Below are positions 1-64,000 of a stretch of DNA of 64,000 nucleotides, piece after piece; position 1 is the stretch's first letter; each line of letters opens with the position of its first letter. The notes under the pieces were generated by a model, which had not been told where the DNA came from, made no database searches, and was given only the letters and a program-made list of their open reading frames with translations. The stretch is taken from positions 310,001-374,000 of the forward strand of contig NZ_CP039393.1 in the NCBI RefSeq assembly GCF_004803695.1, given 5' to 3'. The stretch is from Muribaculum gordoncarteri. GTDB lineage: Bacteria > Bacteroidota > Bacteroidia > Bacteroidales > Muribaculaceae. Position numbers and translations under genes: made by a program.

Positions 1-293
1 GGAGTCTTGGCATCAAGATTTATCGACATGATAAGAGGCACCGGTGCGCTTTCGGCGGTAAATGCCACTCGCTTGTCGGCTACACGTTCGGTAATCTTGA
101 GAACCATGTCGCCCATGGGGGCAGCGGTTATTATGATTGAGTCCTCGGTGAATCGTACGGCACCGAGCTTGGCGCGTACTTCTTCGGGAAGTGCATCAAG
201 GCGTTCTTGGAAAGCGGCAGGATTGCTTACACGCTCATAGACTGAAGATACGGGCATAGCCACTTCAGTCGGCTTACTTGAATAAGTTGTCAT
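1..293 (-). CDS. SRPBCC-family protein (partial, C-terminus outside the window)
   Basis: The minus-strand frame opens with ATG at 293 and stays open to the window edge, giving 97 residues that begin MTTYSSKPTEVAMPVSSVYE. The pattern (short beta strand, VYERVSNPAAFQERLDALPEE, then alternating strands) fits the small SRPBCC/START-like proteins found next to pyrE in many Bacteroidales. Their ligand and role are unknown. It starts 56 bp after the pyrE stop on the same strand, so co-transcription is likely. The family call rests on my recognition of the N-terminal half only. Confidence 0.7.
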   Translation of the reverse strand, partial: MTTYSSKPTEVAMPVSSVYERVSNPAAFQERLDALPEEVRAKLGAVRFTEDSIIITAAPMGDMVLKITERVADKRVAFTAESAPVPLIMSINLDAKT

Positions 294-349
294 AAGTCGT
301 CAGTGGGTTTAGTTTTATATGTGGCCTTTGGTAATGACAGGCGCGAATA

Positions 350-997
350 TTAATCGGCTTTGGGTGCAGGTGACCACGCTGCCGGATCTTTGCGCCATTG
401 CTTCAATGTTTCGAGGTCATCGGGCTTGATATAGTCGGTTTCGAGCGCAGCCTCAAGCATTGAGTTGTAGTTGCTGAGGGTGATGAGCTTTACGCCGGCC
501 TCGTTGAAGCGCTTTACGGCTACGGGGAATCCGTAGGTGAATATTGCGGCCATGCCCACAACCTCGCATCCTGCGGCACGGATTGCCTCGACTGCTTTAA
601 GGCTGCTGCCGCCGGTCGATATAAGGTCTTCGATTACAACAACCTTCTGTCCGGGCTTAAGATTGCCTTCGATGAGGTTTTCGAGTCCGTGATCCTTAGG
701 AGTAGAGCGTACATATACGTAGGGGAGGCCGAGAGAGTCGGCTACGAGAGCACCTTGTGCGATAGCGCCTGTGGCTACGCCGGCTATTGCATCGGGAGCC
801 TCAAAGTTCTCGAGAATGATGCGGCACAACTCAACTTTGATGAAGTTGCGCAACTCCGGGTAGGATAGGGTTTTGCGGTTGTCGGTGTATATTGGAGAAC
901 TCCATCCTGAAGCCCATGTGAAAGGTACATCGGGCTGAAGCTTGATTGCACTGATTTTCAGAAGCTTTTCGGCTACTAAACTTTCTAACTTTTTCAT
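350..997 (-). CDS. pyrE: Orotate phosphoribosyltransferase
   Basis: Cytoplasmic enzyme of pyrimidine synthesis that joins orotate to PRPP to make OMP. The 215-residue protein has the normal family length. The PRPP-binding motif VVVIEDLISTGGSS lies at about residues 119-132. The N-terminal part has FTWASGWSSPIYTDNR, typical of PyrE, and RSTPKDHG around residue 100 is the flexible catalytic loop. The ATG at 997 lies about 29 bp downstream of the -7 box TATCTTTG, so the start is well placed. The only neighbour on the strand is the SRPBCC gene downstream. Confidence 0.95.
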   Translation of the reverse strand: MKKLESLVAEKLLKISAIKLQPDVPFTWASGWSSPIYTDNRKTLSYPELRNFIKVELCRIILENFEAPDAIAGVATGAIAQGALVADSLGLPYVYVRSTPKDHGLENLIEGNLKPGQKVVVIEDLISTGGSSLKAVEAIRAAGCEVVGMAAIFTYGFPVAVKRFNEAGVKLITLSNYNSMLEAALETDYIKPDDLETLKQWRKDPAAWSPAPKAD

Positions 998-1025
998 CTT
1001 GACTAAAATTTGATATATTATTGTG

Positions 1026-1057
1026 CAAAGATAGTGCTTCTATGCAAAAAATGCAAA
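1026..1057 (-). promoter_or_regulatory. pyrE promoter (-33 TTTG, -7 TATCTTTG)
   Basis: On the minus strand TTTG (1057 to 1054) is followed by exactly 20 bp and then TATCTTTG (1033 to 1026). This matches the Bacteroidota sigma-ABfr pattern TTTG-N19-21-TAnnTTTG. It would start transcription near 1019, about 20 nt before the pyrE ATG. Confidence 0.75.
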
Positions 1058-1071
1058 TGGAGATGCGCTTA

Positions 1072-1282
1072 AGAGCCGGTACGACAATAAATGTTAGGCA
1101 GGGCGGTCAATTGTTGAGTGATTTTCTTTAGCTCTTGAGGGAGCGATGGGGCTCCATCGTGACCGAAAGAGATGAAGAAAATCGCCAACGAGTGGCCGAG
1201 GCGAAGGTAACCTTCCTCGCAGACCAAAAATCGCTCCGCACTATGCGCCCCTGCCGTTAATATTTATTATCGAACCGGCTCT
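1072..1282. repeat. 211-bp palindromic, MITE-like or structured element
   Basis: The ends form an imperfect inverted repeat of about 32 bp: the left arm AGAGCCGGTACGACAATAAA (from 1072) matches the reverse complement of the right arm (1248-1282, ending CCGGCTCT) with a few mismatches. The interior folds further: GATTTTCTT at 1120-1128 against AAGAAAATC at 1175-1183, CGATGG/CCATCG at 1144-1159, and GAAGG/CCTTC at 1203-1215 inside CGAG/CTCG. It carries no credible ORF. It fills the 361-bp gap between pyrE and ilvA and lies upstream of both promoters, so it is not the leader of either mRNA. Either a MITE or an independent structured RNA would explain it. Confidence 0.55.
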
Positions 1283-1325
1283 AAAAAAAGCGAAATAAAA
1301 GTGTACGGCGATACGGAATTATTGC

Positions 1326-1333
1326 TACATTTG
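1326..1333 (+). promoter_or_regulatory. ilvA -7 box TACATTTG
   Basis: TACATTTG matches TAnnTTTG and lies 25 bp upstream of the ATG at 1359. No clear TTTG is seen at the -33 position. The expected transcript start (about 1340) excludes the upstream in-frame TTG at 1338 as the start codon. Confidence 0.65.
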
Positions 1334-1358
1334 CACATTGGAAAAAGTTAATTACGAC

Positions 1359-2567
1359 ATGTCAGAAAACAAACTTAAACTAAGCGATATCTATCGCGCC
1401 GCCCATGTGCTTAAGGGCGTTGTGCGTCACACTGAGCTTATTGCCGCTCCCAAGCTTAATCCGGAGTGTGATCTCTATTTGAAACCCGAATGTCTTCAGC
1501 ATACAGGTTCATTTAAGTTGCGTGGCGCTTACTTCAAGATTTCCCAGTTGTCGCCTGAGGAGAAGGCTCACGGTGTAATTGCATGTTCGGCCGGAAATCA
1601 TGCCCAAGGTGTCGCTCTCGGCGCAAAGGCCAATGGCATCAAGTCGCTGATATGCTTGCCCGAAGGCGCGCCTATAAGCAAAGTCGAAGCCACCAAGAGA
1701 TATGGCGCCGATGTGTGCCTCGTCCCCGGAGTGTATGACGACGCCTACAAGCGTGCGCTTGAGCTACGTGACGAGCACGGTTACACGTTTGTGCATCCGT
1801 TTGACGACCCGCTGGTGATAGCCGGACAGGGAACAATCGGCCTTGAAATACTCGACGAAATGCCCGATGTGGAAGCGGTGATAGTGCCTGTGGGCGGTGG
1901 CGGACTTATTTCGGGAGTCGCTTTTGCCATAAAGGCTATAAGCCCCGATGTCAAGGTGTATGGCGTGCAGGCTGCCGGTGCGCCCAGCATGGTTCAGTCG
2001 CTTAAGAATGACAAAATCGAGTGTCTTTCCAATGTGTCGACGATTGCCGACGGTATTTCGGTCAAGGAGCCGGGTGTTAACACATTTGAGCTGTGTCGTC
2101 AATATGTCGACGAGATCGTGACGGTGAGCGAGGATGAAATCGCGGCCGCCATATTGGCGATGATTGAAACCGAGAAGCTTGTTGCCGAAGGTGCCGGTGC
2201 GGTAGCCGTAGCGGCTGCTATGTTCAACAAGGTGCCGGTCAAGGGCAAGAAGACCGTGTGTCTTGTGTCGGGCGGAAATATCGATGTGACGATTCTGAGC
2301 CGCGTAATCAATCGAGGATTGATAAAGACCGGTCGCAACTATGCCGTGACAATCGACCTTTCAGACAAGCCCGGAGTGCTTGCCGAGGTGAGCGACATCA
2401 TAGGAAAGCTCGGCGGTAATATAATATCGGTAACTCATGAGCGCATAAGCGTCGACACTCCCATCACGAGCTGTACGTTACGCCTCGTAATGGAAACCCG
2501 TAATGCCGAACACATCGACTTCATCCGTAAAGGTCTGATTGCAGCCGGATACCAGATATTGAGCTAA
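1359..2567 (+). CDS. ilvA: Threonine ammonia-lyase (threonine dehydratase)
   Basis: PLP enzyme that deaminates L-threonine to 2-oxobutanoate, the first step towards isoleucine. The 402-residue protein has the PLP lysine in GSFKLRGA (Lys53), the SAGNHAQG substrate loop at about 78-85 and the phosphate-binding glycine loop GGGG at 179-182. A single ACT-like domain, beginning DLSDKPGVLAEV, fills the last 75 residues. This length and single ACT domain lie between short catabolic TdcB and long two-domain IlvA, so the physiological role (biosynthetic or catabolic) is less sure than the reaction. Start chosen at ATG 1359 because the upstream TTG falls at the predicted transcript start. Followed by a terminator. 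Confidence 0.9.
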   Translation: MSENKLKLSDIYRAAHVLKGVVRHTELIAAPKLNPECDLYLKPECLQHTGSFKLRGAYFKISQLSPEEKAHGVIACSAGNHAQGVALGAKANGIKSLICLPEGAPISKVEATKRYGADVCLVPGVYDDAYKRALELRDEHGYTFVHPFDDPLVIAGQGTIGLEILDEMPDVEAVIVPVGGGGLISGVAFAIKAISPDVKVYGVQAAGAPSMVQSLKNDKIECLSNVSTIADGISVKEPGVNTFELCRQYVDEIVTVSEDEIAAAILAMIETEKLVAEGAGAVAVAAAMFNKVPVKGKKTVCLVSGGNIDVTILSRVINRGLIKTGRNYAVTIDLSDKPGVLAEVSDIIGKLGGNIISVTHERISVDTPITSCTLRLVMETRNAEHIDFIRKGLIAAGYQILS

Positions 2568-2591
2568 AGTATTTTTGAGTTTATATCCACA

Positions 2592-2633
2592 AATATGCCA
2601 AAAGGGAAAATTATGTGTCCTTTTTGGCATATT
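2592..2633 (+). terminator. Terminator after ilvA
   Basis: AATATGCCAAAAGG pairs with CCTTTTTGGCATATT (one bulge) around a 13-nt loop, and is followed by GTTTTCC. It lies 25 bp after the ilvA stop and before the RND operon promoter. Confidence 0.7.
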
Positions 2634-2646
2634 GTTTTCCTGTGAG

Positions 2647-2677
2647 TTGCATATAGTTTGGATTAGTAGTAGATTTG
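2647..2677 (+). promoter_or_regulatory. RND operon promoter
   Basis: TTG at 2647-2649, 20 bp, then TAGATTTG at 2670-2677, matching the Bacteroidota consensus. The ATG of the first operon gene lies 30 bp further on at 2708. Confidence 0.6.
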
Positions 2678-2707
2678 TTTAATAATTTCATCACCTATTA
2701 ATATTTT

Positions 2708-4135
2708 ATGAATTTTAAAGCAACGGCATGTATTGCCTTGGGGTGTGTGTCGCTGACGATGGCGGCGCAATCGACTCCGGTCGACACACTCACTCTTTCG
2801 CTTGACCAGTGTCTTGAAATAGCTCTCAATGACAACCCCACGATAAAGGTTGCCGATATGGAGATTCAACGAGTGGATTATGCCAAGAAGGAAACGATTG
2901 GGCAGCTTTTGCCAACAATAAACTTCGGAGCAACTTATAACCGTATGGTGGCCAAACAGGTCGCCTACATGAATATGGACAATTTCCCGGGAATGGGAGG
3001 TGGAGAAGGAGAGGAGGGTGAAAAACCTGAAACTCAAGCTGCCTCACGGTCAAAGGGTGCGGGAAACAATGGAATCAAAATGGGTCTTGACAACAGTTAT
3101 CAGGCAGGATTCAACGCATCGGTTCCGTTGATAGCTCCCCAGTTGTGGAAAACGTTAAAACTAAACGACAGCCAGATTCTCCAAAATGTGGAGGCTGCAC
3201 GTGCATCACGCCTTTCGCTTGTGAATCAGGTGAAATCGGCCTACTATGCATTGCTGTTGGCCAACGACAGCTACAAGGTTATCCTGGAGAACTATGATAA
3301 CGCAAAGTTCAACCATGAGGTGTTTCTTAAGAAATTCCAAGTGGGTACTGCATCGGAATATGATGTGTTAAGATCGTCGGTGCAGGTTAAGAATGTGGAA
3401 CCTGAGCTGTTGCAAGCTGAAATTGCGATAAAGCAGGCTCGATTGCAGTTGGCCATATTGATGGGCATGGATGCATCGATTCCCATCAAGGCTGCTACAC
3501 AGCTGTCGGATTATGAAGAGAGCATGTATGATGTGACGCTTTCAATCGACAAGTCGATCGACCGTAACACCGACCTGCGCTCGCTCGACCTGCAGACACG
3601 CACGCTGCGTGACGCGCTTACCGTGCAGAAGATGGCATGGTTCCCCACGCTCATGTTTACCGCCAATTACAACTGGACATCATCGTCCAACGGCAATGCG
3701 TTGCGTAACTTCCGCTGGAATCCCTATTCGGTAGTAGGCGTTACGTTGTCGATTCCTCTCTTTGAAGGCGGCCAGCGTTACCATCGCATAAAGCAGGCCC
3801 GCATTCAAGTCGATGAAATGGCCTGGCAACGTGAAAACCTTGAACGCTCCATCAGAATGCAGGTGGATTTGGCTATGGATAATATCCAGAAAAACGTTCG
3901 TCAGATTGCGAGCAACTCCGAGAGCGTGGTTCAGGCCGAGAAGGCTCACTCGATAATGGAGAAGTCGTTTGAGATAGGCGCTGCAAGCTATCTCGACCTC
4001 CGTGATTCGGAATTGGCGTTGACGCAGGCGCGCCTCGGTTACTATCAGTCGATATATAACTTCCTGATAGCAAACAGCGAGCTTGAGAATCTGCTTGGCA
4101 ATGCCGACATTGAGAAATATGAAAAATCGAAATAA
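2708..4135 (+). CDS. TolC-family outer-membrane efflux protein
   Basis: Outer-membrane channel of a tripartite RND export system. The 475-residue protein has an N-terminal signal peptide (MNFKATACIALGCVSLTMAAQ). The long alpha-helical repeats of the family follow, with the recurring NxxxKYxVGxASxxDxL-type pattern seen as KFQVGTASEYDVLRSSVQ near residue 215 and FEIGAASYLDLRDSELAL near residue 422. A Gly/Glu-rich stretch (GMGGGEGEEGEKPE, about residues 97-110) is an unusual acidic insertion, probably in an exposed loop. First gene of a four-gene operon; the adaptor starts 35 bp downstream. Substrate cannot be told from sequence. Confidence 0.92.
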   Translation: MNFKATACIALGCVSLTMAAQSTPVDTLTLSLDQCLEIALNDNPTIKVADMEIQRVDYAKKETIGQLLPTINFGATYNRMVAKQVAYMNMDNFPGMGGGEGEEGEKPETQAASRSKGAGNNGIKMGLDNSYQAGFNASVPLIAPQLWKTLKLNDSQILQNVEAARASRLSLVNQVKSAYYALLLANDSYKVILENYDNAKFNHEVFLKKFQVGTASEYDVLRSSVQVKNVEPELLQAEIAIKQARLQLAILMGMDASIPIKAATQLSDYEESMYDVTLSIDKSIDRNTDLRSLDLQTRTLRDALTVQKMAWFPTLMFTANYNWTSSSNGNALRNFRWNPYSVVGVTLSIPLFEGGQRYHRIKQARIQVDEMAWQRENLERSIRMQVDLAMDNIQKNVRQIASNSESVVQAEKAHSIMEKSFEIGAASYLDLRDSELALTQARLGYYQSIYNFLIANSELENLLGNADIEKYEKSK

Positions 4136-4170
4136 AGAAATTAATCCACAATCAAAAACAATATAAAATC

Positions 4171-5217
4171 ATGTCAATAAAACTGTACTATGCGGCTGTG
4201 GGCGGAATGTTGAGCCTGCTTGTATTGTCGGGCGGTGTGTTAACCTCCTGCAGCGGTTCGGGAGAAAAGAAGGAAGAATCCAAAGTCGATGAACGCCCCA
4301 ATGTGGAAATACGCAAGGTTCACGAACAGGAAGTGCCCCAGATTGTGTCATATACGGCTACCGTGGAAGCTTATAAGACCAACAACATATCCACTTCAAC
4401 CCCCAACCGTATAAAGTCGATACTTGTCGATGTGGGCTCGAAAGTGGCCAAAGGCCAGAAGGTGGTAGTGCTTGACGATGTCAACATCGACCAACTGAAA
4501 GTGCGTCTTGACAATACCAAGCGCGAGTATGAGCGTGCATTGGAACTATATAATATCGGAGGCGGCACCAAGCAGTCGGTCGATCAGATGAAGACAGAGC
4601 TTGATGCGGCTACCCGTCAATATGATAACATGGTTGAAAACACCATACTCGTATCGCCTATAAACGGTGTAGTCACAGCAAGGAATTACGATCCGGGTGA
4701 CATGACCGGTACACAGCCCATCCTCACCATCGAGCAACTGCAGCCGGTGAAGGTACTTGTAAATGTCAGCGAAAGTGAGTTTACCAAGGTGTACAAAGGC
4801 ATGAAGGTGGATGTCTACCTTGATGTGTACGGCGAGGAGCGTTTTGAGGGAGTTGTGGAATTGATACATCCTACAATCGACCCGTCGACACGCACGTTCA
4901 CTGTTGAAATCAACATCGCTAACCGTGACGAGCGCATTCGTCCGGGAATGTTTGCCCGCGTAGTCATGAGCTTCGGTGTCGAAACCCGCGTGGTGGTTCC
5001 CGACCGTTCAATCGTGAAGCAGACCGGCTCGGGCGAGAAGTTCATATACGTCTACAGCAATGGCAAGGTATCGTTCAACCGTGTTGAACTTGGACAGCGC
5101 ATCGACAACTCCTATGAAGTGCTGTCGGGAGTCGAGAACGGTGCCGATGTGGTCATTGCCGGACAGAGCCGACTTGCCGACGGAATAGGGGTAAATGTAA
5201 TCGGCGACAACAAGTAG
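4171..5217 (+). CDS. RND efflux periplasmic adaptor lipoprotein (HlyD/MFP family)
   Basis: Links the inner-membrane RND pump to the outer-membrane channel. The 348-residue protein has a lipoprotein signal ending in LTSC (Cys at about 27). A lipoyl/barrel-sandwich half follows (ISTSTPNRIKSILVDVGSKV). Then come a coiled-coil hairpin around residues 100-150, the second lipoyl half (VSPINGVVTARNYDPGDM), and beta-barrel and membrane-proximal domains to the end. It lies between the TolC-like gene and the pump gene with short gaps (35 and 44 bp), as in a standard RND operon. Confidence 0.92.
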   Translation: MSIKLYYAAVGGMLSLLVLSGGVLTSCSGSGEKKEESKVDERPNVEIRKVHEQEVPQIVSYTATVEAYKTNNISTSTPNRIKSILVDVGSKVAKGQKVVVLDDVNIDQLKVRLDNTKREYERALELYNIGGGTKQSVDQMKTELDAATRQYDNMVENTILVSPINGVVTARNYDPGDMTGTQPILTIEQLQPVKVLVNVSESEFTKVYKGMKVDVYLDVYGEERFEGVVELIHPTIDPSTRTFTVEINIANRDERIRPGMFARVVMSFGVETRVVVPDRSIVKQTGSGEKFIYVYSNGKVSFNRVELGQRIDNSYEVLSGVENGADVVIAGQSRLADGIGVNVIGDNK

Positions 5218-5261
5218 AGAGTGACTTCGTTTCAACAATCTAAAAAGAAGAATATCCAATT

Positions 5262-8200
5262 ATGAGCATATACTCAAGTGCGGTGAAACGCCCGATCATG
5301 ACGACGCTCTGTTTTGTGGCTGTCGTCATCATGGGTTTGTTTTCACTCTCGACCTTACCAATTGACCTGTATCCCGATGTCGAAACCAATACTATAATGG
5401 TGATGACATCATATCAGGGAGCCAGTGCAGCCGATATCGAGCAGAATGTTACGCGTCCGCTCGAGAACAGCCTTAATGCCGTAAACGACCTTAAGCACAT
5501 AACTTCAAAGTCACGCGAGAATATATCGGTGATTACGCTTGAATTTGAATACGGCAAGGACATCGACGTGCTTACCAATGATGTGCGCGACAAGCTCGAC
5601 ATGGTTAAGAGCGCACTGCCCGATGCCGCCGAGAATCCTATAATATTCAAGTTCAGTTCCGACATGATTCCTATTGTGATTCTTTCGGTTCAAGCCAAGG
5701 AGAGCATGCCGGGTCTGTACAAGATTCTTGACGAGAATGTGGCAAATCCTCTTGCACGTATCAGCGGTGTGGGTTCGGTGTCGATATCGGGAGCTCCGAA
5801 GCGCGAGATACACATATATGTCGACCCGCAACGACTGGAGGCTTACAACCTGTCGGTAGAAACGATTTCATCGCTTATCGCGGCTGAAAACCGTAACATC
5901 CCGGGCGGTTCGTTTGATATAGGTAGCGACACCTATTCACTGAGAGTGCAGGGTGAGTTCAACTCTACCGACCATCTGAAGGACCTGGTCGTAGGCACAC
6001 AGAATGGGCGCAATATATATCTGCGTGATGTGGCGCGTATAGAGGACTCGCTTGAGGAGCGCGCCCAGGAAACCTACAACAACGGTACGCAGGGAGCTAT
6101 GATTATCGTACAGAAGCAATCGGGTGCCAATTCGGTTAATATATCGGAGGAGGTAATGGAGATGCTTCCGTCGCTTCAGAAGCGTCTGCCGACCGATGTC
6201 AAGCTCGGTGTGATTGTGGATACATCCGACAACATTCGCAATACAATCGCGTCACTTGTCGAAACCGTGCTTTATGCGTTGCTCTTTGTGGTAATCGTCG
6301 TGTTCACATTCCTCGGACGATGGAGGGCTACGCTCATCATCACGATTACTATTCCTATATCGTTGATTGCATCGTTCATCTATCTTGCCATGACGGGCAA
6401 TTCGCTCAACATCGTTTCACTGTCGGCGCTTTCAATCTCAATCGGTATGGTGGTCGATGACGCCATTGTGGTGCTTGAAAACGTTACGACTCACATTGAG
6501 CGCGGTTCCGACCCGAAACAGGCTGCGGTTCATGGTACAAATGAGGTGGCCGTGTCGGTTATCGCATCAACGTTGACCCTTATCGCCGTGTTCTTCCCCT
6601 TGACGCTTGTTACCGGTATGACCGGAGTGTTGTTCCGTCAGCTCGGATGGATGGTGACCATCATGATGATAATATCGACAGTGTGTGCGTTGTCGCTTAC
6701 TCCCATGTTGTGTTCACAGCTATTGCGCAAGGATGTAAAGCACGGCAAGGTCTACACAGTGTTGTTTACCCCTATACGCAAAGGTCTTGATGCATTTGAC
6801 GACGGTTATGCATGGTTGCTTTCAAGGGTTGTAAGGCATAAGACCATGACATTGATTGTGTGTCTTGTTATATTCCTTGGTTCGCTTGTGCTTGTGCGTT
6901 ACGTGGGCACCGAGTTCTTCCCCGTGGCCGACGACGGCCGCTTATCGGTGAAGCTTGAACTCCCCATCGGCTCGAGAGTGGAGCTCTCCAAGGAGGTGAT
7001 GGCCCGATTGTATAAGGAGTGGAAAGAGAAGTACCCCGAAATCAAGATCATGAACTATACCACAGGTTCGGCTTCGAGCGACAATACATTCGGTTCGTTG
7101 CAGGACAATGGTCCGCACATCATATCGTCAAATGTGCGATTGCTCGACCCGGGCGACCGTGACCGCAGTATCACCGAGATTGCCGCATTGATGCGTGAGG
7201 ACCTGAAGCGTTATCCCGAGTTCCGTAAGGCGCAGGTGACTGTCGGCGGCGGAATGGGTATGGGCGGTCAGTCGCAGCTCGACTACGAGGTCTACGGATA
7301 TGACTTTACCGAAACCGACTCGATAGCTCAAAAGCTTGTGTCGATTCTCGGAAACATCGAAGGAACGGCCGATATACGTGTGTCACGCGCCGATTATCAG
7401 CCCGAATATCAGGTTGACTTCGACCGTGAGAAGCTCGCCATATACGGCTTGAACCTCCAGACGGCGGCTACCTATCTGCGTAACCGCATCAACGGTGCCA
7501 TAGCGTCGCAATATCGTGAGGACGGTGAGGAGTATGACATAAAGGTGATGTATGCTCCCGAAAAGCGAACATCGCTTGAGGACATCGAGAACATTCTGCT
7601 CTATTCGCCCAACGGAAATGCCGTGCGCATAAAGGATGTGGGCAAAGTGGTTGAACGTTTTACTCCTCCTACGATTGAGCGCAAGGACCGTCAGCGCATC
7701 ATTACCGTAACTGCGGTTGTGGCCGATGCCCCGATGAGCGAAATTGTCGAGAAGGCTCAGGTGGAGATTGACAAGCTTGAGTTGCCTTCAGGTGTCAATA
7801 TCGACATATCGGGTAGCTACGAGGACCAGCAGGACTCTTTCCGCGACCTGTTGATGCTTGCCGTGCTTATCGTCATACTGGTATATATCGTAATGGCTGC
7901 ACAGTTTGAGAGCTACACCTATCCCGGCATCATCATGACCTCGCTCATGTTTGCATTCTCGGGTGTATTCATTATATTATATCTGACGGGTCACACACTC
8001 AACATCATGTCGATGATCGGTGCCATCATGCTTATCGGTATTGTAGTGAAGAACGGTATCGTGCTTATCGACTACATATCGCTTAACCGTGAGCGCGGAA
8101 TGTCGATCAGGACGGCTGTGGTGCTTGGCGGTAAGTCGCGTCTGCGTCCCGTTGTGATGACAACGCTTACAACCATCCTCGGTATGGTGCCTATGGCTGT

Positions 8201-8393
8201 CGGCACGGGACAAGGTGCTGAAACATGGCGCCCTATGGGTACTGCGGTTATAGGCGGTCTTACATTCTCCACCATTCTTACGCTGTTGTTTGTTCCGGCA
8301 CTCTACTGTCTGTTTGCTTATGTCGGAGTAAAACGCAACCGTCGCAAGATGAGAGAAATTGTGGTAGTCGACAATAAGGTTGTGAAATCATAA
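5262..8393 (+). CDS. RND multidrug-type efflux pump (AcrB/HAE1 family)
   Basis: Proton-driven inner-membrane transporter. The 1043-residue protein has the family length and architecture: TM1 at residues 12-32, a large periplasmic domain with the porter motif GASAADIEQNVTRPLE, TM2-6 (about 330-470), a second periplasmic loop and TM8-12. The proton-relay aspartates are visible in SIGMVVDDAIVVLENV, and the matching TM10 lysine in GIVVKNGIVLID. It is co-transcribed with the adaptor upstream and the small PG0541-type gene 14 bp downstream. The exported compound is not predictable. Confidence 0.93.
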   Translation: MSIYSSAVKRPIMTTLCFVAVVIMGLFSLSTLPIDLYPDVETNTIMVMTSYQGASAADIEQNVTRPLENSLNAVNDLKHITSKSRENISVITLEFEYGKDIDVLTNDVRDKLDMVKSALPDAAENPIIFKFSSDMIPIVILSVQAKESMPGLYKILDENVANPLARISGVGSVSISGAPKREIHIYVDPQRLEAYNLSVETISSLIAAENRNIPGGSFDIGSDTYSLRVQGEFNSTDHLKDLVVGTQNGRNIYLRDVARIEDSLEERAQETYNNGTQGAMIIVQKQSGANSVNISEEVMEMLPSLQKRLPTDVKLGVIVDTSDNIRNTIASLVETVLYALLFVVIVVFTFLGRWRATLIITITIPISLIASFIYLAMTGNSLNIVSLSALSISIGMVVDDAIVVLENVTTHIERGSDPKQAAVHGTNEVAVSVIASTLTLIAVFFPLTLVTGMTGVLFRQLGWMVTIMMIISTVCALSLTPMLCSQLLRKDVKHGKVYTVLFTPIRKGLDAFDDGYAWLLSRVVRHKTMTLIVCLVIFLGSLVLVRYVGTEFFPVADDGRLSVKLELPIGSRVELSKEVMARLYKEWKEKYPEIKIMNYTTGSASSDNTFGSLQDNGPHIISSNVRLLDPGDRDRSITEIAALMREDLKRYPEFRKAQVTVGGGMGMGGQSQLDYEVYGYDFTETDSIAQKLVSILGNIEGTADIRVSRADYQPEYQVDFDREKLAIYGLNLQTAATYLRNRINGAIASQYREDGEEYDIKVMYAPEKRTSLEDIENILLYSPNGNAVRIKDVGKVVERFTPPTIERKDRQRIITVTAVVADAPMSEIVEKAQVEIDKLELPSGVNIDISGSYEDQQDSFRDLLMLAVLIVILVYIVMAAQFESYTYPGIIMTSLMFAFSGVFIILYLTGHTLNIMSMIGAIMLIGIVVKNGIVLIDYISLNRERGMSIRTAVVLGGKSRLRPVVMTTLTTILGMVPMAVGTGQGAETWRPMGTAVIGGLTFSTILTLLFVPALYCLFAYVGVKRNRRKMREIVVVDNKVVKS

Positions 8394-8407
8394 ATGAAGG
8401 AAAAACA

Positions 8408-8701
8408 ATGAAAGCTATACTGATAACATTTGACCAGGCCTATTATGAACGCATAATAGATATGCTTGAGAAAAGCAACTGCCGCGGATTCACCTCATGG
8501 CAGGAAGTCAAGGGACGAGGCTCAGTTGCCGGAGAGCCGCACTACGGGTCGCATGCATGGCCTTCGCTTGCTTCGGCTATAATCACGATGGTTGAGGACA
8601 GCCGTGTCGACACTGTGCTTGACAAACTTCATACAATGGATGTGGAAACTCCCAAACTCGGACTGCGTGCATTTGTGTGGAATATAGAGCGAAGTATATG
8701 A
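8408..8701 (+). CDS. PG0541-family transporter-associated protein (PII-like)
   Basis: A 97-residue protein starting MKAILITFDQAYYERIIDML. It resembles the PG0541 family, encoded directly after RND pumps in Bacteroidales (named after the Porphyromonas gingivalis locus PG0538-PG0541, which has the same gene order). The alternating beta-alpha-beta pattern and size suggest a PII-like ferredoxin fold, but no T-loop ATP-binding signature is obvious. It has no signal peptide, so it would act in the cytoplasm, perhaps on the pump. It is the last gene of the operon and is followed by a strong hairpin. Function unproven. Confidence 0.8.
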   Translation: MKAILITFDQAYYERIIDMLEKSNCRGFTSWQEVKGRGSVAGEPHYGSHAWPSLASAIITMVEDSRVDTVLDKLHTMDVETPKLGLRAFVWNIERSI

Positions 8702-8742
8702 TAAATTGCATGACAATTGCAATTTGATAAAATAATATGATG

Positions 8743-8777
8743 AATATACGCCGAATTTGATAAATTCGGCGTATATT
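8743..8777 (+). terminator. Terminator after the RND operon
   Basis: A perfect 16-bp stem (AATATACGCCGAATTT at 8743-8758 against its complement at 8762-8777) with a 3-nt loop, followed by TGT. It lies 41 bp after the operon's last stop. Confidence 0.75.
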
Positions 8778-8792
8778 TGTATCGGATTATAA

Positions 8793-8800
8793 TAATTTTG
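8793..8800 (+). promoter_or_regulatory. trpB2 -7 box TAATTTTG
   Basis: TAATTTTG fits TAnnTTTG and lies 45 bp upstream of the trpB2 ATG, directly after the preceding terminator. No good -33 element seen. Confidence 0.5.
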
Positions 8801-8845
8801 TGCTTTTAAGTGCATAAGCGGTAAAATATTTAATAAATATACAAA

Positions 8846-10207
8846 ATGGAATCAAAGAAATTCATACTGCAAGAAAAAGATATTCCCACAGCGTGGTATA
8901 ATGTTATGGCCGAAATGCCGGTAAAGCCTCGTCCGATGCTTAATCCGGCGACAAAGAAGCCGCTGACACCCGAGGATCTCTATCCGTTGTTCTCGGAAGA
9001 GGTTTCGCGTCAGGAGTTCAACGATACCGACAAGTGGATTGAAATACCCGAAGAGGTGCGTGACATGTATCGTATATGGCGTCCTACACCTCTTGTGCGC
9101 GCCCGTGGCCTTGAAAATGCTCTTGACACACCGGCTCACATCTACTTCAAGAACGAAAGTGTAAGTCCTGTAGGCTCGCATAAGCTCAATTCGGCAATAC
9201 CTCAGGCTTACTATTGCAAGAAGCAGGGTGTTACCAACATCACGACTGAAACGGGAGCAGGACAGTGGGGCGCTGCATTGTCGTTGGCCGCCAAGCATTT
9301 CGGTCTTGAACTCGCCGTCTACATGGTCAAGGTGTCATATCATCAGAAACCCTATCGTCGCTCGATAATGCAGACCTACGGAGCCGAGGTTATAGCCTCG
9401 CCGAGTATGTCGACAAAGGCCGGACGAAAAATCATTACCGATCACCCCAATTATCAGGGTTCGCTCGGAACCGCCATATCGGAGGCTGTCGAATTGGCAA
9501 TGTCTACACCCAACTGTAAATACACGCTTGGTTCAGTGCTCAACCATGTCGCACTGCATCAGACTGTCATAGGTCTTGAGGCTGAAAAGCAGATGGAGAT
9601 GGCCGGTGAGTACCCCGATATCGTGATAGGCTGCTTCGGTGGCGGAAGTAACTTCTCGGGGATTTCGTTCCCGTTCCTGCGCCACAACTTCAGCGGCGAA
9701 CGTTCGACACGTTTCATTGCCGCCGAACCCGCGTCATGTCCCAAGCTCACACGAGGTGTGCTGCAATATGACTTTGGTGATGAAGCCGGTTACACTCCGT
9801 TGATTCCCATGTACACGCTTGGACATGACTTCTCGCCCGCCAATATACATGCCGGAGGTCTTCGCTATCACGGAGCCGGTGCCGTTGTGAGCCAGCTGCG
9901 TGAAAACGGTCTTATCGAGGCTGTAGACATTCCACAGCTTGAAACGTTTGCTGCCGCTACTTTATTTGCGCAGGCCGAGGGTATAATTCCTGCTCCCGAG
10001 AGCTCTCATGCCATCGCTACTGCAATACGCGAGGCCAAGAAAGCAAAGGAATCGGGTGAATCCAAGGTTATACTGTTCAACCTTTCAGGTCACGGACTCA
10101 TTGATATGGCTGCTTATGATCAATATATATGCGGCGACCTGCAGAACTATGAGATTCCCGAATCGGAAATTGAAGCCAATGTATCGAAGCTTGAAAAGCT
10201 GCTTTGA
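8846..10207 (+). CDS. trpB: Tryptophan synthase beta chain, TrpB2 type
   Basis: PLP enzyme condensing indole with serine to give tryptophan. At 453 residues it is longer than classical TrpB (about 400) and has the TrpB2 N-terminus (AWYNVMAEMPVKPRPMLNP). The PLP lysine is Lys113 in GSHKLNSA, followed by ETGAGQWGAAL and the phosphate loop CFGGGSNFSG. No trpA or other trp gene is adjacent, and it has its own -7 box and terminator. It therefore probably works without an alpha subunit, for example in indole salvage; this is an inference from family knowledge. Confidence 0.9.
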   Translation: MESKKFILQEKDIPTAWYNVMAEMPVKPRPMLNPATKKPLTPEDLYPLFSEEVSRQEFNDTDKWIEIPEEVRDMYRIWRPTPLVRARGLENALDTPAHIYFKNESVSPVGSHKLNSAIPQAYYCKKQGVTNITTETGAGQWGAALSLAAKHFGLELAVYMVKVSYHQKPYRRSIMQTYGAEVIASPSMSTKAGRKIITDHPNYQGSLGTAISEAVELAMSTPNCKYTLGSVLNHVALHQTVIGLEAEKQMEMAGEYPDIVIGCFGGGSNFSGISFPFLRHNFSGERSTRFIAAEPASCPKLTRGVLQYDFGDEAGYTPLIPMYTLGHDFSPANIHAGGLRYHGAGAVVSQLRENGLIEAVDIPQLETFAAATLFAQAEGIIPAPESSHAIATAIREAKKAKESGESKVILFNLSGHGLIDMAAYDQYICGDLQNYEIPESEIEANVSKLEKLL

Positions 10208-10229
10208 TATTCTATAGGAATAGAAGACA

Positions 10230-10264
10230 ACAACGCCCGTAATCATAATGATTACGGGCGTTGT
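10230..10264. terminator. Bidirectional terminator between trpB2 and nfnB
   Basis: Perfect 16-bp stem (ACAACGCCCGTAATCA at 10230-10245 with its complement at 10249-10264) and a 3-nt loop. It sits between two convergent genes, 22 bp from each stop. Confidence 0.8.
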
Positions 10265-10285
10265 CATATATTGTATTGACTGTTG

Positions 10286-11752
10286 TTATTCGGAGAGTTT
10301 TGCGTCCATTGCGGCTGCGGCATGTCGTCCGTCACCCATGGCAAGGATTACGGTAGCACCACCGCGCACGATGTCACCTCCTGCATATATGTCGCTGAGC
10401 GACGACTGCATTGTGCCTTCGTTGACTACGATTGTGCCTCGGCGTGACACTTCAAGTGCGGGGATTGCATTGGGGATTAACGGGTTTGGCGATACTCCCA
10501 CGCTCACAATAACCAGATCGACGGGGATGTCGATTATCGCGCCTTCGATGGGCACCGGTGAGCGTCGGCCTGACGCGTCGGGCTCGCCGAGTTCCATTTT
10601 CTGCACTCTCATCATGTTAACGCGGCCTTTTTCATCGGCGAGATACTCAATGGGATTATGCAGGGTGAGGAACTCTACGCCTTCCTGCTTGGCGTGCTTC
10701 ACTTCTTCGGCTCGTGCCGGCATTTCGGCTTCGCCGCGACGATATACCACCATGGCCGATTCAGCGCCCATGCGTCGTGCGGTGCGCACTGAGTCCATAG
10801 CTGTGTTACCGCCTCCTATTACAGCTACCCGCTTGCCTTTAAGGATGGGTGTGTCGTGGTCGGGACGGCCTGCACCCATAAGGTTGATACGGGTGAGATA
10901 TTCGTTACTTGACATAACGCCGATGTAGTTCTCTCCGGGAATGCCCATGAAGCGGGGCAGACCGGCTCCTGAAGCTACGAATATGCCTTTGAAGCCCATT
11001 TCGTGAAGGTCGTCGTAACTCAATGTTTTGCCTACGATGCAATCCTTTACGAAATTTACTCCAAGAGCGGCAAGGGCGTTTATTTCGACATCGACCACTT
11101 CGTTGGGAAGTCGGAATTCCGGGATTCCGTATTTAAGTACTCCGCCTATTTCATGCAGGGCTTCAAATACGGTTACATCGTAACCGCGTTTTATCATGTC
11201 GCCTGCAAATGACAGTCCGGCGGGGCCCGAACCCACTACGGCGACCTTGATGCCGTTCTTGGGAGCTGTTTCGGGCACGGCGTGACATCCGCACAGGCGT
11301 TCGTTGTCGGCGGCAAAACGCTCGAGGTATCCTATGGCTACCGGTTCCTTCTTCATCTTGTGGTAGATGCAACGTGACTCACATTGCTTCTCCTGGGGGC
11401 ATACACGACCGCACACAGCAGGAAGCGCGCTTGTTTCTTTCAAGACCACGGCTGCCGCATGGAAATCCTTACGCTCGATATTCTTGATGAATCCGGGGAT
11501 GTTGATGCTTACTGGACATCCGGTTACACATTGGGGATCGGGGCAGTCCATGCATCTTGTCGCTTCAAGCACTGCCGCTTCAGCCGATAGACCCTGATTG
11601 ACCTCCTCGTTGCAGGTTATGCGGTAGGCGGGGTCGAGCTCGGGCATCTTCACTCGGGGAATTGATGTGCGCTCTTTTACCGGAGTGGCTTTACGGAGCT
11701 CTTCGCGCCACTGTGCGTCACGTGGCGATGATGTATAGTTATTGTTTGCCAT
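10286..11752 (-). CDS. nfnB: NfnB: large subunit of NADH-dependent ferredoxin:NADP oxidoreductase (GltD-like)
   Basis: A 488-residue flavoprotein that genome annotations often call 'glutamate synthase small subunit'. The N-terminal domain holds eight cysteines for two [4Fe-4S] clusters (Cys67, 70, 75, 79 and Cys114, 118, 124, 128). These are followed by the FAD-binding VAVVGSGPAGLS and the NAD(P)-binding VAVIGGGNTAMDSVRTARRM. The gene directly upstream (12-bp gap) encodes the FNR-like subunit NfnA, and no large GltB subunit is present. The pair therefore fits NfnAB, which couples NADH and reduced ferredoxin to NADPH formation. Activity as sulfide dehydrogenase is the main alternative reading. 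Confidence 0.82.
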   Translation of the reverse strand: MANNNYTSSPRDAQWREELRKATPVKERTSIPRVKMPELDPAYRITCNEEVNQGLSAEAAVLEATRCMDCPDPQCVTGCPVSINIPGFIKNIERKDFHAAAVVLKETSALPAVCGRVCPQEKQCESRCIYHKMKKEPVAIGYLERFAADNERLCGCHAVPETAPKNGIKVAVVGSGPAGLSFAGDMIKRGYDVTVFEALHEIGGVLKYGIPEFRLPNEVVDVEINALAALGVNFVKDCIVGKTLSYDDLHEMGFKGIFVASGAGLPRFMGIPGENYIGVMSSNEYLTRINLMGAGRPDHDTPILKGKRVAVIGGGNTAMDSVRTARRMGAESAMVVYRRGEAEMPARAEEVKHAKQEGVEFLTLHNPIEYLADEKGRVNMMRVQKMELGEPDASGRRSPVPIEGAIIDIPVDLVIVSVGVSPNPLIPNAIPALEVSRRGTIVVNEGTMQSSLSDIYAGGDIVRGGATVILAMGDGRHAAAAMDAKLSE

Positions 11753-11764
11753 AGCAGTGTCTTA

Positions 11765-12547
11765 TTAGTTAAATGAACGTAAACGCATAAGCATCTCATC
11801 GAAATCGACTTGGTGTGCGTCAAATTCGGGGCCGTCGATGCATACAAATTTAGTCTTGCCGCCTACAGTCACACGACAAGCACCGCACATTCCCGTGCCG
11901 TCGACCATGATTGTGTTGAGCGAGCACATTGTGGGTATGTCGTATTTCTTGGTGAGCAGTGAAACGAATTTCATCATTATGGCGGGACCTATGGTGACTA
12001 CAAGGTCGACTTTTTCGCGGTTGATTACGCTTTCAACACCGTTGGTGACAAGTCCCTTTGTGCCGTAGCTTCCGTCATCGGTCATGATTATGACTTCATC
12101 GGAGTAGGGGCGCACTTGCTCCTCAAGTATTATAAGCTCCTTGGTGCGTGCGGCCAAAACGGTTATCACCTTGTTGCCGGCCTCTTTCATCGCTTTTATG
12201 ATGGGTAGCAGGGGAGCTACTCCCACGCCGCCTCCGCAGCACACTACGGTGCCTACTTTCTCGATGTGGGTGGCTTGTCCGAGCGGACCCACTACATCGG
12301 TGAGCGATTCTCCGGGTTCAAGACTGCATATTTTGCCTGAAGACACGCCTACATTCTGCACTACGAGGGTTATTGTTCCTTTCACGGTATCGGCATCGGC
12401 AATCGTCAACGGAATGCGTTCGCCATTTTCGCAAGCACGCACAATAACGAAGTGTCCGGGCTTGCGTGACCGTGCTATTGCCGGAGCTTCCACTACAAGC
12501 TTGACAACGTTCTCGGAGAAGTGTTCCTTCTCAAGGATTTTGTTCAT
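11765..12547 (-). CDS. nfnA: NfnA: small, FAD/[2Fe-2S] subunit of NADH-dependent ferredoxin:NADP oxidoreductase
   Basis: A 260-residue ferredoxin-NADP reductase-like protein. RIPLTIAD (about 44-51) is the flavin-binding motif and VVCCGGGVGVAPLLP (about 101-115) the nucleotide loop. Four C-terminal cysteines (Cys208, 221, 224, 236), within CSLNTIMVDGTGMCGACR and the following FVCIDGPEFD, bind a [2Fe-2S] cluster. It starts 41 bp downstream of a -7 box and is followed after 12 bp by nfnB, giving a two-gene operon. Databases label the family 'sulfide/dihydroorotate dehydrogenase-like FAD/NAD-binding protein'. Pairing with the GltD-like subunit supports the Nfn assignment. Confidence 0.82.
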   Translation of the reverse strand: MNKILEKEHFSENVVKLVVEAPAIARSRKPGHFVIVRACENGERIPLTIADADTVKGTITLVVQNVGVSSGKICSLEPGESLTDVVGPLGQATHIEKVGTVVCCGGGVGVAPLLPIIKAMKEAGNKVITVLAARTKELIILEEQVRPYSDEVIIMTDDGSYGTKGLVTNGVESVINREKVDLVVTIGPAIMMKFVSLLTKKYDIPTMCSLNTIMVDGTGMCGACRVTVGGKTKFVCIDGPEFDAHQVDFDEMLMRLRSFN

Positions 12548-12594
12548 GAGTGTTCTTTTATGAAATATGATGATGACAATTTATTTATCTACGG

Positions 12595-12602
12595 CAAAGA
12601 TA
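12595..12602 (-). promoter_or_regulatory. nfnAB -7 box TATCTTTG
   Basis: Read on the minus strand, TATCTTTG (12602 to 12595) matches TAnnTTTG and lies 47 bp before the nfnA ATG at 12547. The -33 position carries only a weak ATTG. Confidence 0.6.
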
Positions 12603-12650
12603 AGTAAAAATATCTAAGAGAATACAATAATTATGAATTTATGTAAAAGC

Positions 12651-12680
12651 AAAGGGTGTTGTCTCGCGACGACACCCTTT
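12651..12680. terminator. Hairpin terminator in the nfnA-SPOR gap
   Basis: A 13-bp stem with one G-T pair (AAAGGGTGTTGTC / GACGACACCCTTT) and loop TCGC. On the plus strand it is followed by six or more T; on the minus strand by GCTTTT. On the minus strand it would end the operon whose last gene stops at 12833. The remaining 150 bp (12681-12832) are AT-rich with no ORF. Confidence 0.6.
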
Positions 12681-12832
12681 TTTAATCTACAATCTATAAA
12701 AACATATATATTTTGAAAAAACGGTCAATAATTGATTTTTAGAATCAAAATTTTAATGAACACTCAAATATATGTCAAATATTTTTAACATCCAAGTAAT
12801 ATGTTTAAGAACATAAAGGGTCTAAAATACAC

Positions 12833-13360
12833 TTATTTACCAGGCAATCTCACTGGACGGAGTATCCAGGGGAACGGTTCTTTCAATACTATGTTTTTAT
12901 CTGATTTTATTTTATGGTAGGCAGCGGCTGCTTCTTCGGCTGTTTCATAGCTCCCTGCTATCACATAGTAGAGCGGTTCGGCCGTTTCTACAACAATGGC
13001 ATCATGACCGTTGTCGCGAAGCCGGTTCATCAATGATTTGGCGTTGAACACCTGCTTGAACTGATTCACCACTATCGAGTAGGGCTTGAACTGTTCGGGT
13101 GTGCCGCATCCTTCGGTGAGGCGTACATTGACCGTGCTCAACGGGATTGAATCGGTACCTACAATAAGTCGTGAGCTTATTGCCTCTTTGCGTATGCGGT
13201 CGTATATCGTGTCATCGATTCCGCTGTTTTCATCGGATTTTTCTTTTGCTGCCTGATAGGCTGCTCTGTAGTTGGCTTCCGATGTCTTGCATCCCGAAAG
13301 CATGGCTATCGCAGCTATTGCCGCGATTATAAGTGATGTTACTCGTGTCATGATTGTCAT
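12833..13360 (-). CDS. SPOR-domain lipoprotein
   Basis: A 175-residue protein with a lipoprotein signal ending in LSGC (Cys about 24). The C-terminal 80 residues look like a SPOR domain: YSIVVNQFKQVFNAKSLMNRL, then YYVIAGSYETAEEAAAAYHK, the duplicated beta-alpha-beta pattern that binds peptidoglycan stripped of stem peptides. It would sit in the outer membrane facing the cell wall. Its ATG overlaps the stop of the metallophosphatase gene by ATGA, so the two are translationally coupled. A second in-frame ATG three codons on is also possible. Confidence 0.8.
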   Translation of the reverse strand: MTIMTRVTSLIIAAIAAIAMLSGCKTSEANYRAAYQAAKEKSDENSGIDDTIYDRIRKEAISSRLIVGTDSIPLSTVNVRLTEGCGTPEQFKPYSIVVNQFKQVFNAKSLMNRLRDNGHDAIVVETAEPLYYVIAGSYETAEEAAAAYHKIKSDKNIVLKEPFPWILRPVRLPGK

Positions 13361-13863
13361 TGTTGTATTTTCTTACTTAGTTCTATTACTTCGAGGTCCT
13401 TTATCGTGCCGTTGTCGATGGTGAGCCTTACAAGTGTGCGCACTTGTTGCCACCCTTGCTGTCCGGCTGCTCCTGGATTTATGTGCAGCATTTCGAGTTC
13501 GGGGTCATATATCACTTTAAGGATGTGACTGTGTCCCGTGACCATCAATTTTATGCACTTGGCACGTAACAGGGGTTTTACTCCGCGTGCGTATTTTCCC
13601 GGATATCCGCCGATGTGAGTCATCCACACGTTGACACCTTCAATTGTGAACTCCTGGACTTCGGGGCATCGTCGTGTCACTTCGCCGTGGTCTATGTTGC
13701 CTGATACGGCCCTCACTACCGGAGCGACTCCTTCAAGCTTTTGCAGCAACCCGATGTCGCCGATGTCACCCGCATGCCATATTTCGTCACATCCGGCAAA
13801 GTGCGTGGCGTAGCGATCGTCCCAGCAAGAGTGGGTGTCCGATAGGATTCCTATGCGTTTCAT
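13357..13863 (-). CDS. Metallophosphoesterase, YfcE/MJ0936 type
   Basis: A 168-residue calcineurin-like phosphoesterase with all metal-binding blocks in order: GILSDTHS (Asp9, His11), WHAGDIGD, SGNIDHG, MTHIGGYPG and VTGHSH. Proteins of this size are phosphodiesterases active on small model substrates in vitro; the natural substrate is usually unknown. No signal peptide, so cytoplasmic. It starts 3 bp after the glycosidase gene and overlaps the SPOR gene by 4 bp, so it belongs to one minus-strand transcript. Confidence 0.88.
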   Translation of the reverse strand: MKRIGILSDTHSCWDDRYATHFAGCDEIWHAGDIGDIGLLQKLEGVAPVVRAVSGNIDHGEVTRRCPEVQEFTIEGVNVWMTHIGGYPGKYARGVKPLLRAKCIKLMVTGHSHILKVIYDPELEMLHINPGAAGQQGWQQVRTLVRLTIDNGTIKDLEVIELSKKIQQ

Positions 13864-13866
13864 TGG

Positions 13867-16557
13867 CTATTGCTTGATGATGCGGACATACTGCAGCAAT
13901 GCCGTGTTGACATTGCCGTTCATGTTGTCGATTTCATGTCGGATGCTCAGTTCGTTGATGCCTTCCTTCAGCTTTATGCGCAGCATGTTGCTGAATCCGG
14001 TTGATAGCCATTCGTCAATACCGCGTTGCGGCATAACTATAGCTCCGGCCTCCTGCCCGTTGATGTAGAGCATTCTTATGGCACACTTGTTTTCGGTGTT
14101 TATGGGGCCTTCGCCGTTGGCATATCTAACATCGAGCAGATAGTCGCCGCCTGTGTCAACATTCACGCGGAATGTGACATCGGTGTTCTTCTGTGGCGAC
14201 AGCTCGATGAAGCGTGACGCTTTATCCTTGTCCTTGATGAATGATGTGCCTGTCTTGCCTATCTTGTCGGCGTTGACTACGGTCAACGAGCCTGCCGGAA
14301 TGTATTCATAAGGCTTGCATGAGAAGCCACTCCATGTTTCCTTGAGCACTGGAACGATATCCATGAGCGAGTAATTGTCGTCGGGGATGAATGTCGCAAC
14401 AGGAGTGGTTATCTGGTCGAGGAACGTGCTGTTGACGGTCAGTCCGTAGGATATTCCGGGAGAGTAGTTGCGAATCTCGCCTTTGTTGTCGACCCAGTCG
14501 ACAATAGGGGTGGCAGGCATCCAGGCCTGAGGCTGACTGTTTATGTCCTGAGGCTTGATTGTGTTGTCGGCCATTGTTATAAGCACCTCCACATTGCCGG
14601 TGACATCGCCTTTCAGGAAGTAATCGTCGTCCTTTTCACCGTTCACGGTGAATGATTTTATGCGGTCGCCGGTGCCTATTACCTTGACGGTGAGCGTGGC
14701 GTCGCGATATTTAAGGTTGGTCAAGGTCTTTTCGCCCGTGAACGACGGCGGAACTACCGGTGAGAACCTTATACCGTCGGGCTCGAATGTCATGCCCATT
14801 ATTATGCGGAATATCATTGCAGCATTGCCGGCCGCACTCCACAGCTGGCTGTCGGAGTTGACTGCGGTTCCGCGATAGTCGCCGTTGGATGCTACAAAAA
14901 GCTCCTTGTTGGTGCCGAAGAATGCCGCAGCCCTGTAGAGGGCGGCAAGACCCTTGTTAAGGGCGAGAATATTGCCGGCCTTTGCCGCTGCGATGTTCCA
15001 ATAGGCTTGTACAAACGGCCACACTGCATCGTTGTGATAGGGCTTTATGTCGGGCATCTGGGGATATACCGATGATATTCCATAAGGCGTGTAGGGAGTC
15101 TTGGAGATTATCGAGCGAGCCATTTCGGGGTTGGCGATGTCAAACACGATTGACAGCGCCTGCCCGAGATTGTCGACAGCCTGTGACTGGATGGGATATA
15201 TTCCCCCGTAAAGATATTCGCTATAATATCCGAGATTGGGTATCCACAGGTTGTTGTTGATCGAGTTGGCAATCTCCTTGTCCATGCCCATCCATAACGG
15301 AGTGTAATCCGATTCCAGCTCCTTAATCATGGCATCGCGTACACGGAATGCCTCGGCATACATGACATTTGTTCCAAGACACATCGATTCATATATGTCC
15401 TTGGGCTGCATCCAGCGTGGATAGGTCTGTTCCCTCCAGTCGAGATAGCTTTGCTCGCCATGCATGAGCTTGAAGTTGGAGTCCCACACGACTTTCATGT
15501 CGTCGTTCAATGTGTTGTCGATCGCTTCAATGGCTTCTTTGAGCATAGATTTGTCGCCGGTCACCTTATATACTTCCCATGCTGCCATGGCCCACACTAT
15601 GCGGTCGCTTGACACGGGCCATGAACCGCCGGTGCCGGTGTCCTGTACTATTACAGTGCCGTGAGGAGTTTCCTTTAGCTTGGCCTTAAGGCTGCGATAG
15701 GAGTTATCGGGGTCGAGCAGCGCGAGGGCGAGATATACCGAGTAGCTTACATCTCGGGTCCACACTCCGTCCCATTCCTTACCGGCACGATAGGTCGAGT
15801 CGGGGCGAAGGTTGCTTGCAATGTCGCATATTGCCATGTTGTACAACGCGTCGACGAGCAATTGATCGGAATGATACCTCGGGAACCGGCTGTCGATTGA
15901 ATCGACTTTCCACCCGGTGGGATTTTCAGGACGCTCGGTGGTGGGATTCAGATTCAATGTAACTTCATAAATACCGTCACCTCTATCCTTCAGCTTTCGG
16001 TCATGCTTTCCGTAGAGATTCTCAAAATCCCAGCTCAACGGGTCGACGCTTCCGGCAACCCACACGCCTTTGAAGTCGTCCTTGTAGATTGTGTCGTTGG
16101 TAGGCGTTACATAGTATCCTTGTTTCTTGAAACTGTTGAGCACAGGATTCATGTTGACTTTGAGAGTCCATTTTGTGTCCTTGTTGAGCTTCCCGGCGAG
16201 TTTTTCTTTTATGGAGTCGAATTTCTCAATAGCTTCTCCGAATGTGAATACCGTGTCGGAGCCTATAAGTACCGTGTGGCTTTTGCCTTGCGGCAATTCG
16301 TTGTCCCTGCTGTTAAGCGAGAATCGGAAGTGCAGCAGTTGGGATATGCCGCTCTCCTCGGGTGAGGTGTAGTTGCTCTCGATCTCAACCGGGCTTATTG
16401 CCCGTGCAGTGTGTGGCCCTTGCGTCACACGGTCGGTGTAGACGGTGAATATATCCGATGAATATATCACATCGTCAGGTTGGCCGGGAGTGTTGTTGCA
16501 ACCTGTAATAATTGACAATGCCATCATCGAATTGATTATTGCAGTTGAGCGTTTCAT
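13867..16557 (-). CDS. Six-hairpin (alpha/alpha)6 glycosidase lipoprotein
   Basis: An 896-residue exported lipoprotein (signal ending IITGC). After a beta-rich N-terminal region, residues about 230-600 show an (alpha/alpha)6 barrel like MGH1/GH63-GH15-type enzymes: EWDGVWTRDVSYSVYLALALL, GSWPVSSDRIVWAMAAWEVY, DWREQTYPRWMQPKDIYESM and PYHNDAVWPFVQAYW, which supply acidic catalytic candidates. The last 140 residues look like a CBM6/35-type beta-sandwich (DYLLDVRYANGEGPINTENK). The sugar target is not determinable. It lies 39 bp after an ABC ATPase gene and 3 bp before the metallophosphatase, an unexpected neighbourhood for a glycosidase. Confidence 0.72.
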   Translation of the reverse strand: MKRSTAIINSMMALSIITGCNNTPGQPDDVIYSSDIFTVYTDRVTQGPHTARAISPVEIESNYTSPEESGISQLLHFRFSLNSRDNELPQGKSHTVLIGSDTVFTFGEAIEKFDSIKEKLAGKLNKDTKWTLKVNMNPVLNSFKKQGYYVTPTNDTIYKDDFKGVWVAGSVDPLSWDFENLYGKHDRKLKDRGDGIYEVTLNLNPTTERPENPTGWKVDSIDSRFPRYHSDQLLVDALYNMAICDIASNLRPDSTYRAGKEWDGVWTRDVSYSVYLALALLDPDNSYRSLKAKLKETPHGTVIVQDTGTGGSWPVSSDRIVWAMAAWEVYKVTGDKSMLKEAIEAIDNTLNDDMKVVWDSNFKLMHGEQSYLDWREQTYPRWMQPKDIYESMCLGTNVMYAEAFRVRDAMIKELESDYTPLWMGMDKEIANSINNNLWIPNLGYYSEYLYGGIYPIQSQAVDNLGQALSIVFDIANPEMARSIISKTPYTPYGISSVYPQMPDIKPYHNDAVWPFVQAYWNIAAAKAGNILALNKGLAALYRAAAFFGTNKELFVASNGDYRGTAVNSDSQLWSAAGNAAMIFRIIMGMTFEPDGIRFSPVVPPSFTGEKTLTNLKYRDATLTVKVIGTGDRIKSFTVNGEKDDDYFLKGDVTGNVEVLITMADNTIKPQDINSQPQAWMPATPIVDWVDNKGEIRNYSPGISYGLTVNSTFLDQITTPVATFIPDDNYSLMDIVPVLKETWSGFSCKPYEYIPAGSLTVVNADKIGKTGTSFIKDKDKASRFIELSPQKNTDVTFRVNVDTGGDYLLDVRYANGEGPINTENKCAIRMLYINGQEAGAIVMPQRGIDEWLSTGFSNMLRIKLKEGINELSIRHEIDNMNGNVNTALLQYVRIIKQ

Positions 16558-16596
16558 ATTGGATGTAAATTTATTGTTGTTGATTGTTGCCCTACA

Positions 16597-17292
16597 TTAC
16601 GCTTCGTCGCAAGTCGAGTGTACGTAGTGGTGTGATGCGTGACATTCATGTATGGAGTGGTCGACGATTATGTGACGGTTGGCCATACCTGATATGGTGG
16701 ACATTTCGTGTGACACAAGTATTATGGTTGTGTTGCGTGCTATATCGGCGATTATGTCATAGAGATGATGTTCAAATGCCTTGTCGATGTAGCTCAGCGG
16801 TTCATCCAGCACAAGCACTTCAGGATTGGATATTAAAGCTCGTCCGAGCAGTGTGCGCTGAAGCTGTCCGCCCGATAGATCGCCTATCGACGCATCGGAG
16901 TGAGCGTCGAGCCCCATGAGAGAAATTGTGTCGGAGATGCGTTTGTCACACTCGTCACGCTGGATGTTCTTTTCGGCAAGCAATCCCGATGCGATGGTTT
17001 CCCTTACGGTTATCGGGAATCGGCTGTCGATGAGGTTTTTCTGCGGCAGGTAGCCTATGGGGAGTTTTTTGACCTCCACGTTGTCGCGACGATAAGTGAC
17101 TCTTCCTTGGGTGGGCTTGAGCAGATGAAGGATTATGCGGAGAAGGGTTGTCTTTCCTCCGCCGTTGGGTCCGGTTACGGCGACAAAGTCACCCTTGTGG
17201 ATGTCGAGGTTGACATCCTTTAATATGACTTTGTTGTCGTAACGCTTCCACACATGGTCGAGCGTTATTATGCTATTGTCGGGATATTGCAT
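16597..17292 (-). CDS. znuC: Metal (zinc/manganese-type) ABC transporter ATPase
   Basis: A 231-residue ABC ATPase with Walker A GPNGGGKTT, Q-loop LPQKN, signature LSGGQLQR and Walker B VLVLDEPLSYID; the sequence is closest in style to ZnuC/MntB-type proteins. It overlaps the upstream binding-protein gene by about 20 bp, which argues they form one transporter. Start taken as ATG 17292 (MQYPDNSIITLDHVWKRY) rather than the in-frame TTG at 17298. No membrane permease gene follows; the next gene is a glycosidase. Metal specificity is inferred. Confidence 0.85.
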   Translation of the reverse strand: MQYPDNSIITLDHVWKRYDNKVILKDVNLDIHKGDFVAVTGPNGGGKTTLLRIILHLLKPTQGRVTYRRDNVEVKKLPIGYLPQKNLIDSRFPITVRETIASGLLAEKNIQRDECDKRISDTISLMGLDAHSDASIGDLSGGQLQRTLLGRALISNPEVLVLDEPLSYIDKAFEHHLYDIIADIARNTTIILVSHEMSTISGMANRHIIVDHSIHECHASHHYVHSTCDEA

Positions 17293-18154
17293 TTGCAATG
17301 CTTCTCATTTCTTTGTCCCACTCGTAGTTGAGCGGGTTTATGTTTACGATTTCAGCTTTTATCTGTTCGTTGGCCACTTGAGCCTGTCGTGAGTCGATGT
17401 CCTTCTGGAAAAACAGTGTTTTCACATCACGGACGATGGCCTTGTCGATTGTCGACTGCATCATCTTCACCGACGCCTCCTTGCCCTCGGGGCTCAGACT
17501 TATTTGTTCCAGCCCATAGTCACGCGCAAAGTAGCTCAGAGATGGGTGCCACACAACGAATGCCGAGCCGCGATAGGGCTGCAGCTGCTGTGAAATCTCC
17601 CTGTCGAGTGAGTCGAGGCTGCTGAGGAAATTCTTGAAGTTGCGTGAATAGTAGGCTTTGTTTTCGGGATCTAGATCTACGACCGCCTTGTACATGTTGG
17701 ACGCAATTGTTTTGGCGTTCTTGACCGAAGTCCAGGTGTGGGGGTCGATGTCGGAGGCGTGCTCTACATCGCCGTGGGAATGGGTGCCGCGTATGAGCGA
17801 AATACCTTCGGAGTTGTCAAACAGCTTCAAGCCCGGGTTGTTGTTCTGCACCTTGTTTATGATTGCGCTTTCAAATGCCACATTGCCGATGCGGAAGTAG
17901 GCTTTGCTGTTTTCGAGATTCAACAGATGGGTCAGGCTCGGGTCGTAGGACTCGGGATTGGCGCCGTTGCTCAACAGGCACTTAATCTCCCATTTGTCGC
18001 CCACTATTTTTTCGAGCATGTATTTTTGAGGCTGTATGCTTACCGTTATGGTGGGCTTGGATGTTGAGGCCGATGTGCATGACCGCAGGAACAGACCCAA
18101 AGCTGCCACAATAAGCAACGATGTGAGTATATACTTGAAGATTGACCTTTTCAT
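17273..18154 (-). CDS. znuA: Metal ABC transporter substrate-binding lipoprotein (ZnuA-like)
   Basis: A 293-residue cluster A-I binding protein with an N-terminal lipoprotein signal (Cys in LFLRSC). The His/Asp-rich segment GTHSHGDVEHASDIDPHTW is the metal loop of zinc-type binding proteins; ligand candidates also include the histidine in VVWHPSLSYFARDYGL. It captures zinc or manganese in the periplasm for the ATPase encoded next. The start is ATG 18154; the longer TTG start at 18175 lies inside the -7 box TACATTTG and is excluded. Confidence 0.87.
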   Translation of the reverse strand: MKRSIFKYILTSLLIVAALGLFLRSCTSASTSKPTITVSIQPQKYMLEKIVGDKWEIKCLLSNGANPESYDPSLTHLLNLENSKAYFRIGNVAFESAIINKVQNNNPGLKLFDNSEGISLIRGTHSHGDVEHASDIDPHTWTSVKNAKTIASNMYKAVVDLDPENKAYYSRNFKNFLSSLDSLDREISQQLQPYRGSAFVVWHPSLSYFARDYGLEQISLSPEGKEASVKMMQSTIDKAIVRDVKTLFFQKDIDSRQAQVANEQIKAEIVNINPLNYEWDKEMRSIANAISRQ

Positions 18155-18172
18155 TCTAATGTAAATAGGTTG

Positions 18173-18204
18173 CAAATGTAGTGATTCTCGAAGTCATAAA
18201 CAAA
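18173..18204 (-). promoter_or_regulatory. znuA operon promoter (TTTG-N20-TACATTTG)
   Basis: On the minus strand TTTG (18204 to 18201), 20 bp, then TACATTTG (18180 to 18173), a full match to the Bacteroidota consensus. The znuA ATG is 18 bp beyond. No Zur-like palindrome is obvious around it. Confidence 0.75.
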
Positions 18205-18205
18205 T

Positions 18206-18736
18206 TCATTCGGCACGGTACACGTGCTTGTAAAGCAATGCCCGTGCGCGGTCGGGGTCGATGGCGGCCGATGACATCAGTTTCATCTCAATGCTTTGAC
18301 TTTCGGGAGTGTAGGGCGGCTGGATGTATTTGTAGTCGGAGTGGAGCATGAAGCCGTGACGGCGATAAAATCCTATGCGTCGTGACGCGAGCGGATTGGA
18401 ATCCTCAGGCTCCACTTCCAATACCACGGGTTTGTCGGCGAGTTCCATCAACATGTTGAGCGCGTCACTGCCTATTCCTTGGCCTCGGAGCTCGGGGTTG
18501 GTGGCGAAGTGCTCTACGTAGAGCATGTCGTCGAAATCCCATGTGGTTATGAATCCGGCAAAGCCGTTGTCGGTTTTTATGACATAAGCGTTAAACGGGC
18601 TATCGTGATCGTCGATAAGAGCCATGATGCTGTCGACAGGTCGTCGCTCGTCGGCCGGAAATGACGCATTATAAAGAGCGATTAATTCCTCGGGGACAGA
18701 GTTGCTGTAGGGTAGGTGGTATAGTGTTGTATTCAT
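18206..18736 (-). CDS. GNAT-family N-acetyltransferase
   Basis: A 176-residue GNAT protein. The acetyl-CoA-binding core is visible as YVEHFATNPELRGQGIGSDAL (about residues 73-93; the R/QGxGx motif is RGQGIG), followed by VVLEVEP and RRIGFYRRHGFMLH of motif B. The acetylated substrate is unknown. The ATG lies only 4 bases after a -7 box, so the mRNA may be leaderless. Divergent from the Lrp gene. Confidence 0.87.
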   Translation of the reverse strand: MNTTLYHLPYSNSVPEELIALYNASFPADERRPVDSIMALIDDHDSPFNAYVIKTDNGFAGFITTWDFDDMLYVEHFATNPELRGQGIGSDALNMLMELADKPVVLEVEPEDSNPLASRRIGFYRRHGFMLHSDYKYIQPPYTPESQSIEMKLMSSAAIDPDRARALLYKHVYRAE

Positions 18737-18740
18737 TCTG

Positions 18741-18748
18741 CAAAGTTA
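18741..18748 (-). promoter_or_regulatory. -7 box TAACTTTG abutting the GNAT start codon
   Basis: Read on the minus strand, TAACTTTG (18748 to 18741) is followed by CAGA and the ATG at 18736. Transcription would begin at or within a few bases of the ATG. Confidence 0.55.
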
Positions 18749-18802
18749 TGATTCAAATTACATATTTTTTTAATTAAAAATGATAAAATAAATTTTATTA
18801 TG

Positions 18803-18810
18803 TAAATTTG
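18803..18810 (+). promoter_or_regulatory. lrp -7 box TAAATTTG
   Basis: TAAATTTG matches TAnnTTTG, 61 bp before the Lrp ATG, in an AT-rich divergent intergenic region. The -33 position has no TTTG. Confidence 0.55.
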
Positions 18811-18871
18811 CTATTCAAATTTTAAACAAAATAAAATATATAATAGAACAATAACCTTAAAACGTTAGTTT

Positions 18872-19342
18872 ATGGCAAGAGCTCAATTAGATACCCTTGA
18901 CTACAAAATTTTGCAAATGTTGTCGGTTAACGGTAGAAAACCGTTCTTGGAAATCGCTCGTGAATGCAATGTGTCGGGTGCTGCAATACATCAGCGCATT
19001 CAGAAACTTATGTCAATGGGTGTGCTTAAGGGGTCGGAATGTCTTATCGATCCTGCATCGGTGGGATATGAAACATGCGCCTATATGGGCTTCTTCCTTA
19101 AAGATCCGTCACGCTTCGATGAGGTGGTGGAGAAGCTTAAGGCAATACCTGAAGTGGTGGAGATACACTTCACTACGGGACAATATGATATGTTCATAAA
19201 ACTGTATGCCCACAATAACGACCATCTTCTGCACATAATTCATGAGCAGCTACAGGGTTTGGGCCTTGCACGCACCGAGTCGCTGATATCGTTCAAAGAG
19301 GTGCTCAAGCGACAAATACCTGTGTCGGAGCCGGGGGATTAG
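18872..19342 (+). CDS. Lrp/AsnC-family transcriptional regulator
   Basis: A 156-residue feast/famine regulator. The winged helix-turn-helix (LDYKILQMLSVNGRKPFLEI, then CNVSGAAIHQRIQKLMSMGV) occupies residues 6-55. The ligand-binding RAM domain (about 70-145) contains VVEIHFTTGQYDMFIKLYA. It would bind DNA as a dimer or octamer and respond to an amino acid. It is divergent from the GNAT gene and 49 bp upstream of suhB. Targets unknown. Confidence 0.9.
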   Translation: MARAQLDTLDYKILQMLSVNGRKPFLEIARECNVSGAAIHQRIQKLMSMGVLKGSECLIDPASVGYETCAYMGFFLKDPSRFDEVVEKLKAIPEVVEIHFTTGQYDMFIKLYAHNNDHLLHIIHEQLQGLGLARTESLISFKEVLKRQIPVSEPGD

Positions 19343-19391
19343 AACAAAAGCATGGCGGGAATGCTTATAATGATATAAACATTAATTTATC

Positions 19392-20174
19392 ATGATCGAT
19401 TCTTTGTTGTTGAACGCCATTTCCTGGGCTCGTGAGGCCGGGGCTGTGCATCTGAGATATTTTCGCGGTAATCAGCTTGAAATAAAGTCAAAGTTTAATG
19501 ACAGTGACATAGTGACGGCTGCCGACAAAGCTGCAGAAAAACTCATTATCGACCATATAAGGTCGACATATCCCCACCATTCGATACTTTCGGAAGAGTC
19601 GGGAGTGGAAAATCACGACAGCGAATACCGATGGGTAATCGACCCGCTCGACGGTACGACCAACTTCAGTCAGGGATTGCCACAATTCTGTGTGTCGATA
19701 GGCATCGAGCATAACGGTGTCACTGAGATTGGTGTCGTTTACGCCGCCTATCTCAACGAACTGTTCCATGTCATAAGAGGACGCGGAGCTTATATGAACG
19801 GCGAACCTGTAAAGGTGTCGGGAAAGACTCGGCTTGACCAGTGTGTGGTCGCTACCGGATTTCCTGTCGACAAGGATCGCAATCCCGATAACAATGTCGA
19901 CAATCTGACACGGGTGCTTCCGCATGTGCGCGGTATGCGTCGCCTCGGATCAGCGGCTATCGACCTGTGTTATGTAGGCGCCGGTTTCCTTGACGGTTAT
20001 TGGGAGCTGAATCTTCACCAGTGGGATGTCAGTGCCGGATTACTGTTTGTAGAGGAGGCAGGAGGAAGCTATACACATTTCCGCACCGACCGAAACGTAT
20101 CGGTGCTTGCCGGAACCCCTTCCATACACGACCAACTGCTGCCGATGTTGTCGACTGAAGCTGCAACGAAGTGA
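19392..20174 (+). CDS. Inositol monophosphatase family protein
   Basis: A 260-residue Mg-dependent phosphatase of the IMPase/SuhB/CysQ family. Metal-binding motifs are EESG (about residues 76-79), WVIDPLDGTTNFSQGLP (about 90-106) and WDVSAGLLFVEEAGG (about 214-228). Likely substrates are inositol-1-phosphate or 3'-phosphoadenosine nucleotides; the sequence does not decide. Cytoplasmic. Lies between the Lrp gene and trpS, and the trpS -7 box begins 40 bp after its stop. Confidence 0.88.
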   Translation: MIDSLLLNAISWAREAGAVHLRYFRGNQLEIKSKFNDSDIVTAADKAAEKLIIDHIRSTYPHHSILSEESGVENHDSEYRWVIDPLDGTTNFSQGLPQFCVSIGIEHNGVTEIGVVYAAYLNELFHVIRGRGAYMNGEPVKVSGKTRLDQCVVATGFPVDKDRNPDNNVDNLTRVLPHVRGMRRLGSAAIDLCYVGAGFLDGYWELNLHQWDVSAGLLFVEEAGGSYTHFRTDRNVSVLAGTPSIHDQLLPMLSTEAATK

Positions 20175-20213
20175 TTTGGCGGTAAAAAGGGAAGCTTAAT
20201 GGGTTATATTTTG

Positions 20214-20221
20214 TAACTTTG
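20214..20221 (+). promoter_or_regulatory. trpS -7 box TAACTTTG
   Basis: TAACTTTG fits TAnnTTTG and lies 26 bp upstream of the trpS ATG. No TTTG at the expected -33 distance. Confidence 0.55.
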
Positions 20222-20247
20222 CACTTTAAACAGAAAATTAAACAAAA

Positions 20248-21333
20248 ATGGAAAAGATAATACTTACGGGTGACCGTCCTACCGGCAAACTCCATCTCGG
20301 ACATTACGTAGGGTCGCTGAAACGACGCGTGGAGCTGCAGAATTCGGGCGAATATGATAAGATATTCGTGATGATAGCCGATGCGCAGGCTCTTACTGAC
20401 AATGCCGACAACCCTGAAAAGGTGCGACAGAACATAATCGAGGTTGCACTTGACTATCTTTCGGTGGGAATAGACCCTGAAAAGACTACGATATTCATCC
20501 AGTCGCAGGTTCCTGAGCTTGCCGAGCTTGCTTTCTATTATATGAATCTCGTTACTGTGTCGCGTGTGCAGCGAAATCCCACTGTAAAGACCGAGATAAA
20601 GATGCGTAATTTCGAGCAGAGCATTCCTGTGGGATTCTTCTGCTATCCTGTAAGCCAGGCATCTGACATAACCGCATTCAAGGCTACTACAGTGCCGGTG
20701 GGCGAGGACCAGGCTCCGATGATCGAGCTTACTCGTGAAATAGTGAACCGATTTAATAATGTATACGGTGAAACTCTTGTCGAGCCTGAGATATTGCTTC
20801 CGTCTAACGCCGCATGTCTGCGTCTTCCCGGAACCGACGGCAAAGCCAAGATGAGCAAGTCGCTCGGAAACTGCATCTATCTTAGCGATACAGCCAAGGA
20901 GGTTTCCAAGAAGATAAAGAGCATGTACACCGACCCCTTGCACCTGAATGTGGCCGACCCCGGACATCTTGAGGGCAATTGTCCGTTCATCTATCTTGAC
21001 GCATTTTGTCGTGATGAACATTTTGAGAGATATTTGCCCGAATATAAGAATCTGGATGAACTGAAGGCTCACTATACACGTGGCGGACTTGGCGACGGTA
21101 CTGTCAAGAAGTTCCTTACAAAGGTGATAGAGGAGGAGCTTGCCGAAATACGTGAACGCCGCAAGAAATATGAGCAGGACATTCCTGCGGTATACGATAT
21201 ATTGAAGCGTGGCTCGGAAGTGGCTCGTGAGGCCGCTGCGGCAACATTGGCCGATGTGCGCAAGGCGATGCGCATCAACTACTTTGACGACGAGGAACTT
21301 GTCAAGGAGCAGGCTCGCAAATATCAAGGATAA
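20248..21333 (+). CDS. trpS: Tryptophanyl-tRNA synthetase
   Basis: Class I aminoacyl-tRNA synthetase charging tRNA-Trp. The 361-residue protein has the HIGH-type motif [13 protein letters not shown] near residue 11 and the KMSKS motif in AKMSKSLGN near residue 205. The family segment [18 protein letters not shown] lies between them. Own -7 box upstream, and a strong shared terminator after the stop. Ordinary length for bacterial TrpS. Confidence 0.95.
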
Positions 21334-21360
21334 ACATTAGAATTAATATTTAAATAAAGA

Positions 21361-21393
21361 CGGGGCTTGAAATGATTGCCATTTCAAGCCCCG
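21361..21393. terminator. Bidirectional terminator between trpS and the gamma-CA gene
   Basis: Perfect 13-bp stem (CGGGGCTTGAAAT / ATTTCAAGCCCCG) with a 7-nt loop between convergent genes, followed on the plus strand by CTTATTTT. Confidence 0.8.
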
Positions 21394-21415
21394 CTTATTT
21401 TGTGGATTGTCGGCG

Positions 21416-21982
21416 TTACTTCTGTTCGGCGTCACGCTCGGCTTCGGTTTCTATTCTGTTTTCAAGTTCGGCGTCATACCAAGTGGAGTACATGAGATAG
21501 TTCTTCGCTATTTTGCGGTTAATCTCCTTGCTCTGCTCGGGGTCTACCATCTTGATGAATTTAGCGGGCGCGCCTCCCCACAGCTCGTTGGGGCCTATCT
21601 TGGTGCGTGACAGTACAACACTTCCGGCGGCCACGAGAGCGCCTTCGCCAACCTCGGCGTCATCCATCACCACTGCGCCCATTCCTATAAGGGCGAAGTC
21701 GTGTATCTTGGCTCCGTGAATCGTTACGTTGTGGCCTATTGACACATCGTCGCCTATCTCTATGGTCGATTTCTGATAGAGGGTGTGCAGCACCGATCCG
21801 TCCTGGATGTTTACGCGATTACCTATCTTTATTGAGTTGACATCGCCGCGCAGCACGGTGTTGAACCAGATGCTGCAGTCGTCGCCCATCACGACATCGC
21901 CTATGATGGTGCAATTGTCGGCGAGGAAGCAGTTTTTGCCGATTTCAGGGGTGTATCCCCTTACCGATTTTATTAATGCCAT
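21416..21982 (-). CDS. Gamma-carbonic-anhydrase-like hexapeptide-repeat protein
   Basis: A 188-residue left-handed beta-helix protein built from hexapeptide repeats (for example IGDVVMGDDCSIWFNTVLRG and INIGNRVNIQDG-type units). Histidines in SVLHTLYQ and SIGHNVTIHGAKI are placed like the zinc ligands of gamma-class enzymes. It forms trimers in the family. The activity could be carbonic anhydrase or none (YrdA/PaaY-like members). It starts 22 bp after the aminopeptidase gene, so they are co-transcribed. Confidence 0.85.
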   Translation of the reverse strand: MALIKSVRGYTPEIGKNCFLADNCTIIGDVVMGDDCSIWFNTVLRGDVNSIKIGNRVNIQDGSVLHTLYQKSTIEIGDDVSIGHNVTIHGAKIHDFALIGMGAVVMDDAEVGEGALVAAGSVVLSRTKIGPNELWGGAPAKFIKMVDPEQSKEINRKIAKNYLMYSTWYDAELENRIETEAERDAEQK

Positions 21983-22004
21983 TATGATTGTTGATTAAAG
22001 TTGA

Positions 22005-23804
22005 TTATTTGCGTGATATGGGCTGAGTCTTGGCCGCCAGCCATGCAGTTTCTTTCTCGTTCAATGAAGGAGTGAGCAAGTCATACACCTTCTTGTGGTA
22101 CTCGTTGATCCATTTAATTTCGTCGTCATTGAACATCGAGGTTTCGATGAGGTTGATGTCGAAGGGGAACAGCGTCACGGTGTCGAAGCGGAGGAAACGC
22201 CCGAATTCGGTTTCGCGGTCAACTACCGTAAGTATCATGTTCTCGCAACGTATTCCGTATTTGTCGGTGACATACAGTCCGGGCTCGTCGGATGTCACCA
22301 TGCCGGGCGCAAACGGCACTGTCGTAAGGTGGTCGATGCGGTTTCGGAAACTCTGAGGCCCTTCGTGTACGTTCAGGAACGAGCCCACACCATGGCCTGT
22401 GCCGTGCAGATAGGTTTTCCCTTCTTTCCACAGATATTGATGGGCGAGAATGTCGAGCTGTACGCCACAAGTTCCTTCGGGAAATACGGCTGAGGCAAGT
22501 GCGATACAGCCTTTCAGCACGAGAGTGAAGTCGTGACGCTCGTCGGCCGTGGGGTTGCCGAGCGATACGGTGCGGGTTATGTCGGTCGTTCCGTCGAGGT
22601 ATTGCGCTCCTGAGTCGACAAGCAGCAGGCCGTCGGGGTATATCTCGGCATCCGACTCCTCGGTGGGCTCGTAATGCACAATAGCTCCGTGTCCCTTATA
22701 TCCGGCTATCGTGCCGAAGCTGTCGTCGAAATAGTCGGGTTGCAGGCTGCGATTGCGGGTGAGTATCTTGCACACGCCTGTTTCGGTCAGTCGCTTGCCT
22801 TGCGACAGCGTTTCCTCTATCTCCATGAACGAACGCACAAGCGCAATTCCGTCGCGGAGCATTGCCCGATGCAGCCCTTCTATCTGGACATCGTTGCGGA
22901 TGCCTTTCAGCAGGGGTATGGGAGAGCGACCGAGAAGGATGCGCTTTCCAAGTGCGGTGACGAGTGCGCTTGACGATAATCCCGGGTCGACAAGGACCTT
23001 TGTAGTGAGCGGTAACGCGCTTGCAAATTTCAGCACACTGTTGTAGGGAGCTATACTGATGTCGTTACCTGCAAGATATTCCCGCACACTGTCGGTGACC
23101 TTTACATCGTCGATAAACAGGGTGGAGCCGGTCTTGCCAAGGTAAAGGAATGATGTAACGACAGGATTGTAGGCCACATCCTTTCCGCGCAGATTCAGTG
23201 CCCATGCTATTTCGTCAAGCGCCGATATCAATATGGCGTCGGCTCCGGCCTCCTTCACGCGCGCGAGTATCTTTCCTATTTTGTCGCGAGTGCTCTCGCC
23301 GGCATATTTCATATCATGTATGAAGGCTTTGTCGGAGGGTAGGGGCGGACGGTTGGCCCACACTTCATCGGCGGGCGTGAAGTCGGTTACGAGGTTTATC
23401 CCCACCTCACCGAGCTTCTCCTTCAAGTCGCGCTCCGAGTTTATTGAAAAGAGCATGCCGTCGATGCCTACAGTGGAGCCGGAGGGGAGGGTGGTGCGTA
23501 TATAGTCGGTGATTGACGGCGTTATGGCAAGGCCGTCCTTCATTAATGTTATGCCGGTTTCGTCGAGCTGCTGTGCCGCCTGCAGGAAGTAGCGTGAGTC
23601 GGTCCACAGCTTGGCGTCGTCAAGCGACACTACGAGTGTTCCGGCCGAGCCGTTGAATCCGCTTAGGTATTCGCGAAGATGCCAGTGATCGGCCATGTAT
23701 TCGCTTTGGTGCGGGTCGACATGGGAGATGATCGTAAGGTCGATGCCCCGTGTGCGCATAGCCTGGCGCAGGGCTTCGAGTCGTTGGATGATATTGTCTT
23801 TCAT
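22005..23804 (-). CDS. Xaa-Pro aminopeptidase (M24B family)
   Basis: A 599-residue dinuclear-metal aminopeptidase cleaving N-terminal residues before proline. Two creatinase-type N-terminal domains (about 1-310) precede the pita-bread catalytic domain. Its metal ligands are visible in VDSGAQYLDGTTDITRTVSL (two Asp), GTGHGVGSFLNVHEGPQS (His) and later glutamates (SDEPGLY, RCENMIL). No signal peptide, so cytoplasmic. Start set at ATG 23804; the longer reading begins inside the -7 box. Confidence 0.92.
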   Translation of the reverse strand: MKDNIIQRLEALRQAMRTRGIDLTIISHVDPHQSEYMADHWHLREYLSGFNGSAGTLVVSLDDAKLWTDSRYFLQAAQQLDETGITLMKDGLAITPSITDYIRTTLPSGSTVGIDGMLFSINSERDLKEKLGEVGINLVTDFTPADEVWANRPPLPSDKAFIHDMKYAGESTRDKIGKILARVKEAGADAILISALDEIAWALNLRGKDVAYNPVVTSFLYLGKTGSTLFIDDVKVTDSVREYLAGNDISIAPYNSVLKFASALPLTTKVLVDPGLSSSALVTALGKRILLGRSPIPLLKGIRNDVQIEGLHRAMLRDGIALVRSFMEIEETLSQGKRLTETGVCKILTRNRSLQPDYFDDSFGTIAGYKGHGAIVHYEPTEESDAEIYPDGLLLVDSGAQYLDGTTDITRTVSLGNPTADERHDFTLVLKGCIALASAVFPEGTCGVQLDILAHQYLWKEGKTYLHGTGHGVGSFLNVHEGPQSFRNRIDHLTTVPFAPGMVTSDEPGLYVTDKYGIRCENMILTVVDRETEFGRFLRFDTVTLFPFDINLIETSMFNDDEIKWINEYHKKVYDLLTPSLNEKETAWLAAKTQPISRK

Positions 23805-23828
23805 TTTATGAATAATGGTTGAATAATG

Positions 23829-23836
23829 CAAATCTA
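23829..23836 (-). promoter_or_regulatory. -7 box TAGATTTG of the aminopeptidase gene
   Basis: Minus-strand TAGATTTG (23836 to 23829) is 24 bp before the ATG at 23804 and sets the start of that gene. Confidence 0.6.
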
Positions 23837-23843
23837 CGAAAAA

Positions 23844-23915
23844 AATGTCAGCTTACATTCGTGACAGACCGAAAATATGTATTACCTTTGCAACGCTGAA
23901 GAGTCAGCTGACATT
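23844..23915. repeat. Inverted repeat around a plus-strand -7 box, upstream of the tRNA-tuf operon
   Basis: AATGTCAGCT (23844-23853) and its perfect complement AGCTGACATT (23906-23915) flank TACCTTTG (23883-23890), which fits a plus-strand -7 element. It may be a secondary upstream promoter of the tRNA operon or a regulator site. The rest of the gap (23916-23990) shows nothing recognisable. Confidence 0.35.
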
Positions 23916-23994
23916 GTCGCGATGTTGGCCATTGAAGTTATATCGCTGATAATTAAATAAAATGATAATGTTTTGAAATTTTCGCATTGAAAAA

Positions 23995-24026
23995 TTTGGA
24001 GAACTGAAAAATACTGCGTAACTTTG
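23995..24026 (+). promoter_or_regulatory. tRNA-tuf operon promoter (TTTG-N20-TAACTTTG)
   Basis: TTTG at 23995-23998, 20 bp, TAACTTTG at 24019-24026, a complete consensus match. It lies 46 bp before the first tRNA. Confidence 0.75.
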
Positions 24027-24072
24027 CACCCGCTTGACAGACGAAAAGACGCCAAGCAATAAGATACTTAAT

Positions 24073-24146
24073 GCCTCTTTAGCTCAGTTGGCCAGAGCAC
24101 GTGATTTGTAATCTCGGGGTCGTTGGTTCGAATCCGACAAGAGGCT
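24073..24146 (+). tRNA. tRNA-Thr (TGT)
   Basis: A 74-nt cloverleaf: acceptor GCCTCTT pairs with AAGAGGC, D-arm AGCTCAGTTGG, anticodon loop TTTGTAA (TGT, threonine) and T-arm GGTTCGAATCC. First of four clustered tRNAs; CCA is not encoded. Confidence 0.95.
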
Positions 24147-24194
24147 CAAAGGAAGAAGTAAATTTTGAATTCCCCTAATTAAGAAAAGTATCTC

Positions 24195-24277
24195 GGGCGA
24201 ATACCAGAGTGGCCAAATGGGGCAGACTGTAAATCTGCTGGCTTATGCCTTCGGTGGTTCGAATCCATCTTCGCCCA
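24195..24277 (+). tRNA. tRNA-Tyr (GTA)
   Basis: An 83-nt class II tRNA with a long variable arm: acceptor GGGCGAA / TTCGCCC, anticodon loop CTGTAAA (GTA, tyrosine), T-arm GGTTCGAATCC. Second of the cluster. Confidence 0.95.
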
Positions 24278-24283
24278 CACAAT

Positions 24284-24356
24284 GCGGAAGTAGCTCAGTT
24301 GATAGAGCATCAGCCTTCCAAGCTGAGGGTCGCGAGTTTGAGCCTCGTCTTCCGCT
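24284..24356 (+). tRNA. tRNA-Gly (TCC)
   Basis: A 73-nt tRNA: acceptor GCGGAAG / CTTCCGC, anticodon loop CTTCCAA (TCC, glycine). The T-loop reads AGTTTGAGCCT, slightly off the usual GTTCGA. Third of the cluster. Confidence 0.93.
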
Positions 24357-24369
24357 CTAAAGACATTTT

Positions 24370-24441
<72 letters not shown>

Positions 24442-24532
24442 CAAATGATAAATTGGCAGCCTCGGATGCGTATGCGCTTTCGCGGCAGCTTTATTGAAAG
24501 AAATATTATTCAACACAAAAATAACAAAAGTT

Positions 24533-25717
24533 ATGGCTAAAGAAAAATTCGAAAGAACCAAACCGCATGTTAACATCGGTACAATCGGTCACGTTGACCA
24601 CGGTAAGACTACTCTGACCGCAGCTATCACTAAGGTGCTCGCTGAAAAGGGTCTTTCCGAAGTCAAGTCATTCGACCAGATCGACAACGCCCCCGAGGAA
24701 AAGGAGCGTGGTATCACAATCAACACTTCGCACGTTGAGTATGAAACTGAGAATCGTCACTATGCTCACGTTGACTGCCCGGGACACGCCGACTATGTAA
24801 AGAACATGGTTACCGGTGCTGCTCAGATGGACGGTGCTATCATCGTAGTTGCTGCAACTGACGGTCCTATGCCCCAGACTCGTGAGCACATCCTGCTCGC
24901 TCGTCAGGTGAACGTTCCCCGTATCGTAGTATTCCTTAACAAGTGCGATATGGTTGACGACGAAGAGATGTTTGACCTCGTTGAGATGGAAATGCGTGAC
25001 CTTCTTTCGTCTTACGAATATGACGGTGACAATACTCCTATCATCCGTGGCTCTGCTCTTGGTGCTCTTAACGGTGAGCCCCAGTGGGTAGAAAAGGTTA
25101 TGGAACTTATGGCTGCTGTTGACGAATGGATTCCGCTGCCTCCCCGTGACATCGATAAGCCTTTCTTGATGCCTGTTGAGGATGTGTTCTCAATCACCGG
25201 CCGTGGTACAGTTGCTACCGGTCGTATCGAAACTGGTGTTGTTAAGGTAGGTGACGAAGTTCAGATTATGGGTCTTGGTGCTGACCTCAAGTCGGTTGTT
25301 ACCGGTGTTGAGATGTTCCGCAAGCTCCTCGATCAGGGTGAAGCCGGTGACAACGTAGGTCTTCTTCTCCGTGGTATCGACAAGAAGGATATCAAGCGTG
25401 GTATGGTAATCTGCCACCCGGGAGTTGTTAAGCCCCACAGCAAGTTCAAGGCTCAGGTTTATATCCTGAAGAAAGAAGAAGGTGGCCGTCACACTCCGTT
25501 CCACAACCACTATCGTCCTCAGTTCTACATCCGTACACTCGATGTAACCGGTGAGATTACTCTTCCCGAAGGTGTAGAAATGGTAATGCCCGGTGACCAC
25601 GTAACTATCAACGTTGAGCTCATCAACCCGGTAGCTTGCGACCTCGGTCTTCGTTTCGCAATCCGCGAAGGTGGCCGCACCGTAGGTTCAGGTCAGATCA
25701 CTGAAATCCTTGACTAA
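24533..25717 (+). CDS. tuf: Elongation factor Tu
   Basis: The 394-residue GTPase that brings aminoacyl-tRNA to the ribosome. G1 [10 protein letters not shown]2 region [15 protein letters not shown]3 [14 protein letters not shown]4 NKCD and G5 SAL are all present, followed by domains 2 and 3 of normal length. Start set at ATG 24533 ([20 protein letters not shown]). It is translated from a transcript that begins with four tRNAs, and is followed by tRNA-Trp and secE. Codon use is strongly biased, as expected for a highly expressed gene. Confidence 0.97.
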
Positions 25718-25733
25718 TTTAGGAAATAAAAAC

Positions 25734-25761
25734 TCGGTTCTCGTGTAAAAGCGAGAACCGA
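25734..25761 (+). other. Hairpin between tuf and tRNA-Trp
   Basis: TCGGTTCTCG (25734-25743) pairs with CGAGAACCGA (25752-25761) around an 8-nt loop. No T-run follows, so it is more likely an RNA processing or mRNA 3'-end stabilising hairpin than a terminator. Confidence 0.5.
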
Positions 25762-25766
25762 TATAC

Positions 25767-25839
25767 ACAGGACTAGCTCAGTCGGTAGAGCACCGGTCTC
25801 CAAAACCGGGTGTCGGGAGTTCGAGCCTCTCGTCCTGTG
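25767..25839 (+). tRNA. tRNA-Trp (CCA)
   Basis: A 73-nt tRNA: acceptor ACAGGAC / GTCCTGT with discriminator G, D-arm AGCTCAGTCGG, anticodon loop CTCCAAA (CCA, tryptophan), T-arm AGTTCGAGCCT. It lies between tuf and secE. Confidence 0.95.
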
Positions 25840-25853
25840 CAAAGACAGAAAAA

Positions 25854-26048
25854 ATGAAGAAATTAAAACTACTTACCGATATACAGGAGTCTTATACCGA
25901 GCTTCGATATAGGACTTCTTGGCCTACAAAGAGTCAGCTAATCAAAAGCAGTGTTATCGTGCTGATAGCTTCCGTCATTATTGCATTGATAATACTTGTC
26001 ATGGATCAGATTGTTGACCATTTAATGCACTTCATTTACGGACTTTAA
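25854..26048 (+). CDS. secE: Preprotein translocase subunit SecE
   Basis: A 64-residue single-pass SecE. The amphipathic N-terminal helix has the typical ESYTELRYRTSWPTKSQLIK (about residues 12-31), followed by one transmembrane helix (SVIVLIASVIIALIILVMD, about 32-51). It stabilises SecY in the inner membrane. Placed 14 bp after tRNA-Trp and 22 bp before nusG, the classic order. Confidence 0.93.
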   Translation: MKKLKLLTDIQESYTELRYRTSWPTKSQLIKSSVIVLIASVIIALIILVMDQIVDHLMHFIYGL

Positions 26049-26070
26049 CGCTTAAAACGTAGTAGTACCT

Positions 26071-26631
26071 ATGGCTGAGAGAAAAAAAGAATGGTATGTG
26101 CTTCGCGCAATATCAGGAAAGGAGGCTAAAGTCAAGGAGCTTCTTGATGCTGCAATCAAGAACACTGACTTGGGCAACTACGTATCGCAAGTGTTGATTC
26201 CCACCGAAAAAGTAGTGACTACACGTAATGGAAAAAGGGTTGTGAAAGAACGCAATCTTTATTCCGGTTATGTGTTTGTGGAGGCTGATCTTCAAGGCGA
26301 GGTGATGCACGAATTGCGCAACACCACCAATGTAATCGATTTCCTCGGCGGACGCGGAAAGGGCTCTCAGCCCGAACCTCTTCGTCACAGCGAGGTGATG
26401 AGAATGCTTGGCGCCGCCGACGAGATCAACGACTTGAACGATGACGGTTTCAACGACTTCATGGTCGGCGAGCATGTCAAGGTGACTTTTGGCCCGTTCA
26501 GCGGCTTCAACGGCGAAATCGTAGATTTGGACGCCGAGAAGCGCAAGCTCAAGGTCGAAGTCAAGATATTCGGTCGCAGCACTCCCTTGGAATTGGAGGC
26601 ATCGCAAGTAGAGCGAGAATTGGCCAAATAG
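26071..26631 (+). CDS. nusG: Transcription termination/antitermination factor NusG
   Basis: A 186-residue protein with an N-terminal NGN domain (KEWYVLRAISGKEAKVKELL onwards), VLIPTEKVVTTRNGKR and a C-terminal KOW domain (VGEHVKVTFGPFSGFNGEIV, about residues 131-150). It binds RNA polymerase and couples it to Rho or the ribosome. Between secE and rplK as usual. Confidence 0.95.
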   Translation: MAERKKEWYVLRAISGKEAKVKELLDAAIKNTDLGNYVSQVLIPTEKVVTTRNGKRVVKERNLYSGYVFVEADLQGEVMHELRNTTNVIDFLGGRGKGSQPEPLRHSEVMRMLGAADEINDLNDDGFNDFMVGEHVKVTFGPFSGFNGEIVDLDAEKRKLKVEVKIFGRSTPLELEASQVERELAK

Positions 26632-26691
26632 CGGTTACGAGCTTTTTGACCAAAATTCGCACGTTTAACCCAACAAAATTTGTATTAAGAA

Positions 26692-27135
26692 ATGGCTAAA
26701 GAAATTGCTGGACAAATCAAATTGCAGATTAAAGGTGGAGCAGCAAATCCATCGCCCCCAGTAGGTCCCGCCTTGGGTTCTAAGGGCATCAACATCATGG
26801 AATTTTGCAAGCAATTCAACGCCCGCACCCAGGACAAGGCAGGCAAGGTGCTTCCGGTTGTAATTACTTACTACACCGACAAGAGCTTTGACTTCATTGT
26901 TAAGACTCCTCCTGTAGCTATTCAGCTCCTTGAGGCATCAAAGATCAAGAGCGGTTCAGCCGAACCCAATCGTAAGAAGGTGGCTGAAATCACTTGGGAT
27001 CAGGTGAAGGCGATTGCTGAGGACAAAATGCCCGATTTGAACTGTTTTACTGTAGAATCGGCAATGCGTATGGTTGCCGGTACAGCCAGAAGTATGGGTA
27101 TCACCGTTAAGGGAGCTTTCCCTGAAAATAACTAA
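26692..27135 (+). CDS. rplK: Ribosomal protein L11
   Basis: A 147-residue L11. The N-terminal [20 protein letters not shown] is the proline-rich segment of the GTPase-centre protein; the C-terminal rRNA-binding domain includes [18 protein letters not shown]. Part of the large-subunit stalk base. 60 bp after nusG, 15 bp before rplA. Confidence 0.97.
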
Positions 27136-27150
27136 TAAACTTCAATTGAC

Positions 27151-27846
27151 ATGGGTAAACTTACTAAGAATCAAAAGTTGGCTTTACAGAAGATTGAAGC
27201 TGGGAAGGCTTACACATTAGCGGAGGCGGCTGAGAAGGTAAAGGAAGTTACTTTTACTAAATTCGATGCTTCGCTTGATATTGATGTACGTCTTGGCGTA
27301 GACCCTCGTAAGGCTAATCAAATGGTGCGTGGCGTGGTGACACTCCCTCACGGAACCGGCAAGAAGACTACTGTACTCGTGCTTTGCAACCCCGATGCGG
27401 AAACTGCCGCTAAGGCTGCCGGAGCCGACTATGTAGGTCTTGACGAATATATCGACAAGATCAAAGGTGGTTGGACTGATGTTGATGTAATCATTACTCA
27501 GCCCGCTATCATGGGTAAGATTGGTGCTCTCGGTCGCATCCTCGGTCCTCGTGGCTTGATGCCTAACCCCAAGAGCGGTACCGTTACCAATGATGTAGCA
27601 AAGGCTGTTGAGGAAGTGAAGAAGGGTAAAATCGACTTCAAGGTCGACAAGAACGGTATCGTTCACTCTTCAATCGGAAAGGTTTCTTTCACTCCCGAAC
27701 AGATGAAGGACAACGCACGTGAGTTCATCAATACCTTGATCAAGCTTAAGCCTGCTACTGCAAAGGGCACCTATATTAAGAGTATTTATCTTTCAAGCAC
27801 TATGAGTCCCGGCATCAAGGTTGACTCTAAGTCAATCGATGTTTAA
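27151..27846 (+). CDS. rplA: Ribosomal protein L1
   Basis: A 231-residue L1 of the L1 stalk. Family motifs: [20 protein letters not shown] (about 35-54) and the [19 protein letters not shown] signature (about 127-145). Directly after rplK and 19 bp before rplJ. Confidence 0.97.
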
Positions 27847-27865
27847 CATTTAAAGACTACGCAAA

Positions 27866-28399
27866 ATGAGAAAGGAAGATAAAGACATTATTATTGCCCA
27901 AATTGCTGACACGGTTAAGAATTACAGCTGCTTCTACCTCGTGGAAACAGCCGGATTGAACGCTGAAAAGACCAGCGACCTCCGCCGTGCTTGCAACAAG
28001 GCCGACATTAAGCTTCTCGTCGTTAAGAATACGCTTCTTCACAAGGCTCTCGAGTCACTCGAAAACGCCGAAACGTATTCCGAACTCTATCCCAGCTTGA
28101 AGGGCTCAACATCGGTGATGTTCTCCAATGTTGGCAATGCTCCCGCAAAGCTCATCAAGGAAGTCTTGAAGAAGGACAAGGATGCTACACTCCCCCGTTT
28201 TAAGGCCGCTTACGTAGAAGAAACCGTTTACGTAGGTGCTGACCAGCTCGACACACTTGCAAACATCAAGAGCAAGAACGAACTTATTGCCGATGTTATC
28301 GCAATGCTCGAGGGCCCTGTACAGGGTGTTATCTCCGCGCTTGACGCCGGAACAACCATCCACGGACTTCTGGATGCTATTGAGGAAAAGAACGCATAA
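27866..28399 (+). CDS. rplJ: Ribosomal protein L10
   Basis: A 177-residue L10, the stalk base that carries L7/L12 dimers on its C-terminal helix. Typical segments: VETAGLNAEKTSDLRRACNK and LLVVKNTLLHKALE. Only 19 bp separate it from rplA, too short for an L10-type autoregulatory leader as seen in some other bacteria. Confidence 0.95.
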   Translation: MRKEDKDIIIAQIADTVKNYSCFYLVETAGLNAEKTSDLRRACNKADIKLLVVKNTLLHKALESLENAETYSELYPSLKGSTSVMFSNVGNAPAKLIKEVLKKDKDATLPRFKAAYVEETVYVGADQLDTLANIKSKNELIADVIAMLEGPVQGVISALDAGTTIHGLLDAIEEKNA

Positions 28400-28479
28400 T
28401 AAGCGTTTGACGCCTCAATAGACAAAACAATAAAAAAATAATAAATAGAAAAAACAATAACTTTTAAAATTTTAAGACG

Positions 28480-28854
28480 ATGGCAGATATTAAAGCTATT
28501 GCTGAAGAATTAGTCAATTTGACCGTAAAGGAAGTAAGTGAACTCAAGGCTATCCTCAAGGATGAGTATGGTATCGAGCCCGCAGCTGCAGCTGTAGCAG
28601 TAGCAGCTCCCGCAGCCGGTGGCGCTGCTGAGGCTGAAGAGAAGTCCTCATTCGATGTTATCCTTAAGTCGGCCGGCGCAAGCAAGCTTGCAGTTGTTAA
28701 GCTTGTTAAGGAACTCACCGGACTTGGCTTGAAGGAAGCTAAGGAACTCGTTGACGGTGCTCCCAGCACAGTTAAGGAAGGTCTCGCCAAGGCTGACGCC
28801 GAAGGTCTGAAGAAGCAGTTGGAAGAAGCTGGCGCTGAAGTTGAACTTAAATAA
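28480..28854 (+). CDS. rplL: Ribosomal protein L7/L12
   Basis: A 124-residue stalk protein. An N-terminal dimerisation domain ([20 protein letters not shown]) is followed by an Ala-rich hinge (about residues 31-52) and the C-terminal domain [20 protein letters not shown] through [19 protein letters not shown]. The 80-bp AT-rich gap before it probably holds the translation enhancer; no terminator is seen there. Confidence 0.96.
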
Positions 28855-28878
28855 TATTGCCTGAACCTCAGGTAATTA

Positions 28879-28917
28879 GGTTAAGAATCATATCTTATAA
28901 TGATTCTTAACCTTTTT
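28879..28917 (+). terminator. Terminator or attenuator between rplL and rpoB
   Basis: GGTTAAGAATCA (28879-28890) pairs perfectly with TGATTCTTAACC (28901-28912), followed by TTTTT. No consensus promoter is visible before rpoB, so it probably acts as a partial attenuator that lowers rpoBC expression relative to the ribosomal proteins. Confidence 0.7.
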
Positions 28918-28960
28918 GTGTTATATTTTAATTTGAGTTCCCTTAACGTTTTTATTTTAA

Positions 28961-31900
28961 ATGTCAGTTTCATTAACAAAACCCCGTATCAATTTTGCAT
29001 CGGTAAAGAATCCCCTTCCTTACCCTGATTTTCTCGAGGTTCAGCTGAAGTCATTCCAGGATTTCCTTCAGCTCGACACCCCTCCTGAAAAAAGAAATAA
29101 TGAGGGACTTTATAAGGTGTTCGCCGAGAATTTCCCGATTGTGGACACTCGCAATAATTACGTACTTGAGTTTCTCGACTATTACATCGACCCCCCGCGC
29201 TACACAATCGAGGAGTGTCTTGAACGAGGACTCACCTACAGCGTGCCCCTCAAGGCTAAATTAAAATTATATTGTACTGACCCCGATCACGAAGATTTTG
29301 AACCTAAGATACAGGATGTATTCCTTGGGCCGATTCCTTATATGACGGCGCAGGGTACATTTGTAATCAATGGAGCTGAACGAGTTGTCGTGTCGCAGTT
29401 GCACCGTTCTCCCGGTGTGTTCTTCGGACAGAGCACTCATGCCAACGGCACTAAGCTCTATTCGGCACGAATAATCCCGTTCCGTGGGTCTTGGATTGAG
29501 TTTGCAACTGACATCAACAACGTGATGTACGCTTACATCGACCGTAAGAAGAAACTTCCCGTTACCACTCTCTTGCGTGCGATAGGTCTTGAAAGCGATA
29601 AGGACATCATCGAAATCTTCGGCCTTGCTGAAGAGATCAAGGTCAATAAGACCAATCTTAAGAAGGCAATCGGACGCAAGCTGGCTGCCCGTGTATTGAA
29701 GACATGGGTTGAGGACTTCGTTGACGAAGACACCGGCGAGGTTGTGTCGATAGAGCGCAACCAGGTCGTGATTGACCGCGAAACCGTGCTCGAGGAAGAG
29801 CACATCCAGGAGATAATTGATGCAGGTGCGCAGACCGTACTCCTCCACAAGGAAGACGCCAATACCAGCGACTATTCGATAATCTTCAACACTCTACAGA
29901 AAGATACAAGTAACTCCGAAAAGGAGGCTATTCAATATATCTACCGACAGCTGCGCAACGCGGAGCCGCCGGATGATGCGTCGGCCCGTGAGGTAATCAC
30001 CAACCTTTTCTTCTCGGAAAAGCGTTATGACCTTGGCGAAGTGGGTCGTTACCGCATCAACAAGAAGCTCAATCTCGGTACTTCGATGGATGTGAAGGTC
30101 CTTACCAAGGAGGATATAATCGCCATCATAAAGTATCTCATCGAGCTTATCAACTCAAAGACCGATGTCGACGACATCGACCACTTGAGCAACCGTCGCG
30201 TGCGTACCGTAGGCGAGCAGCTCTACAACCAGTTTGGTGTGGGACTCGCTCGTATGTCGCGTACAATCCGCGAGCGCATGAATGTGCGTGACAATGAGGA
30301 TTTCACTCCCATTGACCTTATCAATGCGAAGACAATCTCTTCTGTTATCAACACATTCTTCGGTACCAATGCACTTTCTCAGTTCATGGACCAGACCAAC
30401 CCCCTTGCCGAAATGACCCACAAGCGCCGTATGTCGGCCCTTGGCCCCGGCGGTCTTTCGCGTGAGCGCGCAGGTTTTGAGGTTCGTGACGTTCACTACA
30501 CCCACTATGGCCGTCTTTGTCCTATCGAAACGCCTGAAGGACCTAACATCGGTCTTATCTCGTCATTGTGTGTGTATGCTAAAATAAACGACCTCGGATT
30601 TATCGAAACTCCCTACCGCAAGGTTGAGAACTCCAAGGTCAACATCAACAACGATGAAGTCGTATATCTGACTGCCGAAGTCGAGGAGGGTCAGGTGATT
30701 GCCCAGGGCAATGCTCCTCTTAACGATGACGGTACGTTTGTTCGCGAGCGTGTTAAGGCTCGTCTTGACGCCGACTTCCCCATCGTAGCTCCGAGCGAGG
30801 TCAACCTGATGGATGTATCGCCCACTCAGATTGCTTCTATCGCAGCATCGCTCATCCCGTTCCTTGAACATGACGATGCCAACCGTGCGTTGATGGGATC
30901 TAACATGATGCGTCAGGCAGTGCCTCTGTTGCGTTCCGAAGCTCCTATCGTGGGCACTGGCCTCGAGGGACAGCTTATCCGCGACTCTCGTACTCAGATT
31001 ACCGCCGAAGGCGACGGTGTCATCGAGTTTGTTGATGCTACAGTGATACGTATTCGCTATGACCGCACCGAGGATGAAGACTTTGTCGCATTCGAGGATT
31101 CGGTTAAGGAATACCACATACCAAAGTTCCGAAAGACCAACCAAAGCACCACCATCGACCTTCGTCCTATATGCGAGAAGGGTCAGCGTGTGACTCCGGG
31201 TCAGATTCTCACCGAAGGTTACTCGACCGAAAACGGTGAACTTGCTCTCGGCCGTAACCTGAAGGTGGCTTTCATGCCTTGGAAGGGTTACAACTACGAG
31301 GATGCTATCGTGCTTAATGAGCGCGTGGTTCGTGAGGATATCCTCACCTCGGTTCACGTTGACGAGTATTCGCTCGAAGTGCGTGAAACCAAGCGCGGTA
31401 TGGAGGAACTTACAAGCGATATCCCCAATGTCAGCGAAGACGCTACCAAGGATCTCGACGAGCGCGGTATTATCCGTGTCGGCGCCCATGTAGCTCCCGG
31501 TGACATAATGATAGGTAAGATTACTCCTAAGGGAGAATCCGATCCCACACCTGAGGAGAAGTTGCTTCGCGCCATCTTCGGTGACAAGGCCGGTGATGTG
31601 AAGGATGCTTCTCTCAAGGCAACTCCCTCGTTGAAGGGTGTTGTAATCGGCACCAACCTCTTCTCTCGTGCCGCCAAGAAAAAGAAGACCAAGAGTGCCA
31701 ACGCACAGCTTCCCAAGCTTGACGAAGAGTATGAGGAAAAGCAGGCCGAGCTGATGGACATTCTCGTCAACAAGCTCATGGTGCTCACCGAAGGCAAGAC
31801 CTCGCAAGGGGTCAAGGACTTCCTCGGCGCCGATATTATCGCCAAGGGTGCCAAGTTTACACCTGCCGCTCTGAAGGGTATAAACTATGACACTGTCAAC

Positions 31901-32773
31901 CTTTCAAAGTGGACTGCCGATGCTCACAAGAACGACATGATCCGTGCCACTATTGTGAACTATCTCCGCAAGTCAAAGGAGATCGATGCCGAGCTTCGTC
32001 GTAAGAAATTCGACATCTCGATCGGTGACGAGCTTCCCTCCGGAATCATGCAGATGGCTAAGGTATATGTTGCCAAGAAGCGTAAGATCAGCGTAGGTGA
32101 TAAGATGGCCGGTCGTCACGGTAACAAGGGTATCGTGTCGCGTATCGTGCGTCAGGAGGATATGCCCTTCCTTGCCGACGGTACTCCGGTTGATATCGTG
32201 CTTAACCCTCTGGGTGTGCCTTCTCGTATGAACCTCGGTCAGATTTTTGAAACAGTTCTCGGTTGGTCGGGAGCTATTCTCGGCGATAAGTTTGCCACTC
32301 CTATTTTCGACGGTGCAAGCCTCGACGACCTTAACGAGTGGACCGACAAGGCCGGACTTCCCCGCTACGGAAAGACCTATCTTTACGATGGCGGCACCGG
32401 TGAGCGCTTCGACCAGCCTGCAACCGTAGGTGTCATCTACATGCTTAAGCTCGGCCACATGGTTGAGGACAAGATGCACGCACGTAGCATCGGTCCGTAC
32501 TCGCTCATCACGCAGCAGCCTCTTGGAGGTAAGGCCCAGTTCGGTGGTCAGCGTTTCGGAGAAATGGAAGTTTGGGCGCTCGAGGCATTCGGCGCATCCC
32601 ACATTCTCCAGGAGATTCTGACTATCAAGAGTGATGATGTAAACGGCCGTAGCAAGGCTTATGAGGCTATCGTCAAGGGCGAGCCCATGCCTCAGGCCGG
32701 AATCCCCGAGTCGCTTAACGTGCTTCTCCACGAGCTTCGCGGTCTTGGATTGAGCATCAACTTAGAGCAATAA
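28961..32773 (+). CDS. rpoB: RNA polymerase beta subunit
   Basis: A 1270-residue beta subunit with the expected landmarks. These are the rifampicin region [31 protein letters not shown]-type block near residues 463-493, [15 protein letters not shown] after it, [20 protein letters not shown], and the C-terminal [20 protein letters not shown]. The usual Bacteroidota lysine-rich insertion [14 protein letters not shown] lies near residue 905. 32 bp upstream of rpoC. Confidence 0.97.
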
Positions 32774-32805
32774 TTAATCACAGTAAAGAAAGGAAACACT
32801 AAAAT

Positions 32806-35800
32806 ATGGCTTTTAGAAAAGACAATAAATCAAAAACCGATTTCTCAAAGATTTCCATCGGACTTGCTTCGCCCGAGGAAATCCTTGAAAAGTCGAGCGG
32901 TGAAGTTCTCAAGCCCGAGACTATCAACTACCGCACCTACAAGCCCGAGCGTGACGGTCTGTTCTGCGAAAAGATATTCGGTCCGGTAAAGGACTATGAG
33001 TGTCATTGCGGAAAGTATAAGCGCATCCGTTACAAGGGCATTGTGTGCGACCGTTGTGGTGTCATGGTTACCGAGAAGAAAGTGCGCCGTGAACGCATGG
33101 GTCACATAAAGCTCGTCGTTCCCGTGGCTCACATCTGGTATTTCCGTTCGCTTCCCAACAAGATCGGTTATCTGCTCGGTCTTCCCTCAAAGAAGCTCGA
33201 TGCTGTGATTTACTATGAGCGTTACGTGGTCATCCAGCCCGGACAGGCCGAAAACGTTCAGACACTCGACCTTCTCACCGAGGAGGAATACTTTGAAATC
33301 CTCGACAAGCTTCCTAAGGAAAATCAGTTGCTTGACGACACCGACCCCAATAAGTTCATCGCCAAGATGGGTGCCGAGGCAGTATATGACCTGCTCACTC
33401 GTCTTGACCTCGACTCGCTCTCTTACGAGCTCCGTCACCGTGCTAATACCGACGGTTCGCAGCAGCGTAAGACCGAGGCGTTGAAGCGTCTTCAGATTGT
33501 GGAGTCGTTCCGTGCGTCAAAGCACCGCAATAAGCCCGAATGGATGATTCTTCAGGCGGTTCCCGTGATTCCGCCCGAACTCCGTCCTCTCGTGCCCCTC
33601 GACGGCGGTCGTTTCGCTACCAGCGACCTTAACGACCTCTATCGTCGTGTGATCATCCGTAACAATCGTCTTAAGCGTCTTATCGAAATCAAGGCTCCCG
33701 AAGTCATCCTCCGCAATGAGAAGCGCATGCTTCAGGAGGCTGTTGACTCGCTGCTCGACAACTCTCGCAAGTCGTCGGCAGTTAAGACCGAGGCCAATCG
33801 ACCCCTGAAGTCGCTCTCCGACTCTCTCAAGGGTAAGCAGGGCCGCTTCCGTCAGAATCTTCTCGGTAAGCGTGTCGACTACTCTGCACGTTCGGTAATC
33901 GTTGTTGGTCCCGAGCTTAAGATGCACGAGTGCGGTATTCCCAAGAATATGGCTGCCGAGCTTTACAAGCCCTTCATCATCCGCAAGCTCATCGAGCGTG
34001 GCATCGTGAAGACTGTGAAGTCGGCCAAAAAGATAGTTGACCGCAAGGAACCTGTCGTATGGGACATCCTTGAGCACGTTATGAAGGGTCACCCCGTTCT
34101 GCTCAACCGTGCCCCGACACTTCACCGTCTTGGTATCCAGGCATTCCAGCCCAAGATGATTGAAGGAAAGGCTATCCAGCTCCATCCGCTCGCATGTACG
34201 GCATTCAACGCCGACTTCGACGGAGACCAGATGGCTGTTCACTTGCCTCTTGGCAACGAGGCTGTGTTGGAAGCCCAGATGCTTATGCTCGGTGCTCACA
34301 ACATCCTCAACCCCGCCAACGGTGCTCCTATCACAGTGCCTTCGCAGGACATGGTACTCGGTCTTTACTACATCACCAAGCTCCGCAAGGGCGACAAGGG
34401 TGAAGGCCTTAAGTTCTACGGTCCCGAAGAGGCTCAGATTGCTTACAATGAAGGCCGCGTGACTCTCCATGCTCCCGTTTCGGTAGTTGTGGACGATGTC
34501 GATGAAAATGGCAACCCCATCACTCATCTTGTTGAGAACACTTCAGTAGGCCGCGTGCTCGTAAACCAGTACGTGCCTAAGGAAATCGGTTATGTCAACC
34601 AGATTCTTTCCAAGAAGTCATTGCGCGACATCATCGGTAAGGTTATCAACACTTGCGGTGTGACCCGTTCGGCTCAGTTCCTTGACGACATCAAGAACCT
34701 CGGATACTACATGGCATTCAAGGGCGGATTGTCGTTCAACCTCGGTGATGTGCTCATCCCGCCGGAAAAGGAGCAGCTTGTAGCTGAAGGTAACGAGCAG
34801 GTTCAGGAAGTGATGAACAACTATTCGATGGGATTCATCACCAACAACGAGCGTTACAACCAGATAATCGATATATGGACGCATGTCAACTCTCGACTCA
34901 CCGATACGCTTATGAAGCAGATGACAGCCGCCAACCAGGGCTTCAACTCTGTATTCATGATGCTTGACTCGGGTGCCCGTGGTTCTAAGGACCAGATTCG
35001 TCAGTTGGCCGGTATGCGTGGTCTTATGGCTAAGCCCCAGAAGGCAGGTGCCGAAGGAGGTCAGATTATCGAGAACCCGATTCTTGCCAACTTCAAGGAG
35101 GGCCTTTCAGTGCTTGAGTACTTCATCTCAACCCACGGTGCCCGTAAGGGTCTTGCCGATACCGCATTGAAGACCGCCGACGCAGGTTACCTTACCCGTC
35201 GTCTTGTCGATGTGGCTCATGATGTCATCATCCATGAGGAGGATTGCGGTACGCTCCGTGGTCTTGTATGCACCGAAATCAAGAACAACGAGGAAGTTGT
35301 GGCATCGCTCGGCGAGCGCATCCTCGGCCGTGTATCGGTTCACGACATCATCGACCCCATCTCGGGTGAGCTTATCGTTGCCTCGGGTGAGGAAATCGAT
35401 GAAGTTGCTGCCAATCGCATCAACGAGTCGCCCATCGAGTCGGTTGAAATCCGCTCGGTACTTACCTGTGAGTCCAAGAAGGGTGTTTGCGCCAAGTGCT
35501 ATGGACGCAACTTGTCCAACAACCGTCTTGTGCAGAAGGGTGAGGCTGTCGGCGTGATTGCCGCTCAGTCAATCGGTGAGCCGGGTACTCAGCTTACTCT
35601 TCGTACATTCCACGTCGGTGGTGTCGCTTCAAACATCGCTGCCGTATCTACTATAACCTCACGCTATGAAGGCGTGCTTGAAATCGAGGAACTCCGCACG
35701 GTTGAAACTGCTGAGAAGGGCGCCAACGGAAAGCCCGTACATGTAGTGATTGGCCGTCTTGCCGAGATGCGTATCATCGACCCCAACACCAAGATGATGC

Positions 35801-37095
35801 TCACCAACGCCAACATTCCTTACGGTTCTAAGCTTTACTTCGGCAATGGCGACACTGTCACCAAGGGCGATGTAATATGCGAATGGGACCCCTTCAACGC
35901 CGTCATCATTTCGGAAGTAGGTGGTAAAATTGAATTCCAGAATCTTGTCGAGAACGTTACATATCGTGTAGATTATGACGAGCAGACAGGACTTGAGGAT
36001 AAGATAATAATCGAGTCAAAGGATCGTACACGCGTTCCCGAGGCCAACATCGTCGATGCCAACGGTCAGGTGATTAAGACCTATGCACTGCCTGTGGGCG
36101 CTCACCTCATGGTTGAGAACGGTGCCGATGTCGCTCCCGGCGAGGTATTCGTCAAGATTCCTCGTTCGGCCGGTAATGCCGGTGATATCACCGGTGGTCT
36201 GCCCCGTGTTACCGAGCTCTTTGAGGCACGTAACCCGTCCAACCCGGCTATCGTTTCGGAAATCGACGGTGAGGTTAAGTTTGGCAAGGTTAAGCGAGGC
36301 AACCGTGAAATATCGGTTACTTCCAAGCTTGGTGAAGTCAAGAAGTACCTCGTTCCGCTGTCGAAGCAGATTCTCGTTCAGGAGAACGACTATGTGCGCG
36401 CCGGAACTCCGCTCTCCGACGGTGCCATCACTCCTGCCGACATCCTCAACATCATGGGTCCCACTGCCGTTCAGGAATACATCGTCAACGAGGTTCAGGA
36501 TGTATACCGCATGCAAGGTGTGAAGATCAACGATAAGCACTTTGAAGTAATCGTGCGTCAGATGATGCGCAAGGTCAACATCCTCGATCCGGGTGACACT
36601 TGCTTCCTTGAGCAGCAGGTTGTCGACAAGCGTGAGTTCATGGAAGAGAACGACCGCATCTGGGGTAAGAAAGTGGTTGTCGATGCCGGTGACAGCGAAA
36701 ATGTAAAGCCCGGTCAGATTATCACAGCACGCAAGCTGCGTGACGAGAACTCAGCCCTCAAGCGTCGCGACCTCAAGACCGTGACTGTGCGTGAAGCTGT
36801 TCCTGCTACATCCGAGCAGATACTTCAGGGTATCACTCGCGCTGCATTGCAGACCTCAAGCTTCATGTCGGCTGCATCGTTCCAGGAAACCACCAAGGTG
36901 CTCAATGAAGCCGCTATCAACGGTAAGGTGGACACTCTTGAAGGTATGAAGGAGAACGTTATCTGCGGTCACTTGATTCCTGCCGGTACCGGACTTCGTG
37001 AATACGACAGCCTTGTTGTTGCCGGAAAGGACGATATCGACACAGTGTTTGACTCAGCCGATGTAATCGACATTGCTCACACTGAAGTTAAGTAA
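32806..37095 (+). CDS. rpoC: RNA polymerase beta' subunit
   Basis: A 1429-residue beta' subunit. The zinc-binding cysteines lie in [20 protein letters not shown], the catalytic [12 protein letters not shown] near residue 467, and the second zinc site in [15 protein letters not shown] near 888. The trigger loop and bridge helix follow ([20 protein letters not shown] and [19 protein letters not shown]). Ends the rplK-rpoC cluster; a strong terminator follows 22 bp after the stop. Confidence 0.97.
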
Positions 37096-37117
37096 GCACT
37101 TTTGATAAAACTATACG

Positions 37118-37151
37118 AGAAAAGGCTGTCGCATTTGCGGCAGCCTTTTCT
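37118..37151. terminator. Terminator after rpoC
   Basis: AGAAAAGGCTGTCGC pairs with GCGGCAGCCTTTTCT with one G-T pair and a 4-nt loop. It lies between convergent rpoC and the thioredoxin gene and can serve both. Confidence 0.75.
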
Positions 37152-37172
37152 GTGTTTAGGATTGTACTTGGT

Positions 37173-37655
37173 TTATCTCGGCTCTATCTTGGGTGCCGAC
37201 GGTGCAGGCATGATTGCCGCTACAGCGCCCTCAACCTCTTCCTCGGTCATGAAACCTATGTTGCGGTTGATAACGCCTTCCTTGTCGACAAAGAGGATTG
37301 TAGGCACCGATGTCACGCCATATTGCTCGGCCAGTTGCGGAGCCTTATCGATGTCTACATATATGAAGTTTACCTTGCCCTTGTACTTTTTTGCAAGCTT
37401 GTGGAATATGGGCTTGAACTGCTTGCAGGGCGGACACCATGTCGCCGAGAAGTCGACTACTACGGGCATAGGCTGTGCACCGCCGAACTCCAGAATGTCA
37501 TTGGGCCCGAGTTCTATCGGGGCGCCTTCCGATTCGTTTACGGCTTCGGCTGTGGCCTCGGCCTCTTTCACCTCCTTGGATGTCGAGTTACCGCATCCTG
37601 TAATCATTGCTCCTGAAATCAAGATCGCTGCTGCTAAAAATGCTATCTTTTTCAT
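37173..37655 (-). CDS. Thioredoxin-family lipoprotein
   Basis: A 160-residue exported thioredoxin. A lipoprotein signal ends in MITGC (Cys about 21) and is followed by an acidic linker. The thioredoxin fold holds the redox motif WCPPCKQF (about residues 73-80) and the cis-proline region GVTSVPTILFVDKEG. It faces the periplasm and would reduce or exchange disulfides. CPPC rather than CGPC is common in Bacteroidales envelope thioredoxins. Lies 122 bp downstream of mdh on the same strand. Confidence 0.88.
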   Translation of the reverse strand: MKKIAFLAAAILISGAMITGCGNSTSKEVKEAEATAEAVNESEGAPIELGPNDILEFGGAQPMPVVVDFSATWCPPCKQFKPIFHKLAKKYKGKVNFIYVDIDKAPQLAEQYGVTSVPTILFVDKEGVINRNIGFMTEEEVEGAVAAIMPAPSAPKIEPR

Positions 37656-37700
37656 TACTTATGAATTTATAAATTGAGTTAATCCTATATATATAAAGAA

Positions 37701-37730
37701 CAAGGTGTCCCAATAAATTGAAACACCTTG
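37701..37730 (-). terminator. Probable terminator after mdh
   Basis: An 8-bp stem CAAGGTGT / ACACCTTG with a 14-nt loop, 48 bp downstream of the mdh stop; on the minus strand it is followed by TTCTTTAT. Weaker than the other terminators here. Confidence 0.45.
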
Positions 37731-37777
37731 CGGAGAAATAAGGTTCACGCCTCATTGGAGGTGTGCCGGAATTTGCA

Positions 37778-38713
37778 TTAGAGTGACGATGCGAGAGCGC
37801 CGTTGGTCTTGCGCACTGCTGCTGCGCTCTTGGCGAAGAGAGCTTTCTCCTCTTCGTTAAGGTTGACATCGACAATCTTCTCGATACCGTTGCGGCCAAG
37901 CAAGCAGGGAACGCCTATGCAGATGTCGCTTTCGCCATATTCACCTTCTACGAGTGCCGAGCAGGGGATTACTCGCTTCTGGTCGTGGAGCACTGCTGCT
38001 ACTACGGCTGCCGATGCTGCACCGGGTGCATACCATGCCGATGTGCCGAGAAGACCGGTAAGAGTGGCTCCGCCTACCATTGTGTCGGCTGCTACCTTGT
38101 CAAGCGTTTCCTTGTCAAGGAGTGTGCTTACAGGAATACCGCGATAAGTTGCGTAGCGGGTCAAGGGAATCATTGTAGTGTCACCGTGACCGCCTATTAC
38201 CATACCTTCAACTTCGTTGGGGTTGGCTCCGAGTGCTACGCTGAGGAAGTATTTGAAACGTGAGCTGTCGAGTGCGCCGCCCATACCGATGATGCGGTTC
38301 TTGGGAAGACCTGAAGTCTTGTGGATAAGATAGGTCATTGTGTCCATGGGGTTGGATACGCACAAGATCACTGCATTGGGTGAATATTTGAGTACGTTGT
38401 CGGTAACTGACTTTACGATACCTGCGTTTACTCCGATGAGCTCTTCACGAGTCATGCCCGGCTTACGGGGTATACCTGATGTGATTACTACTACATCTGA
38501 ACCTGCAGTCTTCTCATAGTCGTTGGTCACGCCTACCATGTGAGTGTTGATGGTAAGCAGATTGGCGGTCTGCATGATGTCCATCGTCTTACCTTCGGCA
38601 AGACCCTGCTTGATGTCGATGAGTACGACTTCGTCAGCTACGTTGTTAGTTACAAGAACATTAGCACAAGTGGCGCCTACGTTTCCTGCGCCTACTACGG
38701 TTACCTTTGACAT
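37778..38713 (-). CDS. mdh: Malate dehydrogenase
   Basis: A 311-residue NAD-dependent malate dehydrogenase of the LDH-like type. The Rossmann loop is VVGAGNVGATCANVL (about 5-19); substrate arginines lie in ITSGIPRKPGMTREEL; the catalytic histidine lies in IGGHGDTTMIPL (about residue 175). It interconverts malate and oxaloacetate, in Bacteroidales chiefly in the reductive branch to succinate. A -7 box lies 62 bp upstream. Confidence 0.95.
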   Translation of the reverse strand: MSKVTVVGAGNVGATCANVLVTNNVADEVVLIDIKQGLAEGKTMDIMQTANLLTINTHMVGVTNDYEKTAGSDVVVITSGIPRKPGMTREELIGVNAGIVKSVTDNVLKYSPNAVILCVSNPMDTMTYLIHKTSGLPKNRIIGMGGALDSSRFKYFLSVALGANPNEVEGMVIGGHGDTTMIPLTRYATYRGIPVSTLLDKETLDKVAADTMVGGATLTGLLGTSAWYAPGAASAAVVAAVLHDQKRVIPCSALVEGEYGESDICIGVPCLLGRNGIEKIVDVNLNEEEKALFAKSAAAVRKTNGALASSL

Positions 38714-38774
38714 AATTATCTTGATTTATTTGGTTAAAGTAATTGTCATTCGTTTTATATAATTTCCGGTAATA

Positions 38775-38782
38775 CAAAATTA
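38775..38782 (-). promoter_or_regulatory. mdh -7 box TAATTTTG
   Basis: Minus-strand TAATTTTG (38782 to 38775) fits TAnnTTTG, 61 bp before the mdh ATG. No TTTG at the -33 distance. Confidence 0.5.
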
Positions 38783-38848
38783 GTGAATAATTCGATAAGG
38801 ACGAACTATTAACTTAAATTTATGTCGATTGTAAATTAAAATGTCTGA

Positions 38849-39457
38849 TTAGAGCTCAATTTCGCCAAGGCCTTGTCTGATTATTTCAGGATTTGAGCTG
38901 TCGGTGATGTCTATAACGGTCGACGGCTCGGTGCCTCCTTCACCTCCGTCGATTACGATATCCACAGTGTCGGAGTATCGCATCGCTATGGACTCGGGAT
39001 TGATTGCTTCATCCTCGGTGTCCCATTGTATGGAAGTGGTAAGCAATGGCGAGTCCATGCGCATGGCTATTTCTCGGGCTATGGCGTTGTCGGGGATTCT
39101 CACACCTACGGTCTTTCGTCCTTTGAACACTTTGGGAAGTGTAGTGGAAGCCGGAAGCAGGAAGGTGAAAGGGCCGGGCAGATTGTCCTTCATGATTCGG
39201 AATGCGCGATTGTCGATGCGGGCATATTCGGCCGATTGCGATATATCGTGACAGATAATCGACAGGTTGGTCTTGGCCGGATTTATTCCTTTTATGCGGC
39301 ATATACGCTCAATAGCCTGATTGTTGAGCGCATTGCAGCCTATCGCATATAGCGAGTCGGTGGGGTATATTATAATACCGCCGTCGCGAAGGGTGTTGAT
39401 CACGAGCTCCATGTATTTTTCATTGATGCTCGTCGGATACATTGGAAGGATTGTCAT
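38849..39457 (-). CDS. tsaC: L-threonylcarbamoyladenylate synthase (Sua5/YciO/YrdC family)
   Basis: A 202-residue protein that makes threonylcarbamoyl-AMP for the t6A modification of tRNAs reading ANN codons. Family signatures are IIYPTDSLYAIGCNALNN near residue 30, IKGINPAKTNLSIICHD near 55, LPGPFTFLLPAS near 93 and VGVRIPDNAIA near 117. The KxRxxxx lysine-arginine pair is partly changed (RIKGINPAKTN), as in YciO-like members, so a YciO-type role is an alternative. Has its own consensus promoter. Confidence 0.85.
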   Translation of the reverse strand: MTILPMYPTSINEKYMELVINTLRDGGIIIYPTDSLYAIGCNALNNQAIERICRIKGINPAKTNLSIICHDISQSAEYARIDNRAFRIMKDNLPGPFTFLLPASTTLPKVFKGRKTVGVRIPDNAIAREIAMRMDSPLLTTSIQWDTEDEAINPESIAMRYSDTVDIVIDGGEGGTEPSTVIDITDSSNPEIIRQGLGEIEL

Positions 39458-39501
39458 GTCTATGTCCGGTTATGCCAGCACCCCCATAGTGCTGACAAAG
39501 G

Positions 39502-39533
39502 CAAATTTAGCAACACTTTTCCAATAATCCAAA
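39502..39533 (-). promoter_or_regulatory. tsaC promoter (TTTG-N20-TAAATTTG)
   Basis: Minus-strand TTTG (39533 to 39530), 20 bp, TAAATTTG (39509 to 39502). A hairpin (39474-39496) lies right at the expected transcript start, 17 bases before the ATG. Confidence 0.75.
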
Positions 39534-39544
39534 TAGAAAATACA

Positions 39545-39582
39545 ACACCGCCGCTACGGCATTGACTCGGTAGCGGCGGTGT
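39545..39582 (-). terminator. Terminator after the tricorn-type protease gene
   Basis: A perfect 13-bp GC-rich stem ACACCGCCGCTAC / GTAGCGGCGGTGT with a 12-nt loop, 21 bp after the stop at 39603. On the minus strand it is followed by TGTATTTTCT. Confidence 0.75.
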
Positions 39583-39602
39583 CGGTGTTGTTACTGTTGT
39601 TG

Positions 39603-42600
39603 TCAGATGGTGTTGAGCATCTCCTTAACGGCGGTTTCAAGTTGTGTGTCACCTCCTTGAAGCTGAACTTCAGGAGTGTTGTAAACCTTGATGTCGGGTT
39701 GTAGTTCGTGATTTTCAAGATAGTTTCCGTCCATATCCTTGCATCCTACTTGAGGGATGCCGAATACCAGCGATGGATCTATCTGCGTTTCCCACCACAC
39801 TGCTGTCATTGTACCGGGAACGGGTGTGCCGATGAGCTTGCCTATGCCGAGTGTCTTGTAGACCCATGGGAAGCCGTGGGCATTGGAGTAGTTGTCCTCA
39901 CACACGAGCACACATGACGGCTTGAGCCACTTGGTGAACGGGTCGCTGCCGATGTAGTTGTTGCGGGGAGTGTAACGTGCATACTCCTTGCCGTTGAGCA
40001 GTGTCGCGAGGTCGTCGTGCAGCCAGCCTCCACCGTTATGACGGGTGTCTACAATAACTGCGTCGCAGTTGCGATAACGGCCGAGAAGATCCGAGAACAC
40101 GGTGCGGAAACTCGGGCTGTCCATGCCCTTGACATGTACATATCCCACCTTGCCTCCTGAAAGTTGTTCGACACGCTTGCGGTTTTTCTCAACCCAGCGT
40201 TTGTAGAGCAGGTCGCTTTGTGTACCGTAGCTGATGGGCTTTACCTTCTCCTCAAATCTCTTGCCTGTCGAGGGGTCGAGCACTGTCAGCATTACGTTTT
40301 TGCCTGCTTTGCCTGCGAGCATGGGGTAGTAATCCTTGCCGCGTTCGATTGTCTTTCCGTTGATTTTCTCGATTATGCAGCCTTCGGTTATCTTGTTGTC
40401 GGCCTTTGTCAACGGACCCTGTGCTATTATTTGTGCTATCTTCAGGCCGTCGCCGTCGTAGTTTTCGTCGTAGAAAGCTCCGAGTGAAGCTGTTGCGGGT
40501 GCCGATGTGGGGGCGTGGTAGCTTGCGCCGGTGTGTGAACCGTTAAGTTCGCCGAGCATCTCCGACAGCATGTCACGGAAGTCGTAGTTGTTGTTGATGT
40601 AGGGCAGGTATTTTCTGTAGTCCTCGCGGAATGAAGCCCAGTCTATGCCGTGTATTTGAGGATCGTAGAACTTGTCGTTGACCTGTCGCCATGCATGGTT
40701 GAATATATAGTCACGCTCTTCGGCCGGACGGTAGTTGAACTCGGCGGCGAAGGGGATTGACTTTGTTTTGGCATCCTTGACATTGACCTGAGTGAGTCCG
40801 CCTCTTGATATAAGATATGCTTTTTCTCCCTCTTTGTCGGTAAGTAACGGACCGTAGCCCACACCCTTTATGAGAAGCTTGGTCGAGTTCTCTTTAAGGT
40901 CATGCAGCCACAAGTCATATCCGCCTTCAAATGAGGTGCAGTAATATAGCTTGTCGCCTTTCTTGGAGAGCAGTGCGTCACCGAGGTTCGACGAATTGAC
41001 AGTGAGGCGCATTATGCGGTCACGACGATTGTCGAGCTCCAGCTTGAGGGGCTTGACTTCGTCCTCTTTTTCGGCTTTGTCCTTCTTGCCTTTGCCTTTT
41101 TTATCTTTCTTGTCTTTCTTGTCGTCGTTTGCCGATGACTCCTTATCCTTTTTATCCTTTTCAGCTTCTTCGGCAAGTGCGAGCTCTTCCTTCGAGAGCT
41201 GGAACTTATCCCAGGCTTCGTCGTCGAAGAACATTATGTAGACATCGGAGTGCGCTCCCCAGCTGCCGTGGCTGCGGTAGCCGGCTCGGTCTGAATTCCA
41301 TATCATGGCCTTGCCGTCAAGCACCCATTTGGGATTGGAGTCGGAGTAGCCGCTTTCGGTTAGATTTACCGTTTCACCGCTGCCGTCGGCCTTGATTAGG
41401 GCTATGTCCTTGTTGTTCCATCCGCCTATGCCTATGTATTCGGTCAGCAGCCAGCGGCTGTCGGGTGACCATGCAAATGTCTGGTCGCCGTCGGAGTAGG
41501 AGTAGTTATACTTGCCGTCCATGACTGTGCGCACCTCTTTGCTCTTCAGGTTGATTACGCGTATGGCCGAGCGGTCCTCAAGGAATGCTACCTCCTTGCC
41601 GTCGGGTGAATATAGCGGCTGGAACGATGTCTTGTCGCCTGTCACAAGCGGCTTCTCTTCTATTTCCTGTGCGTAGGTGAAGTATTTGTCGTCGTCACGT
41701 ACTATCGAGCTTTCATAGATGCCCCATGTTTCACCACGCTCGGCCGAGTAGACGAGAGAGCGTCCGTCGGGGCTGAAGTCGATGTTGCGCTCCTGTTGGG
41801 GAGTGTCGGTTATCTGCTTTGTGGTGCGGTATTCTACCGATGTCACGTAGACATCGCCGTGTACGATGAATGCCACTTCTTTGCCTGATGGTGACACGGC
41901 AATGTCGGTGGCTCCGCTGCTTATGAGTTGGTTCACGAGTTTCTGCTCGGTGAGATCCGATGTTATGGCCACGTTGACCTTGGCGGGTTGTGAGCCTTCG
42001 GTCACGGTGTATATCTCGCCGTCATATCCGTAGCACAGCTTTCCGTCGTTGGAGGCGGTGAGGAATCTAACGGGATGCTTGGGATGTGATGTTATCTTTA
42101 CGGGATTCTTTCCGTCGATTGTCGACTTGTAGACATTGAAGTTGCCGTCACGTTCGCTAAGATAGTAGTAGGCGCTTCCGTCGGCTTTCCACACCGGGTC
42201 GCGGTCCTCGCCGTTGAAGTCGGTGAGCTTGCGATAGCTGCGGTTGCCGTCGGTGGTGCAAAGCCATATATCGCGTGTTATTGACGATGTGTGGTGCTTG
42301 CGCCATGTGTCCTCATATCCTTTCATGTCGTTATATAGAAGCTGCTTGCCGTCGGGGCTTATCGACAGGTTCTCCATTGCCAGCGATGAATACAGCTTGG
42401 GTCGTCCGCCGGTGGTCGACACGTTGTAGATTTGCGGGAATTGTTTTGACGGGAACTGGCTGTCGTTTACATCGGGCTGTATTGAAGCCGTGTAGAGCAC
42501 ATGCTCGTTGTCAAGGAATGTTTCGGGCATTTCGCTTGCCGAGTGAGTGGTGAGCCGTGTGGGTGCACCTCCCTCGCGGGGCATGATGTAGATGTCAAAA

Positions 42601-42860
42601 CTGCCTTCGCGATCCGAAGCAAAGGCGATGCTCTTTCCGTCGGGCGACCACACAGGGCGTGTGTCGTAGGCCGGATTGGTTGTCAACTGTGTGGCGCGTC
42701 CTCCCGTCGACGGGACAGTGAAAATGTCGCCCTGATAGCAGAATGCGATACTTTTTCCATCAGGTGATATGGCCGGATATCGCATCCATAGCGGTGACTC
42801 GGCTGCTTCGGCAACAGCTGCCACTGCAATAGCTCCTGCAATTAAAAATAACTTTTTCAT
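39603..42860 (-). CDS. Tricorn-type protease (S41 family), exported
   Basis: A 1085-residue protein with a signal peptide (MKKLFLIAGAIAVAAVAEAAE). Two N-terminal WD40/TolB-like beta-propellers (repeats such as YPAISPDGKSIAF and RPVWSPDGKSIAFASDREG) precede a PDZ domain (GDGLKIAQIIAQGPLTKADN) and the S41 core. The core has IVDTRHNGGGWLHDDL and the probable nucleophile serine in EDNYSNAHGFPW. A Lys/Asp-rich linker (about residues 560-605) separates propeller and protease halves. It likely degrades peptides in the periplasm. Start set at ATG 42860 because the upstream in-frame codon lies in the -7 box. Divergent from an S9 peptidase. Confidence 0.9.
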   Translation of the reverse strand: MKKLFLIAGAIAVAAVAEAAESPLWMRYPAISPDGKSIAFCYQGDIFTVPSTGGRATQLTTNPAYDTRPVWSPDGKSIAFASDREGSFDIYIMPREGGAPTRLTTHSASEMPETFLDNEHVLYTASIQPDVNDSQFPSKQFPQIYNVSTTGGRPKLYSSLAMENLSISPDGKQLLYNDMKGYEDTWRKHHTSSITRDIWLCTTDGNRSYRKLTDFNGEDRDPVWKADGSAYYYLSERDGNFNVYKSTIDGKNPVKITSHPKHPVRFLTASNDGKLCYGYDGEIYTVTEGSQPAKVNVAITSDLTEQKLVNQLISSGATDIAVSPSGKEVAFIVHGDVYVTSVEYRTTKQITDTPQQERNIDFSPDGRSLVYSAERGETWGIYESSIVRDDDKYFTYAQEIEEKPLVTGDKTSFQPLYSPDGKEVAFLEDRSAIRVINLKSKEVRTVMDGKYNYSYSDGDQTFAWSPDSRWLLTEYIGIGGWNNKDIALIKADGSGETVNLTESGYSDSNPKWVLDGKAMIWNSDRAGYRSHGSWGAHSDVYIMFFDDEAWDKFQLSKEELALAEEAEKDKKDKESSANDDKKDKKDKKGKGKKDKAEKEDEVKPLKLELDNRRDRIMRLTVNSSNLGDALLSKKGDKLYYCTSFEGGYDLWLHDLKENSTKLLIKGVGYGPLLTDKEGEKAYLISRGGLTQVNVKDAKTKSIPFAAEFNYRPAEERDYIFNHAWRQVNDKFYDPQIHGIDWASFREDYRKYLPYINNNYDFRDMLSEMLGELNGSHTGASYHAPTSAPATASLGAFYDENYDGDGLKIAQIIAQGPLTKADNKITEGCIIEKINGKTIERGKDYYPMLAGKAGKNVMLTVLDPSTGKRFEEKVKPISYGTQSDLLYKRWVEKNRKRVEQLSGGKVGYVHVKGMDSPSFRTVFSDLLGRYRNCDAVIVDTRHNGGGWLHDDLATLLNGKEYARYTPRNNYIGSDPFTKWLKPSCVLVCEDNYSNAHGFPWVYKTLGIGKLIGTPVPGTMTAVWWETQIDPSLVFGIPQVGCKDMDGNYLENHELQPDIKVYNTPEVQLQGGDTQLETAVKEMLNTI

Positions 42861-42895
42861 TAGTATGTGATAATGTGATTGTATGTAATTATTCA

Positions 42896-42903
42896 CAAAG
42901 ATA
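42896..42903 (-). promoter_or_regulatory. -7 box TATCTTTG of the tricorn-type gene
   Basis: Minus-strand TATCTTTG (42903 to 42896), 35 bp before the ATG at 42860. Confidence 0.55.
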
Positions 42904-43027
42904 ATTATTTATTGTCGCTTGTAACGCTATTTACGCTACGAATTGTTGTTGATGTGACAATAATGCCTGCCGAATTTTAGGGTAGCGTTATTTTCAACTG
43001 TGTTAAGCTTTTTAGTGAAATTTTTTA

Positions 43028-43035
43028 TAACTTTG
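43028..43035 (+). promoter_or_regulatory. -7 box TAACTTTG of the S9 peptidase operon
   Basis: TAACTTTG fits TAnnTTTG, 33 bp before the ATG at 43069. About 124 bp of AT-rich sequence separate it from the divergent tricorn -7 box; no further motif seen. Confidence 0.55.
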
Positions 43036-43068
43036 GGGAAGAATCCAATAAATTAAGCTTTAACCTAA

Positions 43069-45519
43069 ATGAAAAGACCAATCATTGGCATGTTGGCGTT
43101 ATGTTCGTCGGTAATTGCTATGGGCGAAACGGTGGATGTCAAGACGCTTGAGTACACGGGCCCTTATCCCGTGCAGATACCATTAATGTTTGACAGTGAG
43201 GATGTTAATTCACGCAAGTTTGATGTGAAGTCACTGCTTGACACTCACGTGTCGCAGGCGACATCACGCAATCCCGTGATGTTTTCGGGTGATGTGGCTC
43301 CGGGAAGTGACGATGCCTATGCATTGCATCTGCTCGGTTTTACAGTGGAAAACCGTCACTATTCCAAGGCTTCACTGAATGTGAAGGGACTTAAGAATTA
43401 CAATGTATATGTCGACGGCCGTAAACTTGAAGGCAATCAGCTTGTGCTTACTCCCGCAACTCACAAGATTACCGTGAAGTATCTCAGCGAGAAAGGTAAG
43501 AGCGACTCGATAAAGGTGAGCCTTGACTCGGAGCATCCCGAGCTGCTGAAAATAGGCACCGGAACATCACGCATGTACACGCTCGACGATGTACTGCACG
43601 GTACGAGAATATCGTCTACAAGCATCTCGCCTGACGGCAAATACATGATAACATCCTACTATCACACTCGCAAGGGTGGGGCATACGAATATGTGTACCG
43701 TATCTCCGATGTCGCTACGGGTAGTGTCGTAACTGAAACATCGGAAGCTATAAAGTGGATGCCTAAGGGAAGCCGCTACTACTATACACGCAACACCAAC
43801 GACGGCCGTGCGTTATATGCAGTCGATGTCGCCACGGGACGCCGTGACCTCCTTGCGTCAGACATCCCTAATGAATGGTTCACCATATCACCTGACGAGA
43901 GCTATCTTATGATTACATCGGTTCAGATTGGTCCAAAGGAGAGCCCCGATGTGTATGAAATCATTCAGCCCGAGGATCGTCAGCCGGGTTGGCGTGACCG
44001 CTATATGTTGGCTAAATATGACCTCGCAACAGGTGTTCAGCAGCCTATTACATTCGGACATAACAGCGTTTCGCTATCTGATATATCGGACGACGGCAAG
44101 AAGTTGCTCGTGCGCACATCACGCAGTCGCTTGACATCACGCCCCACTACTCTTACATCGTTGTATGTAATCGACCTTGCTACAATGACCTCCACTCCCG
44201 TGGTCGAGAATGACGGATTTATTTCGGGTGCTGTGTTCTCACCCGATGCCACAAAGGTGCTTGCTTCGGGTTCGCCCGAATCATTTGACGGCGTAGGCCG
44301 CAACCTGCCTGAAGGACGCACTCCGAGCATGGTAGAGGAGCAGCTCTATCTCATAAACATTGCCGACCGCAAGGTGACGCCTCTTACCAAGGAGTTTGAC
44401 CCCAACATTCAGCAGCGTGTCTGGAGCCGTGCCGACAACATGATCTATTTTACCGCCGAGAACCGTGACATGTATAGTCTTTACCGACTTAATCCCGCTA
44501 ACGGCGACATAACCATGATTCCCGTGCCCGAAGATCTTGTAAAAGGTATATCGTTACCCGATGCAGGCCGCACTATGGCATGGTTCGGTCAGGGTGCCTC
44601 CAATTCCGACCGCCTTTACAAGCTCGACACCAAGACACTCAAGTCGACATTGATCGACGACCCTGTTAAGGATCAGCTTAAGGATGTAGTGCTTGGCGAG
44701 TGCCGCCCCTGGAGCTTCAAGAGCTCACGTGGCGACAGCATCCACGGGCGTTTCTATTTGCCGCCTAATTTCGATCCCGCATCAAGTTACCCGATGATAG
44801 TTAATTACTATGGCGGTTGCAGCCCCACAAGCCGTAACTTTGAGAGCCGCTATCCCCATCATGCCTATGCGGCGTTGGGTTACGTGGTATTTGTAATCGA
44901 GCCCAGCGGTGCTACCGGTTTCGGACAGGAATTTGCATCGCGTCACGTAAATACGGCAGGTGACGGTGTCGCTCAGGATATAATCGAGGGTACCAAGCAA
45001 TTCTGTGCCGAACATCCCTATGTCAACACAAAAAAGATAGGTTGTATAGGTGCTTCCTACGGAGGATTCATGACTCAGTATCTGCAGACGAAGACCGATA
45101 TTTTCGCAGCCGCCATATCTCATGCCGGAATCAGCGACCACACAAGCTATTGGGGCGAAGGTTACTGGGGATACTCCTACAGCGAAGTGTCGATGGCCAA
45201 CAGCTATCCGTGGACTCACCCCGACCTCTATGTGAAGCAGAGCCCGCTGTTCAATGCCGACAAGATACACACTCCGTTGCTCTTCCTTCATGGCGATAAG
45301 GACAATAACGTGCCTGTGGGCGAGAGCATCCAGATGTTTACCGCATTGAAGCTCCTCGGTCGTGAAACTGCATTTGTGGCCGTTGCCGATCAGGATCACC
45401 ATATAACCGATTACGGTAAGCGCATCAAGTGGCAGAACACCATTTATGCATGGTTTGCAAAGTGGCTTCAGGACGATCCCGAGTGGTGGAATGCCATGTA
45501 TCCTGCAAAATCGTTGTAA
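43069..45519 (+). CDS. S9-family prolyl oligopeptidase / DPP-IV-like peptidase, exported
   Basis: An 816-residue serine peptidase with a short signal peptide (about residues 1-19). An N-terminal beta-sandwich and beta-propeller (SISPDGKYMITSYY, ISDDGKKLLVRTS, FSPDATKVLASGS) precede the alpha/beta-hydrolase domain. The catalytic triad is Ser663 in GASYGGF, Asp745 in HGDKDNNVP and His777/778 in DQDHHITDY. It would release short, often proline-containing peptides in the periplasm. The PAP2 gene follows after 15 bp. Divergent from a tricorn-type protease, suggesting a peptide-degradation locus. Confidence 0.92.
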   Translation: MKRPIIGMLALCSSVIAMGETVDVKTLEYTGPYPVQIPLMFDSEDVNSRKFDVKSLLDTHVSQATSRNPVMFSGDVAPGSDDAYALHLLGFTVENRHYSKASLNVKGLKNYNVYVDGRKLEGNQLVLTPATHKITVKYLSEKGKSDSIKVSLDSEHPELLKIGTGTSRMYTLDDVLHGTRISSTSISPDGKYMITSYYHTRKGGAYEYVYRISDVATGSVVTETSEAIKWMPKGSRYYYTRNTNDGRALYAVDVATGRRDLLASDIPNEWFTISPDESYLMITSVQIGPKESPDVYEIIQPEDRQPGWRDRYMLAKYDLATGVQQPITFGHNSVSLSDISDDGKKLLVRTSRSRLTSRPTTLTSLYVIDLATMTSTPVVENDGFISGAVFSPDATKVLASGSPESFDGVGRNLPEGRTPSMVEEQLYLINIADRKVTPLTKEFDPNIQQRVWSRADNMIYFTAENRDMYSLYRLNPANGDITMIPVPEDLVKGISLPDAGRTMAWFGQGASNSDRLYKLDTKTLKSTLIDDPVKDQLKDVVLGECRPWSFKSSRGDSIHGRFYLPPNFDPASSYPMIVNYYGGCSPTSRNFESRYPHHAYAALGYVVFVIEPSGATGFGQEFASRHVNTAGDGVAQDIIEGTKQFCAEHPYVNTKKIGCIGASYGGFMTQYLQTKTDIFAAAISHAGISDHTSYWGEGYWGYSYSEVSMANSYPWTHPDLYVKQSPLFNADKIHTPLLFLHGDKDNNVPVGESIQMFTALKLLGRETAFVAVADQDHHITDYGKRIKWQNTIYAWFAKWLQDDPEWWNAMYPAKSL

Positions 45520-45534
45520 AACAGTAAATCCGTT

Positions 45535-46317
45535 ATGATGACGCATAATTGTTGGTCAAGTCGGTCGATCAAGTGCATTTTGATGGCACTGGCATTGTTG
45601 TGGACGAGCACGAGTGCTTATTCACAATCCGAGGCTGTCGACAGTGTGACGCTGTCATCAAGGCGGGTTGATGATAATCCTTACCGATTCTCATTGGGAC
45701 AGCTGGCCGTGCCGGCTGTCCTGATTGGTGTCGGAGCCGCCGGTCTTTCGGGCACATGGCTTAAGCACAGCGGTTCGTCGGGAGGCACTCAGGCACCCGA
45801 CAACATAGCGCGTTTCGTGCCTCTTGCCGCTATGTACGGTTTAAGACTTTGCGGTGTCAAGGGACGCCACAATTATGTCGACATGACAATAGTGTCGGCC
45901 ACGGCTTATGCCATCATGGGTGTTACGGTCGCTTCGGTGAAGGGGATTGTGCGGTCGGAGCGGCCCGATGGAAGTGACATGCGCTCTTTCCCGTCGGGAC
46001 ATGCGGCAGCCGCCTTTGTGGGGGCTGAACTGCTTCGACGCGAATATTGGAACGTGTCGCCTTGGATAGGTGTCGGAGGATATGCCGTAGCTGTAGGCAC
46101 CGCCGCGCTGCGACTGCATCACGGCCGGCACTGGATTAACGATGTCCTTGCCGGTGCCGGAGTGGGAATACTGAGCGCCCAGGCTGCCTATTGGCTCTAT
46201 CCGGTGATATCTCATGCTCTATTCCCGCGAAGAGATAACACAAACAAGATGGCGGTGACGCTTGCTCCATGTTGGTATGGACGAGGAGGCGGCATTGCAT
46301 GCGCGATGACCTTTTGA
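45535..46317 (+). CDS. PAP2-family phosphatase, exported
   Basis: A 260-residue protein with an N-terminal signal or membrane anchor (CILMALALLWTSTSAYSQ). The PAP2 triad is intact: KGIVRSERPDGS, SFPSGHAAAAF and LHHGRHWINDVLAG. Several hydrophobic helices surround it. Such enzymes remove phosphate from lipids such as phosphatidate, undecaprenyl diphosphate or lipid A; the substrate is open. The short C-terminal tail KMAVTLAPCWYGRGGGIACA resembles a beta-strand end and is not part of the PAP2 core. Co-transcribed with the S9 peptidase. Confidence 0.87.
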   Translation: MMTHNCWSSRSIKCILMALALLWTSTSAYSQSEAVDSVTLSSRRVDDNPYRFSLGQLAVPAVLIGVGAAGLSGTWLKHSGSSGGTQAPDNIARFVPLAAMYGLRLCGVKGRHNYVDMTIVSATAYAIMGVTVASVKGIVRSERPDGSDMRSFPSGHAAAAFVGAELLRREYWNVSPWIGVGGYAVAVGTAALRLHHGRHWINDVLAGAGVGILSAQAAYWLYPVISHALFPRRDNTNKMAVTLAPCWYGRGGGIACAMTF

Positions 46318-46399
46318 TTAATTTGTGCCCATGAAAATTCACATGACAGTTAAAATATTAATGCCAATCATATAACCAAAAACATTAACGCACACAGTT

Positions 46400-48949
46400 A
46401 TGAAGTTAATTAAAAGTCTTATCGCGTCGGCTTTTATGGCAATGTCGGTGACGGGTTTCGCTATCGACAATGTCGGAATCACTACGACATCATTGTCGCC
46501 CGACCGATTTACATTGATACAGGATGGCAGGTCGCTGCCTGTATATGTTGATGACGCCGACGATTCAGGAGTAAAAATTGCTGTACGTAACCTTGCAGCC
46601 GACTTCGGTCGAGTAACGGGGCGTGACGCAGTGCTTGCCGCTGCTCCGTCGGAATCGCGCATGATTATAGTTGGAACTCTCGATTCTCCTGTCATGCAGC
46701 GCATCGCAAAAGCGGGGAAGATAGATGCATCACAACTTAAAGGAAAGTATGAGAAATATTTGATGTCGACAGTGCAGTCGCCTCTGCCAGGAGTCGATGA
46801 GGCTCTTGTGATTGCGGGTAGTGACCGTCGAGGAGCAATATATGGCGTATACGAGCTTTCGGAGCAGATAGGTGTGTCGCCTTGGTATGACTGGGCTGAT
46901 GTTCCTGTTGTTCATAACGAAAATATGTCGATGTCACGCGGTACCTACACAGCCGGCGAGCCAGCTGTGAAATATCGCGGCTTGTTCCTTAACGATGAGG
47001 CTCCGTGCCTTACCGGATGGGTGAAGAATACCTACGGAACCGATTACGGTGACCATCGTTTCTATGCACGCGTGTTTGAACTCATATTGCGTCTTCGCGG
47101 TAATATGATGTGGCCGGCCATGTGGGGCTGGGCTTTCTATGCCGATGATCCTGAAAACAGCAAGACCGCCGATGAAATGGGCGTGGTTATGGGAACATCA
47201 CATCATGAACCCATGGCTCGCAACCATCAGGAGTGGGCGCGTCATCGCAAAGAATACGGTGCATGGAATTATGATACCAACCAAGAGGTGATAGACCGCT
47301 TCTTTGTTGAGGGAATCGAGCGAGCCAAGAACACCGAGGACATCGTGACTATAGGTATGCGTGGCGACGGTGACGAAGCCATGAGCGCCGAGGCCGATGT
47401 GAAGTTGCTTAAGAAAATCATAGACAATCAGCGCAAAATCATAAGCAAGGTAACGCACAAGAAAGCGTCGGCCACTCCGCAGGTGTGGGCTTTATATAAA
47501 GAGGTGCTTGAATATTACGAAAAGGGATTGCGTGCCCCCGATGATGTGATATATCTTTTGTGTGACGATAACTGGGGCAATGTGCGTCGTCTTCCCAATG
47601 CCGAGGAGCGTAAGCATCCGGGCGGATGGGGAATGTATTACCATGTCGACTATGTGGGTGCTCCCCGTAACTCGAAGTGGCTTAACGTGACTCCTATACA
47701 GAATATGTGGGAGCAGCTTAGCCTGACTTATAAATATGGTGTCGACAAGCTTTGGGTTCTCAACGTGGGCGACCTTAAGCCGATGGAGTATCCTATAACG
47801 TTGTTTATGGACATAGCATGGAGGCCTGAAAAATATTCAGCACATAATCTGCTTGAACATACTTTGGAATTCTGCTGTCAGCAATTCGGTGAAGCACAGG
47901 CTCCCGAAGCTGCCCGTATATTGAATCTCTACAGCAAATATAACGGACGAGTGACTGCCGAGATGCTTGATCGCCGCACCTATAACCTTAACACCGGCGA
48001 GTGGCGCAAGGTAGCCGACGAATATGTGCGTCTTGAGGCCGAGGCTATGCGACAGTACATGACGCTTGAACCGCAATATCGTGACGCATACAAGCAATTG
48101 ATACTTTTCCCCGTTCAGGCCATGTCAAATATCTATGAAATGTATTATGCCCAGGCGATGAACCTGAAGCTCTTTGAGGAAGGCAATCCCGAGGCCAATA
48201 TGTGGGCCGACAAGGTGGAGCGTTGCTTCAACCGTGACGCAGAACTCATGCGCGACTACAACGAGGTAATGGCCGATGGTAAATGGAATGGAATGATGAC
48301 GCAGAAGCACATAGGCTATCGTAGTTGGAACGACAACTTCAGAGCCGATACAATGCCCATGGTAAAACGCATCGACAATCCCGATGATTGCAAGGGCGGT
48401 TATGTGTTCACTCCCTCCAACGGATTTGTGAGCATGGAAGCCGAGCATTACTATTCGCTGACCGAACCGACAAGCGATGCACGCTGGACGGTGATTCCCT
48501 ACATGGGCCGCACACTTAGCGGAATTTCGGTAATGCCTCCCACCGAGCAGGTCGACGGAGCATCGCTCACCTATCGCATGACACTGCCCGACACCGTAAC
48601 CAATGTGACTGTACGTGTCATCGTGAAGTCGACACTTGATTTCCTTGACAAGGGCGGACTTTGCTACACGGTGGCTCTTGATGGAGGTGACGCACAGTCG
48701 ATAAACTTCAACAGCAATCTCAACGAGAATCCCGAAAACATTTACAGCGTGTTCTATCCCACCGTTGCCGGACGCGTAGTGGAGAAGAGCGTTACGCTGC
48801 CTGTAAAGAAGGGCGCCAAATATCATGACTTGGTGGTTGCTCCTTCAGATCCGGGAATCGTATTCGAGAAAATAGTCGTTGACTTTGGCGGATACATACC
48901 TTCATTCCTGTTTATGGATGAGTCGTCATGCTCACGTAATTCAAAATAA
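46400..48949 (+). CDS. GH115 xylan alpha-1,2-glucuronidase
   Basis: An 849-residue exported enzyme (signal peptide MKLIKSLIASAFMAMSVTGFA) of glycoside hydrolase family 115, which removes (4-O-methyl-)glucuronic acid from glucuronoxylan. Recognisable blocks are an N-terminal glycosidase-associated domain (RGAIYGVYELSEQIGVSPWYDW), the barrel segments KYRGLFLNDEAPCLTGW, LRLRGNMMWPAMWGWAFY and GTSHHEPMARNHQEW, and VIYLLCDDNWGNVRRLP. A C-terminal beta domain follows. The family call is confident; residue-level catalysis is not assigned. First gene of a five-gene operon that then imports and breaks down the released uronic acid. Confidence 0.92.
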   Translation: MKLIKSLIASAFMAMSVTGFAIDNVGITTTSLSPDRFTLIQDGRSLPVYVDDADDSGVKIAVRNLAADFGRVTGRDAVLAAAPSESRMIIVGTLDSPVMQRIAKAGKIDASQLKGKYEKYLMSTVQSPLPGVDEALVIAGSDRRGAIYGVYELSEQIGVSPWYDWADVPVVHNENMSMSRGTYTAGEPAVKYRGLFLNDEAPCLTGWVKNTYGTDYGDHRFYARVFELILRLRGNMMWPAMWGWAFYADDPENSKTADEMGVVMGTSHHEPMARNHQEWARHRKEYGAWNYDTNQEVIDRFFVEGIERAKNTEDIVTIGMRGDGDEAMSAEADVKLLKKIIDNQRKIISKVTHKKASATPQVWALYKEVLEYYEKGLRAPDDVIYLLCDDNWGNVRRLPNAEERKHPGGWGMYYHVDYVGAPRNSKWLNVTPIQNMWEQLSLTYKYGVDKLWVLNVGDLKPMEYPITLFMDIAWRPEKYSAHNLLEHTLEFCCQQFGEAQAPEAARILNLYSKYNGRVTAEMLDRRTYNLNTGEWRKVADEYVRLEAEAMRQYMTLEPQYRDAYKQLILFPVQAMSNIYEMYYAQAMNLKLFEEGNPEANMWADKVERCFNRDAELMRDYNEVMADGKWNGMMTQKHIGYRSWNDNFRADTMPMVKRIDNPDDCKGGYVFTPSNGFVSMEAEHYYSLTEPTSDARWTVIPYMGRTLSGISVMPPTEQVDGASLTYRMTLPDTVTNVTVRVIVKSTLDFLDKGGLCYTVALDGGDAQSINFNSNLNENPENIYSVFYPTVAGRVVEKSVTLPVKKGAKYHDLVVAPSDPGIVFEKIVVDFGGYIPSFLFMDESSCSRNSK

Positions 48950-48967
48950 CCTCATAACATAAGTATC

Positions 48968-50452
48968 ATGAATAATATACAAGCTACAAGCGGCAAGATG
49001 ACAAATTACCGTTGGGTTATTTGTACGATGCTGTTTTTCGCATTGGTCATCAACTATCTCGACCGTCAGGTGCTGTCGTTGACTTGGGTCAATTTCATAG
49101 CTCCCGAGTTTAACTGGGGCCCCGACGATTACGGATTGATAACCGGATGCTTCTCACTCGTTTATGCCGTGGGAATGTTATTTGTAGGCAAGTTTATCGA
49201 CTACATAGGCACTCGCCGCGGTTATATGTGGGCGATAGGAATATGGTCGTTCGGCGCTTGCCTTCACGCCTTCTGTGGTGTGCTCACCAACGGCATAGTG
49301 TCAGGCGACTGGATTCTGTCGTTCACGGGAGCACGCGAGCACTTGATGGAGCTGCAGTCGGTGGCCAATGTGTCGATGATGATAACCACAGTGAGTGTGT
49401 GGCTGTTTCTTGTGGCACGTTGCGTACTGTCGGTGGGAGAGAGCGGAAACTTCCCTTGCTCGATCAAGGCTGTCGCCGAGTATTTTCCCAAGAAGGATCG
49501 CGGATTTGCTACAGGTGTGTTCAATTCGGGCTCACAGATAGGTGCATTGCTCGCCCCGTTCACCATACCCTTGATAGCCCGTCACTACGGATGGGAGATG
49601 GCGTTCCTGCTCATCGGAGCCCTGGGCTTCGTGTGGATGGGCGTGTGGGTGTTTGTTTACAAGGAGCCGCGCAAGAATCCCCGTGTCAATGAGGCCGAGC
49701 TTGCATATATCGAACAGGACGGCATAGGCGAGGACAATCCCGAGTGTGACGCTTCGTCGAAATGCAGCGAGCCTGAGGTGGGAGTGTTCCAGGCGTTTAC
49801 TTTCCGCCAGACATGGGCGGTGATTTTCGGCCGTTTCCTTCCCGACTCGGTGTGGTGGTTCCTGCTGTTCTGGGCCCCTGCATTCATCAGCAATGTCTAC
49901 GGTTATCCCACCGATTCAACTGAGGGAATGCTCGCCATATTCACCATCTACCTTATTTCGATGCTTTCGTTGGGCGGCAGTTATTTGCCTACGTTCTTCA
50001 TCAACCGCAATCGTGTCAATCCTTACAAGGGTCGCATGCGCGCCATGCTGATATTCGCACTGTTCCCGCTGCTCGGAATGCTTGTGATGCCTCTCGGCCA
50101 GATGTCGATGTGGTATCCGGTAGTCATAATAGGCATAATGGCCGCCGCTCATCAGAGCTGGAGTGCCAATGTCTACAATGTGGTCAGCGACATGTTCCCG
50201 AAATCGGTTGTCGCTACGGTGACGGGTGCTGCGGGTCTTGCCAGCGGTCTTGGAAGCTTCACATCCAACTATGGTGCCGGAAAGCTTTTCAAGTACGCTA
50301 CCGATACCGACATGCAGTTCCTTGGCTTTTCGGGTGAGAATGCCGGTTACATGATCGTGTTCCTGATTGCGTCGGTAGCCTATCTCGTAAGCTGGATTGT
50401 GATGAAGGTGCTTGTACCCCGCTATAAGCTTGTGGAGTTAAAAAAGAAATAG
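48968..50452 (+). CDS. MFS hexuronate transporter (ExuT-like)
   Basis: A 494-residue major facilitator of the anion:cation symporter type. NYLDRQVLSLTWVNFIAPEF in TM1 and GESGNFPCSIKAVAEYFPKKDRG between TM4 and TM5 are typical of ExuT/GudP-like proteins. About 12 hydrophobic segments are visible. A long loop between TM2 and TM4 (about residues 100-145) is larger than in E. coli ExuT. It would carry glucuronate or galacturonate across the inner membrane. Lies 18 bp after the GH115 gene and 26 bp before uxaC. Confidence 0.88.
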   Translation: MNNIQATSGKMTNYRWVICTMLFFALVINYLDRQVLSLTWVNFIAPEFNWGPDDYGLITGCFSLVYAVGMLFVGKFIDYIGTRRGYMWAIGIWSFGACLHAFCGVLTNGIVSGDWILSFTGAREHLMELQSVANVSMMITTVSVWLFLVARCVLSVGESGNFPCSIKAVAEYFPKKDRGFATGVFNSGSQIGALLAPFTIPLIARHYGWEMAFLLIGALGFVWMGVWVFVYKEPRKNPRVNEAELAYIEQDGIGEDNPECDASSKCSEPEVGVFQAFTFRQTWAVIFGRFLPDSVWWFLLFWAPAFISNVYGYPTDSTEGMLAIFTIYLISMLSLGGSYLPTFFINRNRVNPYKGRMRAMLIFALFPLLGMLVMPLGQMSMWYPVVIIGIMAAAHQSWSANVYNVVSDMFPKSVVATVTGAAGLASGLGSFTSNYGAGKLFKYATDTDMQFLGFSGENAGYMIVFLIASVAYLVSWIVMKVLVPRYKLVELKKK

Positions 50453-50478
50453 ATAAACCAAAAATAAATTCATAGGCA

Positions 50479-51891
50479 ATGAATTCAAAAATCCCATTTA
50501 TGAATCCCGACTTCATGCTCCAGAACGACACCGCCAAGCGGCTCTACCGCGAGCATGCTGCCAATATGCCCATAATCGACTATCACTGCCACCTGTCGCC
50601 CAAAATGATAGCCGAGGACCATCGATTCTCGACAATTACCGAGCTGTGGCTTGGCGGCGACCACTACAAGTGGCGTGCGATGCGCACCAACGGTGTCGAC
50701 GAGCGTTACATAACAGGTGACGCAAGCGACTGGGAGAAGTTTGAGAAATGGGCCGAAACCGTGTCCTACGTTATGCGTAATCCGCTCTATCACTGGAGTC
50801 ACATGGAACTGCGGACCGCATTCGGCATTACCGACACGCTGAATGCACAGTCGGCTCGCCGAATCTACGATATATGTAACGAGAAGCTCGCCGGACCCGG
50901 CATGACCGCCCGCGGCCTCATGGAGCATTACAATGTAGAGGTGGTGTGTACGACCGACGACCCTGTGGATACTCTCGAATACCACAAGGCGATAGGGGAG
51001 AGCGGGTTCAAGGTCAAGGTATATCCGGCATGGCGTCCCGACAAGGCCATGGCCGTGACCGACCCTGAGGCTTATTGCGCCTACATCGCGACGCTTGGCA
51101 AGGCTGCCGATGTCGACATAACTTCTTACGCCGACCTGATGAAGGCACTGCGTGTGCGTCACGACTTCTTTGCTTCGCAGGGTTGTCGCATCGCCGATCA
51201 CGGAGTGTCACAGTTCCCGTGGGCCGAGTGCAGCGAGGCTGAGGCTTCGGCATTGTTTGACAAGGTTATGAGCGGACAGATGCTTGCCTCCGACGAGGTA
51301 ATCAAGCTGCAGACATCGATATTGCTCGACCTTTGTCGCATGAACCATGAGAAGGATTGGGTGCAGCAGTTCCACTTCGGAGCTATGCGTAACGTTAATA
51401 CACGAATGTTCCGCAAGCTGGGACCCGACACCGGTTTCGACACGATAGGCAGCTACAACTGCACGGAAGCTGTAGCACGCTTTCTCGATGCGCTCGACCG
51501 TGACAATTGTCTTGCAAAGAGCATCCTCTATAATCTGAATCCGAGCGATAACGTTTGGCTGGCAGCCATGATTGGTAATTTCCAGGACGGTTCGGTGCCG
51601 GGAAAAATCCAGATGGGTTCGGCCTGGTGGTTCAACGACAACCGTTTCGGCATGGAAGCGCAGCTCAATGCACTGTCGATGCAGAGCCTTCTGAGCCGGT
51701 TTGTGGGTATGTTGACCGACTCCCGCTCATTTGTGTCATATCCGCGTCACGATTATTTCCGCCGCATCGTGTGCACGCTGATAGGGCGTGACATCGAGGA
51801 GGGCAAGATTCCGGTGAGCGAGCTTACACGAATAGAGAAGATGGTTGAGGATATAAGCTATTATAACGCTAAGTCATATTTTAAATTTTAA
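50479..51891 (+). CDS. uxaC: Glucuronate (uronate) isomerase
   Basis: A 470-residue cytoplasmic isomerase converting D-glucuronate to D-fructuronate and D-galacturonate to D-tagaturonate. Family motifs are IIDYHCHLSPKMIAED near residue 27 (metal histidines), LWLGGDHYKWRAMRTNGV near 55, VVCTTDDPVDTLEYH near 158 and SAWWFNDNRFGMEAQLNAL near 383. Length is normal for UxaC. It works between the transporter and the SDR/UxuA steps encoded in the same operon. Confidence 0.95.
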   Translation: MNSKIPFMNPDFMLQNDTAKRLYREHAANMPIIDYHCHLSPKMIAEDHRFSTITELWLGGDHYKWRAMRTNGVDERYITGDASDWEKFEKWAETVSYVMRNPLYHWSHMELRTAFGITDTLNAQSARRIYDICNEKLAGPGMTARGLMEHYNVEVVCTTDDPVDTLEYHKAIGESGFKVKVYPAWRPDKAMAVTDPEAYCAYIATLGKAADVDITSYADLMKALRVRHDFFASQGCRIADHGVSQFPWAECSEAEASALFDKVMSGQMLASDEVIKLQTSILLDLCRMNHEKDWVQQFHFGAMRNVNTRMFRKLGPDTGFDTIGSYNCTEAVARFLDALDRDNCLAKSILYNLNPSDNVWLAAMIGNFQDGSVPGKIQMGSAWWFNDNRFGMEAQLNALSMQSLLSRFVGMLTDSRSFVSYPRHDYFRRIVCTLIGRDIEEGKIPVSELTRIEKMVEDISYYNAKSYFKF

Positions 51892-51897
51892 ATCGAT

Positions 51898-53079
51898 ATG
51901 GAGAAAACTTGGAGATGGTTTGGCCCTAAGGATAAGATAACGCTTGACATGTTGCGCCAGATAGGCGTAGAGGGCATCGTGACATCGCTGCATCACATAG
52001 CCAACGGCGAGGTGTGGAGCCTCGACGAGGTTAACAAGATGAAGGAGTACATCGAGAGTCACGGACTGCGCTGGTCGGTTGTTGAAAGTCTGCCGGTGAG
52101 CGAATCCATAAAATACGGCGGCCCCGACCGCGATAAGCTGATTGAGAACTACAAGGAGAGCCTGCGCAATCTCGGTAAGGCCGGTGTGAAGACGATATGC
52201 TACAACTTCATGCCCGTACTCGACTGGGCGCGTACCGACCTTGAGTATCCCAACGGTGACGGCACATCCAACCTATATTTCAACAAAGCTGAATTTGCCT
52301 ACTTCGACATATACATCCTGAAGCGCGAGAATGCCGAGAAGGATTATGATGCCGTGACACTGTCGCGTGTCGAGGACCTTCGTCCCGTGATGACGCCCGA
52401 TGCCGAGCATCGTCTTGTGGAGAACATCATCGTAAAGACTCAGGGATTTGTCAACGGCAACATAAGCGAGGATGACGAGGCGCCTGTGGCAACTTTCAGA
52501 GAGCTCCTCAAGCTGTATGAGGGAATCGATCGTGATGCGTTACGTGCCAACATGAAGTACTTCCTGGAAGCTATCATGCCGGTGTGCAACGAATATGACA
52601 TCAACATGTGCGTGCATCCCGACGATCCTCCGTTGCAGATACTCGGACTTCCGCGCATAGTGACTTGCGACGATGACATAAAGTGGTTTCTTGATGCCGT
52701 TCCCGACAAGCATAACGGCTTGACATTCTGCTCGGGCTCACTGAGCGCAGGAGCTCATAACAACGTTCCCGAGCTTGCCCGCAAATATGCCGACCGCACA
52801 TGGTTTGTGCATCTGCGCAGCACATCGGTGCTCCCCAACGGCGATTTCCGCGAGGCTCCGCATCTCGGCGGCCGTGCCGACATAATCGAGCTTGTGAGAA
52901 TATTCGAGAAGACCAATCCCGAGCTTCCCATGCGCGTTGACCACGCTCCGCTGATGCTTGGCGACGAGAAGATGGGCTATAATGCCGGATACTCGTTCCA
53001 TGGACGAATGTTGGCTCTCGGACAGGTCGGGGGTGTTATCGCAACAGTCGACCGTGACATTAAAGAAGGTAAAATATAA
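51898..53079 (+). CDS. uxuA: Mannonate dehydratase
   Basis: A 393-residue enzyme converting D-mannonate to 2-keto-3-deoxygluconate. The N-terminus MEKTWRWFGPKDKITLDMLR and the metal-site segments NMCVHPDDPPLQILGLPR, TFCSGSLSAGAHNNVPEL, FVHLRSTSVLPNGDF and RVDHAPLM mark UxuA of the TIM-barrel type. It starts 6 bp after uxaC and ends 17 bp before the SDR gene. 2-Keto-3-deoxygluconate kinase and aldolase genes are not in this window. Confidence 0.95.
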   Translation: MEKTWRWFGPKDKITLDMLRQIGVEGIVTSLHHIANGEVWSLDEVNKMKEYIESHGLRWSVVESLPVSESIKYGGPDRDKLIENYKESLRNLGKAGVKTICYNFMPVLDWARTDLEYPNGDGTSNLYFNKAEFAYFDIYILKRENAEKDYDAVTLSRVEDLRPVMTPDAEHRLVENIIVKTQGFVNGNISEDDEAPVATFRELLKLYEGIDRDALRANMKYFLEAIMPVCNEYDINMCVHPDDPPLQILGLPRIVTCDDDIKWFLDAVPDKHNGLTFCSGSLSAGAHNNVPELARKYADRTWFVHLRSTSVLPNGDFREAPHLGGRADIIELVRIFEKTNPELPMRVDHAPLMLGDEKMGYNAGYSFHGRMLALGQVGGVIATVDRDIKEGKI

Positions 53080-53096
53080 AAAAATACGACATAAAT

Positions 53097-53909
53097 ATGA
53101 ACGAATTGTTTTCAGTAAAGGACCGCGTGGTGGTAATCACCGGTGGAACCGGCGTGTTGGGCGCCTGCATAGGCGAATACCTTGCAAAGCAGGGCGCTAA
53201 AGTGGTGCTGATGGGCCGCCGTAAGGAAGAGGGCGACCGCATAGTCGATAAAATACGCGCCGAAGGCGGCGAGGCAATGTTCCTTGTAACGGATGTAATG
53301 AATCCCGAGGTAGTGCAGAAGAACTGCGACGACATCATGGCTGCCTACGGTCGTGTCGACGCGCTGCTGAATGCAGCCGGAGGCAACATTCCCGGCGCAA
53401 CTATCGCTCCCACGGGCACAATATTCGACATAAAGGTCGAGGAGTTCCAGAAGGTGCTTAATGTAAATCTTACAGGAACTGTAATCCCCACTCAGATATT
53501 CCTTAAGCCGATGGTTGAGTCCGGTTGCGGCGCAATAGTCAACTTCTCGTCAATGGCCGCATTCCGTCCTATGACACGTGTGCTCGGATATGCTGCAGCC
53601 AAAGCCGGTATAAGCAACTTCACCGCATTCCTTGCCAACGAAGTGGCTACAAAATTCACTCCGTCGATACGAGTAAACGCGATTGCACCTGGATTTTTCC
53701 TTACCAATCAGAACCGTGCGCTACTCACCAACCCCGACGGCTCGTTGACCGAGCGCGGTGCCGATGTCATCCGTCAGACTCCGTTCAAGCGTTTCGGAAA
53801 GCCCGAAGAGCTTTGCGGTACGATTCAGTATCTGATAAGTGACGCTGCATCATTCGTAACCGGAACCGTGGCCGTGGTCGACGGCGGTTTCAACGCTTTT
53901 GCGATGTAA
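53097..53909 (+). CDS. SDR-family D-mannonate oxidoreductase (fructuronate reductase)
   Basis: A 270-residue short-chain dehydrogenase. The Rossmann motif TGGTGVLGACIG lies near residue 17, NAAGGN near residue 93, and the catalytic Tyr165/Lys169 in YAAAKAG. Its place in the operon after uxaC and uxuA fills the missing step, fructuronate plus NADH to mannonate, done in E. coli by the unrelated UxuB. Function is inferred from context and from similar SDR genes in other Bacteroidota; substrate specificity cannot be read from the motif set. Confidence 0.82.
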   Translation: MNELFSVKDRVVVITGGTGVLGACIGEYLAKQGAKVVLMGRRKEEGDRIVDKIRAEGGEAMFLVTDVMNPEVVQKNCDDIMAAYGRVDALLNAAGGNIPGATIAPTGTIFDIKVEEFQKVLNVNLTGTVIPTQIFLKPMVESGCGAIVNFSSMAAFRPMTRVLGYAAAKAGISNFTAFLANEVATKFTPSIRVNAIAPGFFLTNQNRALLTNPDGSLTERGADVIRQTPFKRFGKPEELCGTIQYLISDAASFVTGTVAVVDGGFNAFAM

Positions 53910-53934
53910 TCATAATACAATCGGACGAAAAACA

Positions 53935-53966
53935 AACGGCAGCCTGCATCAACGCAGGCTGCCGTT
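53935..53966. terminator. Bidirectional terminator after the uronate operon
   Basis: A perfect 13-bp stem AACGGCAGCCTGC / GCAGGCTGCCGTT with a 6-nt loop, followed by CTTTCG. It lies between the convergent SDR and GH43 genes. Confidence 0.8.
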
Positions 53967-53987
53967 CTTTCGTTCCAATATACCTAA

Positions 53988-55367
53988 TCAGTGCAAAAAT
54001 TGCCAAGATTTGAAATTGAACAGCTCGCCGTCGTCACCTCGGAACAGGATGAGCAGGTCGTGTACACCTGCGGCCTTTCCTTTGACTTGTGACTTGAGCT
54101 GACCCTTGCTGTCGGGGGCGATTTCGATTTTCGCGATGGGACGACCTTCGAGATTGTCAAGGTAGAATTCGACAGTGCCGTTACGTTGCGCATCGCTCAC
54201 CTCTACCGTTACAGCCGAAGGAACATTGTTGCCGAAGTCGACCGAACGCACCTTAAGCCAGTCGCCGTTGTTGATGGAGGTGAGGTAGTGGTTGTCCTTT
54301 CCGGCGTTACGGTCGGTCTTAAGACCGTAGCTTTCAGCCATTGTGGGGGCCGATACCTTCTGATAGGGGTCGAAGTTGCGCAGAGGCTTCGTAACGCCCT
54401 CTTTGGTGAACGGGATGAAAGGAATCTTGTCGCCGTTCCAGTTAAACTCCTCGATCGATGTCGAGCGACGGAATCCTCCGCCGTTGGGAAGAAGTCCGTC
54501 ATGATAGAACATGAAGTTGCGGCCGCCGATTTCGATGCTTCCGCCATGTATGGTGAAGCTGCCTTTTGCTTCGTCCATTATGCGGCCCTGGTATTTCCAC
54601 GGGCCGTTTATGCTTGATGAGGTGGAGTAGGCCATGTGTTCGGGAACGCCTCCGGCTGCATATACAATATAATATATGCCGTTGCGCTTGAACACCCACG
54701 GGCCTTCCTCATAACCTGTCTTCATTTTGCGTTTTCCGGCCTGATAATCCATTTTCATTACCTTCGGTCCGAAACATTCGGGATCATCGAGTCCGCTCAC
54801 CGGCATAACTTCGCTTCCGAGCGATATCATGTCACGGTTTAGCTTGGCATACCACAATCCGTTGTTGCCCCAGAATATATAGGCCTGTCCGTCATCGTCG
54901 ATAAATACCGAGGGGTCGATGTAGCCGAAGCCTCCGGCGACGAGCGGCTTACCGAGCGGGTCGATGTAGGGGCCTTCGGGAGTGTCGGATACTCCGACTC
55001 CTATTCCGTGAAGGTGGACTGTGGTGTCCTCGGCGCAGATGTACCAATACCACTTTCCGTCACGCTCGATGGCTTGCGACGCCCACGCGTTGTCGCCCTG
55101 CTTGGCCCACTTGAATGTGGCTGTGGACATCGGGGTTCCTTCGTAGGTCCAGTTAAGCATGTCGGTAGAGGTGTAGAGCTGCCAATCCTTCATCTTGAAA
55201 TATTGGGCATCGTCCTCGTCATGGTCTACAAAGAGGTAGACTGTGTCGTTGTGCACGTAGGGTGCAGGGTCGGGAGTGTAGGAGGTCTGTATGACCGGAT
55301 TATTCGCCATTGACATTGAAGTCACGGCAGCCATCGCAGCGACGGCGAGCATCTTGTTGAGATTCAT
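53988..55367 (-). CDS. GH43 glycosidase with CBM6 (beta-xylosidase/arabinofuranosidase type), exported
   Basis: A 459-residue enzyme with a signal peptide (MNLNKMLAVAAMAAVTSMSMA). The five-bladed beta-propeller has the GH43 triad: base Asp in SYTPDPAPYVHNDTVYLF, pKa-tuning Asp in YIDPSVFIDDDGQAYIFWG and acid Glu in GYEEGPWVFKRNGIYYIVY. The C-terminal 130 residues look like a CBM6 (AESYGLKTDRNAGKDNHYL, then NNGDWLKVRSVDFG). It probably removes arabinose or xylose from xylan fragments. Start taken at ATG 55367; the longer frame begins inside the -7 box. The only minus-strand gene of the locus; its promoter carries the shared GTTAC operator. Confidence 0.9.
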   Translation of the reverse strand: MNLNKMLAVAAMAAVTSMSMANNPVIQTSYTPDPAPYVHNDTVYLFVDHDEDDAQYFKMKDWQLYTSTDMLNWTYEGTPMSTATFKWAKQGDNAWASQAIERDGKWYWYICAEDTTVHLHGIGVGVSDTPEGPYIDPLGKPLVAGGFGYIDPSVFIDDDGQAYIFWGNNGLWYAKLNRDMISLGSEVMPVSGLDDPECFGPKVMKMDYQAGKRKMKTGYEEGPWVFKRNGIYYIVYAAGGVPEHMAYSTSSSINGPWKYQGRIMDEAKGSFTIHGGSIEIGGRNFMFYHDGLLPNGGGFRRSTSIEEFNWNGDKIPFIPFTKEGVTKPLRNFDPYQKVSAPTMAESYGLKTDRNAGKDNHYLTSINNGDWLKVRSVDFGNNVPSAVTVEVSDAQRNGTVEFYLDNLEGRPIAKIEIAPDSKGQLKSQVKGKAAGVHDLLILFRGDDGELFNFKSWQFLH

Positions 55368-55397
55368 CGGGTGTTTATTAAGGTTAATTAACTGAAA

Positions 55398-55405
55398 CAA
55401 AGATA
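55398..55405 (-). promoter_or_regulatory. -7 box TATCTTTG of the minus-strand GH43 gene
   Basis: Minus-strand TATCTTTG (55405 to 55398), 30 bp before the ATG. No -33 TTTG is present, as expected for an activator-dependent promoter. Confidence 0.65.
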
Positions 55406-55436
55406 ACGCTATATTCTACATCATGAAAATGATGTC

Positions 55437-55462
55437 GTAACGTAAATCTTTGTTTATGTTAC
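55437..55462 (-). promoter_or_regulatory. GTAAC-N16-GTTAC operator, minus-strand GH43 gene
   Basis: Read on the minus strand, GTAAC (55462 to 55458) is followed 21 bp later by GTTAC (55441 to 55437). The second half-site starts exactly 36 bp upstream of the first base of the -7 box, the same register as at the two plus-strand GH43 promoters. The flanking CAACGTAACATA is also found at 57582-57593. The 145 bp between this and the next operator (55463-55607) show nothing else recognisable. Confidence 0.7.
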
Positions 55463-55607
55463 GTTGGGTAGATTAATGTGCCAATCATAGCGGATAATTG
55501 TGTTGGCGATAGTGGATAAATAAATCAGTTGGGGTGGTGAAATGAATTTATGACAGTAAAATCACGCTTTAATAAATGGCTGTATTGTAATTTATTAAGT
55601 ATGCGGA

Positions 55608-55675
55608 GTTACGTGATAAGAGAAATTTGTTACAATGCTTTTGCATGAGGTTACATAGGGAAAGATATGTGTATC
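55608..55675 (+). promoter_or_regulatory. Triple GTTAC 21-bp operator, first plus-strand GH43 gene
   Basis: GTTAC occurs at 55608, 55629 and 55650, exactly 21 bp apart, with a degenerate fourth step GTATC at 55671. The fourth step begins 36 bp before the -7 box. Direct repeats two helical turns apart are typical of AraC-type DNA-binding domains, including the output domain of hybrid two-component regulators that control Bacteroidota glycan loci. Confidence 0.7.
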
Positions 55676-55706
55676 ATCATAGTTTTGGAGTGTTGTGAGC
55701 GGTCAT

Positions 55707-55714
55707 TAATTTTG
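55707..55714 (+). promoter_or_regulatory. -7 box TAATTTTG of the first plus-strand GH43 gene
   Basis: TAATTTTG fits TAnnTTTG, 33 bp before the ATG; a TTTG at 55684-55687 lies 19 bp upstream and could be the -33 element. Confidence 0.65.
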
Positions 55715-55747
55715 CGGTACAATTTAAACCATAATTAACACGTTGTA

Positions 55748-57376
55748 ATGCGAAAGCTACTTATTAACTTAACATTCCTTTTATTCGCCGCAACAATCAC
55801 AAGCAGTGCCGCCGTAGTCGCTGACAAGTCGACATTTGCCAACCCCATGTTGTGGGCCGATGTTCCTGACCCCGATGTAATCAGGGTAGGTGATGATTTT
55901 TATATGGTCAGCACAACGATGCATCTTATGCCCGGCTGTCCTATAATGCGTTCCAAGGATTTGGTAAATTGGGAAGTAATCAGTTATGTGTTTGATACGC
56001 TTGACGATAATTCACGCTATCGCCTTATCGACGGAAATGTTTACGGACGCGGCCAATGGGCTACTTCGCTGAAGTATCATAACGGACGCTTCTATGTGCT
56101 TTTCTCGCCTAACGACCAGCCCTATCGCTCCTATATATATAGTACAGCCGATCCCACCGGAAAGTGGGAACTCGTGAGCCGTACTCCGCACTTCCATGAC
56201 TCTTCGCTTTTGTTTGACGACGACGGAAGGGTATATGTTTACTCGGGAACTGGTAACCTTCGCGAGCTCAACCCCGACTTGAGCGATGTCAAGGAGGGTG
56301 GCGTGGACATGGTGATATTTGAACGTGACTCCACCGAAACCGGATTGCTCGAAGGCAGCCGTGCGTTGAAGCTTAACGGCAAATATTATCTGCTTATGAT
56401 TTCGTGGCCCAACGGAAAGCCCCGCCGTCAGGTGTGCTACCGTGCCGACAAAATCACAGGCCCCTACGAGAAGAAGGTGATTCTTCAGTCGGAATTCGGC
56501 GGATTCCCCTATGCCGGCCAAGGTACCATCGTAGATGACGCCAAGGGCAACTGGTGGGGAGTGATATTCCAGGACCGCGGAGGTGTGGGTCGTGTGCTCA
56601 CCTTGATGCCGTGCCGCTGGATCGACGGTTGGCCTATCCTCGGCGATGAGAACGGAAAGATTCCCGCCGTTATGGAGCGCCCCGTGGCAGGATGCCCCGA
56701 CAAGAAGATTGTGACAAGCGATGACTTCGATTCCGACAAGCTCAATATAAACTGGCAGTGGAACCATTGTCCCGTCAATGAAGCATGGTCGCTCACCGAC
56801 CGTCCGGGACATCTGCGTCTGACCACCTCGCGCGTTGTCGACAATCTCTATAACGCACCCAACACCATAAGCCAGCGAATGGAGGGTCCCGAATGTAACG
56901 GCGCGGTGAAGATAGATGTGTCGCACATGAAGGACGGTGACGTTGCCGGATTCGGAGCTTTCAACGGACACTCGGGTCTTCTCTCGATTGAAAAGAACAA
57001 CGGCAAGACCGAGCTGGTGATGCACACCAATGTCGTGAAGATGGAGCGTCGCACCAAGAATGTGCTCGGTGTCGACAATGAGGAGATTCAGCGCGTGGCT
57101 CTGAACTCACCGGTAGTGATGCTGCGAATAAACGCCGATTTTCGTCCGGGTCGTGACATTGCCCGCTTTGCCTACAGCACCGACGGCAAGTCGTGGAATG
57201 AAATAGGCCGTGACTTCAAGATGCGATTCGATTACCAGCGACTCTTCATGGGAACCCGATTTGCCATCTACAACTACGCTACACGCGAAAAAGGCGGATA
57301 TGTCGATGTGGATTATTTCAACTACGAGCGACTGTCCGATGATGCACATTCAATGTCTAAAATTGATACAAAATAG
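55748..57376 (+). CDS. GH43 glycosidase with C-terminal beta-sandwich (xylosidase type), exported
   Basis: A 542-residue enzyme with a signal peptide (about residues 1-22). The GH43 propeller fills residues 30-320: base Asp in WADVPDPDVIRVGDDFYMVS, second Asp in HDSSLLFDDDGRVYVYSG and acid Glu in GLLEGSRALKLNGKYYLLM. A second beta-sandwich (about 330-530, from DDFDSDKLNINWQWNH) matches the GH43 C-terminal domain found in XynB-like and subfamily-12-like enzymes. Probably acts on xylan-derived oligosaccharides. Followed by a terminator. The GH43 family is sure; the subfamily is a judgement. Confidence 0.9.
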   Translation: MRKLLINLTFLLFAATITSSAAVVADKSTFANPMLWADVPDPDVIRVGDDFYMVSTTMHLMPGCPIMRSKDLVNWEVISYVFDTLDDNSRYRLIDGNVYGRGQWATSLKYHNGRFYVLFSPNDQPYRSYIYSTADPTGKWELVSRTPHFHDSSLLFDDDGRVYVYSGTGNLRELNPDLSDVKEGGVDMVIFERDSTETGLLEGSRALKLNGKYYLLMISWPNGKPRRQVCYRADKITGPYEKKVILQSEFGGFPYAGQGTIVDDAKGNWWGVIFQDRGGVGRVLTLMPCRWIDGWPILGDENGKIPAVMERPVAGCPDKKIVTSDDFDSDKLNINWQWNHCPVNEAWSLTDRPGHLRLTTSRVVDNLYNAPNTISQRMEGPECNGAVKIDVSHMKDGDVAGFGAFNGHSGLLSIEKNNGKTELVMHTNVVKMERRTKNVLGVDNEEIQRVALNSPVVMLRINADFRPGRDIARFAYSTDGKSWNEIGRDFKMRFDYQRLFMGTRFAIYNYATREKGGYVDVDYFNYERLSDDAHSMSKIDTK

Positions 57377-57448
57377 TAACCTATGGTAAAAAAGATAATT
57401 CGATTTAGTTTTGGGTAATACTAATGGCACACACATGTTTGGTAGTGA

Positions 57449-57472
57449 GGGGTTGCCGTCCTCGGCAACCCC
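57449..57472 (+). terminator. Terminator after the first plus-strand GH43 gene
   Basis: A perfect 10-bp stem GGGGTTGCCG / CGGCAACCCC with a 4-nt loop, followed by ATTCATTACTTTTT, 72 bp after the stop. Confidence 0.7.
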
Positions 57473-57514
57473 ATTCATTACTTTTTAGTTAAAGTGCTGT
57501 AGGCCAGATGTGGT

Positions 57515-57582
57515 GTTACGTGAGCAAAGAAGTCTGTTACAAAACGGAAGTGCGATGTAACGTGCGTGTAGAAAAATGAAAC
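57515..57582 (+). promoter_or_regulatory. GTTAC-type 21-bp operator, second plus-strand GH43 gene
   Basis: GTTAC at 57515 and 57536, GTAAC at 57557 and GAAAC at 57578, each exactly 21 bp apart; the last starts 36 bp before the -7 box. The first 28 bp (57515-57542) match 55608-55635 at 23 positions, including GTTACGTGA at the start and GTTACAA at the end. Confidence 0.7.
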
Positions 57583-57613
57583 AACGTAACATATCTGTTA
57601 ACACTCATATATC

Positions 57614-57621
57614 TAAATTTG
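57614..57621 (+). promoter_or_regulatory. -7 box TAAATTTG of the second plus-strand GH43 gene
   Basis: TAAATTTG fits TAnnTTTG, 45 bp before the ATG at 57667. No -33 TTTG at the expected place. Confidence 0.65.
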
Positions 57622-57666
57622 TATAATTCTTCTTAACATTAAATCGTAAAGACAGTGTACCATTAT

Positions 57667-59388
57667 ATGAACTTTTATTTAACCTTAACATTTTTTGCGG
57701 TTCTGGCCTTGATGACACAATCTTGTGCAAGCAGCTCGGAGAAGGCTGCGGCAGTAGCACCTCAAGAATCGTTAGCTCTTTTCGATTCGTTCTCTTACAA
57801 GGGAATGGACGATTTTTATACCCAGAATACATTGCCCGACGACGGTTCATTCTATAATCCCATTCTGCCCGGATGGTATTCCGACCCCACGATATGCACC
57901 AACGGTGAGGGCGACTATTTCCTGGCAACATCCACATTCACCTATTTTCCCGGTGTTCCCTTGTTTCACAGCCGTGACCTTGTCAACTGGAAGCAGATAG
58001 GTCATGTGCTTACTCGTGAATCGCAGCTTGTCAACATGAACGGACAGCACGTGAGCGGCGGTATCTTCGCTCCCGCACTCAGCTACAATCCGGCCAACAA
58101 GACCTACTACATGATCACCACCAATGTAGGCGCCGGCAACTTCTTCGTGAAGACACAGGATCCCTTCGGCGAGTGGAGCGATCCCATCTACGTTCCCGAG
58201 GTGCAGGGCATCGACCCCGCATTCTTCTTTGACAAGGATGGAAAGGGTTACATCGTCAACAATGACGACGCCCCCGACGGAAAGCCCGAGTATTCGGGAC
58301 ACCGCACAGTGCGCATCGTCGAGTTTGATCCCGCAACCGACAAGTGCGTGGGCGAACGCAAAATCATCGTCAATAAAGGATGGCGTCCCCAGGACAAGCC
58401 CATCTGGTGTGAAGGCCCACACATATATAATATAGACGGAACATATTACCTGATGACTGCCGAAGGCGGAACCGGTGACTGGCACAGCGAAGTTATATAT
58501 CGCGGCAAGTCGCCTTTCGGTCCGTTTGAACCCTGGCAGGGAAATCCCATACTCACCCAGCGTACCCTCGACAACGGCCGTCCCGAGCCTATCACCTGTG
58601 CCGGACATGCCGACCTCGAGCAGACAAAGGAGGGCGACTGGTGGGCAGTGTTCCTCGCTTGCCGTCCGCTCGACGGCCGATTCGAGAACCTCGGACGCGA
58701 AACATTCATGATGCCCGTGAAGTGGACCGATGACGGTTGGCCTTACATGACACGCGGCGAAGAGGTGGTGCCTATGGTGCTCAACCGTCCCGGCGTGAAG
58801 CGCGAAGAGAAGGTGACATTCGGTAACTTCTCCGATGTCGACGACTTCGATGCCGACACCCTCGGCCTCCAGTGGATGACGTTGCGCACGCCTGCCGCCG
58901 ACCTTTACTCACTCACATCCAACCCCGGTTACCTGACTATCAACTGTGCCGACATCAACTCGTCGGAGAAGGTGGCTATACCTTATATAGGACGACGCGT
59001 GCAGCATCACAAATATGAGGCCGCAACACGACTGATATTCAACGCCGGCAATGAAAACCAGTGCGCCGGCCTGCTCGTGTTCAAGGACGAGAATCATCAG
59101 TTCCTTCTTGCCCGCGGCCGTGACGCAAAAGGCGGATGCGTGCTCCTCCATAAAATCGACGGCAAAGAAGGTGAAGAGCTTGCCAAGGAGCAGCTCAACG
59201 ACTCTATCTCGGTGCTCGACCTGAAGGTGGTGTCGCAGGGTAAAACCCTCGATTTCTACTATTCGACCGACAACGGTGCAAAGTGGCAGACACTTGCCAC
59301 CGGAATCGACGCCCAATACACCTCGACGGCCAACGCCGGAGGTTTCACAGGTACTACCGTAGGCCCTTACGCGACCAATAAGAAATAA
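57667..59388 (+). CDS. GH43 beta-xylosidase-type lipoprotein
   Basis: A 573-residue enzyme with a lipoprotein signal ending in TQSC, so probably anchored to the outer membrane. The GH43 propeller lies at about residues 60-370: base Asp in GWYSDPTICTNGEGDYFLA, second Asp in QGIDPAFFFDKDGKGYIVNN and acid Glu in WCEGPHIYNIDGTYYLMTAE. A C-terminal beta-sandwich begins near FDADTLGLQWMTLRTP. This layout resembles XynB3-type xylosidases. Start chosen at ATG 57667, the residue that begins the signal peptide; a GTG four codons upstream is in frame. Upstream of susC with a 147-bp gap. Confidence 0.9.
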   Translation: MNFYLTLTFFAVLALMTQSCASSSEKAAAVAPQESLALFDSFSYKGMDDFYTQNTLPDDGSFYNPILPGWYSDPTICTNGEGDYFLATSTFTYFPGVPLFHSRDLVNWKQIGHVLTRESQLVNMNGQHVSGGIFAPALSYNPANKTYYMITTNVGAGNFFVKTQDPFGEWSDPIYVPEVQGIDPAFFFDKDGKGYIVNNDDAPDGKPEYSGHRTVRIVEFDPATDKCVGERKIIVNKGWRPQDKPIWCEGPHIYNIDGTYYLMTAEGGTGDWHSEVIYRGKSPFGPFEPWQGNPILTQRTLDNGRPEPITCAGHADLEQTKEGDWWAVFLACRPLDGRFENLGRETFMMPVKWTDDGWPYMTRGEEVVPMVLNRPGVKREEKVTFGNFSDVDDFDADTLGLQWMTLRTPAADLYSLTSNPGYLTINCADINSSEKVAIPYIGRRVQHHKYEAATRLIFNAGNENQCAGLLVFKDENHQFLLARGRDAKGGCVLLHKIDGKEGEELAKEQLNDSISVLDLKVVSQGKTLDFYYSTDNGAKWQTLATGIDAQYTSTANAGGFTGTTVGPYATNKK

Positions 59389-59457
59389 ATAACCTAATTA
59401 ATTAACCTAAAAAACCAATAAAAACTATCAGAGAGAGAGAAAATTTAACCTTACACC

Positions 59458-59520
59458 ATGTCGCTATTTGCTCCAATCGAGAAATCACGACGCAACCTAA
59501 TGAAAAAAGTAATTATTTGA
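59458..59520 (+). CDS. Possible 20-residue upstream ORF before susC
   Basis: ATG at 59458 opens a 20-codon frame (MSLFAPIEKSRRNLMKKVII) ending in TGA 15 bp before the susC ATG. A GA-rich run (GAGAGAGAGAAA near 59430) precedes it. It could be a leader peptide or chance; no homologue is recognised. Confidence 0.2.
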   Translation: MSLFAPIEKSRRNLMKKVII

Positions 59521-59535
59521 TTTAAACTAATAACA

Positions 59536-62500
59536 ATGGAAAATGTAAAGAAAATATTTCGATGCATTTCGTTTCTCCTACTCTTCATCGCAGGGACTGC
59601 TTCAGTCTATGCCGATACGGTAAGAGGAACTGTGGTAGACGATACAGGCGAACCTTTGATAGGTGCCACAATCGCTCTAAAAGGCGGTAGCGCAGCTACA
59701 GCCTCCGACATTGACGGCAACTACTCGTTGCAAGTGCCCGACCTCAAGACGGCTGTCTTGAAAGTATCTTATGTAGGATATTTACCTCAGGAAATCAAGG
59801 TTAACGGACGCTCAACTGTAGATGTCACTCTTCAAACCAACGCCGAACAGCTCGAAGAAGTCGTTGTGGTTGGTTACGGTCAGCAGAAGAAAGCCTCAGT
59901 TGTGGGTGCAATCACTCAGACAACAGGTGAAGTCCTCGAACGTGCTGCCGGTATTCATGACATCAGTGCTGCTCTTACCGGTAACCTCCCCGGCGTTGTT
60001 ACAATGCAGAGCTCGGGTATGCCCGGTGAAGAAAGCGCTAAGATCACCATTCGTGGTGCCAGCTCTTGGAACAACAGCGACCCCCTCGTGCTCGTCGACG
60101 GTATCGAGCGTGACATGAACAGTGTCGATGTAGGTTCTGTAAAATCAATCTCAGTTCTTAAGGATGCATCGGCAACCGCCGTTTACGGTGTGAAGGGTGC
60201 CAATGGTGTTATCCTTATCACCACCAAGCGTGGTGAAGAGGGACGCGCCAAAATCGATGTTAGCTTCACCGCTACATTGAAGTCGGCTTCAAAGCTCCCT
60301 AACAAGTTTGACTCTTTCGATGCTCTTGCAGCTCGTAACAAGGCCGTTGTTCACGAACTCGGTCTTATGCCCAGCTCTTGGAGCTACATGACTCCTTATG
60401 AAACATTGTTGAAGTACCGCAACCCCGCCAACCTCGAAGAGTTTGAGCGTTACCCCAACGTTGACTGGCAGGACTACCTGTTCAAGGATTACGCAATGGC
60501 TTACAACGGTGCGGTTTCTATCAGTGGTGGTACTCGCTTCGTGAAGTACTTCGCCGCTATCGACTTTGTCCATGAAGGTGACCTTTTCCGCAACTTCGAC
60601 AACCATCGCGGTTACGAAACAGGTTTCGGTTACAATCGTATCAACGCCCGTTCTAACCTCGACTTCCAGCTCACTAAGACTACTGTTTTCAAGGTGAACT
60701 TGTCAGGTTCTAACGGTCAGAAGCGTTCTACTTGGCCTAACGACGGTTCAGGCTTCAACCAGAGCAACTGGAACGACGTTCAGGTATGGGCAGGTGCCTA
60801 CAACATTGCACCTAACGTGTTCCGTCCCGTTTACGCCGACGGTTCCTACGGTTACTACCCCGCATTCTCGTCGCAGGTTACCAACTCTGCCGACCTTCTT
60901 GCCAACGGTGGTGCCTTCAAGACAACTGCAACCCGCATCAACACTGACTTCGTTCTCGAGCAGAACCTCGACTTCATCACCAAGGGCTTGAACTTCCGCG
61001 GTATGATTTCTTGGGACAACCAGTTCCGTGAACAAGGTCGTGGTGTATCCGACCTCTACAACGGTCCCCAGTACAAGTGGATCGACCCCGCTACCGGTGC
61101 CGTTACAAAGAAGAACCCCACTGAAACTACAAGCCAGTTTGACTACCTCCCCGGTTCAAAGTGGTCGACTCAGGCAGGTAGCGTTTCCGACGGCAACACT
61201 CTTCGTAACCTCAACTATCAGCTCCAGCTCAACTGGAACCGCGAGTTTGGCGTTCACAATGTAGGCTTGACCGGTGTTTGGACCCGTCAGGAAACAGCTG
61301 TCGGTTCAATGATACCTATGTATCGTGAGGACTGGGTGTTCCGTGCAACCTACAACTTCGCCGACCGTTACTTCGTTGAGTACAACGGTGCTTACAACGG
61401 TTCCGAGAAGTTCAAGAAGGGCAAGCGTTTCGGTTTCTTCAACTCAGGCGCTATCGGTTGGCGTGTTTCTCAGGAAAAGTTCTGGGAAGGCCTCCGCGAC
61501 TGGTGGGAAGAACTTAAGATTCGTGCATCTTACGGTGAAATCGGTGACGACTCGGGTGGCCGTTATCTCTACATGGACGAGTGGGGCACAGGTGGTAACA
61601 CCTCTATGGACATCACCGGCTATGACAACCGTTCAATGTACACATTCTACTACCTCTCTAAGCTCGGTAACCCCGATGCAGGTTGGGAAAAGGTTAAGAA
61701 GTTCAACCTCGGTATCGACTATGCATTCCTCAACAACATGTTTGCAGGTTCAGTCGAAATATTCAAGGACAAGCGTGACGGCATCTTGATTAACGGTAAC
61801 GACCGTGCGATGCCCTCTTACTTCGGTCAGACTCCTCCCACCGCCAACCTCGGTAAGGCTGAGTCAAAGGGTTTTGAAGTTGAAGTTCGCTTCTCTAAGA
61901 ACATCAACCGCAACATGCGTGTATGGGCTAACTTGAGCATGACTCATGCTGCCAACAAGATTATCGACCGTGACGACCCCGCACTCAAGCCCGCTTACCA
62001 GAAGCAGGCCGGATATGTGATCGGTCAGACTCACTCTTATCTTGACAAGGGATTCCTCAACTCGTTTGACGACATCTACGGTAGTCCCTCTCATGATGTG
62101 AACGACGCTTCACGCCTCCCCGGCGACTACTATATCGTCGACTTCAACGGTGACGGTGTCGTTGACAACAAGGACTCTGTTCCCTACGGATATTCAGGCA
62201 CTCCCCAGAACACCTACAACGCCACTATCGGCTTTGAGTGGAAGGGATTCAGCTGCTTCGCTCAGTTCTACGGCGTTACCAACGTTACTCGTGAGGTTAG
62301 CCTCGTAAGCTTCGGCAACCACATCGACAACGTTTACAACATCGGTGACTGGTGGAGCGGTGAAACCGGTACAGGCGACATCCTGATACCTCGTTGGTAC
62401 TCTACCGTCAGCGGTTACTCCAATGGTACACAGTATCTCTATGACGGTTCTTACATCCGTCTTAAGAACGTGGAACTTGCTTATACTTTCACCAACGGAT

Positions 62501-62670
62501 GGATTAAGAAACTCGGTCTTTCCTACATGAAGCTCTACCTCAACGGTAACAACCTTTGGGTATGGTCACGTATGCCCGACGACCGTGAATCAAACTTCTC
62601 CGGAGGTTCAGGCTCTGGTGCTTATCCTACCATGCGTCGTTTCAACTTTGGTGTTAGGTTCAGTCTATAA
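59536..62670 (+). CDS. SusC-type TonB-dependent outer-membrane transporter
   Basis: A 1044-residue glycan importer. A signal peptide (about 1-26) precedes a carboxypeptidase-regulatory-like domain (VRGTVVDDTGEPLIGATIAL) and the SusC signature LEEVVVVGYGQQKKASVVGA near residue 106. The plug domain ends with AVYGVKGANGVILITTKRG, followed by a 22-strand-type barrel ending in an aromatic-rich C-terminus (RFNFGVRFSL). It pairs with the SusD lipoprotein encoded 16 bp downstream to import xylan oligosaccharides. No consensus -7 box in the 147-bp gap before it, so it may be transcribed from the GH43 promoter. Confidence 0.93.
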   Translation: MENVKKIFRCISFLLLFIAGTASVYADTVRGTVVDDTGEPLIGATIALKGGSAATASDIDGNYSLQVPDLKTAVLKVSYVGYLPQEIKVNGRSTVDVTLQTNAEQLEEVVVVGYGQQKKASVVGAITQTTGEVLERAAGIHDISAALTGNLPGVVTMQSSGMPGEESAKITIRGASSWNNSDPLVLVDGIERDMNSVDVGSVKSISVLKDASATAVYGVKGANGVILITTKRGEEGRAKIDVSFTATLKSASKLPNKFDSFDALAARNKAVVHELGLMPSSWSYMTPYETLLKYRNPANLEEFERYPNVDWQDYLFKDYAMAYNGAVSISGGTRFVKYFAAIDFVHEGDLFRNFDNHRGYETGFGYNRINARSNLDFQLTKTTVFKVNLSGSNGQKRSTWPNDGSGFNQSNWNDVQVWAGAYNIAPNVFRPVYADGSYGYYPAFSSQVTNSADLLANGGAFKTTATRINTDFVLEQNLDFITKGLNFRGMISWDNQFREQGRGVSDLYNGPQYKWIDPATGAVTKKNPTETTSQFDYLPGSKWSTQAGSVSDGNTLRNLNYQLQLNWNREFGVHNVGLTGVWTRQETAVGSMIPMYREDWVFRATYNFADRYFVEYNGAYNGSEKFKKGKRFGFFNSGAIGWRVSQEKFWEGLRDWWEELKIRASYGEIGDDSGGRYLYMDEWGTGGNTSMDITGYDNRSMYTFYYLSKLGNPDAGWEKVKKFNLGIDYAFLNNMFAGSVEIFKDKRDGILINGNDRAMPSYFGQTPPTANLGKAESKGFEVEVRFSKNINRNMRVWANLSMTHAANKIIDRDDPALKPAYQKQAGYVIGQTHSYLDKGFLNSFDDIYGSPSHDVNDASRLPGDYYIVDFNGDGVVDNKDSVPYGYSGTPQNTYNATIGFEWKGFSCFAQFYGVTNVTREVSLVSFGNHIDNVYNIGDWWSGETGTGDILIPRWYSTVSGYSNGTQYLYDGSYIRLKNVELAYTFTNGWIKKLGLSYMKLYLNGNNLWVWSRMPDDRESNFSGGSGSGAYPTMRRFNFGVRFSL

Positions 62671-62686
62671 AAAATAGAATAACTAT

Positions 62687-64000
62687 ATGAAAACAATATA
62701 TAAGTCATTTTTGACCTTAGGTGCGGCTCTCACCATGATGTGCGGATTCAGCTCCTGCGAGGACTACCTCGACAAGGACCCTGACTCCAATGTCAGCCCG
62801 GAGACTCCGTTTAAGAATTTTCAAAATGCTCAGGGTTACGTAGAGGAAATCTACAACTGTATCCCCAACATTGCACAATGCGACTGGACCACATCGTGGA
62901 ATCTCGGCGATGATGAGATCCAGAATCCTCAGGCCGATGACATGATGCTTCATCAGGTCGACATAGGTAACTACTATGCTTGGCAGGGTAGTGGCGGTTT
63001 CTACTTCGGAAACAAGGCTTTCGGCGGTAACCCGCGCTCCAACAGCCCATTTGATCACGGTATCTACGCTCACGCATGGTATTGTATCGCCAAGGTTAAC
63101 AAGGCTCTCAACACTTTTGAGGACTACTTCACCGGTACAAAGGAAGAGCACGACCTCATTCTCGGTCAGCTCTACTTCTTCCGTGCTTGGTGGCACTTCG
63201 AAATGATGAAGTGGCTCGGTGGTCTGCCTTATGTTGACCAGGAATTTTCAGCTTCTGAAACTCCTCAGCTCGAGCGTCTTAGCTATCTTGAGTGCGCCGA
63301 TAAGGTTGCCGAGGACTTCAGCCGTGCTGCCAGCCTGCTTCCCGTTGACTGGGACAAGACTACCGCCGGTAAGAAGACCATGGGCCACAACGAACTCCGC
63401 ATCAACAAGATCACCGCTCTCTGCTATCTTGGCAAGAACTACCTCTGGGCTGCAAGCCCCTTGATGCAGCATGGCGCTCAGACAGGCGGTGCCCGCACCT
63501 ATGACTACGATGCAGGCTACGCTTCAAAGGCTGCCGACGCTCTCGGCGAAGTTCTCCAGATGGTTGAATCGGGTTCTACCCAGTATGCTCTCGTATCTTT
63601 CGATTACGACGACATCTACAACCACAAGAAGTCAAAGACCGCTACCAACTGCTACAGCGACCTCTTCTTCACCACAGGTCAGGCTTGGTTGCAGCCCGGT
63701 AGCACCGAAGCTATCTTCCGCGGTCCTTCTACCGGTTGGTCATTCACCCGTTACAACTACTCTCGTACATTCGGCCCCAACGCACTCTGTGCTCAGGATA
63801 ACAAGATCCACCAGCCCACTGCCAACTATGTTGAGTACTACGGTATGGAGAACGGTCTGCCCCTCGACGATCCCGACTCGGGCTACGACCCCAACTATCC
63901 TTTCAAGGGACGCGACCCGCGCTTCTATCACGACATCATCTTTGACGGCGTTCAGTACATCAACGGTGACCCGGGTGCCGATGCTGCCATGAAGTATGCA
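62687..64000 (+). CDS. SusD-type glycan-binding lipoprotein (partial, 3' end outside the window)
   Basis: Open frame from ATG 62687 to the window end, 438 residues. A lipoprotein signal (MKTIYKSFLTLGAALTMMCG, then FSSC) is followed by EDYLDKDPDS, the usual SusD/RagB start. Further family marks are WYCIAKVNKALNTFEDYF and LGQLYFFRAWWHFEMMKWLG (TPR helices), with GGLPYVDQ after them. It lies on the cell surface, binds glycan and caps the SusC barrel. The missing C-terminal part prevents judging full length. Co-transcribed with susC. Confidence 0.93.
   Translation, partial: MKTIYKSFLTLGAALTMMCGFSSCEDYLDKDPDSNVSPETPFKNFQNAQGYVEEIYNCIPNIAQCDWTTSWNLGDDEIQNPQADDMMLHQVDIGNYYAWQGSGGFYFGNKAFGGNPRSNSPFDHGIYAHAWYCIAKVNKALNTFEDYFTGTKEEHDLILGQLYFFRAWWHFEMMKWLGGLPYVDQEFSASETPQLERLSYLECADKVAEDFSRAASLLPVDWDKTTAGKKTMGHNELRINKITALCYLGKNYLWAASPLMQHGAQTGGARTYDYDAGYASKAADALGEVLQMVESGSTQYALVSFDYDDIYNHKKSKTATNCYSDLFFTTGQAWLQPGSTEAIFRGPSTGWSFTRYNYSRTFGPNALCAQDNKIHQPTANYVEYYGMENGLPLDDPDSGYDPNYPFKGRDPRFYHDIIFDGVQYINGDPGADAAMKYA

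Follow-up and report, generated by a model that had tools for sequence, protein, structure and literature searches.

GH43 promoters and their repeating unit

The window, meaning the whole stretch of DNA that was analysed (64,000 nucleotides, C1:310001-374000 of the 3.43-Mb genome of Muribaculum gordoncarteri), contains three GH43 genes whose promoters, P1, P2 and P3, carry GTTAC or close variants of it (Table 1). The gene order past P2 is SusC, SusD, a second SusC/SusD pair, a BT_3987-like/DUF5627 protein, GH10, GH3, an esterase and GH43-GH8, and from this order the P2 GH43 gene perhaps heads an operon that also includes the SusC/SusD and GH10 genes. The gene content of the cluster points to xylan. 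For the GH43-CBM6 gene behind P3, a later ATG (MNLNKMLAV) is more likely the start than the listed TTG.

The sequence-only reading had placed GTTAC-like half-sites at exact 21-bp steps in all three promoters, and every coordinate was verified. It had also put the last step 36 bp before the −7 box, which holds at P1, P2 and P3, but over more promoters the distance is either 36 or 37 bp. The repeats are far more frequent than expected in the window: GTTAC-N16-GTTAC with up to two mismatches occurs 78 times, compared with 41.45 ± 6.60 in 100 shuffles, the highest of which stayed below 78, and the three exact matches among the 78 are all at P1 or P2. Pairs of GTWAC at 21 bp occur 10 times over both strands (5 distinct), whereas 200 Markov simulations gave a mean of 0.34 and a maximum of 4; triples at 21-bp steps occur 4 times (2 distinct) and were absent from all 200 simulations.

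The repeating unit is a 26-bp double site, GTTAC-N6-AAAGA-N5-GTTAC, with the consensus GTTACATnnnCAAAGAnATnTGTTAC derived from 28 units. Each promoter has one unit, as P3 does, or two units 42 bp apart, as in P1 and P2. In each pair it is the first GTTAC that is followed by an AAAGA box, their starts being 11 bp apart; half-sites 1 and 3 therefore have the box, and half-sites 2 and 4 consist of GTTAC alone. An AraC half-site consists of two boxes about one helical turn apart, and the 11-bp offset is consistent with a single AraC-type domain that reads two major grooves in succession. Because the core TGTWACA is palindromic, the orientation of the unit rests on AAAGA and on the register with the −7 box. 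The spacer letters between the half-sites vary among promoters.

Table 1. Promoter elements and genes, in window positions or, with the prefix C1, in contig positions
Feature	Position	Strand	Sequence	Remarks
P1 half-sites	GTTAC 55608, 55629, 55650; GTATC 55671	+		21-bp steps
P1 distal double site	55608..55633	+	GTTACGTGATAAGAGAAATTTGTTAC	sequence, pattern and model matches
P1 proximal double site	55650..55675	+	GTTACATAGGGAAAGATATGTGTATC	starts 42 bp past P1 distal site
P1 −7 box	55707..55714	+	TAATTTTG	57 bp from proximal-site start
GH43 (with GH43_C2) gene behind P1	55748..57376	+		Pfam PF04616, PF17851
P2 half-sites	GTTAC 57515, 57536; GTAAC 57557; GAAAC 57578	+		21-bp steps
P2 distal double site	57515..57540	+	GTTACGTGAGCAAAGAAGTCTGTTAC	sequence, pattern and model matches
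P2 proximal double site	57557..57582	+	GTAACGTGCGTGTAGAAAAATGAAAC	weak, 20.7 bits; absent from site-model matches
P2 −7 box	57614..57621	+	TAAATTTG	57 bp from proximal-site start
GH43 (with GH43_C2) gene behind P2	57655..59388	+		
SusC-like TonB-dependent transporter	59536..62670	+		
P3 half-sites	GTAAC from 55462, GTTAC from 55441	-		21-bp step
P3 lone double site	55437..55462	-	GTAACATAAACAAAGATTTACGTTAC	matrix and model matches
P3 −7 box	55398..55405 (from 55405)	-	TATCTTTG	57 bp from site start
GH43-CBM6 gene behind P3	53988..55400	-		Pfam PF04616, PF03422
P4	C1:393265			before GH97-GH43-GH43-GH95
P5	C1:107231			before GH31 gene
P6	C1:1029456	-		before GH35-like/DUF5597 gene, esterase, MFS transporter, GH10, GH43
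P7	C1:1744272	-		before 690-aa gene
Hybrid two-component regulator	C1:401059-405078	-		1339 aa; about 27 kb beyond the window, near the far end of the cluster

The regulon and its candidate regulator

Seven promoters of the genome carry the motif, and six of them precede glycan-enzyme genes of known family. The regulon spans four separate chromosomal places. GTTAC-N16-GTTAC alone was too short as a genome query and was set aside, since 12 of its 18 exact matches in the whole genome are inside long open frames; the other six are intergenic and all fall in P1-P7. The composite pattern with up to three mismatches was found at 5 places, all upstream of glycan-enzyme operons, and its reversed form at none. 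Among the 150 of 1237 candidates scored, the site model gave 8 places with E<0.03, all in the seven promoters, and a ninth with E=0.755. The match at C1:1744272 was considered as a chance match before fmt, and this was rejected, as the minus strand there has a full in-register site before the 690-aa gene. The product of that gene has no Pfam or NCBIfam match at E<=1e-6, and a relative of the gene carries the site within the clusters of two genus members (G012 and G010). At P4, a weak match of 14.4 bits (C1:393329) touches the end of the −7 box. The GH115-MFS-UxaC-UxuA operon (window 46400-53909) has no matrix match above 12 bits, so not all xylan genes are under the motif.

The likeness of the promoters could also be a functionless relic of GH43 gene duplication. 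The genes behind P1 and P2 are GH43 genes of the same domain make-up, and the distal sites of the two promoters have extra letters in common. This explanation is scarcely tenable, however: the site also stands before unrelated GH97, GH31, GH35-like, SusC and esterase genes, it occurs on both strands and in other families, and the letters between its half-sites vary.

The same cluster, in addition to susC/susD and glycan enzymes, encodes the kind of regulator predicted from the sequence alone, a hybrid two-component protein that ends in an AraC-type domain. Its single chain combines Reg_prop, HisKA, HATPase_c, Response_reg and a C-terminal AraC-type HTH_18 domain. The 922 bp upstream of its own gene contain no matrix match above 12 bits. 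Among the 14 genomes of the genus, four others (G002, G004, G010 and G012) have a close orthologue with 51-52% identity over nearly the full length, and the best match in the remaining nine is 35% or less. Motif and close orthologue coincide, as 5 of the 14 genomes, M. gordoncarteri included, have both and 9 have neither. The first pattern had found the motif in 4 of the 14 genomes, and the pattern refined on relatives added G004. A split of 5/5 against 0/9 has a chance of 1 in 2002 if the genomes are independent, which they are not.

The site model, with 150 candidates scored per genome, agrees with this distribution: all 25 matches at E<0.2 across the 14 genomes are in the five orthologue-bearing genomes. 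Six weaker matches (E 0.23-0.76) are spread across five genomes, and those with E 0.23-0.57 include three genomes that lack the orthologue. The genus counts by matrix and site model include the sites used to build them, and the held-out test described below is separate. The half-sites are conserved in orthologous promoters. The pattern, held-out and model scans all argue against an equal frequency of the pattern at unrelated promoters. Beyond the genus, a family-wide search of 233 genomes did not find the AAAGA-containing motif above noise; its matches in 2 of 233 genomes (G110 and G117) were discarded as noise, the reversed pattern having matched in 7 of 233. A further contig scan, from which records of the M. 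gordoncarteri genome itself are possibly absent, returned 5 stretches from 3 genomes, all of them members of the genus.

Register with the −7 box and ladders at homologous loci

TAnnTTTG at −7 is a known Bacteroidota promoter element (PMC7366714), belonging to the primary (sigma-ABfr) promoter. We compared its position with that of the unit in 21 promoters from five genomes, comprising all those with a matrix match of at least 15 bits after opposite-strand readings were merged and 12-15-bit matches dropped. An exact TAnnTTTG lies 57 bp (nine promoters) or 58 bp (nine promoters) from the start of the proximal unit in 18 of the 21, and the remaining three have a box with one mismatch at 57/58 bp. 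Exact boxes elsewhere in these promoters amount to 1 over 1848 other positions. At four promoters (P6, H3, I2 and J4) the proximal unit was set 42 bp past the scoring unit, the choice between one and two units being made with knowledge of the box. The held-out test is independent of this choice. That test used a matrix from the 5 window sites on 357 kb from 13 of 14 regions (own cluster excluded), which had been picked by motif or regulator and not by the box. Of the 25 top matches, 18 are accompanied by a box 57, 58, 99 or 100 bp away, and 90 other offsets yielded no box. Seven control matrices (six scrambled, one reversed) gave 0-1 in-register boxes and 0-3 at other offsets in the same regions. 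By eye, a TTTG near −33 is present at P1 and is not clear at P2-P4.

The position of the unit also bears on the sign of regulation. The hybrid regulator might bind but repress, or both repress and activate, like BT0366 of Bacteroides thetaiotaomicron, which binds positive and negative targets (PMC3404733); the weak match at the end of the P4 box would agree with such a role. We regard repression as quite unlikely, since in all 21 promoters the counted unit lies entirely upstream of the −7 box, where a class II activator would sit.

Homologues of the regulator were searched in 295 genomes of the order at E<=1e-250, with two candidates scored per genome, and at least 16 were found in other families (37-47% identity, 14 genomes). 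Together with two 38% homologues from the genus, these give 18 distant loci. At the 16 other-family loci, 11 of the 20 top matrix sites are within 300 bp of one or other end of the regulator gene, which corresponds to about 3.4% of the sequence. In-phase boxes accompany 12 of the 20 sites, and 93 other offsets together yielded 3. With six control matrices, the corresponding ranges at these loci were 0-3 sites near the regulator gene, 0-1 in-phase boxes and 0-2 boxes at other offsets. Two distant sites (G265 and G346) are directly upstream of the regulator gene itself, and the genes behind the distant sites include GH43, SusC-like, MFS sugar transporter and GH115 genes. The two best sites of the distant set, both in G445, have no exact box. 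By eye, the second box in most of the top distant sites is AAAA-like and not AAAGA.

The same distance emerges without the matrix. Ahead of −7 boxes, GTWAC is most frequent at 57 bp in each of the two distant-locus sets, with 8 and 7 occurrences over background means of 1.01 and 0.63 per offset. Two-rung ladders ending 36/37 bp before the box occur 18 times at the 18 loci, three of them at the two genus loci, compared with 7 over 22 other distances, and four-rung ladders occur 6 times in register and never out of it. When the lag between half-sites is varied, 21 bp gives 18 ladders and fifteen other lags together give 1. Of five control cores, only one yields any 36/37-bp ladders, and just 2 of them. 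At least one ladder is present at 11 loci, of which 9 are among the 16 other-family loci, and the remaining 7 of the 18 have no box-anchored ladder.

These counts also bear on the idea that the repeats are a general promoter feature, such as helical phasing or A/T tracts, and no regulator's operator. Some support for it comes from 20 other hybrid-regulator loci, where lag 21 is enriched before −7 boxes (67 identical 5-mers, against 4-29 for eight other lags), but these loci have no common distance to the box. A general feature is very improbable given the confinement of all 25 model matches at E<0.2 to the five orthologue genomes and the scarcity of ladders with the control cores. The housekeeping part of the window, which holds only 14 boxes, has no lag-21 excess, and promoters that have nothing to do with glycan use largely lacked the ladder.

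We assigned the two recognition helices of the regulator from the family fold, as helix 1 (ISRVHLHRKLKELTN) and helix 2 (RNPNNFATSFKELFG), with 15 residues each. Helix 1 is identical at 12-15 of 15 positions in all 22 aligned clade members (own included), compared with 5-9 of 15 in eight other hybrid regulators. Helix 2 is identical at 8-12 of 15 positions in the four genus orthologues and at 5-11 of 15 in 17 others. The retention of helix 1 and the drift of helix 2 thus parallel the retention of GTTAC and the drift of the second box, a correspondence that may reflect which helix reads which box. Helix 1 is also conserved at loci without a ladder, for example in G316 (15/15), which counts against a strict match between helix and motif.

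A real operator could still be bound by a different protein, either a stand-alone AraC-type activator or another hybrid regulator, with the neighbouring regulator merely co-occurring. The genome has 12 HTH_18 (AraC-type) matches, and the co-occurrence within the genus may reflect shared ancestry. Nevertheless, another binder appears unlikely, because sites in other families (11 of the top 20) lie near the gene of the homologous regulator and the motif accompanies the regulator's conserved first helix. In addition, the regions of four other hybrid regulators in the M. gordoncarteri genome hold just three matches above 12 bits, namely P7, which is 11 kb from the nearest hybrid regulator, a coding match of 14.5 bits and a 12.5-bit match without a box.

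Proposed mechanism and relation to known systems

We consider it highly probable that P1-P3 are operator-promoters of a hemicellulose (xylan) regulon and that their regulator is the hybrid two-component protein at C1:401059-405078. The sensor part would detect a xylan oligosaccharide, the gene content being the one indication of xylan as the signal. Phosphorylation would then free the AraC-type domain; in related regulators, it is reported to relieve an inhibition of the DNA-binding part (PMC11253607). A dimer would bind GTTAC-N6-AAAGA-N5-GTTAC as a 21-bp direct repeat, in which the first helix-turn-helix would recognise GTTAC and the second AAAGA, and at P1 and P2 a second dimer would occupy the copy 42 bp away on the same face of the DNA. 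In class II activation by AraC at I1-I2, direct-repeat half-sites are 21 bp apart and the last one reaches the −35 region. Likewise, the last half-site here, 36-37 bp before TAnnTTTG, would reach the −33 region, and the regulator would therefore be in direct contact with RNA polymerase and, in the manner of AraC, activate a promoter whose −33 element is poor. The present system differs from AraC in the sigma factor and −7 box, in the fusion to a hybrid kinase and in the doubled site.

A wider model, which we offer tentatively as a serious possibility, extends this arrangement to a clade of Bacteroidales glycan regulators. Their operators would be phase-locked ladders in which 2-4 half-sites follow one another in exact 21-bp steps and the last lies 36-37 bp before the −7 box; one or two dimers would be stacked there on one DNA face against RNA polymerase. 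The number of rungs would set the output. The retained helix 1 would fix GTTAC, and the drifting helix 2 would set the second box and insulate paralogues from each other.

A precedent for 21-bp direct repeats had been named in the sequence-only reading, and such repeats, averaging 21 bp, were indeed published in 2013 for hybrid regulators: B. thetaiotaomicron has 36 hybrid two-component regulators, with operators predicted for 16 (Ravcheev et al. 2013, PMC3878776). Like the present sites, those predicted operators are direct repeats that precede polysaccharide genes; a hybrid two-component gene is close by, and some regulon members are distant (PMC3878776). The portions of that study that we compared describe two sites per operator and give neither a fixed distance to −7 nor a named regulator for xylan (PMC3878776), whereas the present operators combine GTTAC and AAAGA boxes in two to four half-sites with a 36-37 bp register. 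In the layout of its presumed regulon, the present regulator resembles BXY_29350 of Bacteroides xylanisolvens. That hybrid two-component regulator is required to express a main xylan cluster, which contains tandem susC/D, and also a distant cluster encoding GH67, GH10, GH2 and a sugar transporter; the portions of that report that we compared give no operator sequence (PMC4855328). Similarly, the present motif connects a main cluster that has tandem SusC/SusD and GH10 with the distant P6 operon, which includes GH10 and a transporter. We found no published description of the repeated fixed-distance motif in the open-access literature that we searched; one of the published B. thetaiotaomicron motifs may contain GTTAC. 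What appears to be new is the motif with its regulon, the doubling of the unit, the 36/37-bp register and, across families, the parallel between helix and box conservation.

Without an operator, the distant genes that a glycan switches on cannot be predicted. For a xylan system of the Muribaculaceae, a motif is now available together with its register and a matching regulator. The register could help to locate the operators of related regulators, and a retained helix and box beside a drifting helix and box offer a testable first step towards the code by which the family reads DNA.

Regulator genes and sites near them

In G265 and G346, two genomes of other families with homologues of P0001, the hybrid two-component regulator encoded near the end of the probable xylan cluster, an in-register operator site lies directly upstream of the regulator gene, whereas the arrangement in M. 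gordoncarteri differs. This position suggests that the two homologues control their own genes. The receiver of P0001 carries NHIP at residue 1155, differing in the first residue from S/CHIP, the contact motif published for hybrid regulators of this kind. This change may alter how tightly the receiver holds the DNA-binding part.

Near L152:14121, a stretch of the M. gordoncarteri genome, TTTGTCACT recurs, and its final copy ends ~30 bp upstream of TACTTTTG. Another hybrid two-component gene is ~4.5 kb away, and the repeat is perhaps the operator of this paralogue, in a similar register.

Features discussed, with their locations
Feature	Location	Strand	Context	Basis
21-bp-spaced repeat of TTTGTCACT	L152:14121 (C1 about 1738121)	+		
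Other hybrid two-component gene	C1:1729842-1733579			
In-register site	G265:C63:23058		upstream of regulator gene	
In-register site	G346:C55:27730		upstream of regulator gene	
GH115, MFS transporter, glucuronate isomerase, mannonate dehydratase, short-chain dehydrogenase genes	window 46400-53909		consecutive	
GH115-like open frame, 423 aa	L033:12191-13462 (C1 about 110191-111462)		follows P5 GH31 gene	family profile match
690-aa protein gene	L035:14125-16197	-	follows P7	open frame

Glucuronate genes and GH115

The consecutive genes at 46400-53909 in the window constitute much of a glucuronate side-chain route. The operator-site scan found no operator in this row, which is therefore probably under different control. 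The GH115-like frame downstream of operator promoter P5 looks truncated, because its family match is confined to later parts (profile 248-335 and the C domain).

The protein encoded after P7

Neither Pfam nor NCBIfam matches the 690-aa protein at E<=1e-6. A relative in G012, a genome of the same genus, is 68% identical to it in a comparison of 183 aa, and is encoded within a cluster bearing the same operator. This location makes the 690-aa protein a candidate new hemicellulose enzyme.
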